This document shows positions 1-64,000 of a DNA stretch of 64,000 bases, in pieces. The stretch lies in assembly GCA_964017195.1 (NCBI GenBank), contig OZ024890.1:19601701-19665700 (forward strand), in the 5' to 3' direction. The translations under genes were made by a program, and so were the position numbers. The notes under the pieces are model-generated. The model was not told the DNA's origin. It made no database searches and worked only from the letters and a program-made list of their open reading frames with translations. The stretch's first letter is position 1, and each line of letters starts with the position of its first letter. The DNA is from Siderastrea radians (Eukaryota > Cnidaria > Anthozoa > Scleractinia > Rhizangiidae).

Positions 1-81
1 TTTACGCTTTTTACGCGACAACGTTTCTTCAATTAGGTGTATACCAAATCAGTGGATAATGTTTTTTGCAAGCTCTGATTG

Positions 82-497
82 GCAGCTAGGCTCAGTCTCC
101 AGCCGTGAGTGTCTTGATGCGCCCGCAATTCTCGCCACCTTCATGGCTGGGTGCACGGGTTTGGTTGCATGTCCTTGACGTCATTACAACTTTAATAATT
201 ATGCAGACAATCCACACGTCATTTGCTTAAATTTTATCTGTTTTTTTTTATCGTCTTGAAAAAAAGCGAAATGCGAAAAGTATGCCTGAAACGTCCTCCT
301 AAAAGTGTGAAATTTCAAGAGAAAGACGAAATCCCGCTATTTTATGCCGCGCATTCTGCCCCCCAAATTTTAGGGGGCTTGTCTCTGATTGGTCAGTCTA
401 AACAATAACCAAACCCGTGCATCCAGCCGTGAAGGTGGCGAAAATCGCGGGCGCATCGAGACACTCACGGCTGGAGACTGAGCCTAATTGGCAGCCT
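82..497. mobile_element. Foldback MITE with about 85-bp arms
   Basis: Arms 82-166 and 407-497 are inverted copies (GGCTCAGTCTCCAGCCGTGA against TCACGGCTGGAGACTGAGCC) with few mismatches. The centre has no recognisable gene. Confidence 0.85.
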
Positions 498-611
498 ACT
501 CAGATTTGGCATAGTACCTGCTTTTCATTTCCCGACATAGTTCTGGAAAAGAAATTATTTGGTCCGGCTTTCCACTGGTGTTGTAGGTATTTACTAAAAT
601 GACTACCTCAT

Positions 612-1104
612 TATAGGAAATTTACACTTGTGTTAATTAAGGTATTTGTAATTAACGCGACTTAAATTAACGCGAATTGAAGGGAAAAGTACTCCCCAAT
701 GAAGGAAATTAATGCAAAAGAGGGGGTAAAATTTCAAAATGAGGAAAATTAATGCGATTAGCACAAAGAAACACCTTGTGGTCACAACTGGAACAAATTT
801 ATTTCTAACTGAATATAAAAATCACTAACAAAACAGGTCTACAGGTGCGTGAGGCAATTTCTTTACAGACAATGCGCGTTAAATTTTGCCTAAATGTACG
901 TAAGCTATTGTTTTGTGGGTGTCAAGAATGTCTGGACTGTATCCAAAATATGGGATTAAAACGATGGAAATTTAAGGTCGCGTAAATAAACGCTCCACTT
1001 AATTAACAACGCAGAAATAAACGCTCACAGAAATTAACGCGACTTAAATTAACATGAATTTTTACAATTTGCATTAATTTCATGGAGTGTTAATTTCCTA
1101 TAAT
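612..1104. mobile_element. Candidate Tc1/mariner-type MITE
   Basis: The stretch begins TATAGGAAAT and ends ATTTCCTATAA, with AACGCGACTTAAATTAACG repeated near both ends. It is AT-rich and non-coding. No TPX2 exon was found in 1-1258. Confidence 0.55.
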
Positions 1105-1258
1105 AAGGTATTCTCCCCAGTGCTGGCAAACGATCACTTTCATTGGTAGATATTTCCCAGTCAGTTGTCGTTTTGCAGCTCAGCAAATTTATAATAATTA
1201 AGTTCTATTCCTTATTTTCTCTGTATTAGTCTGCATCTATTTAACACAAACTACAAAC

Positions 1259-4200
1259 CTCAGTGGCAGCTGGTTCTTTGGTTTTATGGACTTCAGCTCG
1301 TTGGTCAGAGTGAAAATTAAATGGTTCTATCTCTGTAAGAGGCTTTTTTGGTACCATGTACACTCCAAGTGTTCCATTGCATTCAAAAATCTTGCGATTA
1401 AGTTCGTTTGCCTTGAACTTGTGACTGAGAGAAAAAAGATAAATTAATGTTCGTTTGCTGATGTTTGCTCAGTGGCTTTTGCCCTTTTGTGTTTCTTCAG
1501 TAAATTGCAAAATATTATGCAACACCATGAAATGTTTTCCTGTTAATTCCCCCACATTCCCTTTCCTATCTTTCCCCAACTCTAACTCCCATCAATTTCT
1601 GTTCTGGTCGATCCATGCTGGCGACAAACTGTTTTTTGCACCAGAAGAAGGAAATGCAGGGGGGGGGGGGACTCATTAAAAACCTAACCTAACCTGATAA
1701 TATGATCAACAGACTGTAGCTCTTATAATAATTATAATAAGCTCAATTATGCACGCATTTATTTTTGATTGGTTCTCACTTATGATCTATTAGAGGACAG
1801 ATGCATAGATTATGTCATCATTAAAAGCTTTTGTTTCTTTATTCTATAAAACAAATAGGTTCCATGTTGCTGTGCATCTGTTCAGTAATAGATCACAGAT
1901 GACATCAAAATGTGGTACGAACATCAGTGACACATTCGGCTATCGCCTGGTGTGCCAGTTTTTTGTTCTTACCACATTTTGACCTCATCTGTCATCTATT
2001 ACTGAACAGATGCATGGCAACATGGAATCTATTTGTTAATTAGATACCTAAAAACACCCTTACCCCTTCATTTCAGCTTCCTGGATCTTCTCCTGTTCCT
2101 CCCGACTCACACAGTCTGACGGCAGAGGACGTTTTCTGTCTCTTGACTTTAGGTTTGGTGTCTTGGGACATGTTAGCTTTTGTGAAGCCTTATCAGCACC
2201 AGCAGCCAGCAGTGGGCCTTGATTCTGCTCTTGTGTGGGCTTTACACGGAAACGCTCAGGTGTTTTCTTCTGCCATTGGTAAACCCTTTGAGCCATGGAT
2301 TGATATTCACCAGCGGGGTTGTTGTCAGCATCTGGTTCTTTTCGTTTTCTTGAGTCAGTCATCTTGAATGGGACGGGTACTGTGGGCTTTCTGTTTTTGA
2401 ATGTCTGCAATGATCATACAGGATTGTCTGAGCCATCTTGACTTGTGCACAATGGTGCACAATGTTCAGTGTTGACTGGTGCACAATGTTCACCATAATA
2501 TGTATAGCTTACAGCGTGTACTTTTAGTATCCAATCACTAACCATTCCTTCAGTTTTTCACGCCAGTACCATGGATTACGAGAACAAAGGGGAGGTGAAG
2601 CAAGTAAAGAAAGTGACCAAGAGAGTAGAAGTCATGCTAAAAAGTGAATTATGGGGGAGGGGAATGGGAGAAAAAAATGCCTGCCTTCAACCTTCTTAGT
2701 TTGTTTCTGGAAAGCAGATGCTTGTGGATGAACAGGGTTGCTTATTGGAGCAAAAGGCTGCTCATTGCTTGATGAATGTCAACAAGTGCATTGTTTTTTA
2801 ACAGTCAGTGGGAAAGAATTCTAAAATCAAGAATATATCACTGTTCGTTTATGCTTATTAGTGACAGTAGATAAAACAAACTGTTTCAAAGACTAGACGA
2901 CCCAGAATAATTATACCAGTACTAATTGCCACAACATTGTTTTGATTTAGTTTTTGAGTTTTGACACATCTTTGGCATCTTTCCAGGTGATGGATTTTAT
3001 TTCAGGTGACAGTTTTATTTGATTAGTCACATGGCCAGTCAATTATTGTGGAAGGTGCAGTTTTAAGCACAAACATGGAACTTGACAACTTCGCTTCCCA
3101 CAGATCTTCCGTTTTGTTTGACAAGTTGTAATAAAAGCCATCAGTTTTTCAAAACCAAAAACAGTGGTCAAGGAAGTGTGTAGCACAAAGACTATTAATT
3201 AAAAAGGCTTTTCTATTTGGTTAACACTTACTGGTGAAGGTGGATGTTGCCTCAAGGACCCAAAAAAGTTCTTTTCTTTGTCTTCTGTATGTGCACCATG
3301 TATACTGGGACCAAGCCTGTCATCTGTTGCAAAGTGGAATTCTTGAGGATGTGTCAGATTGTCCACGGCAGATCTACAAGGCATGTAGGATTGACCCGCA
3401 AGGGCTTTCTTCATGGAAACTTTATTCTGTTTTAGTTTTTCCAGGGTTTCTTTTTGTTTCTGTGCGATGATCTCCAACTCACTTGCTTCACTGTTTTTCT
3501 GCACCTGACTTGCAGCTATCTTGGCCTGAGGAGCTCTCCTAAAAGGTGAACACAAATGATCATCTATGGACAGAAATTAGATTTAGAGAATTTCACAAAC
3601 AAGCAAAATATTTGGCAACTGGCTTTGGAACCAATATTGACAAAGGAAATCTGCATAACACAATGTTACTTTAAATTTTCTACTTAACAGTTCCCCTCCA
3701 CATAATTTGTTTACAACAGCCCGGCATACACCTTGATTCTGTCATCATTTTCAAAGTTGAAAAATCACCATAGTTTTGCCAGTTATAACAGCTGGCTGCC
3801 AGCTACTACATGTAACATAATGACAGCCATGTACTGGCTTATAACAGCCTTATCAAGCAGAATGGGAAAAATCAAAATAAAGAAAATTTTATAAGAAAAA
3901 AATAAAACCATTGGCTGCGACATTATTGACCTGGAGGAAGAAGAACATTCAAGTCCTGATGTCCAGCATTTGGAAGTTGAGCCTGTTTTCCTTTTTGCAT
4001 GTTCTGGCATCAGCTTGTCATGCCGCAATCATCAAAGATGGCAACTGCAGGGTTCGACATCTGTTGAGTTGAGTTGCTAGTCACCGGGCTAGTGAACTTT
4101 AAAAATCTACTAGCCTGCAGCTTATTTTAGTCGCCCAGGCTCCTTACTAGTGTTCTGCTTTACCCATATTAGTAATTACCTTGTCCCTGGCAGTACTGAG

Positions 4201-5677
4201 CTATTAAGTCTCTTTTATTATTAATGACAAAAATTTAAACAACTTAACATTCTGTCATACAACCAACAAGTCCCAACTGATTGATTCCCTGTACATCCTA
4301 ATTGAGCCGGAAAGCTAGTCGTATCCCTTACATGTTTAATTCTGCCTTTTATGACAAAACAAGAGCGCTCTTATTCGCTGGTTCTGTTACTACCCTGAGG
4401 ACAATTAAAAAGTGAAACCAGAGGTATTGTCCGTATATTAAGCCACGGCATGACCAAGTCAGAGATGCAAACCTCAGATGAACGGGTAAGTCATCACGGT
4501 TTTGCTAAGAAAACACAGCACAAATGTGCCAATTTCAAGTCTTAGCTGTTGCTAATTCTGTCCATATGCTTTATGCGACTTTACGATCAAACTTTTTAAT
4601 ATGGTTTTTTGTCACCACATAATCGACTTTCACCACACACAGTGCGTTTACCTCAAAACTTTTGGTGTTGTAGGAACAGTAAGCGTCAATTTAGGTTTGA
4701 TCTTGGGGACCTTCTTTGCAGTCGGATGGCCATCAGAGTTACTGGACATCGTAGAGCATGTTGATGCATTGGAGCAAGTAGACAAATTCCTCAGGCGAGC
4801 TGATTTTCTTTCAGGTTCCTTCTTCTCTTGTTTCCTAACAAGAAGAGGTACTGTTAATAACTTGGAGGTTAAACTACAGAAGAAGCAACAACACAATGCA
4901 GGGTCACTTTTGAAGGTAGGGCTCAAGTGTATTTAATGGCTCGTTTGACTCGGAACCAGAAAAGTTGTGTGCGCGGTGAGTCAACTTGGGACCTCGTCTT
5001 TTGCAGCTCGGTGGACGTCAGTTATCAATCGATCGAGTCGGCACGTTTCGTGCCTGATTGAAATTGTCCGTCTGTGTGTGCTGTAGTTTCAATTGCCAAA
5101 CAGGGAACAAAGCCTGCATGCAACACAAGACCTGAAATCGATGATCAACAGAAACAATAAGCTTCATTCATCTTACCTTTTAACTTGGCTCTTTGAAGTG
5201 TTTTCTTTGTCCTTGGTTTCGTTAACGCTTGGCGCAGTTTTCGCCACCCAGTCCGACCAAGACGTTACGACATTTTTTGAAACTTTTCGTACAGGAGGAG
5301 GCTGACTAATTTCTTCTATTACTGCTGGTTTCTCTGGTTCTACCTCATTTCGCGAGGCAGGTTCTTCTTCTTCTTCTGGAATTTCCGACGACACATGCCC
5401 CACGTTGATCGTGCTGTGTTCATCATTCACTTGATTTGCTCCTTGATCTGCTTCGCCTTCAATTGGTACACCACCTTCGTCACCTAGTTTTTGATCTTTT
5501 AAATAAGAGAGATACTTTTAATGAAATTTTTAGGCTAAAGACTAGTAAGCTTCGTTCGAATGTGGAAACCTTACCAAACCATTTATCGACATCAGGGTCG
5601 AATTGCTGAATGCCTTCTGTGAAGTCCACAAACTGCGGCGCATCGTATTCATAATTTGGATCAACAACTAAATCCAT
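1259..5677 (-). CDS. TPX2: TPX2 spindle assembly factor, 5' six coding exons (3' part off the window)
   Basis: TPX2 activates Aurora A and nucleates spindle microtubules. Coding exons in transcription order are 5677-5575, 5495-5177, 4834-4652, 3538-3232, 2404-2064 and 1424-1259. All junctions are GT-AG and every phase matches, giving 473 residues with no stop. The N-terminus has the Aurora-binding pattern (YEYDAP, then FVDF, then DKWF), as in vertebrate TPX2. Later blocks also match: KSARL, LTVPTTPKVL, FHFATDDR followed by LRQHPPSP, AQRVYQWQKKTPERF, a CPKTPNLKSR block, and HKFKANELNRKI followed by PFNFHSDQR. Start is the ATG at 5677, which opens the conserved motif. The last visible exon ends in phase 0 at 1259, and no later exon was found down to base 1, so the C-terminal half lies to the left. 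MITEs occupy the last introns. Identification is by remembered family similarity. Confidence 0.93.
1851..2036. mobile_element. Foldback MITE in a TPX2 intron
   Basis: Arms 1851-1916 and 1971-2036 are inverted copies (TGTTCAGTAATAGATCACAG against its near complement) around a 54-bp loop. I remember this palindrome as widespread in cnidarian genomes. Confidence 0.85.
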
Positions 5678-5917
5678 TTTCCAAAGGTCCGACTTTTGAA
5701 CGTCTTTAGATCCAACAACACAGTAATTCACAAGAAAATAACGTAAAAATCTAGAAATAAACACAAACTTCGCTGAAGCAGCTCCCTCTTTTGATCGTTA
5801 GATTTGAACTGACCGCACTAAACTGACGCTCTTCAAGACGCCTTCTCATTGGCCAGTTGAGCGCTTCCTACCGTAAAAGGTAATCATTGCCATATTAGGA
5901 CGTCATCCACATTCAAT
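5678..5917. promoter_or_regulatory. Candidate bidirectional promoter between TPX2 and the FG-GAP gene
   Basis: Only 240 bp separate the TPX2 ATG from the first ATG of the divergent plus-strand leader exon. The gap contains an inverted CCAAT box (ATTGG at 5848-5852, so CCAAT on the TPX2 strand) and a TTTGAA at 5802-5807. The latter resembles the CHR element used with CCAAT boxes by many mitotic genes. The element calls are seen in the sequence; the promoter role is inferred. Confidence 0.5.
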
Positions 5918-5978
5918 ATGGCGGGGATTTCAGGCAAAACTACATGTATTTTGAAAAGTTCAAGATCTAGAAGGAGGG
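5918..5978 (+). other. Candidate 5' leader exon of the FG-GAP gene, with an upstream ORF
   Basis: An ATG at 5918 opens an ORF reaching a strong donor (GTAAGT at 5979). The next good acceptor is at 7526-7527 (TTTCAG), just before the main ORF. Splicing these puts the 5918 ATG out of frame with the main protein and ends it at a TGA about six codons into the second exon. It would therefore be a 26-codon uORF upstream of the ATG at 7537. The exon is inferred from splice signals only. Bases 5979-7527 would be intron 1; apart from the dispersed repeat at 6700-6930 I see nothing coding in it. Confidence 0.4.
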
Positions 5979-6699
5979 GTAAGTTTTCTAGCCATTCATA
6001 ACCTTAAAAGTTCAAATCGCAATGTTATAATTAGATCCAGCTCTTTTGTCAGAAGAAGGCCTGGCGTTCTCGCCACCGTACAAAATTAAGCTTACATGTA
6101 CAGCTTAGTCTTGGTTAAAATACACTAAAGTATTATAATGTTATCCCGGAAAAAGTGCTTCAAACCAAGTTATTTTGATATTTGGTAAAATCTCTACATA
6201 AGCCCTTACATTAATTATGCATGTACATTTTCTGACTCGGGCTACAACCCTGGACATAAATTCCTTTAAGAAACTTGACGCATTGTAGGCGGCTACCGTC
6301 TCCACTCAATTTTGAAAAAAAAACCGGGGTTTCACGCAGAATATACCAAATTTTGTATTCTTTTCAACATTGCAAAGGGAGAAAGGGAGAGAAGACGGCA
6401 AGGTGTCTCAAGGTATTTGTCAGGGGTTACAGCTGTATTTAGATCTATTTATGACCATTTATGATTTTTGACTGTTCATGAGAAAAAGTAAGAGCTTATA
6501 TGAAAGTAACTGGTATAATGCACATTTTATATGCATGTATGGGACTGTGCGGGAATTTGAGCTGTTTCTTTTTGTCTTAAGTTAAGCAATTAAAAAAATG
6601 TGACCAATTCAAGTTTACGTGGTCAACTTTCCTGTATTCTGGATATCTAGCCTAGGTTTTATTAACCATACTGTTAATAAAAGAATCTGGTTGTGAAGC

Positions 6700-6930
6700 T
6701 CAGCAAAGTCTTTTGTTTTATGTTTTTGTTACCGTTTTTAGCCTTGACCGTGCACAAACAACAATAGGTTTGAATTTTGCATGAGCAACGAACCAATAAA
6801 AATGTCACTGTTAAGTTATTCAGCCATAGTGTGCGAACGTAAAACAAAAGATTGTGCACGGTCGTAGAACTTTCAACATAAATTGAAGCACCTTTGTTTT
6901 GGCCTTTGAAACTTGCAAGGTTTCATAACC
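6700..6930 (-). repeat. Dispersed repeat, copy A
   Basis: This stretch reads as the reverse complement of 38885-39095. Shared features are the TCTTTTGTTTTRYGTT segment, the GCACGGTC motif, and an end matching TTTCAAAGGCCAAAAC. Two inverted copies 32 kb apart suggest an interspersed non-autonomous element. Confidence 0.6.
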
Positions 6931-7536
6931 AGTCCGTCGAGTAACTATGGTTTAACATTTTTGCAAAAGTAGAAGTGCCCAGTTACCTGGCAACAAGTAA
7001 CTATTTGAAACCCATTCAATCAAAAATATCAAAATTTCCCCACTGATTCTTACATGTATGTATGTCACCAAATTTTGTGCACCAGTTGATATAAATCCTC
7101 TGATCCTTTCGTAGGCCAAAGATAATCAAGGTGTAGAAAAGACATTGTGTTGTTCCAGAAAATACCCATACCTCCCTCACAGATGGGTTTTTTTTTTCGC
7201 TTGAACCCCCTCCCCCACCCCTCTGGATATTTTAAGGGCCATCCATAGGGTGGGCATGAATATTTCCCAGAACCAACACATTTCTGTTTTAGGAGGAAAA
7301 CAATGCACATGAGGTGTAAACTAGTGTGAATCTTTTTTATTGCTCATGTCCTTGACACCAGGGCCAGAGGGCATGTGCTCATAAGAGAGGTCTCTTGAAT
7401 GCAGTATCTAAATAGTGTGGCAGCATTGTGTGTATTCCAAAACACTGTGCCAAGGTTTTTTTTTTTAACTTTAATTTTGGACCTTTTTTCAAGGCCTCTC
7501 ATGTTTGCTTTGTTTAACTAATTTCAGGTGACAATT

Positions 7537-10500
7537 ATGAGTGGTGACCCCTTAAAACTCCTGCCTTTTGATGTTAGTAGAGTACGAGCTCAAGATGTTG
7601 TTGTGGTAGCAGCAGTTTTTGTTGCAGTGTTTCTCTTCAGAGCTCCTAATGTTTGGGAGTTGACGCCATCTTGGCAGCTTGACAGTGCTTCTGGTGTCAG
7701 TCATAACATAGGGAAAAGCCAGTTGTAAGTTACTAGTATTTGAAGTTTTTTCTGTTTCTTGCAGTGTTGAAGCTACAAGTAGGCTGAAAAAATAATAATT
7801 TGTAGTATAATATAATAATTATTATATAATTATTACTATAAGTATAATAATTATTATTATAATCATTATATATAATAATATATAATAATTTGTCATATTT
7901 CTTTTGTAGCGAATGTGACATTGTGTGACATGTCGTGACTAATACGTTCACCGTACAGACTAAAAGTGTTGCAAAATTAGGTATCAAGTTGCTTGTGCAC
8001 GTATCGCTGATGTTTATTCACAAAGTGTAGGATCCTATTTTGTCAATGATTCACAATTATTTATCATTATTCAGCATGATTATTATTATGATTAAAAAAA
8101 CTCCCTCTAAATTAAAAAAACTCCCTTATAATAACTTCTATAAGCATTATAAACTGTACCTTTTAAATACTCAAGGAGTAATTTGATTTCTCTGCCCTCA
8201 CTATCAATAATCATTTCTATTGTTTTTATATGAAATCGTAAATAAGACTTTATGCACTGTTAATTTTCCTTTTTCCGTTATATGTTACTTGTAGTTTTAT
8301 GTAAATGTCTACGCTAGTTAGTTGTACGTGGCAGTGACCAACTCGAAAGCCTAAGCTCCTTTGTTCACTGCGCACATTTCACCTTTCATGATTTATGTAG
8401 TACTTTGTTGTTTTTATTGTTTTCTTACTTTTGTAGTGTATTGTAATTTCTGTAGCAGCCTTTTGGAATAGTGAAAAAATAAAATAAAAAATTTAAAAAA
8501 AATCTGATTCAAGGCTTAGCTGTGTGCACACCTTTCCGTATGCTTCTCTGTTTGGTAATGTACCTAAATATTTGCACATCAGTTGTAACATATAAATAAC
8601 TAGTAGTAATTCCAATAAAGTAGTAGTTCATAGTTTCAGTTGAAGTTGTTGTTATCTCTGAGAACGAGCTAGCCCAAACCGTGGTTTATCCGAATGTGGA
8701 ATGGCCAAGAGCCACACTTTATTATACAGGTAGAACTACATATGCTTAAAATTTATGGTGAAAAATCTGAAAGTGACAAGTGTGCTTAGAAGAAGAACGG
8801 GGCTGTCCAAAAGGGAAGGGTGTGTTTGTGTATGTGTTGGGTAGGAGGGGGGGACGGGGGAACTTCCAGAACAGACGTGGCTTTCACCAGGGTGGAATCT
8901 TTTAGTAGAAACTGTTGTTGAAATGTAGGCAGATGTTGCTTCATTATATTTTATTAATTATTGCTAGTTTTGTAGTAGACAATTCCTGTAAACTACATTC
9001 TATGTTCTCATGAATATTTATTTTAATTATTTATTTATTTATTTTTAGGCCTCTCCCTCTAATTACAGATCTTGATAGTGATGGAATTAATGGTAAGAAC
9101 TTTTACCTCGTTCCGTCAATGTCCATGGTGGCCATCATCATCACCACCATCATCACCATCATCATTATAATTATTATTATTATTATTATGACCTTTATTT
9201 TCTCTCGACAATTTGAAAAGTCAAGAGAAATTAACAAAGTTAAATGGACAGATGGATGGACAGGTGGCTGCAGGGCAAGTGGGCAGGTGACTGACTGACT
9301 GACTGACTGACTGACTGAATGGATGGATGGATGGATGGATGGATGGATGGACAAACATATGGATGAAAATTTGTAGAGTAATGTGTTAGAACAGATGGGT
9401 AGTAACTGGCAAGAGTTACAGAAATTTACAGATCATGTATTTATGTGCAAATTAAGTGGATAGCTTTCATTCTGATCAAAGATTGCTTCTGAAAAATATG
9501 TTGTAAGATGCAGGTCAGTGGGCATTATGCTTTAATTTTGAAGTTTTTGTTGTCTTTTTAACAGAAGTGATCATTGCAACAGAGGATTCAAGACTCAGAG
9601 TACTGATGCTTCCTCCACGGGAAGATGCTGATCTGCCTTCTACTCTTCCTCATCTTCATGTTAAGGTCAATATTGATTAGCTGTAAAGTTGGATTCTGAT
9701 TTATAACCCTTAGTTTATGCAAGATATCACAATTTATTGACTCTTTTGTTTGCATTTGAGACAGCATTATTATGCAATAATGTTGTCTCAAATGCTTGTT
9801 GTTGAAACCACAGCATTTGGTTGGGTTTGTCATGTACACATCAAACTTCAAAGAACTAATGGGAATGTCAGAGCCTTTGCATAGTAACATAGTTCCAAAA
9901 AATTGGTCCTATTTTCAAGATGGTCACCCACAAGGCTTTCTGATAAGAAAATGACAGTGTATGGGATTTTGTTCAGCCCAGAAAAATTTATTATACTAGC
10001 AGGGTGATCATATGGCAGGGTTCTATCATGATTATTCATTTTCTCAGGAAGAAGCAGTTCTTCAAGCTAACTCCTCCAACTCTGCCTTTCCTGTGGCTCT
10101 TGGAGCAGGATGTGACCACAAAAGTCTTTCTTCTTTTGATGTTTGTCACCAGGTGATGTACTTTTTAAAGTTTATTGCTTGGACTTGAGAAATGAGACCA
10201 ACATTTACTTTAACTGAGAGTGCCTTGCAGTTATTTTAAAATTACAAGACACAATGCCCGTAGCTTAGTAGGGTGTGCTATATACAACCATTTTTCCAAG
10301 AAACCTGCATTTTAAGTTAAGATTTTTACCAATAAATAAAGAGTCGAGTCCAGGTCGTGAAAATTTAAGACATAAACTTGATGTGTGAGATGCAAAATTT
10401 AAATTTTGTACCCTATTTTGGACTGATCTGATTCTGTTGATTGCACTGCTTGCATTGCATGCTTAACCCATTGACTCATACACTAGCGTAAACTGCCATG

Positions 10501-13500
10501 AGGGGCCATGGTCCATTGTGATGTCAAAATTTTGTGTTGTACACATGTCTGAACTAGAATATTGAAATTCTTGCCTGGAAGTGGAGGTAAAGCAATAATT
10601 GCTTTACCTCCACATGCAAATTATGCAAATTGCATAATTATTATGCAATTTGCCTTAACTAGAGAAAGTGACATTTTTGGCTTTGAAATGCAAATTTTTG
10701 GTTAAGACTCAGGAGGTAATGGGTTTCAAAACCTTACAGTATTGGAGATGATTTAAAGACTGGCCCTCATCTTTTTTTTCCACAGATTATAGTAATCGTG
10801 ACAGATGATGGAGTGGTACATTGTTTCACAGACCAGCTGGAGCTCCTGTGGACGACTCAACTATTCAAAGATCATAAACCATCAGATTCAGTATACTTCA
10901 GGTAAGTTACATTTAATACTTTAAATACTGAAATGTTGTCTTTATTTCTTCCTCTTTTCTGGGATGTTTACTTTTAAAACCACCACCAAAGAAACTTTGT
11001 CTGTGTATGCATGCTTTAAGTTGTACATGATGTTCACTTACAAGACGTGTCTGCTTACTCACTAAATTTATTCTTTAATTAAGCTTATTTACATTAAAAG
11101 GAGAAATGTTGAAATAGTCGTATTACACAGAAAAATCTGAGTCCTTCCAATGGGAGTCGAACCCATGACCTTCCAGGTGCCGGTTGGATGCTCTGACCAC
11201 TGAGCTATGGGGGACTCGTGGTGAGCGAGGCCATACAACTAGGTTCATATGTGACACAGGCCTGCCTTCTGCGGGCTCGTAATGTCAAATGCGATAAATG
11301 TAAACATGATAATGGAGTGACGACTAGCTGAAATGCGTTAATATTGATATTATATTTATTTACAGGGAAATTGCGGTACACATTACATCGTACTCTTCTG
11401 ATTTTGGTCTGGTTTTGGTCGGAGGGAAGATGGCTAAAGAAAAGCAGCTTAAAGACCATTTTGGGTAAATATGTCGATTTTTCTTGATGTTTTGGTTACT
11501 TTAGGTATCATGTTTAAAGTTAGAATTAGTTTCCACAAACTAAAACAAGTCACCTTGCCTATATTTGAGACACAACTCCAAGTCAGTAATTTCTAAAATG
11601 TTTTTTTTGTGACATCATCATATTACCATGTGAACCTAATATTGCACTTAGTTTAATCAACAGATATTGTTTCTTTCTTTTATGTACTGTGAGAACTATA
11701 TATTTTATAATTCTTTGTATCGGAAATTTTTTTTGGAAAGTTAAAATAATTGGTCATCACCACATCAAAAAACTCTATCAGTTGACAGGAAATTTTGTGG
11801 CTATGTGCCTATGTAAATAAATGTTTCCAGAATCTGATTTAAAGATGTTTTAGAACTAAAACGTAAAATTGGGAAAATGATGCATAAGGCATAATGCATA
11901 AGGCTAAGGAATTTCTAAGCTGTTCCAAGCTGAAAGTAATAGAGCTCATACACTGTACTTTTACGAAATGTTCATACTTTCCTTTCCAGGCCTGGAAAAG
12001 TCATGGAAATGAGAATTTTTTTTTTTGGCTCATGGAACGTCATGGAAGGTTCAGGTTTTTCCCAAAGTTGTTTTTAGCTGATGATTGAAAAAGTAAAGAA
12101 ATTTAGGATACTTTGTGCCAAGCAGTTGGTACGTTCAGCCAGTTTAGGGCATTTCACGCAATGTTTTCACCAGTCATTTTGTCAGTTTGAGGTCATGGAA
12201 TTGGATTAAAAGTCGTGGAATTTTCTTTCTCAGTTTCTGTGGGAACCCAGAGTAAGTATTCTTTCCCATCAACTTCATAGTATGGACTATGTACCAGGAG
12301 AGTGTCAGCATTGAAGAGTGAAATGTCTTTTTGGATCCTCAGGCATAATCATGAACACAACATGTCTACTGGGCTTTCCGCTGAAGAGATAGCTAAACGA
12401 CCACCACGACGCGCTCGCTCTGCAAAAATGGTATTTAACTTATTAAATTCTTAAGTTCCCGTGCCGGAGACACTCAATACAGTCATAATATTTAGTTATC
12501 TGTAAAACTGGGGCCAAACGAGAACGAAAGTCGACGAGCGTTCAATTTCCCGCTCTCATTTGTCATGAAATTCCCGTCCCCTCTCAGTGAATTTCACGTT
12601 CTCTCAAAAAGTTTGAATTTACTGAAATGCTATTTAGAATCGATGGAAGTTCAAACTGTTGCTCTCCTGAAACTATTGTTGGCTGCGCTTCTCCTAGCAC
12701 CTCGGTTTTTTTCTGCGTACATTTTTTAATTTGGTTGTGCGTGCTGTTGTACTTGCAGTCTTGCTCATACGACTATAAAGAAAGACAGTCTTCTCTCACG
12801 AAGGGCTAATGCTCGAAACGTCAGCTTTTAATTTCTCTCCGAAGGCCAATTAACGTCAGCCATTACTTTCTCTACGGTGGTCAATTTACCTTATCAACTC
12901 AGTTGATAAATCCAATGTTTTGTGTTTCACTTCCCCACGGACGCAGCACCACAGTTTCTTTAGAAACTAACTCCAAGTTTTTCTATGCTTTATTTTGGCT
13001 TTGGGACTGCCAATCCATCTGGTTTTTGGGTGGAGGATATAAGAAAAGTGGAAGTATTTATGATATTTTTTTGTTAACGTGCAGACATCAGAAGAGAAGG
13101 AGCATTTCTCCACGTATGCACTGAACAGTAAAACTGGAGCAACTCACTGGAAACACGAACCAGGCGACTACGAAACCAAGAAAACTTCAAGAGAGGTATT
13201 ACTTTTACCCCACCTTTGGCAAATCAGTTGAGTGCAGACAGCTTAACATGACTGCAGAGCAGTCTCTTTTTTCTTTTAAAACTCGAATCGCGAAAGACGT
13301 GGATATTAGCGAGGGGCAAGGCACAGTGCGCCAAAAGCGTGGTTTGTCACCCATTCTCACCCAACTCTCACTCTCCGTGTTCACTGACATTCGCTTCAGG
13401 CTCTTTTCTTCTTAGGCTGCGTGGTTCATACGCCAGATCTCTGACCACTAAAAATATGGACTGTATTGCAGTCTCAGCTTAACACTAATACTCTCGGAAA

Positions 13501-16500
13501 ATGGCTGTTTAACCTCCTTGTCCCCCAACTGATGCAACTGAGATGGCTGACATTTCTAACTAAATCTTAATCGAAATCTTGAATTTGCAAAGGCCGGGAT
13601 GCGCCAATTACTGTTCGTTTATCGTACAACACTCCTGCCACCATGAAACCCAAAAATTGGCTCCATAGGTGCTGGTACCAAGATTTAAAAAAAAATGGGT
13701 TTCACACTGGAAAGGAGGAGACGAAAGTAGTGAGGGGGGGGGAGAGACAGGTGAAATGATCAGAATCAATTATAGTGAGCAACGAGAGTATTGCCCTGTT
13801 CCATTCTTCTAGATAGTTTGAAAGAGGATGTCAGAAAACGAGCGTGAAAAAATGCGTGGGGCTTTGCAAATGAAATCAAAAAACAGTGAGTAGAAACGGC
13901 CAAGTTTTATGGAGGGAAGGCAATTCCAGGCTTTTTTAAGGAAAAAATAAAATGAAGCTTTAACGTAGGTGCCAGAGTTGGATGGAATTCAGTCCAATTA
14001 CTGTCTTCTATTCGAACACAAAATACATCACATTTTGATGCTACTACTGTTATTTCTTCAGGATCTCCTATCAGCCTACCATTTCAAGTTAGCGCTTCAC
14101 TCTAGTGATTACCACGTGGGTGAAGTTCACTGGAGTCATTACGCAGACTCACTCATCACCTCTCTACCATACAGATGGCAACACCCTGCTGATACAAAGA
14201 TACAAACAGCTCACTTTGTGAAAAAAACGCCTTCATCCTCACCTAAAACACCGCGCAGGTAAGGTATACTTGTGGTCTACCCTACCTAGCTGTCGACATT
14301 CAGGTCTGAAGTCTGGCGTGCAGCCTGCTAGCCTGTTCTAGTAAGGTCGGCCCTAACAGAAAGGGAACGCGAAAATAAGACGTGCGCGGGATCTGGGGGG
14401 GAAGGAGGACGGTTTGTCTCTCCCCAACCCCCGCGCGTTTTTTCGCACTCGTTTTGTCAATTCGCGCTTTCCCCACTATCTTGGAGCCTGGAACAGGCTA
14501 GCAGCCTGCGAGATCATCAGGTTTGTCGGCTTTTGCCACACCCCGAGAAGCCGGATGGTGTTGCAGGCTAAGTGACGCGTCAACCACTAAACTACATCCA
14601 AAGGAGGAAGCTAGTCTAGAAACTGAGAGATTTGTTTCATACGTTTTCTTCCAGGAGGCCAATCGGAGTGTTTGAAACGCAAGCTGAACAGGAAATGAGT
14701 AGACAAAAGCCAAACGCAGTGGTCATACAACACAAAAAGTCCATCGAGGTCCTTAACCTCAATTCCGGGCAGCCCCTCTGCACCTACGCAATCTCCAAGG
14801 ACGTCACAAGTGTCGGTGACGTCAACGGCGATAACGTCATTGATCACGTGACAACGTATTTTTCCTCAGAGCCGGTTATCCAATCAGAAATGAACCCTTG
14901 CTCTGCTGTTGTGACTTCCGGTGCTAAAACATTGTTCAGCAGGTCCATTTGCCGTCCACCTTCTACGTTTGGAAGTTATTTTGATTCGACTGCCGAGGAA
15001 GATTTCCGTGATGAACCCATCCCTGTTTCTCCGTTGCTTGTGCAGAGTCCGTTGGACAGAACAGGAATATTCAGTCATTTATCGGGGGATAAGTTTAAGC
15101 GGGATAGCATCCGAGGTTTTGATAGTGTGTTTGTCATTGCGTCTGGACGGCTTACGAGCTTTGGACCTTATGGGGAGTTTAACTGGCAGGTGTGTGAGTA
15201 TAAGCAACTTAGTTGGCGTATAATTTTTATGTCGAAACTGATCCGCAGTGGGGTCTTGCTTTCATCTGTTATATGATTGGTTAAAAATTGAATACGCGCC
15301 TCTCTCCTCCGCATAGGCCTCCTACAGTGGTGCTGGGTAGAGACGCGCGGAGGCTGGGAAGAGGGAAAATTAAAGTGCGCGGGGAACGTTGGGAAGGGGA
15401 AAGAAAAAAGGAGGCTCCACTTTTTCCCTCTTCCCATCGTTCCCTGCGCTCCCGTTTTCTCTCTCCAGCGCTCCAGCTCCCGTGTTTTTCTTTCACTGGT
15501 ACTTACTAACAGGAGCTTCTGCGGAGGAGAGAGAGAATACGCGCTACTTTTTCAACCTATTTAGTACAGTCGAAGCTCTCTTAAGCGAGCACATCGGGAA
15601 TTCAGAAAAGTGGTCGCAACTAGAGCTGGTCGCTTACTAGAAGGGGCTCTCGTAAGCGACCATGTGAGAAAACAATAGAGGGTGGACGCTTACGAGCGCT
15701 TTTAGCAGCAAGCTTGGCACAAGTTGTTGGTCACCAGTAGTACTGTAGTGATAATATGAATAGTTTATTATTGCCTATCACAGAAGACCGAAACTAATCT
15801 TAACTTGCTTGTACACGTTATCCGCACTTGACGTCATTTACGACGAATAGTTTCCCTGGTGGGGGATTCAGGGAAAAGAAAAGTTCCCTCCTCCTCTCTC
15901 CCCGCCAACATGTTCTATGTTCACCGTTTTGTTTAGAACTGTTAGTCGCATTGTTGGATTCTCTCTCTGTTCACAGATGGACACTGGTACCTCGTGGGAG
16001 AAATACAAACAAGGAGAAGGAAATTCCAGGGAAGCTTTTGTCCCAAACATTCAAGCTGTGTCCACGTCAGTAGGTGGAGTAAAAGTACGTTAGTCGTGTT
16101 TGTACCGATCAGAATCTAGACTGCGAGCGGTCCTTGTTTTTCTTTCAGCGCGACATTCCTGATTCTGGGCGCGTCTCCTACTATGATAAGTCGGTAAAGT
16201 ATGATCGTCCGGGTGAGTGTAGTCCTGAGAAAGACTGTTTTTGGTGACATTGACTGACGTTCTACTATTCTTGAAGAAATACAAGGACTGCTCTGCGCAG
16301 CCTGATTAGGATCTTCTCAGCTCTCGAAACCAGCAGTTCCTCTTCGCCTTGAAAGATAGTTGAAGCGGTCTCTTAGAGAGACTCAACCGCATTATGATTT
16401 ATTTCATCCAGGACACTGTCTTAGTATCAGGCTGGAAACATCTCACTCTGGTCTCCCTTAAAGATGGCACGCTGATGGCTTCTCACTCCATACCTTGTGA

Positions 16501-17573
16501 ATCGCTCTCTCCTGTTGTGCACGGGGACTTTACAAATGACGGCGTGATGGACTTTGTCTCTTACTGTAAAAGAAGGTAAGCTTGTTCGAACGAATAATTT
16601 CCTTTGGACTGCGTTTGGCTAACAATGTAGAACATGGGGAGCGATAATTTCAGTTTGTGCGTTCGTTTGTTTACGTTTCGTGCTCTTTGTATCCCATGCG
16701 CCGTCTTACAGCGCTATTAACCAATCAGAAGTGGAATCATATCAATAGTGACCGTGCTTTTTCCCGCGCTTCGCACTGATTAGGTCGTTCCCAGTTCCTC
16801 TATGAAATACTCTAGCATTGCACCACGTAGTTGTGAGTATTCAACTTTGCACGAGTCTGGTCATTTTCTGTCCTTCAAATATGGAAAAAAGAGATTGAAG
16901 AATTTTAGTTTTCAAGACCTAGAAAATTAGTTCGGTTTACAACAACAACAACAACAACAACATATTTTTAACCAGCATTTAACAAAGGCTATTCGCAATT
17001 GGTGGTGTAACGTTTCGGTGTAAAACGAACTTCGGAATAATGCGCGTGCGTTATGTCCTCTCGGACTTGTTGTATGGACTACAGCTACCACGATGCACTA
17101 CAGACGTCTTTCAGAGAGGGAAGTGGACATTTCTCTGTTTGCTTTTGTTGTGGTTGGCAAGATGTGATTATTGTCAAAAGTTTTGACTTTTTGAAAATTA
17201 TTACAAATCTACATTATTATTGTTGGAAGGTCGAAACAGAAACATCAGACAATTTACGTTAATCCCTTTTTGTGAGGATTCAGAGTGCACAATCTCCAGC
17301 AGAAACATTTTGTAGAGAAATTTGATGTACTGTAGAAATTGCAAAATCTTCTCAAATCCTTCTTAGTTTTGGTGTGCCAACGTATATTCTTGAAAGTTAT
17401 TCTCAAGTCATTATTTCTGTATAATCAAACAAAACTTTCTCTTTAGCTATCTCGGCTTCTCTCTGGACACTAGTCCTGGATATTGGTGGACAGCGGTGTG
17501 GATTGCGTGTGGACTGGGTACAATTGTGTTGGCGGTTCTTATTCTTCGTCTCATTGAAGAAGTGATTGCGTGA
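7537..17573 (+). CDS. NERD1-like FG-GAP membrane protein, complete, 13 coding exons
   Basis: Coding exons: 7537-7724, 9049-9092, 9565-9665, 10048-10152, 10786-10901, 11366-11464, 12343-12430, 13085-13195, 14062-14258, 14655-15189, 15977-16084, 16412-16575 and 17447-17573. Phases agree throughout, giving 660 residues and a TGA stop. A hydrophobic segment near residues 20-35 and another near 630-650 predict a lumenal or extracellular body anchored at both ends. FG-GAP-type Asp-rich loops are visible: ITDLDSDGINEVIIAT, VGDVNGDNVIDHV and HGDFTNDGVMDFV. Collinear blocks (REIAVHITSYS, then GLVLVGGKM, then YALNSKTG, then LPYRW with TAHF) match remembered plant NERD1/At3g51050, a Golgi-localised protein of similar length. 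Its animal function is unknown to me. Introns hold a SINE head and two foldback elements. An extra in-frame 45-nt block at 16149-16193 with splice signals was not included. Confidence 0.85.
9131..9350 (+). repeat. Microsatellites in intron 3 of the FG-GAP gene
   Basis: CAT/ATT triplets (9131-9190), GACT tetramers (9288-9317) and GGAT tetramers (9319-9350). Confidence 0.9.
11141..11214 (-). repeat. tRNA-Ala-like SINE head or tRNA pseudogene
   Basis: The reverse strand shows an A box (TAGCTCAGTGG) and B box (GGGTTCGACTCCC). A T-stem (ATGGG/CCCAT) forms, and the anticodon loop would read GGC. The acceptor stem has two mismatches and the anticodon stem one, so a working tRNA is unlikely. It lies in the intron before the 11366 exon. 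Confidence 0.55.
12700..12910 (+). repeat. Probable high-copy repeat fragment
   Basis: It contains AATGCTCGAAACGTCAGC followed by ACCTTATCAACTCAGTTGAT, which I recognise as a string that recurs in cnidarian DNA, perhaps a retroelement 3' end. There is no coding potential. Confidence 0.3.
14320..14512. mobile_element. Foldback element in intron of the FG-GAP gene
   Basis: The left end GCAGCCTGCTAGCCTGTTC matches the complement of the right end GAACAGGCTAGCAGCCTGC. The interior is GC-rich and non-coding. Confidence 0.7.
15290..15545. mobile_element. Foldback element in intron of the FG-GAP gene
   Basis: The ends share GAATACGCGC and TCTCTCCTCCGCA in inverted orientation. The purine-rich interior also folds on itself. 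Confidence 0.6.
16939..16962 (+). repeat. (CAA)n microsatellite
   Basis: A short CAA run in the last intron of the FG-GAP gene. Confidence 0.85.
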
Positions 17574-18435
17574 CAGTAGTCACGCCACAGCTGGTTGCAT
17601 GGACAATTGGAACAAGTCGTGTGATGGTTCGGGTTTAGCTACCCCAGTTGTTCGCAGTAAAACGGCATCGCAAGGATTGTTGGTAAACAGCTGTCACCAT
17701 GTTTATCACAACAACAGCTGTCGCCTCACGTGCCTTTCCTAGCGAGAATTTTGCGTGACGTGACAAAACTGAGTTGCAGGCAGTTTCTGTTTTTCTCTAT
17801 AAATCGTGCGCCTGGGAAAAAAGCGAAAACCTGCGTACTAGTTGTGGTTTTTCGCTTCTCCCTGGAGAGTGTTGTCTAAACTAAGACACTGCGGGATACG
17901 GGCGTACAAAGATTATTAGCCTAACAAACATGGCGTGCTACATTTCTCCACGCAAAAGAGAGCGTTGACTTTTGAACAGCTGTTTCGAGCATGATTGTTT
18001 GAATGGATTTGTTGCTGTATACACTCTTTTTTTTTAAGAACGTCATTTTTTTTAGCTGAGGCTGAACCGGAACCGAATGTTCTTATTTTTTTGGCGATTT
18101 GAACCTGAAACGTTCTTAACAATGTTCTTAAGGTTAATTGAATAGTATTTCAATAAATCATAGTTCTGAATGAAAGAAAGAACAATTAGGACAAGTTCTA
18201 CCAATTTCCTAAAAGTTATAACTAGTGTTTCAGGTGTTTGCTTTATCAAAAATGGAAGATGAATGACTTCTGACGTCACAAAAATTCTAGCATTTTGTGC
18301 TCAAATAGGCTGTAAATTACTCTGACCAAGCTATAACGCTTTATTTTATTCTCACATAGCTTATTCTACAAATTTGAAGACAAGGTAAAGAAGTTCTTAA
18401 CAAAATCTCAGCCAGGGTATGTTCTTAGCATGTTC
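17574..18435. other. 3' flank of the FG-GAP gene and pre-existing GTTCTTA repeat
   Basis: No gene is visible. An AATAAA occurs at 18152-18157. Repeated GTTCTTA motifs and AAATCTCAGCC recur right of the transposon at 28516-28610, so this is a repeat split by the insertion. Confidence 0.5.
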
Positions 18436-18439
18436 TTAA

Positions 18440-18452
18440 AGTGCCACTGGGA
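18440..18452 (+). repeat. Left terminal inverted repeat of the Kolobok-like element
   Basis: AGTGCCACTGGGA, directly preceded by TTAA at 18436-18439. It pairs exactly with 28499-28511. Confidence 0.9.
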
Positions 18453-18634
18453 TCAAAATTTTGGTATTCCATTTTTTTACATTTTCGAAAATAGTTTATG
18501 GTTCTTAGTCACCATGCCAAATTTCAACTCATTACGACGACTGGAAGTCGCTTTTTTCGGACGGTTTTTGTCGAGATTTTACGGCCGCCATTACTGGCCC
18601 TTGTTCCGGAAGCTGGCTTGCGAATGAGCGGAAG

Positions 18635-18655
18635 TGACGTCAGAGGCTCACCTCA
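18635..18655 (+). promoter_or_regulatory. Left subterminal CRE-containing inverted repeat
   Basis: A palindromic CRE (TGACGTCA, 18635-18642) is followed by GAGGCTCACCTCA. The whole 21-bp block recurs in inverted orientation at 28295-28315. It lies 94 bp upstream of the transposase ATG, so it could serve as a promoter element, a transposase binding site, or both. The role is inferred. Confidence 0.6.
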
Positions 18656-18748
18656 AACCAAGTACCTGGTAACTTGCCGCGGGAAATTTAACTGTCCTCG
18701 AGGGAAGATTTCTTGCTAACTGTTCGTTGCTTCGATGCTGTAGCAGTC

Positions 18749-21700
18749 ATGACGGGCAGTACTTGTGTTGTTCAATGCTGCAACAACAAATCCGACCACC
18801 GAGCTGGTATTTCCCTTCATCGAAGCCCTGCGAGTGGACCCGTTAGGGAAAAATGGATAAGGTTTGTACGCACACACAGTGCAAATTTTAACCCGAGTGG
18901 TATTTTTGTCGTCTGTTCGAATCACTTCACAGACGAGTGTTTCCAGAGGGCTCTCCATATCGAAGGATTCAAGAGAACAATTATTCCATTGTCGGTTCCA
19001 ACAATATGGAAAAAAGAACCAGAGAAAACATTCTCTGCGCGAAAAAGACGACAGGTAGGAGACCTTATCAAGCTAGGGTTTTTCGTCATTTTGGCGGGGT
19101 TGCGCGAATTATGGCTTAAAGTAAGCTTACTGTATTGAACAGGAAAACGAGAAATCCGAGTACAAAGCCTGCAGCTGTACAAATGCATTGAAAATTAAGC
19201 AATTTATTTGATTAGTGAAATAGTTTGCGCTATGTATCAAGTTAGTAAGTAATTCCAGAACTACAATAAGCGTCTGTATAAGCATATTGCGGGCATGTTT
19301 TGAACTCCCGCCAATATGGCGAGAAAGAAAACTTTGAACAGTTTGTTTACAAGCTTATATAAAGTTGAAATCTGAGTTCAGTCTTAACTTCTAGAAAAAC
19401 AGTATTAATGGTCTTTGAACCTTTTTTGGTCGCTGCTAAGTGTCGTGGCCAACTTTAACTCCTACGGCGTGTTTTTGGTTTAGATGATGAAAGACATTCT
19501 AAATATCCCCAGCTGTACTCCCTCCCAGAAGGAAGATCAACCGGACGCAGCTACCCAAAAGTCACCGGAGCAAGAAGTAAGCTTAAGTAAAAGGCTTTTT
19601 TTAGCAATATAACACGATTTGGAGGATAACTTCAGCTTGTCTACGAATTAAGATTCTAATTTATGGCAGATAACTCGATTCCAAACTCGGATCTCCAACA
19701 CAAGCTCGGTGTAGCTTTATTTTATAGTTCCATTTCTAATAATGTCCTCTCTTTAGAGCGAGTTTGATTAAAATGTACATGTGCTCTGGATTTTTCAATA
19801 TATCATTAATCCACCGTTATCTAATTTGTAACTGATAGCCAGAAGTTCATTCGTCTCCTGCATCTGCGATGTCGATAGATGTTGACGACAATATGACAGG
19901 CACTCCTGACATGGTAATAGTTGAAAGCTCTTATTGTCATTCCTCAGGCAAACTTATTTCGTTTATATTTTCATTTTATCATTTATGACACTTATCAACC
20001 TTATTTCATCACTAAAAATTTATTTGGTGTTAATTTTGGTTCACTTATAGAGTGGTTTTCTCCAGTCCACCCAACCAACAGTGCCTATTACAGCTAATAC
20101 CCCGTCAGACACAAACCATGATTCACCATTAGTCGAGGGAAATGCGTACACAATACCAGAGGTAAGAAATCCACTGACTTGCTGACTAATAACCTAAACT
20201 GACATTATACGTATAAGTACATGCTTATATGTGACCCTACATATATTTATTTTTGTTTTTGTTTTTTTTTGGGGGGGGGGGATCAGGCCACTTAGAAACG
20301 GTTTTATTGGAAGCCGGTTTTCATGGGCTTTCAAGCCCTCTGGAAGCCACAGGGAAAAACCCTTTCTCGATCCTTTGTTTACACGCCAAAGTGAATGATC
20401 GTTCTGTATATTGTTTCACTTGTATGTGATCCTTTTTGTATTCTAACTTACAGACTGCCGCAGAAATTTCTCAGGCAGATGGCTGTGCTGACTGTGAAAA
20501 ATTAAAAAAGGAAAAGAAGAAACTTCAGCGGCAAGTGCGGACGTTGAAATGTAAAGTCGATGACTTGAACCAGAAGCTTACACTCAACCAGTCAGAGTGG
20601 GCAAAGACATTTCACAAACTAAATCAGTCACCAGTAAAATCAAAGCAACCAGCTGGTGAGACTATGTCATAAATGTGCCCATTTCATCTTCATTACCTTA
20701 CCATAATTTACACTTAGATGTACTAGCTTTACTGAAGCAGTGGTGTCCAATTTTTATTTGTCTGTGAAATTACATAACAAATGTTGAACGATAAGAAATA
20801 GAAACTTGCCGAAACAACAGGTAATATTATGTAGTGTTGATTTCAAGGTTATTTCAATTTGTTCAAGATATGGAACTTCAAGCTGCTGATGACTCAGAGA
20901 AGGAGTTCAGTGAACCAGAAGTATCATTTGACCATGGCAATGAGGAATACCAGGAATGCAATGAAGAGTGCAGTGAAAAGATGGTTGATGAAGATCCGCC
21001 TTGGACACCAGAAGAAATTGAAAACACCTATATGACAGCAGCAGATGACGATGACAGCGAAAAAAGTGAAAAACCAAGGTAATTCTATGACTGTTGGCTA
21101 GTTAAAAATTTTAGCCTGCCATCAATTGCCCACCAAATTGAAATTTTGTCCTGACAGGGTTAGAAAACATACGGTCACATAAGTCTGACAGTAGCCTGCG
21201 AGCAAGCTAGTCTGACAGGGGGTAGGAGCGGGACCCTGTACGGAGTTACCCCGGATAGAACATTGTGTAGTGAGTTCACCCTTAGGGGACAGATTTTCAA
21301 ACCTTCAAAGTCAGTTGGGATAACAACACTTGTAGAGTTGTCGCTAGGAAACAATGTGTATGGTACATTTCAAATAAGAAGGTTGTAGAGAATCGTGCTC
21401 CAGAAATGATATCCTGCTATTTTATTGTCACTCATTCACAGGTTAACTTGCGAGGGGAGGAATTATCAAGAGGAGCCCAAAGGGATTGTATTCCTATCCA
21501 AACTCCTGCTGCTCTTTCAATATTGCCATTCATGTTTTGCAAGTAGTCCTCACCTCAGTGTAACCCAAGCAGGCACCATGCTGTCGATTGTTTCAGAGTG
21601 CAGCAGTTGCGGCAGTACTCACACCTGGAACAGCCAACCCTTTCTCATGGGAAAGTTTCCAGCAGGAAACATTCTCTTGAGCTTTGCTATTATTTGTGCT

Positions 21701-22304
21701 GGTGCATCAGTGGGTAAAGTACTCCTAGTTTTTAAGCACATGGGACTACTCTGCTACAATGAAGCTACCTACTACTACCATCAGAGACATCTTCTGGTTC
21801 CAACCATTGTGAAGTTTTGGCGGTCCTATCAGGCCAAGATCCTGCAGTCACTGAATGGAAAGGAGGTTGTGCTTGCTGGTGATGGGCGCCACGATAGCAT
21901 GGGCCACTCGGCAAAATATGGTACTTATACCATATTTTGCTGCACTGTTGGTCTGATAATTCATATTGTTCTTGCCCAGGTACAGTTGTTAACTAAGAGG
22001 GTGACATACAATGTAGGTTCAGTAATTAAACTCTGAAGTGCTCAGTACTTAGATTTCTTTGATATTCAATACCAACTGTTTGCTACTATTAAACTTCAGA
22101 TGTTGTCTCTAGTAATATTTCAAAATTGTCCACAATATCACGAGTCACATGGTGGATCAATTTCCATGTACCACGCCAACCTGTGAGATTACTATTAATA
22201 ATGGCCATGGTGGAATTTTACAATATAAATGCCTTACAGGGTGTAAAGTGGGATGCACTTGAGAAACAGCAACAGCAACAACAACAATAACAATAATAAT
22301 AATG

Positions 22305-22346
<42 letters not shown>

Positions 22347-25326
22347 GATATCTTTTAGATTTTAACGTGACAATTTTTAAAATGAATTATTTTAAGTTTC
22401 TTGGCTTGTATTTATTTGAGGCACTTTAGTATTTAAGAGACTTTGAACATTTTAGCGGCATTTGTGCTTTTTATTCATTTTAGTAGAAGTTAGGTTTTTT
22501 TTTTCCTCGAAAATTAGCTGCATAGGCTACGTTCGCGCTCTGTGCATGCTATTTAGGGTGGTAGCATATATACGTCCTGCACTGTTATAATAATAATAAA
22601 AAAAAATGGAAATGTGTTTTCTTATTTTCCAGGCCAATGAAGCAGGCAGCAGCAGCAACATGGAGTTTTGGGCACATCAGAAAGCTTTTGCATTCTTGCT
22701 TGGGACTGGGATGATAATAAAGTCATTCATTTCAGATCGTCACATGGCCATAGCAAAGTGGATGAGAGAGGAATGTCCCAAAAAGTGCAAGGAGCTGGGA
22801 AAGCCAGTCATTGACCATTTCTTTGACCTATGGCATATTGGAAAAAGTATAGACTACTTTATAGTTACAAAATAATAAATAAACCAATATATACATGAAG
22901 TTGTTTGGAAAAATGCAAGCACTTACTTTCAAGAAATTGATTTTTTATATTTTAGGGACCATTCATTTTTCGAGGTGAGGTGGGCCGAGGGAATTTTAGG
23001 GGATGAGACAAGTGAAAGAAATTGGCTTCAAATCCAAGAGAAGAATTATTGAGTGTGACTATAAAGTAGGTTACTGGTAGCAGGGGAATAAAAGTAAGTC
23101 TGACTGAATAGAATTCCACCAGGTCCCCCCTCCTCCCTTATTAAAAAAATTACTGGTCCCTATAGCACGATATATATGTATTACCAGCATTGTTGTAAAT
23201 TATTATTGTTGTTAAGGTAATATGCATACCTTTTTTAAAATCATTAGAAACCATTTTCTTTACTAACAAATGTATTCCAAAATGGTTGATGAATGAAACT
23301 CTGTTCTAACAATATTTTTCGTAATAATTATGCATTTTTCTTTTCATGACAGAGCTGCAGAAGGTTTTGACAAAACTAAGTAAAGAGAAGGGGTGTGAGA
23401 TCATTGGAAGGTGGAAGCAGGCTTGTGTGAGGCATTTTTATTGGTCTGTCACCTCAACTTCACCTAAGCTTGGAGATGTGGTACTGGCTAAATTCAAAGC
23501 ATTCCTGTATCACATCATAAACCAACACAAGGATTTGCCAAACCAGCTCTTTAACAAGTGTGCTCATGGACTTGTCACAACTCAACGTGTTTGGTTGACA
23601 AAAGGTATTTGTCAATTTAACATCTGGTCAACTCATATCTTAAATTGAATGTTATTTTGACATGACATCTGAATATGTCACAAGCAATTAACAAAAATGT
23701 GAAGTTCTGTAGAAATCTGATTTAAACTTGAATTTATAAAAATCATGAAATTATAAAAATTATGAATATTTAAATCAAAAATCTCTATCAAATATTTCTT
23801 TCCATTTGTATTATAAAACTTCACATTTTTGCTAAATTCATATGGCAACCCTACTAGTATTTATGGACCATGTTTTTCATCTAATCCAGTATCAAAAATG
23901 TTAGATTCATTCAAAAAAGGGATATTACAGCATCAATGTGAGGCCATTGCTTATCATTTGAAAACCTTGTTTTGTCAGGGTCCACTGCATATGAAAAACT
24001 GTGTGAAGCCCTTACGCAAAGTTCATTGCTAAAAGGTATCAAGCAAGCATCGCCTGTGGCACAGACCAGTTGCTTGGAAGGATACCACTCCGTCGTAAAT
24101 CAGTTTGCCCCAAAGATGTTGGCATACTCCTACTTAGGCATGTTGTGTCGGTAAGTGACAGCCAGTGTTTCACAGATTTAAGTCACAGTACAGTGGTATT
24201 CTTCCAATACACAAAAGAGTATTTTAAATTTTAAAATGATCCTTGCTTAACTAGTAATAACTTTCTGAAGGCTGTATGTTACATGTAACACGAGTTACAC
24301 AATAACTAGGAAAGGTTATTGTACTGTGTGCACTTACATTTTCCCTGCATTTATAATGAATTTTCAAACAATTTCTTTCCAGGACTATCCTCTCAGCAAT
24401 ACACTTCAACTACAATCTTAAGAGGGAAACAAAGGTTGATGAGCATGGCAATGCCAAGCTAAGGGTGACTTATCCCAAATTCAAGGATGGTGAAGCCACA
24501 GTCAGAGAAGTGAAAGTGGCCCAGAATTATGGTAAGTGAATAACGTTATCAACCTGACTGTCCTGACATGAAAATGCCATGGTAACTAGGATTATTATTA
24601 TGTTGGGAGGTTTTTTTAATTGATTTGCATTTTTTTCTATCAGAGTATGTTGCTGAACTGTACAAAGAAATGATCACAACTCCAAGGGATGTGTTAAACA
24701 ACATCAGAGATGAGCTGGTTGAGGAGAACCCGGAACCTCTGCACACACTGTTGAAAGAGAAAGAAGACAAAGAGACCGCAAAGGACAAATATAAACAAAG
24801 AAAAGCAAAGGAAACCGTTTTATGTCCTCCAACCTGTTCTGGTATTTGCCTATGCGACTGAATAAAGAAAAACTATAATACTATAATACTATAATATAAC
24901 ACTGACTAATGACCACAGGAGGCTTAATTACTAGCTAACTACGTGTATGACTGGGGATGTGCTATTATTTTACATCTTTTTTTGGTCAAAAAATGTTTTA
25001 GCTTTAACTCAACTTAGCTAGCAGGGGAATGCAACCCAATACCATTCAGGCTAAAGAGGGTTACCAAAAAAATACCCTTCACAACCCTTCACAAAGAGTA
25101 ACCCTCACTACAACTTGCCATTTTCATAAGCAAAAATAAATGAAGTCATGATCATTCACCACTAACTTTCTTTTTAACAGATGCTGAGCTTGAGGCAACG
25201 ATGCAACAAAGACAGACCACAGTTCTTGGCAGAAAAAAGAGGTCACCCAGGTGTAGGAAGTGTGGCAATCCTACACGGGGCCACAAAAAAGGCCAATGCA
25301 GCATACCAGACATAACTACTCAATGA
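18749..25326 (+). CDS. THAP-domain Kolobok-like transposase, 13 exons, 888 aa
   Basis: Exons: 18749-19054, 19484-19576, 19839-19913, 20051-20161, 20454-20655, 20868-21078, 21442-21979, 22633-22846, 23353-23604, 23979-24150, 24383-24531, 24644-24841 and 25181-25326. All phases match with no stop until TGA. The N-terminal THAP zinc finger shows C6, C10, W36, C56, H59 and the SVPTIW signature. A Lys-rich coiled-coil segment follows (about 210-250), then an acidic linker. The catalytic core has candidate triad residues D480 (in DGRHDSMGHSAKY), D547 (SDRHMAIAKW) and E701 (SCLEGYHS), an order typical of RNase H-fold DDE transposases. The C-terminus has a zinc knuckle C865-x2-C868-x6-H875-x4-C880, close to but not identical with the CCHC consensus. 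Start is the ATG that opens the THAP domain. Twelve introns are unusual for a transposase. It presumably binds the element ends and cuts at TTAA. Confidence 0.88.
22267..22343 (+). repeat. (CAA)n/(AAT)n microsatellite in a transposase intron
   Basis: CAA repeats pass into a long AAT run between the seventh and eighth transposase exons. Confidence 0.9.
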
Positions 25327-26120
25327 TTAATAACATCAATGAGTAATCAATGAGTAACCAGATGAGTAAAGTAAACACAAAAATTTTTCCTGGGCACTGA
25401 TTACTCATTGATGGAATCATTTCAAATTGAGTACCCATTAATTACTCGATGATTACCCATTTACTATAAAGTTTTAATGTTCTGCCTTCTTGTATGAAAA
25501 GATTTTTTTTTTTTTTAAGTAAAGAGTGATCAAATGGGGTAGACAGGCCTAAACACTTGACCTTGCAAGAACCGCCAAAGTCTGGTTCAACAATAAACAG
25601 CAATGCAGGCAGAATACTGAAGGGGCAACAACATCAACAGCAGCATCAGCAGCAGACAGTGATAGTGTAATCCTGTTGACAGTGATAGAGCTGAGTTAAT
25701 AAAGCCATGCACAAAGTTAAAATCAAAATAACTGTTATCATTTTTATACCAGGGGCTGTCCTTAGTCAGGCCTCTCTCCCTTGACCAATCCGGCTCAGTT
25801 GTACTGGTGACTGAAGTCCCAGCCGGAGTAGCTCTTGGGTTAGAGACACTCAAGCTCCACCACCACGACAAGGTGACATGCCCAGGGTGGAGAAAATGAA
25901 TATATTTTAAATTACATTTCAGTCTCTCTGATAAGTTACAAGACACAATGACTGACTGACTAACTGACTGACTGACTGACTGACTTGTTACGGTCATATA
26001 GCATTACAAAGATATCGCGTTACCTAGATATGAATAGTCCATTGTGCTCCTCAGGAACCCTCACCTCACCAGATCAACCATCTAGAAAGGGGGTGCTAGC
26101 AGGATACAGTCTAAGATACA
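25327..26120. other. Convergent spacer inside the transposon
   Basis: About 800 bp separate the stop codons of the two transposon genes. It contains a plus-strand AATAAA at 25592-25597, usable by the transposase transcript, and a GACT microsatellite at 25949-25985. No coding sequence is recognised; the Ser-Gln-Ser-Val run on the reverse strand is a translation of the microsatellite. Confidence 0.6.
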
Positions 26121-28265
26121 TTAATCATCCTCCTCATAGCCCTTATATCCATCGACCTCTGTAGGAAAAGTCTTTCGTATACTATTATAAACACAACAGG
26201 GAAGAGGGAGCCTGTTGGATGCCCCAACATATTCCCAGACCAGTCTAACGAACTGTCTGTATGAAACAGACCTGAGGAATCTGTAAAAAAAGAGAATCTG
26301 AGAGTCATAAACAGGGACCTAAATTAAGAATTTAGTTAATGTCTTTCAATAACATGCACATGTACCATTTTTTTTTGGTTGAGACTGTCAAGAGCTGCAA
26401 ACAGACAACTCTACATAGCATACATGTTGACTTACTTTTGTAATAATTTTAAATGTGTATGGCTAAAAAATACGACAAAAGCAATTCTAAAGTATGCAGT
26501 TTTGTCTTTTGCAGCCCCTGACCATTATAAAGATGGGTACATGTAACTCCCTTTCACGCAAAAAAAAAAAAAAAACATGAACATAGTAATTCCCTGTAAA
26601 AAAATTCCCTGAAAAAAAATTTACACTTGCCTTAACATGAAGTTCCAAATATAAGCCCTAGGGTTATATTCATTCAAAGGGTTTTCTTGGGGATGTATTT
26701 CCAGGGAGGGCTTATTACTACCAATGCGCCCCCAAAAAGCAACCAATCGCATTAAAGTCTTGGCTTCCTCTAGTGACCATTTGGAACACCTCAATTGTTC
26801 ACATGACATTCCTTGAGGAATCAGGTCACTTCACATGGTCACATCAGCTATCCAAAAATGTAAATCACGCAAATTAACCTTTTTATCAAAATCGTTTCTG
26901 GGGTGCAAACAGGTTGGAGAATTCAGCAGCATTGGAGGGCTTTTTTAAATCTCCAAATGGATTGGGCATTTAAAATAATAAAAACAGCTTTAAACACAAA
27001 AACAACAGCTAACAGTTCATATTGGGAGGGTTTACTATCAGCATGACCTTTGCATCTGAGATTTGGGGCCTCCAAATTCTGAATTTTAATAACAATAATT
27101 CCAATTTTTATTATAATTATAATAATTCAACAGTATAACATCAATTAAAATTAAATTGGGCTATTGTATAAAATATGACCCTGCCCCCGGTGAAGAATAA
27201 TGGAATTCTTTGTGGGATCAGAGTGAAAATGGTGGAAGGGTAAAAAAATCAACAGAATAATGAATTCTTTAGGGGTAAGGGTCAAAAACAGCTGCATTTT
27301 TTAGGGGTCCAGGGGTAGAACTCATATTATCCTTCAAATTCTTTAAGGCTGAACAGAGATTGCATGGAGTTCTTGAGTGGTAAGAGAGAAAATACCAGTC
27401 CTCAAAAGGGGGGGTGGATATTTAATGCAATGACCCAATGCTCGGAAAAATAAAAAAATTCAATCACAGTAAGCCACAGGGGCTATTGAAACCAGGAAGC
27501 CAATTTGTTTTCCAATAATTGCTTTTTACTTCTTTTTCTCCTACTTATATCAAAATTTGACCTAAAACAAGCATGGGTCATGGAAGTCAAGGAAATCATA
27601 ACCAAAGATAAAATGAATGACATTAAAACAAAGTCTCCAATCTAGCACCAATAACATCACTCACTCATGCTCGGCTGTGTCCCCTTGAGCTAACATGGTG
27701 GTGTACGACCTCTTCCTTTTGGTCTTTAGACCAATGCCTGCGGTGTGTAGTACCCAGCGATTCAAACAAACATCGGTAAAGCCGGGATGCATGGTAATGC
27801 AGTCTCCTTCTCTCTCCAACTCCTCCATCCTTTCCACGCACCTATTTACCTCTACACAGCACCTACATTCTTCGTGTTTCGCCACAAACTCCAGCGAACA
27901 GTTTGAACATTTGCACCTGAGAAACAAGCGAATCGCAAAACGGATTTACATCAATCCGTAAATTAACAAGAAAAAAGACAGAAGGGCGTAATGTATAGTG
28001 GAAATATAGCATTAACAAACCAGTGCTCGACGCTCTCTTCTCCTGCGAATCTGCTCCAAAGAATCTCTTCCTCTTCTTCTTCCTCTGCCACTTGCTCTGC
28101 GTAATGAGCCGCTTCTTGTTCTGTGGCGATTGGTTCTATACTTTCATCGTACGGCAAGAAATATTCTTCTGCCGAATGGAACGAACCCTCGGACGTTTCG
28201 GAACCTGAAGATTGTTCCAAATCGGAGGAATACTCTTCGGAGATTTCCCATTCGGAGGCAGACAT
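26121..28265 (-). CDS. P2X7 C-terminal (ballast) domain-like protein carried by the transposon, 3 exons, 215 aa
   Basis: Exons in transcription order are 28265-28021, 27916-27665 and 26271-26121. Both junctions keep phase and end at TAA. Residues 1-80 are acidic and Ser-rich (MSASEWEISEEYSSDLEQ, then a Glu run). From residue 82 the protein reads as a Cys-rich domain like the cytoplasmic ballast of vertebrate P2X7: WCKCSNC (82-88), ECRCC (98-102), C108, C121 in CITMHPGF, and C132. It continues with YRQFVRLVWEY (170-180), LPCC (189-192) and a terminal GYKGY. In P2X7 the equivalent region binds zinc and guanine nucleotide. No transmembrane segment or channel domain is present, so this is a free ballast-like protein. 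The ATG at 28265 lies 30 bp inside the right CRE block. Its role in transposition is unknown; DNA binding, nucleotide sensing or an accessory role are possible. Confidence 0.85.
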
Positions 28266-28294
28266 GTTGAAGTCAAAACACAAGAAACAGCGAC

Positions 28295-28315
28295 TGAGGT
28301 GAGCCTCTGACGTCA
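28295..28315 (-). promoter_or_regulatory. Right subterminal CRE-containing inverted repeat
   Basis: This is the exact reverse complement of 18635-18655, with TGACGTCA at 28308-28315. It sits 30 bp upstream of the P2X7-like ATG. Confidence 0.6.
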
Positions 28316-28498
28316 CGAGCTATTAAAATTGCGCAATCACCCAGGAACATGTTTTCAGTAATGGCGGACACATTTTACGCGACTTTGGAGCTAAAAAATA
28401 GTGGGATGGAAGGTTTGTTGTTCAGTTTTTTGGGCAAATATAGACACAACACGATATTCTCCGACAGAATCTGGCCGAAATAAACCAACCAATTTTCG

Positions 28499-28511
28499 TC
28501 CCAGTGGCACT
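28499..28511 (-). repeat. Right terminal inverted repeat of the Kolobok-like element
   Basis: TCCCAGTGGCACT, the reverse complement of the left end, followed by TTAA at 28512-28515. Confidence 0.9.
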
Positions 28512-28769
28512 TTAATATTTTGGCAAATCTCAGCCTCGACGTTCTTATAAAAAAGGTTCTTATAAAAAAAAGGAGTGTATGTTGTTCTTATAAAAAAAAA
28601 AAAAAGGGAGTGTATGTAGTAATGAGAGGATTGGACTTTCGGCCTGATGGTCGGAGGATCGAGTCCTTCTGCCTTCATGAAAAGCTGGCGGGTATTAAAC
28701 CTACCCAGAGAGGAGTATTAGTATTTTTAGCTAAAAGGTCCCCGCCAACGAGCTGCGGAAATATCTATT

Positions 28770-29005
28770 GTTGTGATTGTTGCGGATACAATGTTTCTCT
28801 AAACGTTTCCCTGTTTACGCGCACACAAACTGAACAACTGTCGCGGAAACACTTTTGCTTCCGTGAATCCGCGAGACAAATAAATGGTTGTGGCTTTTTT
28901 AAGAAACATTTTTTTCGCCACAAATGTTTTCCTGCTTGCGTGCCGAGAAAATATTTTGGGAAAAAGTGTTTCCGCAACAATGTTTCTGGGTTTGCGAGGG
29001 CCTTA
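28770..29005. mobile_element. Imperfect palindromic element
   Basis: TTGCGGATACAATGTTTC at the left is mirrored by TTCCGCAACAATGTTTC at the right. GCGGAAACACTTTT recurs inside. Confidence 0.4.
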
Positions 29006-29169
29006 AGCTTACGATAGCACTTTTTTGGAACTGACATTGTTGGCATGAGTACAAATCGTTTTTCTTGCCAAGAAACCTGTGAATAAAAGAAAAAACACCG
29101 ATTTTTTGTCGAGCAAATCCCAATATATGTATGCATTGTTGTTGCAATGTAATTGTTTGTTCCTTTGTA

Positions 29170-29331
29170 CAGTGGAATCCCGACAAGGGACTGGCAAGAT
29201 GTGTTCGTTACAATGGGGGCTCGTTATATCGGGGTTCTTTTTCATACATTTTACTATTACTGGGCCGAAAATATGGTTCATTATTTCGGGGTCTTGGTTA
29301 TATAGGGGATCGTTTTATCGGGGCTCCACTG
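29170..29331. mobile_element. Tc1/mariner-type MITE, 162 bp
   Basis: Inverted ends CAGTGGAATCCCGA and CAGTGGAGCCCCGA are flanked by TA on both sides (29168-29169 and 29332-29333). Confidence 0.75.
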
Positions 29332-30729
29332 TATCTTTTAGTTTCTACCCGTCGGCGGCCAAATTTACCTAACACTTGGACTCACACAAAGATATCTTTC
29401 TATTTAGGCGAATTAAAAATTCTTTTCACATTGGCGAGAAGCAATTGTTAAGCCGCCAAGAGCTTGATGCAATCCTAATTAAAATTGAATGAGAAAATAA
29501 ACGCCACTTTGCGACGGTAACAGAATAAAATCTTTTCACCGCAGTAATAATTGTACAACTGAGCAAACACAATAAATCTCTTCCGATGATATCATCTCGG
29601 GTGGTTAGACCCTATGCAAACATGTCAGCGATTTACTTTACTGAAATAATGGCTTCGCTCGTTAAAAGCTTGTTACATAAAAAAAATTTAATTGATTTTC
29701 AATGCAGGTTTTACCCTCAAGTAACTATGGGCACGGGTTTAAGTTAATTATGTTTCTTTCTTCGAAGCTTGTCGATACAGTCGCTTTTTCTCGGAGTTTG
29801 TGTCTTATTTGTCTTCAATTTCTTTCCGCTTCGAAATTTACATTTCGTACGAGCTTTTTATGTTTATCTCATAAGCATAATCGAAGAAATTGTACTTTAC
29901 GGCCGCTGTTTGCCATTTCTATCAGTTTACCGCAAGTTGGCTCTCCCGCAAAAACAAAAAATTGCCAGCAGCTCTCCACAATGACCTGAAAAGAAGCCGT
30001 GAATGTACCGACATAAAACTGCTCCTGATATTTGTTTAGGTTCTCTTTACGAGAAAACTAATCTTTCCGCTCGCAATGTTCGTCCATAGCAGTCAATAAA
30101 GCCATTTGCCGCTTGCTAATTCCCCGAACAAAGCAACCCGAAACGAGTTTGCAGACAGATGAATGAATCTGAAATTTTGATGGCACACGCTAAGTATTCA
30201 AATTGACGTCTGCAAACTTAAATACTGGGAAAATATGTCAGAGTACCCAGTTTCATCCGTTTATGATATAGCGATGGAATATCGAGTTATATATTTTGCC
30301 GCGAACTACGCGGCAAATTTTTGCCGCCAACTTGACAAAAAGCAAATCGCGAAATTAAACATTTCTGGTTTCGAATTTTAATTGTCGCTCTTTCTCCTTT
30401 TTCCGCCAACTTAAGTAAACATATTTAGAAAAAAGCATTTGTATAGGACTATGCGGCCGCCGGCAGTTTGCATGAAAAGAAAATTTAATTACAATTTAAA
30501 CGCGAAACTACTAGTTTAGGCGTAGTCTTAAAAAATTCGATTAAACCATCTTAAGTGTTTTGTAAATTTTATTACTTTCAAACGTGCGTCAATTCAGTCC
30601 GCAATCGAACAAAACACTGAATACATGGTTGTTTCTATAAAAATATTACTGTACAGTTCATTCTTTATCCATAAATAATTAATATATATGAAAATACAAA
30701 TAGTAACTCGATAGATTGTATCAAAATAA

Positions 30730-32343
30730 TTATTTCAAAGCCATGGCGTTTTCAATGAAACGCTTCATATCAGTATCTTGAGCCATGTCGATAGGTAGCA
30801 ACCCGTTGTCAGTTTCTGTAAATAAATCTGCGCCATGTTCTATTAATATCGATGCTGTAACAGCATTTCCTTCTCTCACAGCCTCGTGTAGGGGACTGCT
30901 TCCGTTCAAAGATTGTCTGTTCACCTCAGCCCCGTGAAGAAGCAGTAACCTCACGCCTTCAGCATCGCCTTTCGCTGCCGTCTCATGAAGAAGCGAAACG
31001 CCACAGCTATTTAACTCGTTTACATTGATAACTTCTTCGATTGCGCTCGCGATCGGAGCTCTAGAAACGTTAGTTCGAGCGTTCGCATACAAGGCGGGAG
31101 ATGAATATCTTCGCGGTGAAAACTGATATTCGTCGATTTCTATCACGCGCTCTTGATTAGGAAATCTTCCGATCTCCGGGGTAATACTGGAGGCACGTAG
31201 TCGATCATGTTCGTAAACCGAATTGTTCTGCTTTGCCGTGGTTGGTGCTGAAAAACGCCGCGGTGTGTAAAACCGTTCATCCGGCTCTATCTCGTGGTGT
31301 GTGGAATGTTTTCCGGGCTGTGGGTATATGTTCATTGAAGTCGCACGCATTCGATCATGAATCTTGTATTCCTCCGCCCTCGAGTTATTGTTTTGCTTGG
31401 CTGTAGTTATTGTTTCAACATTTCCGCACTCGAACCTGTACAAATTAACCACAGAATTTGTTGATCCTGAGCTGTATGCTGAGTCGGAGGAAGTTGAAGA
31501 ATCGGACGAATTTGAGCTTAAGGAAGCTGTGGACCGTCTTTTGAAAATCTCTTGTCGACGTTTTCCGCATTTAGGACAAAATAAACATGTTCCCCCAACA
31601 CCACCACCGTCAAACTCGGCCCGATTTCTCGTACTTTCGAGAATATTTCCAGTGGGTAATGCAACACCGGTAAGACGTGGAATATCCATTAACCCTTCCC
31701 GATCTTTATCTCTCGTCTTGACATTTGCGGTTGGAAGTCTTGGGTCGTCTACGGAACTGCGCCTTTTTTGCGTTTCAGCCAAATTCAAAGAAATATTTGA
31801 AGGCAGAATTTCGCTCGCAGCTCTCCGTCGCTCTTGTTCAATTTCCTCTGCATCGTTTCGTTGTAGCTTTTCCTCGAGAAGTTCACGCACATCAGGCGTT
31901 CTTTTTAGGTACTCCTCGACGTCTCTGGCTAAACCAGCGCGCCGCATGCCTTCAGCGAGAATTATGACAGACTGTAGATCGCGCGCTAGGTCAAGCGCTT
32001 GTTCCCCCTGATCGTTTTCTAAGCCCAGTGGAGCACCCATGGCAATAAGATAGCGCATGATGGAGTAATTGCGCGCCACGGTTGCAGCGTGCATTACGCT
32101 CCATCCTTCTTTGTCTTGAATATTCATGTCTGCGCCGTAAGTTACGAGGAGTTGCACGAGCTTTAGATTCCCCGTGAATGAGCTCCGTTGGAGAGCTGTA
32201 ATGCCGTCTTCGTCGATATCATCGACGTGGAACTGCGATTCGTTCTGCTCGAGAAGAAATTTCACTCTCAAGACGTCTTTGCTGTGTACTGCTTCGTGGA
32301 ACAACTCCACGGGTTTGCGCTTCACGGCGAATTTTCTTAACAT
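30730..32343 (-). CDS. Ankyrin-repeat protein with MYPT-like N-terminus, intronless, 537 aa
   Basis: A single uninterrupted ORF runs from the ATG at 32343 to TAA at 30730. The frame stays open a few codons upstream, but there is no earlier ATG. The first ankyrin block (about residues 10-125) contains DEDGITALQRSSFTGN and DKEGWSVMHAATVARN. Its order and spacing recall the myosin phosphatase targeting family (PPP1R12/16), as does the following Arg/Glu-rich helical segment (about 130-190). The middle is low-complexity, with a Ser-rich stretch (SLSSNSSDSSTSSDS) preceded by a Cys cluster (CLFCPKC). A second ankyrin block (about 440-525) includes GVSLLHETAAKGD and GSSPLHEAVREGN. No convincing PP1-docking RVxF precedes the repeats: the only RVKF lies inside an ankyrin helix. 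It may be a scaffold; exact orthology is uncertain. Confidence 0.8.
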   Translation of the reverse strand: MLRKFAVKRKPVELFHEAVHSKDVLRVKFLLEQNESQFHVDDIDEDGITALQRSSFTGNLKLVQLLVTYGADMNIQDKEGWSVMHAATVARNYSIMRYLIAMGAPLGLENDQGEQALDLARDLQSVIILAEGMRRAGLARDVEEYLKRTPDVRELLEEKLQRNDAEEIEQERRRAASEILPSNISLNLAETQKRRSSVDDPRLPTANVKTRDKDREGLMDIPRLTGVALPTGNILESTRNRAEFDGGGVGGTCLFCPKCGKRRQEIFKRRSTASLSSNSSDSSTSSDSAYSSGSTNSVVNLYRFECGNVETITTAKQNNNSRAEEYKIHDRMRATSMNIYPQPGKHSTHHEIEPDERFYTPRRFSAPTTAKQNNSVYEHDRLRASSITPEIGRFPNQERVIEIDEYQFSPRRYSSPALYANARTNVSRAPIASAIEEVINVNELNSCGVSLLHETAAKGDAEGVRLLLLHGAEVNRQSLNGSSPLHEAVREGNAVTASILIEHGADLFTETDNGLLPIDMAQDTDMKRFIENAMALK

Positions 32344-35300
32344 CGCGATCAGAGTCCTCGTCACCGCAGATAAATCCCGCGTTGTTGTTGTGGAAACAGC
32401 TAGCTATTCTTTGAGAGGTGTAGCACACGTCTGTGTCGCGTCGTGGCTTGTTGCTTCTGAAAACTGGCCAGGTTGAGATTCAAAGGAAATTAGCACCTTA
32501 CGTGCACCAACAATGCACCGGGAGCCCCCGCATACAAGCTCTGTAAAGAAACAGTTATATCAACATGTCAACCTGTATTGTTTCGATTGATTGCTCGCAA
32601 TGACAGTCAATTGACGTAGGTATTATCAGCTCTTATTGCCTGTCTCCAGTTGAGATAATGAATGTCCTTTTGTGGAAGCGGTGGTTTCGGGGTCATGTCC
32701 GTTAGTTTGTTTTACGAGTGCCTTAATTGTGATTTCGTTGTCATTTGTTTTGAGGCAATTTCAAGAGTGTCTCGTCTCTGGGACTTATTAGTCCGCATAG
32801 CTCAAATACACTTGGTGCGATATTTCATTTGTTTCGCATTGTTTACCAACATTAAACACCTTTTCTTTGTCCTAGTTAAGACACTCATCAAGCTTTTTAA
32901 TTAATGCCTCTAATCAAAACCCGATTATTGTTGGTGCGTCTGAACAAATGTTTTATTGAAAGCTCTTAAAATCCTCCGACTCGGCAGTTCGGCATTTCAT
33001 CAGAAGATGCTAAGGTTCAAAGCTCAAGTTGGTTCATGTGACAAAACTAATACCAGTAGAAATGATTCAACTAAAACTTTTATCAGTCCTTGGTGCATGA
33101 TTATTATCACGGCACGAAGAACTGATAGAAATTTCAATGCTAGTTTTCCACTTCGCTGCTTCTGAGAGTGGTCTGGAGTTCTTGTAGCAAGAAGTTTACA
33201 ACTACAATATACAGCTATTTGCATAATACAAGCATTCTACTTTTCTCAGAGAGAAAAATAGCATTTTTACATGTTAACACGCTATGCAGGCCTACAACAC
33301 TGTTCCGAATGAAAAAGCTGAAAAAGGCTGGAAGCGCCATAAAATTAAATTAGCTTGTGATACGTGATCAAAATTTCAACTTTGTTTTCTTGAAATAGAA
33401 TCGATATCAATATCACTGGTTATTGTTTAGAACACTAGTCTCTCTGAGGTGTAACCACAACAGATATTGTGCAAGCACTCAATAATTGCCTTCGGGCTGA
33501 TCATGAGAGCGAGAAAATATTTCTTTCATAAAATAAAACATAGAAACACGAGTTGTATCTCGGTAACCAGACGTTTGTTAAGTGCTCTTGAAAAATAGTT
33601 TGACTTTGTTTTGATTTCTCCGAGCCGAATCTCGAGCGTTCAAACGCGTTCCTATAAGTCTGGGGTAAAAGCAGCCTTCAAAATTCTCTGCAAAAATACT
33701 CGAGTTTTTGTGCAATACTTACCGGTGCTGATCAAATTTTCTTAGTGGATTTTTTTAGTAAATTTGTGTTAAGTGATTTTTCTTTCACTCAAAAGAAATA
33801 AACGGTTCAATTTTCCTCAAAATCAGTCCATTTTTCCCGAGTTTTCATGAAGTAAATGCCACGGATGGCATGCACCGGTAAGCATGGTAAGCTTATTACC
33901 AACTAAGGTAGTTAAGATTTTAAGCACTGTTCGAAGCGAGCCGGCACTGTTTGTAGAAACAAAAGTAATGTTTTCAAAAACTGACCTTTGATGATTTGCA
34001 TTGTTTATAAGATCAATAAGACGCGACATGGAAATCTGTTAAGGGCAGTGTCACACTTATTTTTCTTTAGAAAAACATGAAACGGATATGCCTACTGTGT
34101 TCTGCCGCAATCTTTACATGGACCAGTGATCCGCGGTAAACCTACCTCACCAGTCGAAGTAAACAGTGAATCTTTTTAAGGCTCGTTGAGAAAATCTATT
34201 TTCAAAATAATGAAAAAACAAACAGCACCACAGTAATGTATGCTCAGTAGCTTTTATTTTAGTGTTAACACTTAAAAAGAATTTCATCCACAGAGTCCAA
34301 AAGCTTTAAATTTTGATTCACACGACTGGGGACTTGATCACGACGTGACTGTGGCAGTGTAGGTTTAAAAATAGTCGGTGTGCAAAAACCGCTTAGCTGT
34401 ATACGCCCCGGAAATGTTCTAATACAACACTCAGGAAGGAACTCAAGAGGTCTTTTTAAAACCAATTATGCATCCCTCGCGGATTGAATTCCATTCTTGA
34501 AAATTTATCTTACATTAGTAATTGGGACGTAGTCATATTTAAACTGTCTGTCATTGCAGTTGTGCGCCTGATAAGATAAATTCCCGACCGATGATACCGA
34601 TGTGCTCGAGATATAGATGCTTGATCAGTTCCCAGCAAGAAATATCCTAGTTTGTTCTTGATATGAGTGTTTCTGCTATTTGTTAGTTCCTGGGTGTGTT
34701 GAAGGAAATAAGACCAAATAAAGGTTTTGAGGAAAGCCTTCAATATATGGCCGCATCATGTATGTTTTTACGCACTGGCTGGGTTGACCTTTAGGTTGTT
34801 TCGTAGAGTAGCGTGGCAAACGGTGCAAGGTTTTGTAGTCCGGCATTACAAAGATTATGTTTCAAAAGTGAATTGGCGATTACATTTATACTCGCCAGAT
34901 TCTGTCTGAGAACGTTGCATATAAAACGAAATGAAGTAAGTAGTTGAAATCTGTAATAAATGTGATTTGTGTGGGTTGTAGAGGCATTTCTGATGTTTAT
35001 CTGATATGGTCATGTAGAAAGAAGCTAATTTCCTAAGGGGGGCGACGTTCTGGAGCCCTTCTGGTGGTGGTGGTGGTGGCGGGGGGGGGGGGGGGGCTTT
35101 GTATGGCAAACGGCTGCTGAGCCATTTCAGTTAAGCGAAAGGGGTCTGGGCAAGGGTAACAGTGGTATTGTCCTAGAGTATTCATTAATTAATAAGCGCG
35201 CTACGTACAACTCGGGAAGCCATATAATGAAACAAGTTTTAATCTGAAAATTGTGGTTACGGGGGTGGTGTCAATTTTTGGTTTTCCTCGCGTGTGAGTA

Positions 35301-37474
35301 GGACTGTTACTAAGCAGTTGAAATCTCTAAGAAAATGTGTGGGTTGTAGTATTTACGGTTGTTTATCCATAACAGTGAAGCTAATATATTCCAAGAACCT
35401 TAACTTGCGCGACACCGTGACGCCAGTCATGGGCAAGTCGTGGTGCAAACCTCTTCAATTCACGTCAAGTCAAGTATTGTTTTAAGAGCTTATATATCAA
35501 TTCGTTGGATTTTCTACACTTAACAAGTTATCCACGTTATTCTTTTCTTCCCATTGTTCTGGCTTGTAAATCATTTCTTTAGGAAAGACACATGCAGAAA
35601 CCTTGACCTAAGGGCCGAAATTTTCGGGGAATGCATTCAATCTATTACCCGAAATTTCTACCTTTTAACACTGAGTGATCAACCTACTCTTTTGTGTCTT
35701 GTTCTGGGGGTTTGTAACTCATCCCTCTGATAGTGAAGCAGACAGAAACCTTTTAAAAAAACCCTAGTCGAATTTTCAACACCTTGCCCTGGGCGCTAGT
35801 AAATCATCTCGCTGAGAAAAAAGAAAGACTGACAGAAAGAAGCCGAGAAACGTACGAGCTTTTAAACCACTGCGAAAAAGACAGAAAAACGAAAACGCTC
35901 ATCCAAGTGTAAAATTTTCTATCTTTTAAATCCGTCTTTCAACGTCTTCTACTTGAGGGCTTATATAACCTCTCTGACCAAATTAACCCTTCGATCCTAC
36001 AGTTTATTGTTCTGGGGGTTATTTAGAAATCATTTCTTATCCCCGGACAAATGAAAACATTTTCACTCGACTACTTTCAGCATGTCTCACATGTTGGGCC
36101 ACCACGGGGAATGATGTTGGATGATGGTGAATGCATGCTGGATGGCGTTGAACGGAATTTGATTGCCATAACATGTTGAATTTTAACAGTGTTGAAAGCT
36201 GGTGAATGGAAACGTTGCATCCATTTGTCCGCACTCTTAAGAGCTTCTTAACCGGCTTAAGTACCGCTCGAATTTTTAAACCTTTTAGTAATGCCTTCGA
36301 ATGATCGACCCGTCCACACGCAAATAAAAGTCATTCGAAATATTAAATTTGAAGTCTGCTCAGTAGTGCATGGTCTGTGGCATTTGTGAGACGTCACGGT
36401 GGAGAGGCCCAAGGGGATGAGACCCGGAAGTAAAGGGGGGCGGGAAGCGGGAGAGAAGAGGGAGTAACCGGGATAAAACGGCATTTTTGAGGGGAGGCAG
36501 GAAGCGGGAGGGATAAGAAAAATTTTCGCTATGTTGTGTGATATCACTGTATTCTACTACAGTTCAAAGCGCAGAAGCGCGGTAGCTATCAAGGGAGGGG
36601 TGCGAACTGGGAGTAAATGGTACGGGAAGCAGAACGGTTTGGACCGTCCTCCCCTCCCCCCCCCCCCCCCCACCCTTCCGGAGCTGTCAAAGAAAAAAAA
36701 TTCATGAATGTTAGAGACGCATTTTACCTGAGCTCTGATTTAAAAGCCGGTTTGGACGCACTACTTTGACCGAATGGTGTAGTTTTGCCTAGTTTAAGTT
36801 GCAACTGAACAAGAATGGTATGAAATTGCCATATTTTACGTTACGTCCAACAACCAGTTGACAATCTCCGACAAAATATTCATTCAATTCGTTCTTCACT
36901 GCCTATACATCTTTCTTGGAGCTAGAGAATTCCTTTTTTAATGATTTGTGAAGAACACGTTCCCATTTTTATAAGCGGTCTATAACGGTACTACTGTCTT
37001 TTTTTGTCTAGTCTATTTATAACCAGTAGCACTTAGAACTATGGATACCATGCTGCTTCGTCGTACTGATTTCTTTGACGTTTTTCAGTGATAGCCCAAT
37101 CTGTATTGCACTGTCAGGCGTGTTTAGAATCGACAGCTGCAGGAGCCCATGGGCCCCTGACTGCTGGGAAAAACTCTTCTCTTTAAGGGGCCAGTCTGGT
37201 CAGATGCTGTGTTCAGTTCCCAACGTTTCAGCCCTTTTTCTTAATTACATCCTTGAGATTTCATTCAATCCAAAAATGCTTCCATAGGTTGGTATACTTG
37301 GCAGTGCGAGCCCCCATAACCTGTGAGATTTGTTCGCGATTTTCGAAGTGAAGGTAAAGAAAAAATGGCGAGAATGAATGAATTTTAACAAAATTGAAAA
37401 ATATTACACGTAAGAATTTTAAGAAGTGGCCTGCGTCACAGACAGTCTACACCACCGGTAGGGACTTTTAGCCC

Positions 37475-37900
37475 TGGGGGAGTACTTCCCGAAGATTTGG
37501 GTGGGGGTGTGCGGCGCCCTTCTGGAAACCCTTACCCTATTTCAGACCAAGATATGTGATTTTCCCTACCCTATTTCAGACCTGACCCAAAATTGGATAC
37601 CCTATTTCAGACCAAACCCTAACCCTACTTTGTTTGCGTAAAAACATTTGAGAAGGGCTTCAAATTCCCAACGTTAATCAAACCTGAGTTCTTCGTAGAA
37701 GAAAATTATTAAAAAGATAGCTTCTTGTGAGAACCATACCAGATCCCGTATCAGAGTGCACAAAGCTCACCCTATCTCAGACCAATTAAAATGGTCAAAA
37801 TCTATACCCTATTTCAGACCAAAAAGGCTCAAAAACCATACCCTTTGGTGCTGCACATACCTATATAGCTTATATAAGGCAGTACCCCCCCCCCCCTGGA
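37475..37900. repeat. Repeat with five internal CCCTATTTCAGACC copies
   Basis: The 14-mer, or a one-base variant, recurs near 37535, 37569, 37600, 37770 and 37807. The ends are weakly inverted (GGGAGTACTTCCC against GGCAGTACCCCCC). A related string (TACTCCCTTGTATGGCC) is at 45920. Confidence 0.65.
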
Positions 37901-38884
37901 CTAAAGCAAGGTTTTGACCGTAAGTTTCGAGTGACACGCCCGGCTGCCTGATTAAACATGATTAATTAAAATTCTAAGTTGATAATTAATAGATGGATAC
38001 GATAACCTCTAAAAAATGTTGCCCTTGACTGAGTTCTCGATTCTATAGACACTCGCCGAATTACTCGCAATCGAAATCTGTAGGAACTGAAACTGCGTGA
38101 TCAATGGAATTTATGTTCTTAAAACGGATGATATACGGAGGTAATCTACCTTTACAGAGAAACAATAATAAAAAGTAACCATTACTAATTTACGAACAAT
38201 TACCTAATCTAATGGTGGAACAGTGGATTACGTAACGGCCTTCTTTAAAATCATTCAGAAAGCTAACTTACAACGAGAATGAAATAATAAGACAAGGGAA
38301 GAATAAACATAGAGAAGTACCTAATAGTTTCAATGTTATCTTGTGGGCTTCGAAATCGTTCATTTCATAACAAGTAGGGAAGGGCTCAGACAGGCAGATG
38401 GAACGTCAGATAAGAGTCTCTATGGAGTGCTGTGCTGCGTTGCGGGCAAATAGGAAGCAATTCTGGTCTTGGAACATCAGTAATGGCTTCACTTTAACGG
38501 CAAGAGAGTATGATGAATTGTTTTCGGTTTGTTGGGTTGATCAACTTTAATTTTCCAGCACTAGGCTCGGTTGAACATGTTGAACTTATCGCTCATAATT
38601 ATCAACGTGTTCTATTGAAACACTTAAAACAAGTCAAATTTCAAATCCCACCTGGGCGGTCGATGTTTATCTACTCTCAAACCTAAGTAGCTGTAGTTTG
38701 ATGAGAAAGCATGAAACCTTGATTGCTGCAGAGCTGAGTCTTCTAGAACATCACTATCTCAAGTTGATTAACGAAACGATGCACCACACCTACCTGAGAT
38801 ATCTACAGGCAAGCACAAACTGGCCAGATATTTGAGATTGGTGGAAAATGTTGAGAAGGCTTCTGCTAGTCGAGAGACTGGTTA

Positions 38885-39095
38885 TAAAACCTTGCAAGTT
38901 TCAAAGGCCAAAACAAAGGCGTCTCATTTTATGTTTAACGTACCTAGACGGTGCGCAGTCTTTTGTTTTGCGTTCACACATGGCTGAATAACTAAACAGA
39001 ACCATTTCTATTGGTTAGTTGCTCCAATACAGTTCAGAACGTATCATGGTTTTTGCACGGTCAAGGTTAATTAAAACAGTAACAAAAACTTAAGA
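38885..39095 (+). repeat. Dispersed repeat, copy B
   Basis: Inverted counterpart of 6700-6930. Confidence 0.6.
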
Positions 39096-41433
39096 CAAAG
39101 AAATCTGTCGGGATTCATGAACCATTTTCTCAGTTTTATTTCCCATGAGTGCGGTACCACAGCGGACTGGCTGTTCCGTTACTTTGCTGGGCCGCGCCTC
39201 GCAAAGTCTTTAGAAAGTTTTCAAAGAGTTTTATTTCCCGGCTAGATCTCAACTTCTGTCCATTCATGTTTGTCCTTATCCGTAGAAATTTACTTCAAAT
39301 ACTATATTACTTTCATACATTTCTGAGGCACTTCGAATTAAGCAAATGACCTTTTAATCGTAAGCTCAAGGTTCGATAATAGTAAAACTTCACAGTTTCA
39401 CTCAAACTGAACTTTATAGAATTTTAAGCCTTGTTCTCTTCAGCCATACAATGAATTGAGTTCCACGTCTTACTTAGGCAGTCAGCGGGGAAAATCCTAC
39501 GTTTAGGACGAAGTAGAAGCGATTACCGCTGTCTGAGAATTGTTTGAGTTTTTGTGCCTGATTATGACCAACTGTTGTTTTATTTGGAGGTGATAGTATT
39601 ACAGCAGTCTTGCTTAGCAAATCCCACTGTGAGCTCTCAGAGGCCTAAATGGGCATCAACACTGCAGATAACGCTGGGTGGTCTTACACATATGCGAATT
39701 TAGCCAAATCCACACTCTAGAGTAATATGGCGCGAAACAAACGAAAGGCCGGTAAGAAAAGTGACGTGAGCCAAGGGAAAACTAGTTGCTTTGATTCCGC
39801 TTACCTTCTTTTTGCCCTGTCACTAGTAAAAAGCTTCGTCACTGGTTACGATCCCTGGGTTATGATATCGACAGTGTGTTAGGAGGGCCAACCGGTGCAA
39901 GCGTTCAGAGTTTTTATGTCCCTGACTGTTTACGCACTGCGTTTAGTGAGAGAACATGCATGAATACTAATCTGCTCAAGCAGCTCTGAAAAAGCGGCCG
40001 ACTTTCGAACCGATAACATTGGCATGTGTTACGTAATGGTTCTAATCAGTCTTGGGAATGGGCTTATGTAATATGTTATCCCAGTTTAGAAACTGTCCAA
40101 ATAAAAAACAGACAGACAGCAACAGTTTAAAAGATTACTGAATTAAGCTTCGATTTGTCTCAAATAGCGCTACTTTCCCAGCAAATTACCGATTGTCCAT
40201 TCCATCTCCGATTAGGTGCTTTTCAGAATGGCCCTCGAGAACTGTTCGAGGGACTGTTACTGTTTTAACAAAAATCTTGTCACGTTTCTAATCAGTCAGA
40301 TCACGTTTGTGCAACACGTGCACGTGCCATAGAGGTTAGAGAGCCTGTACAGCCTCTTGCGTATCATGCATACAGGTAGATAGGAGGACCTTCGAACCTT
40401 CTGCGGCATGCCAGATCTGCGCGACAAGTCAGTAAAATTTGTAACATTTCGACTTCTATGTGTGTACAGCAAAATCTAAGCAGCTTGCTGCGTTTTTATA
40501 AATGTTTGAGGACTATTTCCCGACAAACCCAAACTGGCTTTGCTGCCTGATCCATAGATTACCGGCGCTAAAGGGAGGTTGTGGCCGGAAATGGAGAGTT
40601 TTTGTGTTGCTTAGTTTGGAGCTGACTTGTTATCCGGTTTTCCGAAATAACGGATTACCTCAGTTAAGCCGTTTGGGAAATGACAGAATCGTCCGTGGAC
40701 AATTTTGTTTGCCTTATGGGAATCTCGTGAGATCGCGAGAGATAAGACTGGTTTTCCACGATTTACTTGAGAACCAATCTACATGGAAAAGTGTTTCCAA
40801 TCAACCACACCATCCCTCCTTCTCTTGCAACCCCGGTACTTTGTATTACTATTCTTGCTTTAGACTATAAAATGCCGTGAAGCTCGAGGTAGTTCTCACT
40901 TACTATAAGTTGCTCACTTAGAACTGGGGGACTGTGGGTAGAATTGGATGCTTTCATAAAACCAAACAGAGATACAAGGAAGCAACCTTATTTATTTCAG
41001 CATAGTGCACACAAATTTTAAACTGCAGCAACCTTATGAAAACAGGACAGTCTGCTTATGTCGTCAGGACCAGTGAGTCGAAATCAATGATGTTTCCAAC
41101 AGTTTTGCGCTCAGCAAACTGTGATACTGACTTCAAAATTTGCACAACTTGCCTTACTGAAAACAGTTGGAACGAGAGGCTTTAATCAGGAAAAGAAGGA
41201 ACAAAACTACTCGTTGGCACCGATTGGGTTACTTCCAATTCTCATTGGATTTTAAATGCACGGCTTAATAGTTGGTGTGATGTCTAGGATTATAACCGAC
41301 TCAATAAATATTTGATGTTGATGTAATCACTAGCAATAACATAATTATATAATTGGCTGCTTTCAGCTTTAGATCACTCATTTAAAAATCCCGTTCTGGG
41401 TGTAAAAATTAAAGCTTAGTACAGTCATTCATG

Positions 41434-44400
41434 TCATGACGTATCATAAAGGCTTTTGATGTGTCTTGAGTACTTAGTTGGAGCTGTCAGCCAGTTGTTT
41501 GCGATCCACTTCTCTCCTTTAATGACGTCACACCCTCCATGCAGCGAGTACCTGTCCACCGAACCAAGAAGACCGCTGTCCGGGTCAATAAAGTTGTTGT
41601 ACCACATGATAGCAGTGCCTTTCTTGGGAGGTACAACGAGGTTTGCCATGTGGCAGTTGACGCTCAAGTTAAATTCGTCCGTGGTGGCGTTCTCATTTTC
41701 TAGCTCCTGCGTGATGAGAAATTTTGTTGGGTCAAAAGAAAAAAGCTTTAAAACCTGATTAATAATATCTTGCCTTCATTACTTTAGTTTCCTTGGTGAC
41801 GGCCACACGTGGAGTTGGTCCATGTCGTTCATCGGGGCAGCCTTAGTTTTGTCCATCCCCCCCCAACCCCCCATGAAGGAAACAGTTATAGGTGGTCCCA
41901 AGTAACTTTGTCCCGGAGGCAATGAGCCGCATAGCGTTAACTACTGGTATTTTAAAAGTTTTCTTGAAAAATCCTGCCGATCGCTACTAGTAATTAGATT
42001 AAATAGCCCTTTTCACAGTTAACTTCTCTCATTTGCATTACAATGTGTTTGAACGTGGATGTGAGGCAATTTCGGGCAATTTTGGCGTTTCTGCCCGAAA
42101 TTGCCTCACATCCACGTTTAAATACATTGTAATGCAAATGAGAAAAGTTAACTGGGAAAAGGGCTATTGCTTTTGCATAACCCGCGAAATTAGACAAATT
42201 GGCACTACCAGACACTAATTTCAGAGTCAATTTAATAGATGGTTTACATTTGAGTTTGGGGATGACATTCCTAATGTACCACTGATGTACGGCTATTCAG
42301 TTGAACTGGGCTTTCTTAAGAGTGATTCTGTGTGATGTCCTCTGTTGAATCAGAAACTGGATATTCTGTCAAACCTCCCATAAATGTACAGCCCTGGGAA
42401 CCATTTTCATACGTTTACCTAGAAAAGGACACAGTGTCCACCTAAGGGAAGTGAAAACTGTAATTGTGTAGATGGGACCACGACAGATCTCTGCTTAGAA
42501 GGGGTGTCCACTTATAGAGTCAAAATATTGTATTGGTTGTTGCTGTCCACGTAGAGGATGTGACAGTGATAGGGAGGAATTTTGGCGCTGATGGGATCGG
42601 AGGTTTAACTGTGTTGTGTAGAAAAATTAAATGAGGAATTGAAAAGGAAAAAAAAAAACTCGCCTCTGGTGTGATTGTAGTGTTGTCTGCTATCAGAAAT
42701 GCGGTCTCTCCTCCTTCTTCCACGTCGTTTAAGTAATAAAGTATCGTTATAAACCTTTAAAAAAAAGACCAAATGCATGTTTAGTAACAATTTGCCGAAA
42801 AGATTTAGCTTTACTATTCAATTGATAGTTTGTTTATTCCTGTATTTTTGTAACCTTCAACTTGGCTTATGGCGATTTTGCAAACTCTCCTTTGGTATGG
42901 AATCCCAAAATAAAGCTAGTTTTTGCTTGTGGTGTTATAGACATAAACGCAGAGTGTGAGTAGCGACATGCGGAAACCTTCTCGCGACTCGATCACTCAG
43001 ACTTGGCCTTTGTGCGAACAGTTCCGCTAGGCATGCCCCAGACAATCAGAACATAAGCCCTTGGTTTCATTCAAAAGAGTTCAGTATAGACCCCCCATCT
43101 TTTCAATTGTCTGCAAAGATAGCGGGCCCTCTCTAGTTGAGCTTCTTTATCGCCCTACTTTCTGTAAGGCATGCTGACATGCTGTGCAAAGCATTTGTAT
43201 ACACCTGATTGAAAAAACGTTGTCTGGGAAAAAGTAGAAACCGTGAACGATGCGACATTATGGAATTCTGGGAAAACAGCACGGCGAGATTGTTACTCTG
43301 TTCCGTTTATTCATATACAAGGTATTTTTTATTCATGGAGACATTTTGGAGCATATCTGTCAGTTTTATTTTTTCCGTCCATTACGATGTGCACGGTGTC
43401 TGAGAATCAAAGCAGGTTCTTCCGCTTCCCAGAAAACAACTAGGTCGTATAGTTCGTATAGTTCAATTTGGTGTATCTGTACCTGCACACGCGGCAGTCG
43501 GGTTTTCCAAAGTGATTCTGATGACAGCAAGGGATTGTGGGGTCTTTAGATGGGGTGGAATCCAGGTGACCGTGGTAATGGCCAAACGGATCATACTGAA
43601 CAACCTGCAGAATATCATGATAAAAGGACAACCATCAGTGATTCTGTGAAAAGATGCTTGTTCCTGCTATAACCCTCTGTATGTGTGTAGTGTGAACCTT
43701 GATCGGTAAGCAAACGCAAGCGCAAACTTACAGAGATATCTAAGCAACCATAACTGGCATTTTCTTTCTAAAGTTCAATTGAAGTTCAATTATCTATGAA
43801 AGATGCGTGGTTACCCCCAATTTTGATTTCATCAACGTTTACTGAGATCTGCAGCCTTTCCAGCATAATTATAAAACGCGCAAAAAAACTTTGTAATAAT
43901 AATAATAATAATAATAATGATGATAATGATGATGATGATGATGATAATAATAGTGCATTTATATAGCGCACACATCCACTACTTGCTGAGCCTTAATAAA
44001 TTTATCAAAAAGAAATGTTTTAAGTTTCCTCTTATAAATACTAGCAGGTACCGTCCTCAGTAAGAAACCCGCGTTTCTCGGACCATCCCGAGATGCGTGA
44101 AACGTACACGGAGTAACAAAACGAGGTACCTTCCTTAACTTGAAGAAGAAATCTCATTTAACACTCATTCTTCTTCTGTTGGCACCGTTAAAGCATTCTG
44201 GTTTTTTTCCCTCCACTCTTTATTTCACACTCGAATTCATACATGTATTACAAAAAATGCAACACCATCAGCAACACCACTTGTGTATATCTATTATAAC
44301 CAATCAGGATAATCCCAGTCAAACTGCCATAATCCCAGTCAAACTGCCATCATACTACAAGTATGGTTCCCATCCAGCCTGAAATTTTCCTTCTGTATTA

Positions 44401-47400
44401 TTTTTTGAGACTATATATTGCTCAGTTCTAAATTTCACCTTTACGATTTCGTTGAATACGTTAAGGTTAGGATGTACACTCTGTTTTCTACCTACCTAAA
44501 TGTGTAGTTTTAGAAGTACTGTTAAGTAGTTTAATAGATCAGTTCCTTCATCTAATTTACCTAATAGCACATCTTGTAACGTACGATCTACCCGTTGACG
44601 ACTGAGTAAAGATTAAAATGTTTCAAATTCTTTCCAAAGCTGGCTTGTAAATGAAAATTCTTAAAATAAATGATTCATAGTTTTTTATTCAGATCCAAAA
44701 AAGTACACAGATCATTTGGAACGTAACCTATTTTGGCGAGACGATGGTTGGTTATAGTATAAAATCTTAAATTGAAAGCCTCTCCTTTAGTTTTACGGCC
44801 GAGATTTGATCACTGACCTGCATCCACTCTCCTCCTTGAATAACTTTGTCTGGTAACTGAGTGAGCCTTGTAATTCTGTAATGAGAACGATAAGAAACAA
44901 GCATTCAACCCTTTCACTCCCAGAGTCAGTTATGGAGACATTAAGGTGATTCTAACTTCTGAGTCTGTGGATGAAATCCTGTGGTGTGACCATTCAAATG
45001 AAACTCGTCAGCAGTTCTTTCACAAGGTACTATTTATATGCAAGTTTCGTTTTTCAAAACTGATTAAATTGGAGAGTTGTCTTGAATTTTGATTTTAGGC
45101 ACTCTTGGGAGTAACAGGGTTAAAAAACTCTTGCAGAGGAATCAACAAAAGTCTCATCGCGTCAGTTTTTATTGGAGGCTGTCGCCACTTTGGACAGTCC
45201 ATTTTCACGGTTATTCTAGTTTACGAGCACAGTAACTTGAAGTCTGCGCCCAGTTGTTCAAAATTAAATCATTTAATTGGTAACTCAGCCTTAAAAGTTA
45301 AAATGAAGAAAAAGAAACAGGAATCTTCATCATTAAGCCATAAAACTGAATACAAAATTGATTCTAACTCTGGGGTAGCTTAAAGCTGCTTTGAACGAAG
45401 CTGCTAAGGGGCACATTAATTTTGTCGTATGTATCCTGATTTATCTTGTTTCGTTTTTCCCGCGTAACAAGAGCGGCTTGTCTGATAAAATAAGTAAAAT
45501 GTTTAAAATTAAGTTTCCTTGTCCAAAAAACTCTTTTTATATGAGCAGTTGTCATTAACAGAGCTTACCTCTCAAGAAGTCGCCTTAATATTGGGTCAGA
45601 ATTCTTATCTTGACGTAACCAGGCCTGCTGGCTATAGCGGGGTCTGTGACGGGGACTTTTCTCTTTCAAGAAATCCATGTACCACAGAATCTTCTTTATA
45701 TTAAGCTTAGCAAAAACTTGGCGACTTATTTTACCTGCACGAATGAAGACGGGAAAAAGGTGAGACAACGATCTAAACTAACAGAGGAAAGTTCTGTAAG
45801 TTAGTAATTAGACTGAATTTCTCTGCAACTCAGAGGAAAAATAATTCCAAACAACGTTATTAGCCAAGTGAACTTTGAACCAGCATGGCTGTTGCACGGG
45901 GAGGGGGAGGGGGACGGATACTCCCTTGTATGGCCTATACGAGGACGTGCCGTTGGACAAGGTATGGTTTTTGTCGGCTCTGTCCTAATGGTCAGGTCTG
46001 TCAGCGTAAAAAATGGGCGGTATCGTCGTGCACTTCCGGACGATGGCATGAAAATTTGCACAAAGTGTAATTGTGGTTTGCTTTACAATTTTAGAAGGGT
46101 AGCCACGAACTCGAGGTCCCGGACAGGCGCTGAGAGGGCCTTTTAGATAAACCTAATTTGCATATTAATTTTTCAGTGGCAGTGTCACGTGCCCGTTTGA
46201 GAGAGGATTTTAAATCGCAGATAGTTTGAAACGTACCCAGATTTAACTTATCCATCCTTGGATGAATGTATGTAAGAAGTTTCTGGAAACGTTTTCGAAG
46301 CACTGAGTTGTTCACAAGAAAAAGAGGTTTTCGGCAATTCCAGTAGACCAAACTCATGAGTTGCACAACGCGCTGGTGAAGGAAGGGGGCGCGATTGGTC
46401 TTACAGAGAACCCCGACGTCTCCAGGAGTTTGAGTGTACCTTACCCTCCAGTGACAAACCAACCTGCCCGAAACATCATGAGGAAGGACTGTCTCACCAA
46501 AAGATATTCCACAAGCATGTTTGCAGCCTTTTAAACACAATCACTTCGATGGGTAATCCTTTCTGCGAGGACTGTCCAGAGCTTGTTATAATGGACACGC
46601 GCGACTGTGCAGACAAGTCCGTTGTAGCAATGGTTCGTACCATCGAAGAGCGAGGAAGAGCACAACATGAGAAGTTTGTGTATCAAAGAGCGGACTGAGA
46701 AATTAAAGATCAAATAGCGGACTGTGTTTATTAATAGCCCAATCAAGAAGAATGGTTTTCCTCTGTTCAGCGTCAGGGATTGAGGAGTACGTCCAAGGTG
46801 GCCAAGAAACTCTCAGTGCTCAAAAGTGACTGTACATTATTCAGTCGACTAGATATTGCCAACCAAAATCGCGAGGGATACCTAGATGAATTTTTCAAGT
46901 ATGAGAACCTTCCTTTCCCACCTTCACTGTCCGAGTATGGGAAAATGCGCTTTTGCAAGAAGTCAGACTTGCTAGTCTGCCTTGAACTCCAGAACCGTCA
47001 TTAGATCTTCCAACTACGCATGATGTTTAAGTCTTCGATGGAGCAGCCTTTAACGGCAAAAAGTAACCTATTCGGCACATCTGCCACATTTTCAGAATAT
47101 ACTGAGAAAGTGTTTATTTCGTTTTTCGTAAGCCAGCTGCAGAGCTGTGACAGAGTGGATGTTGTATGGGATAGTTATCGAGCACAGTGTTAAGGAAGTC
47201 ATTCGAGGAAAAAGACGGAAGGGAAAGAGGAAGAAGGTTGCCGATAACACTAAGCTGCCACGCGACTGGCAGAGCTTCATTAAAGACCCGTCAAACAAAG
47301 TAGAACTGTTTTATTTTCTACCGGAGAAGACAAATGGCGTCAGGTGTCCCGAAGACAAGTGTACCTATATCACTCAAGGCGAAAATGTGCTTCCAAGCAG

Positions 47401-50400
47401 TCCTTTGTAAGCTGTGGAGAAATGCAACCATGAAGAGGCGGACACAAGGATCCTGGTGCATATCAAAGATGCCATCAGCAAAGCAGCATGGGAATTTTCT
47501 GGTCCGCACAATAGACACAGACGTCATTGTGTTTCTAGTGTTGGACACTTCCATGAACTGAAGTCCCTTTAGTCCTCCCTACTTGTCTGGATTGCGTTCG
47601 GCATGGGGAAGAGCTATCGACAATGTAGCACCAACACTACATGTGGCCATATCGGAGAGCAGTAATCCAAAGGGCTTTTCTTTCTTCACGCCTTCACAGG
47701 GTGCGACACCAATTCATCCTTTCATGGGAAAGGCAAAAAGTCATGCTAGGCCACGTTGAATTGCCTTCCTGATATAACAGAGACATTCGTGTTCTTGCGG
47801 GATCAGCAATTCGAGCCGCTAGAGAAGGTTAATTTCCCCTCAATTTGAGATGCTAGAAAGATTCGCCGTTGTGATCTAAAACAAAACTAGCTCATTGACA
47901 TCTGTCAACGACGCCAGGCGGGAGCTATTTACCAAGCAGAACCATATGCTGGAATGCATCCCTCCAACACAGGTAGGTATCAACGGTTTTATTCGTAAGA
48001 AAAGCTGAAGCTGAAAGATGAACTCTAAGTAACTCTTCGTTCTCTCCTTGTCCAAACAGGGATCCCTGCTCCAACATTTTTATCAGGGAAGGAGCGTTGA
48101 ACGGCAGTCTAAGCAGCCAGATAGACCTCCCCTCGCCATCACACTTCGGGTGGACGTAGAGAGATGAAAGCTGGCAGCCGCTATGGACTACTCTGTCAGA
48201 GGTCTCCAAAGTTTGCAGAGCCCTTCTAAAATGTGGCTTCAAGAAAGGGTGCACCAAAAGATGCAAATGTGTTAAGGCAAATGTATCGTGCACAGAGCTT
48301 TGCGCATGCTCTGCAGATTGCACAAATGTACCAAACAACATCAACTGACAACTCCATTTTTGTTACACGTCATCCAATTAGCCTTGGCTCGCTTTTACGG
48401 GCGAGAAAATCGGGAAATAGTTATGAAGACTCCCCGCTACATTGCTTGCGACATGTTGAGATAAAGATAAAGCAGTGTAAGCCCCTGAAAATTGAGAATG
48501 GCATATTAATCTGTTCCATATTCTCTTAGAAGCCTCGAGACTATGCCCTTTATTACCTAATATCGCCGATTTAACAAAGTTTTTAGGAGGATACCGCTAA
48601 CCGTATCATATGCAAATTAGATATTTCAAAATGACGTCCGTACTGCTCCCCCCCCGAACTCTGATCAGGTGGCTACCCTTCAGAATCATTTGTGACACCC
48701 AGAAGACTTAACATGCCGAATTTGCACGATCAAAACGCTAACAGACCTGACTATAAACAGGGTATATAACTTCATACGAGTCTGTCCTTAACAGGGTCTG
48801 AACTTGTCCTAAACGGGGTAGAGTTGCACGATTGTCGTAGTTCGATATTTTAAATTTGGCTTATACAGTATTCAGAAATCCTACATCGGAGACGTTTGCC
48901 GGTCTTAAAAACAGTCAACAAAAATTGTGTAAAACAAGAGAGTATGTTTTTTTGTCAGTTGTCTTAACGGGGACCTAAAATGGAGGGTCTGTACATGTAG
49001 GGTCAGGGTTTGTCTAGTGCCCCCCTGGGGGTTTAAAACAAGTGAAGTAAAGGTTCGCTTTTTTGATCAACTTAATTAGCTACAGCTAGCCAGATAATTT
49101 TATATTTTATTCAGACCTTAGCTAGGAGTGGTGGTTGCGGGAAGGTAAAAATCAAAAGCGAGCGGCGAGCTAACGAGGAAGGACAGAGTGCCTCCCGTTT
49201 CCCATCGCTGAAAATGACCCCACACGCTTCGATTACCATCCAACCTAATGTTATTTCAGTCGCGCATTGTGTTAATAGTTACTCTAAACCTTCCCCGTGA
49301 AAAAAAGGTTCTTTTTTTGGTCCAGCACAGATATAAGATTTAAATCTATCTGGAGATACGTAATCGAAAAGTTTAAAGCTTCCCTTGAGCTTTTTGCATC
49401 GCTTACCATCTTCAAGAGCATGTGATAATTCCAGACGCTCAAACCTAATGGAAGAAAAATCAGATGTAAAAATTGCTGAGTCATTTTAAGGAGCTGCGGC
49501 AACCATCGTATGTCAGCAGTTGCTACATTCTCCCTCGCTTCGCTGAACAAGAATATGATGTTAGAAAGTTTCAGAAGTTATTTTAATTGTACTTACATTG
49601 CAGGGACTTCATCCTCCCTCATAAACAAAAGCTTGCGCTTTTGGGCAAAATGTCTCACCTAAAGACAAAAAAAAATGTGTTAATTTGCTAGAATAAAAAA
49701 AGAAGCCCTCCTTGTAAACGTGCTTAGATTAGCATTTTTCCAACGTTGTCAACAAAATCCATCTCGTTGCCAGAGGATCCAGGAGCCGGTGCTGGATCCT
49801 TACGAGCGTGACCTCTGGGGAACTGGAGAAGAGCTCGGGGGTATATAGAAGGATGTAGGCAAGGCTTTTGGGATCAGTTAAAATATTGTAACATTTAATG
49901 CTTCCCCTATCATATCGTGAACGCTTTCTAAATCATATCGTATGGTGTACAAATTTTATATAGTGTATGTCGAGCTTGAACCAGCTATACCTCATTTGCA
50001 TCAATAAAGCCATCCTTATTGACGTCCCAAACGAAAAATCCTTTGGCGAATCTTTCATCATGATCTAGAGTCCAGTTTCCATCTACATGTAAAAAACATG
50101 CATTTAGCGTTGAACATTACTTTAATTTTGTAAGAGAAATAGACGTACTCCAAGTCGCCCGTTCCGCATTTTGAACACGAACTTTCCTCAATATATCACG
50201 GCATTCAGGAGTTAAACCAAAACTACTTAAGACAGTCCGTGTTCCCTTTACTGATTACATTTTAATGCCATTTTCATTGTAACTGCTACTAAATTTTCTT
50301 TTTCTTTCTCATTACTCGTAAACAATCCCGTTCACACTTGCATAAGCTGTAAACTATTTTACCAGCTTCAGCCATGTCCTCGTCCAAGTCCCCTTCATAC

Positions 50401-52755
50401 GCGGCCCGATCAAATCCTGCTATACTCATACTGAGGCCACTCTCCTTTGCCAGTGAAATGATGTGCTCACATTCTTCATCCGACAAGAACTGGGGAATTT
50501 CTGTTTGAAGAAACCGAAGGTCAACAAAAACATCCATAAAATTCAAACGCTTGTGACGTAAACTGATTATTACATCTTTCTGAATATTTTTTATCTATGA
50601 ATCTTATCTTACCAAAGAGCAATGGCTTCAGGGCCCTAGTGATCATCTTATAGTTCTTCCTTTCCTCCAATTCGACCCATCTCACGTGACCTTTCTACTG
50701 ATGAATAACAAAACAAAAAATAGTTTGAGTGTGCAATTCTTTTATTATAACAAATTCTACAGACAACTTTATTTATCCCCCAGTGTAATCCGTCACCATT
50801 ACAATAAATGTTTCTATCAATGGGAGCGACTAAAATATTGCACCTGGGTTTACATCTCTATTAAAATTAACATAATTCATTAAAAATTGTGGAACATTAC
50901 TACTAATACAATCATTAACTAATTTAAGAAAAAATGTGTTTGTTCCTACGGTTTACTAAATGTGTGCCAATTATTAAATTAAATGCCGTATCACTAGTAA
51001 GAGTCTGTTTTCACTACGGTAACCATCCCAGTGGCCGCAATCTAGGGGTTCTCGATTTACAGTTATCACTTCGTGGTTATATCGTGTGCTTGTTAAAGGG
51101 GCATGCATAGTCACGCTATTTTAGTTTACTTTAAAAAGCAAAAATATGTCCTCACATCAATGAACGCCCACAAATAATGGTCTAGTTTTGTTACTTCACT
51201 GAAACTGTTTTCTGTCGTCTGTTGCTACGGATGGCACGGATGGGAATGGATTGCAATTTGAAAAAATTAGGCTAAACTTTTCAAATTCTTTCAGCGTGTT
51301 GACATTAAATCGATATTAAATGGTCATGGTTTGTTTTCTCTTAATGAAATTAAGTTAATATCTTCCTTTTTTTAATGTTCAAACACAATGTTGGGCATGG
51401 ATAAAGTTAGCTACCGATAATTTTAGCACAGTTTTGAACAAAAAACTGCGAAATCCTCGTGACTATGCCCCTTTAATAAGAACAATTAGGGTTGTACGCC
51501 CTGGGCTTATACAAATTTGTAAGATATTTTTGGTGGGCAAACACAGAATATCATGTTAGTGAACCATTATTTAACTCGATTTGTCAGTAATTTTTTCACA
51601 CCGAGATTTCCAAAATGGGCCTGCGTACGAGGCGGCTCGTGAATCGTACAGAATTAAAAATAGAAATAATTATGAAAAAGAAAGAAAAAAAAAGAGAAAT
51701 TAAGAAAAACTGCCTAAAAATAAGGAAATTTATATCAAAACTGTTTAAGACTGAACTTTTATTTCGATGTTACTGCCATCATATAGTTGATTATTATGGG
51801 CTGTCCTAGATAGACGCGCGGGTGTTCATGTCTGACATGAGTATGAAATAAAAGGCCTGCAAAATTCGGAATTGGTCTCAATTAGAAGTCGTGGAAGTAT
51901 GGACACTCATATCCTGATCATTATAATTAAAAAAAAAAATGTATGAAACAGTAAGGAAAATTACTTTTTCAATCCGGAATTATAATTGAATTTCATTACC
52001 GGTACCTGATTGTGATTGCAATGGAAAAACTGAGATAAAAGTTAGCTCCGAAATTTACAATAATACCAAACTTCCGATGTTTCAGTGCTAGCTACTGTAA
52101 TTGAACGTTTCCAGGTCGTTTTAAGTAGCAAATTTAGGTCAGGATGGCGTATACATATTTCCTGGTTTATGGGCCGTCAACTTGAAGACTAAACAATCCT
52201 TTGTCTACAACACACAAAGGTCGCGCATTCGTGAAATGCGACCTGCAAGTATATATTTTACCAATTTGTTTTTTAATTTTTTTTTATAAACACAGTTTAC
52301 ACTATTGGACTATGTCCGTGCTGCGTGGTCGTTCTCTGGTCGTTCTCTCGGAACAGGGGCATAGCTTATTTTCCCCTAAAAGTCGAGAAAACGACCTTAG
52401 TAGCTCGCAATGCAAAGCAGCGCATATCTCCAACTTCTTTAGCATGAAGCGACTGTAAGAGCCTTACCACTTATCTTCCCTACATAAGAGCCGAGTCCAT
52501 CCTTACTACGCTTGAACAAAAATCATGATACCCATTCATCAAATTACGTACCTTAACTCCCTCTATGCGCACGAGCTTTATTTCGTGTGTCCTTTCCTCG
52601 TGACAGATTTCTATGGGATCCGTACATACGTTCAGCAGCTCGTCTTCATTGAAGCATGGTTTCATAAATTTTTTCGGTTTCTGTTCAAAATCTTCGGATG
52701 TCCCTTCACATGAGAAGAAGGCGCAAAACAGAATAACAAGGAAACTTCGAACCAT
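41434..52755 (-). CDS. P4HTM: P4HTM-like transmembrane prolyl 4-hydroxylase, complete, 11 exons, 441 aa
   Basis: P4HTM is an ER-membrane 2-oxoglutarate/Fe(II) prolyl hydroxylase with EF-hands. Exons in transcription order: 52755-52552, 50694-50613, 50500-50363, 50082-49991, 49658-49597, 49444-49407, 45734-45569, 44875-44818, 43604-43483, 42754-42664 and 41706-41434. Every phase matches. A hydrophobic leader covers residues 5-18. FEIPQFLSDEEC (about 95-106) is typical of the family. An EF-hand loop reads DVNKDGFIDANE (161-172); a degenerate second one ends in EDGKISRQVF. The catalytic domain has H293-L-D295 in GHYHGHLD, distal H407 in YSLHGG, and K417 in GEKWIANNW, so the Fe and 2-oxoglutarate ligands are intact. 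The intron after 42664 begins GC rather than GT, yet phase and homology both support it. A 3.7-kb intron holds an antisense pseudogene and two other introns hold MITEs. A TTTATT (AATAAA on the gene strand) lies at 40991-40996. Confidence 0.9.
42002..42168. mobile_element. Near-perfect foldback MITE in the last P4HTM intron
   Basis: Arms of about 75 bp starting AATAGCCCTTTTCACAGTTA pair almost perfectly around a 10-15 nt loop. The arms meet at TTTCGGGCA and TGCCCGAAA. Confidence 0.88.
43894..43951 (+). repeat. (AAT)n/(GAT)n microsatellite
   Basis: An AAT run passing into a GAT run in a P4HTM intron. Confidence 0.9.
44907..45121. mobile_element. MITE, 215 bp, in a P4HTM intron
   Basis: Inverted ends are AACCCTTTCACTCCCAGAGT and AACCCTGTTACTCCCAAGAGT. 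The interior AAATCCTGTGGTGTGACCA is a string I remember as common in coral DNA. Confidence 0.75.
45885..46080 (+). repeat. Dispersed GC-rich repeat in a P4HTM intron
   Basis: It contains TACTCCCTTGTATGGCC and CAAGGTATGGTTTTTGTC, related to the 37475-37900 repeat family. Confidence 0.45.
46770..48350 (+). pseudogene. Decayed copy of a repetitive invertebrate gene family, inside a P4HTM intron
   Basis: Several frames and stops separate blocks that I recognise as one multi-copy family common in invertebrate genomes. In order they are: VLKSDCTLFSRLDIANQNREG and PPSLSEYGKMR (46800-46950), DRVDVVWDSY (about 47140-47175), PRDWQSFIKD (47270), HEEADTRILVHIKDA (47430-47480), VRTIDTDVIVFLVLD (47500-47550), HAFTGCDT (about 47680) and a Cys-rich tail CGFKKGCTKRCKCVKANVSC (48225-48300). 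The order is preserved but at least four frame changes or stops occur, so it is non-functional. It lies antisense to P4HTM. The family's biochemical role is unknown to me; its high copy number suggests a mobile origin. Confidence 0.7.
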
Positions 52756-54358
52756 CCTGCTTTGCTTTCAATAGATTCATGCTATTTTTAATATATGCCA
52801 ACTTGATAGCTGCGTTTAAAGAGCTGAATTATTTATTTTATCGGTCACCATTAAGAGACAAGCTAAAATCATTTTGTCTACACCAGGCTTACAACATGTG
52901 GTTGCATTGTTTTAGTGGCGGGTTTCAGGATCATTCGCTGAAGTGACACATGGCCAAGAGTTTGAGAGTTTGTCATTGAATACGACGTGCAAACCTGCAC
53001 GGATTTTGGAAAATCAAAGTTTTACTGAATCGCCTCATAGATCGCAAGGCCTTGAACTTCGAGACATTTAACTTTTAATTCTGTGGAGTAACAATATGGA
53101 TTTAAACGAAAGCTGTTAGTACCGTTCCTGTGGTGGTCCTTTTAACTCGCTGTTCACGGTGGTTGTACTTTTGAAGGCTGCGAAGAAAATCCTAAAGTGT
53201 GAACACAGGTTTACCATTCTCTGTTTGTGTGGTGTGCTTGCATTTATCATAATATCCGTATCGGTTTATGAACAAGCAAAACTTAAGGTGAAATTAAGGG
53301 CTTTTAAAACTGAAGAAAATGAAATAAAAACTCTTAAGATTGTTGCCATAAGGTTTTGCAGTGACCGACCGTTCTTTTAAAAACATCATTTCTACGAGCC
53401 TTTAATTACCAAAGTAAACACATGCAGAAAAAAAAAAGAAGAACCTTAAGGCAGCAATTAGAAGAGTTTTTATTTCATTTTCTTAAGTTTTAAGACTTTT
53501 AAAGGCACTAAATTTCGCTTTATTTTTCCTAGTTCATAACCCGATAAAGCCATTATAAATGCACAGCACACCACACAAACAGGGGATGGTAAGCCTGTGG
53601 TGTGGAAATTCGAATGAAAGCTCTTCAGCAGTACTTTCGTATAGAGATGTTTGTTGTGTTGCACATGATGGTTCCAACTATGAGTCTGGGGTTAAAATCC
53701 TTAAGTATTGTTTGTGACCATTCAAGGGAAGGCTTGGGAGCGGTTCTTTCCATTGGTTCTGCTCATTATACTGTATAGGGTGGCTTTTAAAGGAGCTACG
53801 TCACGGATAACGCATCTTGAAAAAACTGGCAAGTTTTTTCAAGTTTGTCATTCATAATCCATCTTAATCTTCCCCAGTCGTAACCATCCTTGTTTAGTTT
53901 TGGTTTATTCTTACTTCTTTGGTGTATTTCTACGTTAGGAAACTATTGTTGTGAGGTTTCCCTCAGTGAGAAAATAATTTTGTCAGATCAGAAAAGTGAA
54001 TGAAAATACCGTGACATAGTTCCTTTAACTTGTGAGCATATGGTGTGGATAAAATCCTGAGTTACGCATGGCCATTTAAATAAAGGCAATTAAGCAGACC
54101 AGTTCCCTGCAGAGGCGTTTCTCATGCTGTACAAGGCGGCTCCAACTTGTGAGGGTGTGGATAACCTGATCCTTATTTGTCTTTCCTGTTTCTACCTTAG
54201 GCGCTCTTCGGAGAGACAAGGGCTACTAACCGATGGCGGGGCTAATAATGGCTCTCTCGTAGTCACATCAAATGAGTTTCTGTTCCTGATGTTTCTTTAT
54301 TGGTGTCGTTTCTCCGGAAAAAATTCTTGTATTCGCTTAACAGGTTTTTGATACAACA
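52756..54358. other. Intergenic region upstream of P4HTM
   Basis: It holds the P4HTM 5' flank, the foldback element at 53165-53640, and the left edge of the tandem duplication from about 54130. No gene is recognised. Confidence 0.5.
53165..53640. mobile_element. Large imperfect foldback element
   Basis: The arms 53165-53362 and 53440-53640 are inverted copies. TTTACCATTCTCTGTTTGTG matches the complement of CACAAACAGGGGATGGTAAG, and GAAATAAAAACTCTTAAG matches its inner counterpart. Short ORFs in both arms are shadows of this palindrome. Confidence 0.75.
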
Positions 54359-54430
54359 TCCCACGTGGTCTAGTGGTTAGGATTCGGCGCTCTCACCGCC
54401 ACGGCCCGGGATCGATTCCCGGCGTGGGAA
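54359..54430 (+). tRNA. tRNA-Glu (CTC), left copy
   Basis: This 72-nt cloverleaf has a perfect 7-bp acceptor stem (TCCCACG with CGTGGGA), A-box region GGTCTAGTGGTTAGG, and anticodon CTC at 54392-54394 in loop CTCTCAC. A T-rich Pol III terminator follows within 45 bp. Two deviations appear: the B box reads GGATCGATTCC where the usual form has GGTTCGA, and the outer anticodon-stem pair is C-A. It is duplicated at 59577-59648. It may be functional or starting to decay. Confidence 0.85.
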
Positions 54431-55864
54431 GGAACATTTTGTTTGTTTGTTCTTTTTTGTTCTTTTTTTTTTTTTTCAATAAGAGCTTAATTTGTAAGAG
54501 CTTAATTTTTTGTAAGCGGAAAGAACTCTCCTTTTGTGAGTCTTTTAGGGTATCTTAAAATCGCTAACAAGCATGTTCTCCTTCTTTGTTTTTCCTATAT
54601 TTCTCATGGTACTGGTTGGGAGAATTTGAGTTAACATCAAGACATTTTATCTGTGGTAATTTTTTTCTTTATTCTCATGACCTGTATGTTTGACCAAGTA
54701 GTGATATTGTGAGGAGAACTTAGGTGCATGCTTATCACTGATTGGGGCTTAAAAAGTTAAAACCTGTCAGGTTTTCACTACAGGCGCAAGCACAAACACA
54801 ATCACAGCTCTCATGTCGACCACGCGTGAAAACGAGCTCGACTCAAGCATAAACAGTGGCAAGCAAAAGCACAAGAAAAAATCCTTTTCCCTGCACTAGC
54901 GCTTATGTTTTACAATGTTTGTGTCGCAGTGATTTCTAACGAAATACTGGTGGAGCGGTTATCAGTTGAGTGTTTAAAACTGAAACCAAAGAAATTACTC
55001 TGGTCAGTCATATCACAGGCAGCCCAAGCTGACGTTAATAGCTGCGCATAAGTTAGATTGTTTCTTCACCAGCTCAGGAAGCCTCAAATAATGACCAGTA
55101 CAACAAAGAAATAAGGCAATTTATTTTATTTCAAATTCTTTCTTATTTGTGGCAATTTAAGATGTTTTATAGCATTTCCATACAAACTCTTAAATATTGC
55201 CGATGTCATTGTTATGCATAGCGTGGAAGAAACAGTCTAATTTATACGCAGCTCTCAACGTTAGCTTGGGCTGCCTGTGATCATTTCAGGCACACACAAC
55301 ACAATGAACCAATCAGAGCTCCAGGTAAATACACGTAAATGACGCCAAGTGAGGGGAAATGCAAGCGCTGGAGCAAGTCACGATTAGTTTTGGTTTTACT
55401 TCTGATTGGTTAAGAAAGTGACCTGAGTTTTTTGGACCAATCAGAAAGCGTAGTAAAGCAAAGGTAAACGCAATTAACATTCGACCCTGAATTTTGCCCC
55501 CGATGAATATTTTTAAAAACCGCTCGTAGAAGAAGGGGTATGTTTTAGTTAAGTTCATGCTTTTGTTTATTTTTGCTTTTTAGTCGTTTTAACTTGCAAG
55601 GCCCATATGTTTGTGCTTGTGACCTTGCGTCGCTACGGAAAACTAGAGCTTTTTATATAAAAAACTTTCTGTCTTTCCCCCCTCTAATTTATTAACATTT
55701 GGTTATTTTCAATACAGTCATATTTGTAACCTAGGTATTTCCGTGTACATTTTGTTATATTCGACTACAAGGCTACTGCAACTTTTGCTGTTAACACACG
55801 CAATCTTTGCCACAGAAGTAACCAAGCACGTTCTTTGTACAGGTAACTAATTGAAATAGGTTTT
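54431..55864. other. tRNA to GPCR spacer, left unit
   Basis: Collinear with 59649-60910. No coding sequence is recognised. Confidence 0.6.
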
Positions 55865-56099
55865 TCAGTTTTTTATATTCAATAGGTTTCTTACGGCCTG
55901 TCGTATCTCCCTTATTCGCCAGCAATACACAAGTGGATTCAAACACGAGTTGATGAAAACAGCTGCTGCAACGTAGATTTAGGCAATTTTAACTGCTCTG
56001 TTGTACCCGATAAATGTCTCTACCAGTGTTGTCACACAAAATGGAAGAGAAAAGATTAATAGCAAGGCATAAAAATACAGCACAGTCACGGCAGATTTG

Positions 56100-56248
56100 A
56101 GTAGCCCCGCAGCTCTTAACAACCTCTAATTTCATTGGACCTTGGTATCACGCAGCTCTATTGTTTTCGGGGCTAGGGTCCATTGTTTTGTTGTTTGGTG
56201 TATTGTTTTCTCAGCAAATCAGAGAAGACCTTGTAAGAGCTGCGACAT
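56100..56248. mobile_element. Small MITE in the GPCR pseudogene
   Basis: This stretch is absent from the intact copy, where the site reads CTGCAGATTTTC. It is flanked by CAGATTTG (56092-56099) and CAGATTTT (56249-56256), a near-identical 8-bp target duplication. Its subterminal inverted motif is CGCAGCTCTTA. An 8-bp duplication suits a hAT-type element. Confidence 0.6.
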
Positions 56249-57151
56249 CAGATTTTCTACATTTGAGCATGTTCACCGTATTGGTGCGAAGACCGGCTGC
56301 GTTTTGGTCTACTATCTGGCGCTGATGTCTGCGAACAATCTGAAATATTTTTAAAGTGCTGAAAGCAGTAACAACGAAAGGTAAAAGAAACACTGATGGT
56401 GCATAAGTAATCCAGTTGCTCACCTAGAACCTTAACACAACACCAGTTATACAAGTCGTCCATAGGAAGTCAATAGTTATGAATACGCGAGGAACTGTGA
56501 CAATCACGTTGTATCGCAAATGAAGGTTAACGCAAGAAGACGATCGATGGACACAGCAGCTAAAGTCAGACAGGATACACCAGAAGTTATCCAGCTTTCT
56601 ATCACATGGACAGCATGGATTATTCTCCGCGTACAGTACGCATTGAAAGTTCGGCTCTCACATACGCCACAAAAAATGGCTGGCAAATCAGTCCAACAAT
56701 AGGGTCTGAAAACGCAAGGCAACAAGGACGAACGAAAGATGGCGAATGTAGTTCACGAGTGTTTCTGATCGCCAGTAGAATAACACAGTTTCCCGAAACA
56801 GTCATCAGAGAAAACATTACGTTCAAAATGCATACGATAATGCACCTATCAATGTAAACCCCGTGGGGGGGGGGGGGGGAGTGCGGGCAAGGGGTGGGGA
56901 TTTGACCAAGAAGTAAAAATTTTGGTCAATTGCCCAAGGGTGGGGAAGCATACGTTCACCAAATGTAGTTAAAAATCCCCACCCAGGGGCAAAATACCAA
57001 ATAAAAGACGAGCTGTGCTCATACCTTTAATAACTGGTGACTTAAACTTGGTATGAAGCTCACAAACTTGATTTGGCCAAACTACAGAATATAGGGCCAC
57101 CTTTTACACACATCTTCAAACGAGCTGGCTCGTTTGGCTCGTTTGCTCACT

Positions 57152-57490
57152 GCCGAGCCAAACGAGCCACCACATACATACACCAGTGTACACCCAACAC
57201 TTAACGCTCAAATAATCCTTTTTCTCGTTCTTTTTAACCACTGCCGAGCCAAACAAGCCACCACATACATACACCCAACACTTAACGCTCAAATAATTCA
57301 TTTCTCGTTCTTTTTATCCTCTGCCGAGCCAAACGAGCCAAACGAGCCACCACATATATACATCCAACACTTGAGCACTCAAATAATTCATTTCTCGTTC
57401 TTTTTATCTACTGACGAGCCAAACGAGCCGAAAGAGCCACCACATGTATACACCCAACACTTAACGCTCAAATAATTCATTTCTCGTTCT
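57152..57490 (+). repeat. Tandem repeat, about four units of 78-91 bp
   Basis: Units start near 57152, 57243, 57323 and 57413. Each carries GCCGAGCCAAACGAGCCACC, a CACCCAACACTTAACGCTC segment and AATTCATTTCTCGTTC. A further partial unit lies at 57951-58005, beyond the GPCR fragment. The array begins with a hairpin (GGCTCGTTTGGCTCG against CGAGCCAAACGAGCC). Confidence 0.85.
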
Positions 57491-57853
57491 CGTACACAAA
57501 GACACTGCGCTGAGAATTCTACCAGCGATATCAACTATGCTCAAAGCAGTATAACAACGTTGAAGTCGTTCATGTGCTATGAAAATCAAACTAACAGCAA
57601 ATAGAGGTTGTGACAAAACACCAACGAAAAGATCTGTAAGTGTTAGGCAACGAAACAGAAGTTTTGATAGCGGATGAAGGGAAGATTCCTTGCGAAGAGC
57701 AACAAAGATAAGAATATTCCCCAGTGATGCGGTGATGGAGAGAAGAACATTTAACGCTGCTAGTGAATACATGTAGAGATTGCCGTGTAGTGACACCGTA
57801 CAATGCACTTCGATTGGCTCAAAGAAGTGCCCATTCTGAGAAAAATTCGCCAT
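57491..57853 (-). pseudogene. GPCR 5' fragment (TM1 to TM3) captured in the TIR element
   Basis: From the ATG at 57853 the frame reads MANFSQNGHFFEP. It then gives a TM1 with SLGNILIFVALR, TM2 with LTLTDLFVGVLSQPLF, and TM3 ending SAVSLC, where receptor homology stops just before the expected DRY region. After that the frame runs into the tandem repeat. The sequence differs from the neighbouring GPCR pair, so it came from another class A receptor. Identical 26-bp copies of repeat sequence flank it at 57465-57490 and 57951-57976. Confidence 0.75.
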
Positions 57854-58545
57854 TACCCTTGAAGATAAGATAGTTAACGTTCTCCAGTATATTATTCCAG
57901 AATTCGTTTTTTTGTCCGAGATCGTACGTACTCTGATCCCGACGAAAAAACGCTCAAATAATTCATTTCTCGTTCTTTTCATCCACTGCCGAGCCAAACG
58001 AGTCACCAAATCTAAATGCCTTCAAAAATGGCCCTGTATCCTGTAGCTGCTCCCTTGATTTAACCTATCTCCCTTACGAGAAAACATGTGATGTACATCA
58101 TCATGCCTGTAAGAGTATTTAATAAACAATGAAAACGAATTTAAACTGGAACTTTTTAATGGAACTTTTAATGTGACGATAGATCACTATCCTTATAAAA
58201 GGTGCCCTGCACTCGAGACTATGAATCTTTCAAACTTGATTTCAAGAGACAACTGGACTTTTCAAAGCCAAGAAAGAAGATGCCATGTAACCACGCTTAA
58301 TCTTGGTCCCAGTTTGTCTGTCGAAAAAATCAAATGTCCCGACCCCCGAGCAAAGGTACTCGATCAAACCTCCCACTGAGGGGATGGACTTCGCCGTCAA
58401 ATCCCCTCCCCTTGCCCGCACTCCCCCCCCACGGGGTTTACATTGATAGGTGCATAATATTTGAGATAAAGCCCTCTTCCGAGTTTTCCAAGTTGACATG
58501 CAAAAATGAACATGATGTTGGGCGGGTTTGGTTCATGATTACCGT

Positions 58546-59576
58546 GACAAATCTACTGTACTTAAAGAATCGACCATGAACAGTGAAAGCTAATAGAACA
58601 AGCAATATTGAAGAGTAAATATTTCAATGGTGGATCATGCAAAGCGAACGTTATCATTGTACGCTTTTCATTTGGTGCAGTGTTTGTTTTGAGGAGAATA
58701 GTTCACCTGTCTTTTTGCATTTGGTGAAAAATCAGAGTTTAAAAGTGTGATATACATCTCCTAAAAACAGACGTTTTTTTTTTCTTTAAGAGACTTTTTA
58801 AATTAAAAACGTCAATCCATACAGATTAATTAAACGCTGCTGATTTAAGCAGCATGGGTGCAACTGTAGTAAACGCCACTGGACAGTTGATTTGAATTTA
58901 TCTTTAAGAAAGATCTTTTTATGCAATGTCGTGGTGGTTTTAATGACAAAATATCTTTTAACTTACAACACGTAATCTCGACATACTGACGTCTCCTGAG
59001 TAGATCAGTTATGCTAATTTTAGTACTACTTTAAAACGTTAAACGACAAGTCATATTAGAATAAAAAAAAGTCGAAAATAATGGTTCCGTTTTGTTGAAA
59101 ATTACTCTATGACTTCTAGTTTTCTGAAACTATAAATAACTGTCTTTCGCTTGGGATGGCCAGGATACAAATAAATTGCAACTTGAAAAAATTGGCCCGA
59201 TTTTTTTTTTAGTTCTTCTCTCTTGTCTTGTTGTCCCTTTGAGAAAAAACCAAGACAACTTGGGGTTCTAGGAGAATTTTCCTTTTACGAGGAAAGGACC
59301 TAAGTTTTGATTTCAGTATAGATTTGACCAAAAACGTAGAGTTCCCTAAGTCGTAGCCCCTGAATGTAATCCTTATTTGTTTTTCCTGTTTCTACCTTGG
59401 GAGCTCTTCGGAGAGACAAGGGCTACCATACGGATGCCGTAACCGATGGCGGGAATAATTTAAAATGGTTCTCTCGTAGTCACATTAAATGAGTTTCTGT
59501 TCCTCATGTTTCTTTGTTGGTGTAGTTTCTCAGGAAAAAAATTCTTGTGTTTGCTCAACGAGACTTTGATACAACA
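58546..59576. other. Spacer between the two duplication units
   Basis: It contains one copy of the AGATTAATTAAACG motif region (58790-58870) and the junction of the tandem units near 59360. No gene is seen. Confidence 0.5.
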
Positions 59577-59648
59577 TCCCACGTAGTCTAGTGGATAGGA
59601 TTCGGCGCTCTCACCGCCGCGGCCTGGGTTCGATTCCCGGCGTGGGAA
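59577..59648 (+). tRNA. tRNA-Glu (CTC), right copy
   Basis: The 72-nt gene has the same acceptor stem as the left copy, anticodon CTC, a restored C-G outer anticodon-stem pair and a canonical GGTTCGATTCC B box. It departs from the usual form in the D arm (TAGTC and GGATAGG). A T run follows about 20 nt downstream. Confidence 0.88.
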
Positions 59649-60910
59649 GGAACATTTTGTTTGTTTGTTTTTTTAAATAAGAGCTTAATTATTGTAACTT
59701 AGTTTTTACGTTTTTTATAAGCGGAAAGAATTCTCCTTTTGTTAGCGTCTTTTTTGGGTATCTTTAAATTTCTAACAAGTTCTCCCTCTTGTTTTCCATA
59801 TATTTCTTATGGTACTAGTTGGGAGAATTTGATTTAACATCAAGAAATTTCATCTTTGGTGGCTCTCATGTCGACCGCGCGTGAAAAGGAGCTCGACGCA
59901 AGCATAAACAGTGGCAAGGAAAAGCACAAGAAAAAATCATTTTCCCTGTACTAGCGCTTATGTTTTGTAATGTTTGTGTCGCAGTGATTTCTAATGAAAA
60001 CCTGGTGGAGCGGTTTTCAGTTGAGTGTTTAAAACTGAAACCAAAGAAATTACTCTGGTCATTCATATCACAGGCAGCCCAAGCTGACGTTAATAGCTGC
60101 GCATAAGTTGGATTGTTTCTTCACCAGCTCAGGAAGCTTCACATAATGACCAGTACAACAAAGAAAAAGGGGAATTTTTTTTTATTTCAAATTCTTTCTT
60201 ATTTGTGGCAATTTAAGATGTTTTATAGCATTTCCATACAAACTCTTAAATATTGCCGATGTCATTATTGTGCATAGCGTGGAAGAAACAGTCTAATTTA
60301 TACGCAGCTCTCAATGTTAGCTTGGGCTGCCTGTGATCATATCAGGCACACACAACACAACGAACCAATCAGAGCTCCAGGTAAATACACGTAAATGACG
60401 TCAAGTGAGGGGAAACGCAAGCGCCAGAGCAAGTCACGATTAGTTTTGGTTTTACTTCTGATTGGTTAAGAAAGTGAGGCGAGTTTTTTGGACTAATCAG
60501 AAAGCGTAGCAAGGCAAAAGCAAAGGCAAATAACATTCGACCCTGAATTTTGCCCCCCTGAATATTTTTGAAAACCGCCCGAAGAAGAAGGGGTGTGTTT
60601 TAGTTAAGTTCATGCTTTTGTTTATTTTTGCTTTTTAGTCTTTTTAACTTGCAAGGCTCATATGATTGCGCTTGTGACCTTGCGTCGCTACAGAAAACTT
60701 GAGCTTTTTATAGAAAAAACTTTCCGTCTTTCCCTCCTCTAATTTATTAAGATTTGTTTATTTTCAATATAGTTATATTTTTAACCCAGGTATTTTCGTA
60801 TACATTTTGTTATATTCAACTACAAGGCTACTGCAACTTTCGCTGTTAACACACGCAAACTTTGCCACAGAAGTAACCAAGCACGTTCATTGTAACTTGA
60901 AATAGGTTTT
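59649..60910. other. tRNA to GPCR spacer, right unit
   Basis: Collinear with 54431-55864. Minus-strand poly(A) candidates (TTTATT) lie near 60618 and 60756. No other gene is seen. Confidence 0.5.
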
Positions 60911-61825
60911 TCAGTTTTTTATATTCAATAGGTTTCTTACGGCCTGTCGTATCTCCCTTATTCGCCAGCAATACACAAGTGGATTCAAACACGAGTTGAT
61001 GAAAACAGCTGTTGTAACGTATATGTAGGCAATCTTAACTGCTCTGTTGTACCCGATAAATGTCTCTACCAGTGTTATCACACAAAATGGAAGATAAAAA
61101 ATCAGTAGCAAGGCATAAAAATACAGCACAGTCACTGCAGATTTTCTACATTTGAGCATGTTCACCGCATTGGCGCGAAGACCGGCTGCGTTTTGGTCTA
61201 CTATCTGGCGCTGATGTCTTCGAACCATCTGGAATATTTTTGATGTGCTGAAAGCAGTAACAACGAAAGTTAAAAGAAACACTGATGGGGCATAAGTAAT
61301 CCAGTTCCTTAACCAGAACCTTAACACAACACCAGTTATACAAGTCGTCCATAGGATGCAAACGGTTATAAATACGCGAGAAACTGTGACGATCATGTTG
61401 TATCGCAAATGAAGGGTTAATGCAAGAAGGCGATCGATGGACACAGCAGCTAAAGTCAGATACGATACACCAGAAGTTATCCAGCTTGCTATCACATGGA
61501 TTATTCTCAGCGTACAGTACGCACTAAAACTTTCCACAAGTTCAGCTATCACATACGCCACAAAAAATGGCTGGCAAATCAGTCCAACAATAAGGTCTGA
61601 AAACGCAAGGCAACACAAAAGAACGAAAGATGGCGAATGTAGTTCCCGAGTTTTTCTGATCGCCAGAAGAATAACACAGTTTCCCGAAACAGTCACTAGA
61701 GAAAACATTACGTTCAGAATGCATACGGTAATATTTGCGATAAAATCGTCTTCCGAGTTTTCCAAGTTGACATGCAAAAATAGACATGATGTTGGCCGAG
61801 TTTCGTTCATGATCATGATTACCAT
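60911..61825 (-). CDS. Class A (rhodopsin-like) GPCR, intronless, 304 aa
   Basis: The single ORF shows seven hydrophobic segments and class A landmarks: N49 in SGNCVILL (TM1), D77 in LAFSDLIVG (TM2), DRL at 131-133 in place of DRY (TM3), W159 (TM4), P246 in FYLPFC (TM6), and NPLVY 281-285 (TM7). A short C-tail follows. The N-terminus has an NETR glycosylation site at residue 7. In-frame ATGs occur at 61825, 61816 and 61810; the third gives a start closer to receptor norms. Ligand and coupling cannot be read from the sequence; cnidarians have large lineage-specific families of such receptors. The left duplicate at 55865-58545 is dead, so this is the surviving copy. Confidence 0.9.
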   Translation of the reverse strand: MVIMIMNETRPTSCLFLHVNLENSEDDFIANITVCILNVMFSLVTVSGNCVILLAIRKTRELHSPSFVLLCCLAFSDLIVGLICQPFFVAYVIAELVESFSAYCTLRIIHVIASWITSGVSYLTLAAVSIDRLLALTLHLRYNMIVTVSRVFITVCILWTTCITGVVLRFWLRNWITYAPSVFLLTFVVTAFSTSKIFQMVRRHQRQIVDQNAAGLRANAVNMLKCRKSAVTVLYFYALLLIFYLPFCVITLVETFIGYNRAVKIAYIYVTTAVFINSCLNPLVYCWRIREIRQAVRNLLNIKN

Positions 61826-62285
61826 GACAAATCTACTGTGCCTAACGAATCGACCATGAACAGTGAACGCTGTTAGAACAAGCGATTGAAGCGATGATAT
61901 TTGAATTCTGGATCATGCAAGAGAAAATTATTATTGTACAGTTATAATTTGGTACAGTGTTTGTTTTGAGAAGAAGAACTCACCTGCCTTTTTCCATTTG
62001 ATAAAAAGAGCTTAAAGGCGTGATGGACATTTCCTAAAAACAAACATTACTTTTCAAGAGACTTTTTTTAATTAAAAACACCAATTCACGCAGATTAATT
62101 AAACGATACTGATCTAAGCAGCATGGGTGCAACTGTAGTAGACCCTAGCGGACGGTTCTTTTAAATTTATCTTTAAGAAAGATCTTTTTATGGTTTTTCG
62201 TGGTTGTTCTAATGAAACGATATCTTATAACTTACCAAACGTTATCTCGAGATACTGACGTCTCCTGAGTAGATCAGTTACCGTA

Positions 62286-62700
62286 CAGTTTTCTCGAATA
62301 AGCGCCCACGCTGTAACAAGCGCCCTCCCCAGAACAAGTGCCGACCCACTCTGGCAAAATAGCAAATAAGAGCCCCCCCCTCCCATCCCCTATCTTTCTT
62401 AAATAGTAAGGATATCACAGGGAAAGCCTATTTCTGTTGTATCTGTACGTACACCGGCCGGGACTACGGTGTTCACATAAGAAAGTTTAACAAACGAAAA
62501 ACATTAATGTTTATTACATTTACAGGGATAATGTTGTAGATCTTTAATTTTCTATATGAAGATTTAGCCAAAATAAAGTTACAGTTCATTGAATAAAAAA
62601 GTCAATAGGCGCCCCCCCCCCCCCATCCCCTCCCCCTCGATTGAGCGCCCTCCTCTGGACAAGTGCCCACCATAAGTCAGTGCCGTTTGAGGAAATACAG
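62286..62700. mobile_element. MITE in the right duplication unit
   Basis: TACAGTTTTCTCGAATAAGC at the left is mirrored by CTCAAACGGCACTG-type sequence at the right. AACAAGTGCC and GAGGGCGCT motifs are inverted internally. It is absent from the left unit. Confidence 0.6.
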
Positions 62701-62784
62701 TATTTTACAGGAGATTTTTTGAATTAAAAAACACTACTTCATGCAGATTACTTAAGCGGTGCTGATTGAAAGGGACTATGGGGT

Positions 62785-63090
62785 GCGGAGGGTAGTGGTT
62801 AGCGCGTTGGACCTCAGAGCTGACGGTCGGTGGTTCGAGGCCCAGTCCCTGCCGTCGTGTTGTTTCCTTAGACAAGAAATTTTACCCCACGCTGTCTCTC
62901 TCCTCCCAGGTGTATAAAATGGGTACTGGCGACATACTGCTGGGAGTAACCCTGCGATGGACTGAAATCCTATCCAGGGGGGGGGGAGGGGGGAGTAGCA
63001 ATACTCTCAGTTGCTTCATGCTACAGAAACCGGGTTAAGCTCCGGCCGTGTGGGCCTTCTTGGCTCGTGTGCCACTTAACCTTACCTTAC
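62785..63090 (+). mobile_element. tRNA-derived SINE
   Basis: A-box-like TAGTGGTTAGCGCGTTGG and B-box GGTTCGAGGCC are followed by a body with CTGCGATGGACTGAAATCC, a G run and TTCATGCTACAGAAACCGGG. I remember this body from cnidarian SINEs. It interrupts the right duplication unit. Confidence 0.7.
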
Positions 63091-63390
63091 TCAAAACTTT
63101 TAAAACACATAATGGAATCACGAAAGCCAAAGTAATGGTTCAGGTTTGTTTAAAATCACTCTGCTAGTTTTCTGAAACTATAAATAACTGTCTTTTGCTT
63201 CGGATGTTCAGGATGAAATTGGATTGCAACTCAAGTTAATCTTCTCTCTTGTCTTGTTCTCCCTTTGAGAAAATTACTTGCCAACTTGCTGTTGGGTCCT
63301 AGGAGAATTTTTTTACGAGAAAAGGCCCTTAGTTTTGATTATAGTATAGTTTTGACTAAAAACATAGAGTTTCCTAAGACGTAGCTTAAA

Positions 63391-64000
63391 GCAGGCTATA
63401 TTGGATGGTTTAGTACGTACTGTCGTGGTTGTGTTAACTGACAAAAAGACATTGCAGAAATCTAGTCATAGACGCCTTTGAATGAAATACGTCAGTTATC
63501 TTTCAAGGAATTTTTAAATTAAAATATAACTCATTTTGATTTAATCTACTTGAACGGAATTGTTGTAGTTCTCTAAAAAGCATGCAGAAAGCTTTTATTT
63601 AAATAGACTTGATGTCGGGTGGTCTAGCACGTACTTTCGTGGTTGGTTTAATGTAATCTCGAGATACTGACGTCTCCAAAATATGGCATCGTTATTTTTG
63701 AAAGAGATTTTTGATTAAGAACCTTAATTCAGGCAGATTAATCAAATGATGCTGATTTGGCAGCACGAAAGCAACTGTGGAAGGTACTTGCAGACGATTT
63801 CTTGAAAATAACTGGGCTTTTTTTTCGTTTAGGGTAGACAGGCGGTCTAGGATTGTCATTTTTGGTTTAATATCCAAAAGATGCTCACACCTTATCAGGA
63901 GAGGTATTCATATTTACATTTTTATTATTAATTCACATTTACTTAATATTTCTTTTGTTTGTATTCTTAGTTCATCATTATCCTGTAATTGTATACTACC
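63391..64000. other. Right edge, no gene recognised
   Basis: Degenerate copies of the AGATTAAT(T/C)AAA motif region (63698-63780) suggest further decayed fragments of the duplication unit. Nothing coding was recognised. Confidence 0.4.

Follow-up and report, generated by a model that had tools for sequence, protein, structure and literature searches.

What is a free-standing counterpart of the cytoplasmic ballast of the P2X7 receptor doing in a coral genome, and does it belong to the host or to a mobile element? The question is raised by a gene at positions 26121..28265 of the window, the stretch of 64,000 nucleotides from Siderastrea radians that was analysed here. The feature is very probably KolX, carried by a Kolobok DNA transposon of the Kol0 type that looks complete, occupies 18440..28511 and is flanked by TTAA duplications.

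The gene lies on the minus strand, with its ATG at 28265 and the end of its stop codon at 26121, both exact. The splice model has three exons separated by GT-AG introns: exon 1 (28021..28265) contains the ATG and encodes an acidic N-terminus, exon 2 (27665..27916) contributes six of the seven zinc-cluster cysteines, and exon 3 (26121..26280) holds the YRQF and LPCC blocks and the stop. The spliced product has 218 residues, correcting the 215 given by the sequence-only reading, which had rightly recognized the cysteine pattern and the two blocks (residues 173-176 and 192-195), as seven aligned cysteines now bear out. It had also described the protein as lacking a channel, and the Pfam scan finds no channel domain in it; the window protein is thus not a P2X7 receptor, which joins a P2X channel to the ballast. 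A 117-residue protein (P0184), encoded by a public contig of 6267 bases, is 99% identical to the product of KolX exon 1 and continues into the intron in the same way; it stems either from this locus in a different assembly or from a sister copy.

The relation to P2X7 was examined along the lines that the sequence-only reading had proposed, namely a profile search, a structure prediction and a comparison of the zinc site. The window protein matches the Pfam family P2RX7_C (Pfam ID PF20478) with an E value of 1.1e-9 and 38.9 bits, above the cut-off of 23.5. A single-sequence phmmer search of the PDB gave no match at 1e-3, so that profiles were needed to see the relation there; a profile (A1) of 21 sequences, consisting of the window protein and 20 relatives, matched nothing but P2X7 in the PDB at E<=10, with four distinct sequences, the best at 6.3e-5. 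Cysteines C477, C479, C482, C498, C499, C506, and C572 of P2X7 align with C83, C85, C88, C101, C102, C121, and C195 of KolX, so all seven zinc-cluster cysteines have counterparts. By this alignment KolX keeps the P2X7 zinc cluster, with zinc binding putative, and the protein would fold around zinc. Two of the five GDP-site residues are kept (the equivalents of R546 and R578), and those of H547, R574, and K583 are not. The residue list comes from section 9 of PMC7016195 (Rump 2020), where it is not a condition of membership, and invertebrate ballast sequences are described there as keeping the same two residues.

Structure prediction from the 21-row alignment reached a pLDDT of 49.5 and was excluded from the Foldseek search, and 45 more diverse rows raised the pLDDT to 75.9. 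The best Foldseek E value was 2.0e-3, with all values above 0.001, the query being a modelled KolX relative and not the window protein itself. Profile and predicted fold together show a probable P2X7 ballast fold for the KolX family. The window protein thus resembles the P2X7 ballast in profile, in the predicted fold of its family, in the seven cysteines and in two GDP-site residues, and it differs from it in the missing channel, in the extra cysteines C99, C108, C132, and C194 and in the acidic N-terminus.

To locate the ends of the element, TTAA pairs within 17000-31000 with a spacing of 7 kb or more were compared (n=1075). The pair at 18436..18439 and 28512..28515 encloses 10,072 bp with the termini AGTGCCACTGGGATCA and AGTGCCACTGGGACGA, which differ at 2 of 16 positions, compared with 6 for the next best pair; in 60 dinucleotide shuffles the best terminal mismatch was 4 to 6 each, and none reached the observed value of 2. 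The left terminal inverted repeat (18440..18460, plus strand) begins with AGTGCCACTGGGATCA, and the right one covers 28491..28511 on the minus strand. Further inside, a 22-nt subterminal repeat at 18634..18655 is 100% complementary to 28295..28316. The element contains two convergent genes, each beginning just inside one terminus, a THAP-type transposase on the plus strand and KolX on the minus strand. The left subterminal repeat lies upstream of the transposase ATG and the right one upstream of the KolX ATG, and the matching copies would co-regulate both genes. The left and right terminal regions are alike only over short blocks, which span 22, 32, and 12 columns of the alignment.

As the left end, a TTAA near 18034 was rejected in favour of the 18436/28515 pair, which has matching termini. 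The outer repeat formed by 18019-18055 and 28544-28580 lies outside this pair, and the flanks beyond the TTAA (18018-18070 and 28519-28615) are partly inverted copies of one another, sharing ATACACTC, a T-run and AAGAAC; an older inverted-repeat element may have been the target into which the Kolobok inserted. Nothing in 17000-30000 matched Rfam at the gathering score. Elsewhere in the window, a 557-residue open frame at 30730-32403 (minus strand), which has ankyrin repeats close to each of its ends (Pfam Ank_2, E value of 3.8e-35), is perhaps an intronless host gene, and an open frame at 60911-61912 (minus strand) matches rhodopsin-type GPCRs (7tm_1, E value of 9.4e-21).

The transposase gene (18749..25326) was modelled with 13 exons and encodes 905 residues with no stops, including THAP, DDE-like and DLWH blocks. 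Its first exon (18749..19054) carries the THAP domain (Pfam ID PF05485), matched at 2.5e-12 when the open frame containing it was scanned. The model shares 618 of 896 aligned residues with a Montipora capricornis protein (P0040), and both have the AGDGR, SDRH, DLWH, and CLEGYHS blocks, taken by eye as a candidate DDE triad and C/DxxH signature in the sense of section 3 of PMC9587614. C and H residues are present between the DxxH and the last E, the place of a putative zinc finger. Pfam detects no transposase domain beyond THAP in the window model and none in P0040, and five transposase relatives in a scan of seven proteins match the Mutator-like transposase family (Pfam ID PF20700). Because some relatives carry PF20700, Kolobok-like transposases appear in Pfam under a Mutator-like label. 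The relatives P0077 to P0128 are named as coming from amphioxus, a crinoid, a priapulid, a nemertean, ticks, and teleosts, some of them carrying PF20700.

The TTAA 4-bp duplication, the 5'-RR (AG) termini with inverted repeats and the THAP domain would together mark the element as a Kolobok, to judge from its sequence. TTAA, AG/RR termini and a DDE transposase are described for this superfamily in PMC9587614 (Kojima and Bao 2022) and PMC6004289, and THAP in the latter. The Xenopus XKol elements of PMC6004289, with lengths of 6.8 to 13.9 kb, are like the window element in TTAA, AG termini, THAP, and, as read by eye, DDE; neither KolX nor P2X is mentioned there (0 hits). Kojima and Bao reported Kol0-lineage KolX as clearly similar to P2X7 476-595, with Kol0 ranging over vertebrates, annelids, cnidarians, and sponges. 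The window element shares with their description a second protein beside a putative DDE transposase, its similarity to the P2X7 ballast, the TTAA target and the RR termini, and the presence of KolX, the mark of Kol0, was judged from the ballast protein between the ends. By its ends, its motifs and its KolX gene, the element is probably a Kol0. The proposal of the sequence-only reading that the ballast is transposon cargo therefore stands in one part, the gene lying between TTAA and inverted-repeat ends, and gives way in the other, since KolX fits an accessory gene of a Kol0-lineage Kolobok and not a passing cargo.

The gene pair could also be a domesticated host locus, with the coral keeping transposase and KolX for a host function and the old terminal repeats still visible. 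Both genes are open across many exons, the terminal regions agree only in short blocks, and Kolobok domestication has been reported in Xenopus (PMC6004289). The persistence of the TTAA duplications and AG termini and the intact, catalytic-looking transposase blocks speak against this, and so do Xenopus Kolobok elements that were judged probably active and whose termini likewise have several mismatches (Table 5 of PMC6004289). We regard domestication as unlikely, and the reading as a Kolobok with its own KolX gene is retained.

We scanned the genome (804.8 Mb, 439 contigs) with profiles and scored 150 of 499 P2RX7_C candidates, which gave at least 149 places at E<=0.001; the list is incomplete, because the window's own intron-split KolX is absent from it. 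Twenty of these places (L-numbers below) were examined in 10-kb stretches. Many copies in this coral are intronless with open reading frames, and those ranked highest among the matches listed have the P2X7 cysteine spacing. They are without the two inserts of the window type, one between the CC pair and the next cysteine and a second one further on, which set the window protein apart from P2X7 as well. The window KolX thus differs from the intronless copies in its introns, and from these and P2X7 in its inserts; the KolX of PMC9587614 may share both features.

A profile of ten intronless KolX sequences matched P2X7 at 3e-25, compared with 6.3e-5 for the window-type profile, the intronless copies having been chosen with a Pfam model that takes its name from P2X7, which tilts the sample to P2X7-like copies. 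Apart from P2X7, a single unrelated chain came up at E<=1 (0.97). By these sequence profiles, the intronless type is nearer to P2X7 than the window's own type. An unrooted tree of 35 rows places the three P2X7 tails on one side with 14 intronless copies, and 15 window-type and three other cnidarian rows on the other (98/97); L010, L011, L014, L016, and L017 were left out as near-duplicate or masked, and L028 as yielding no frame. A topology that joins P2X7 to the 15 window-type rows was rejected (p-AU 0.0028), and one that places P2X7 beyond the intronless group, on the branch leading to the remaining rows, was not (p-AU 0.32). The P2X7 branch is long (2.4), making its placement less sure, and because all organism-named rows among the 104 proteins of the profile search for distant relatives are cnidarian, the tree does not reach across phyla. 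We suggest tentatively, at somewhat less than even odds, that the P2X7 ballast came from a compact, intronless KolX sublineage with P2X7-like spacing and that the intron-bearing sublineage of the window split off earlier.

The P2X receptor family of this coral is represented by 21 exon matches in three clusters, all on contig C11, and the window is on C4. The clusters lie at 7.376-7.385, 8.296-8.322, and 9.287-9.298 Mb, spaced by about 1 Mb. Among the 149 places listed, none is within 1 Mb of a P2X cluster, the nearest being about 1.8 Mb away. Two ballast profiles run over about 7 kb past the last matched exon of each cluster gave no match (best E value of 0.36), and both positive controls, the window gene and L012, were found.

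These results bear on the direction of transfer. Capture of the ballast by transposons from a host P2X7-like receptor gene would be compatible with the unrooted tree, but it is very improbable: no ballast was found in the roughly 7 kb downstream of the coral P2X clusters, the domain is not joined to typical P2X outside vertebrates, and it is found in cnidarians and a sponge, the latter two points being described in PMC7016195. The direction from transposon to receptor rests on the distribution of the domain and on PMC9587614, which agree with it. That paper derives P2X7 from a fusion of a P2X4-like gene with KolX, and our data agree with this published conclusion for the vertebrate tail. The sequence-only reading had likewise considered an origin in a mobile-element gene, along with the reverse direction; the idea, likely rather than proven, agrees with the distribution and the paper and was already in print. 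The link between transposon and P2X7 dates from 2022, and this locus adds one more example to it. We found no further paper on a KolX or P2X7-Kolobok or P2X7-ballast-transposon link, most subscription journals being outside the coverage. Free ballast (ZCD) proteins, corals included, are described in PMC7016195, and NANOR and these proteins share with the window KolX the form of short soluble proteins with a zinc-cysteine domain. The word transposon is absent from that paper (0 hits for 'transpos'), which also describes tick ORFs with a TolA or 'TAHP' domain before the zinc-cysteine domain; in PMC9587614, Nanor is proposed to be a KolX that was domesticated.

The surroundings of the 20 places tie the family to transposons. 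A tblastn search with 93 transposase relatives (E<=1e-3) found a transposase-like match near KolX at 14, 10 of them strong (E < 1e-14) and 4 weak (L009, L010, L011, L019), and in 14 of 14 the match was on the opposite strand and convergent. The 10-kb stretches at the remaining six gave none, the reach upstream of KolX being only about 2 kb, and several of the 20 are copies of one family and hence non-independent. TTAA with inverted termini (<=3 mismatches of 16) surrounds KolX at five of the 20 (L011, L013, L020, L024, L026). As a small control, five stretches of 8 to 14 kb from elsewhere in the window were compared, and they had no transposase match. The ballast domain is thus dispersed through the genome and co-located with transposase-like sequence, bearing out the transposon linkage that the sequence-only reading had supposed. 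That reading had named two findings that would count against it, the absence of any profile or structural relation to P2X7 and the nesting of the gene within transposon-free host genes, and neither was found. That KolX is an unrelated host gene lying inside or beside a transposon by chance, as the six loci without a match might suggest, is scarcely credible given 14 always convergent matches, the TTAA and inverted-repeat ends around KolX in the window and at the five loci, and the matchless control pieces.

The stretch 17000-30000 shares no DNA match of at least 60 bases with the 20 other loci except a simple repeat in L019, and the window element is therefore taken as another subfamily. In one KolX family, dN/dS was 0.08-0.22 over a 112-codon core in four copy pairs, those of 153 with dS between 0.05 and 1.2, which share copies and show few differences. 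Such low values point to selection on the protein, as far as these sequences tell, and KolX most likely has a working role in the transposon. It would serve transposition, most likely as a partner of the transposase or a regulator; for a direct role we see about an even chance, and KolX might act as a transposase partner or as a DNA or nucleotide sensor.

The coral genome independently confirms that an accessory protein of a transposon in another animal consists of a domain known from an immune receptor of medical importance. The distinction of two KolX types shows which transposon proteins merit tests of zinc and nucleotide binding. If the derivation from the intronless type is true, present-day transposon proteins, made originally for transposition, would give access to the tail of P2X7.
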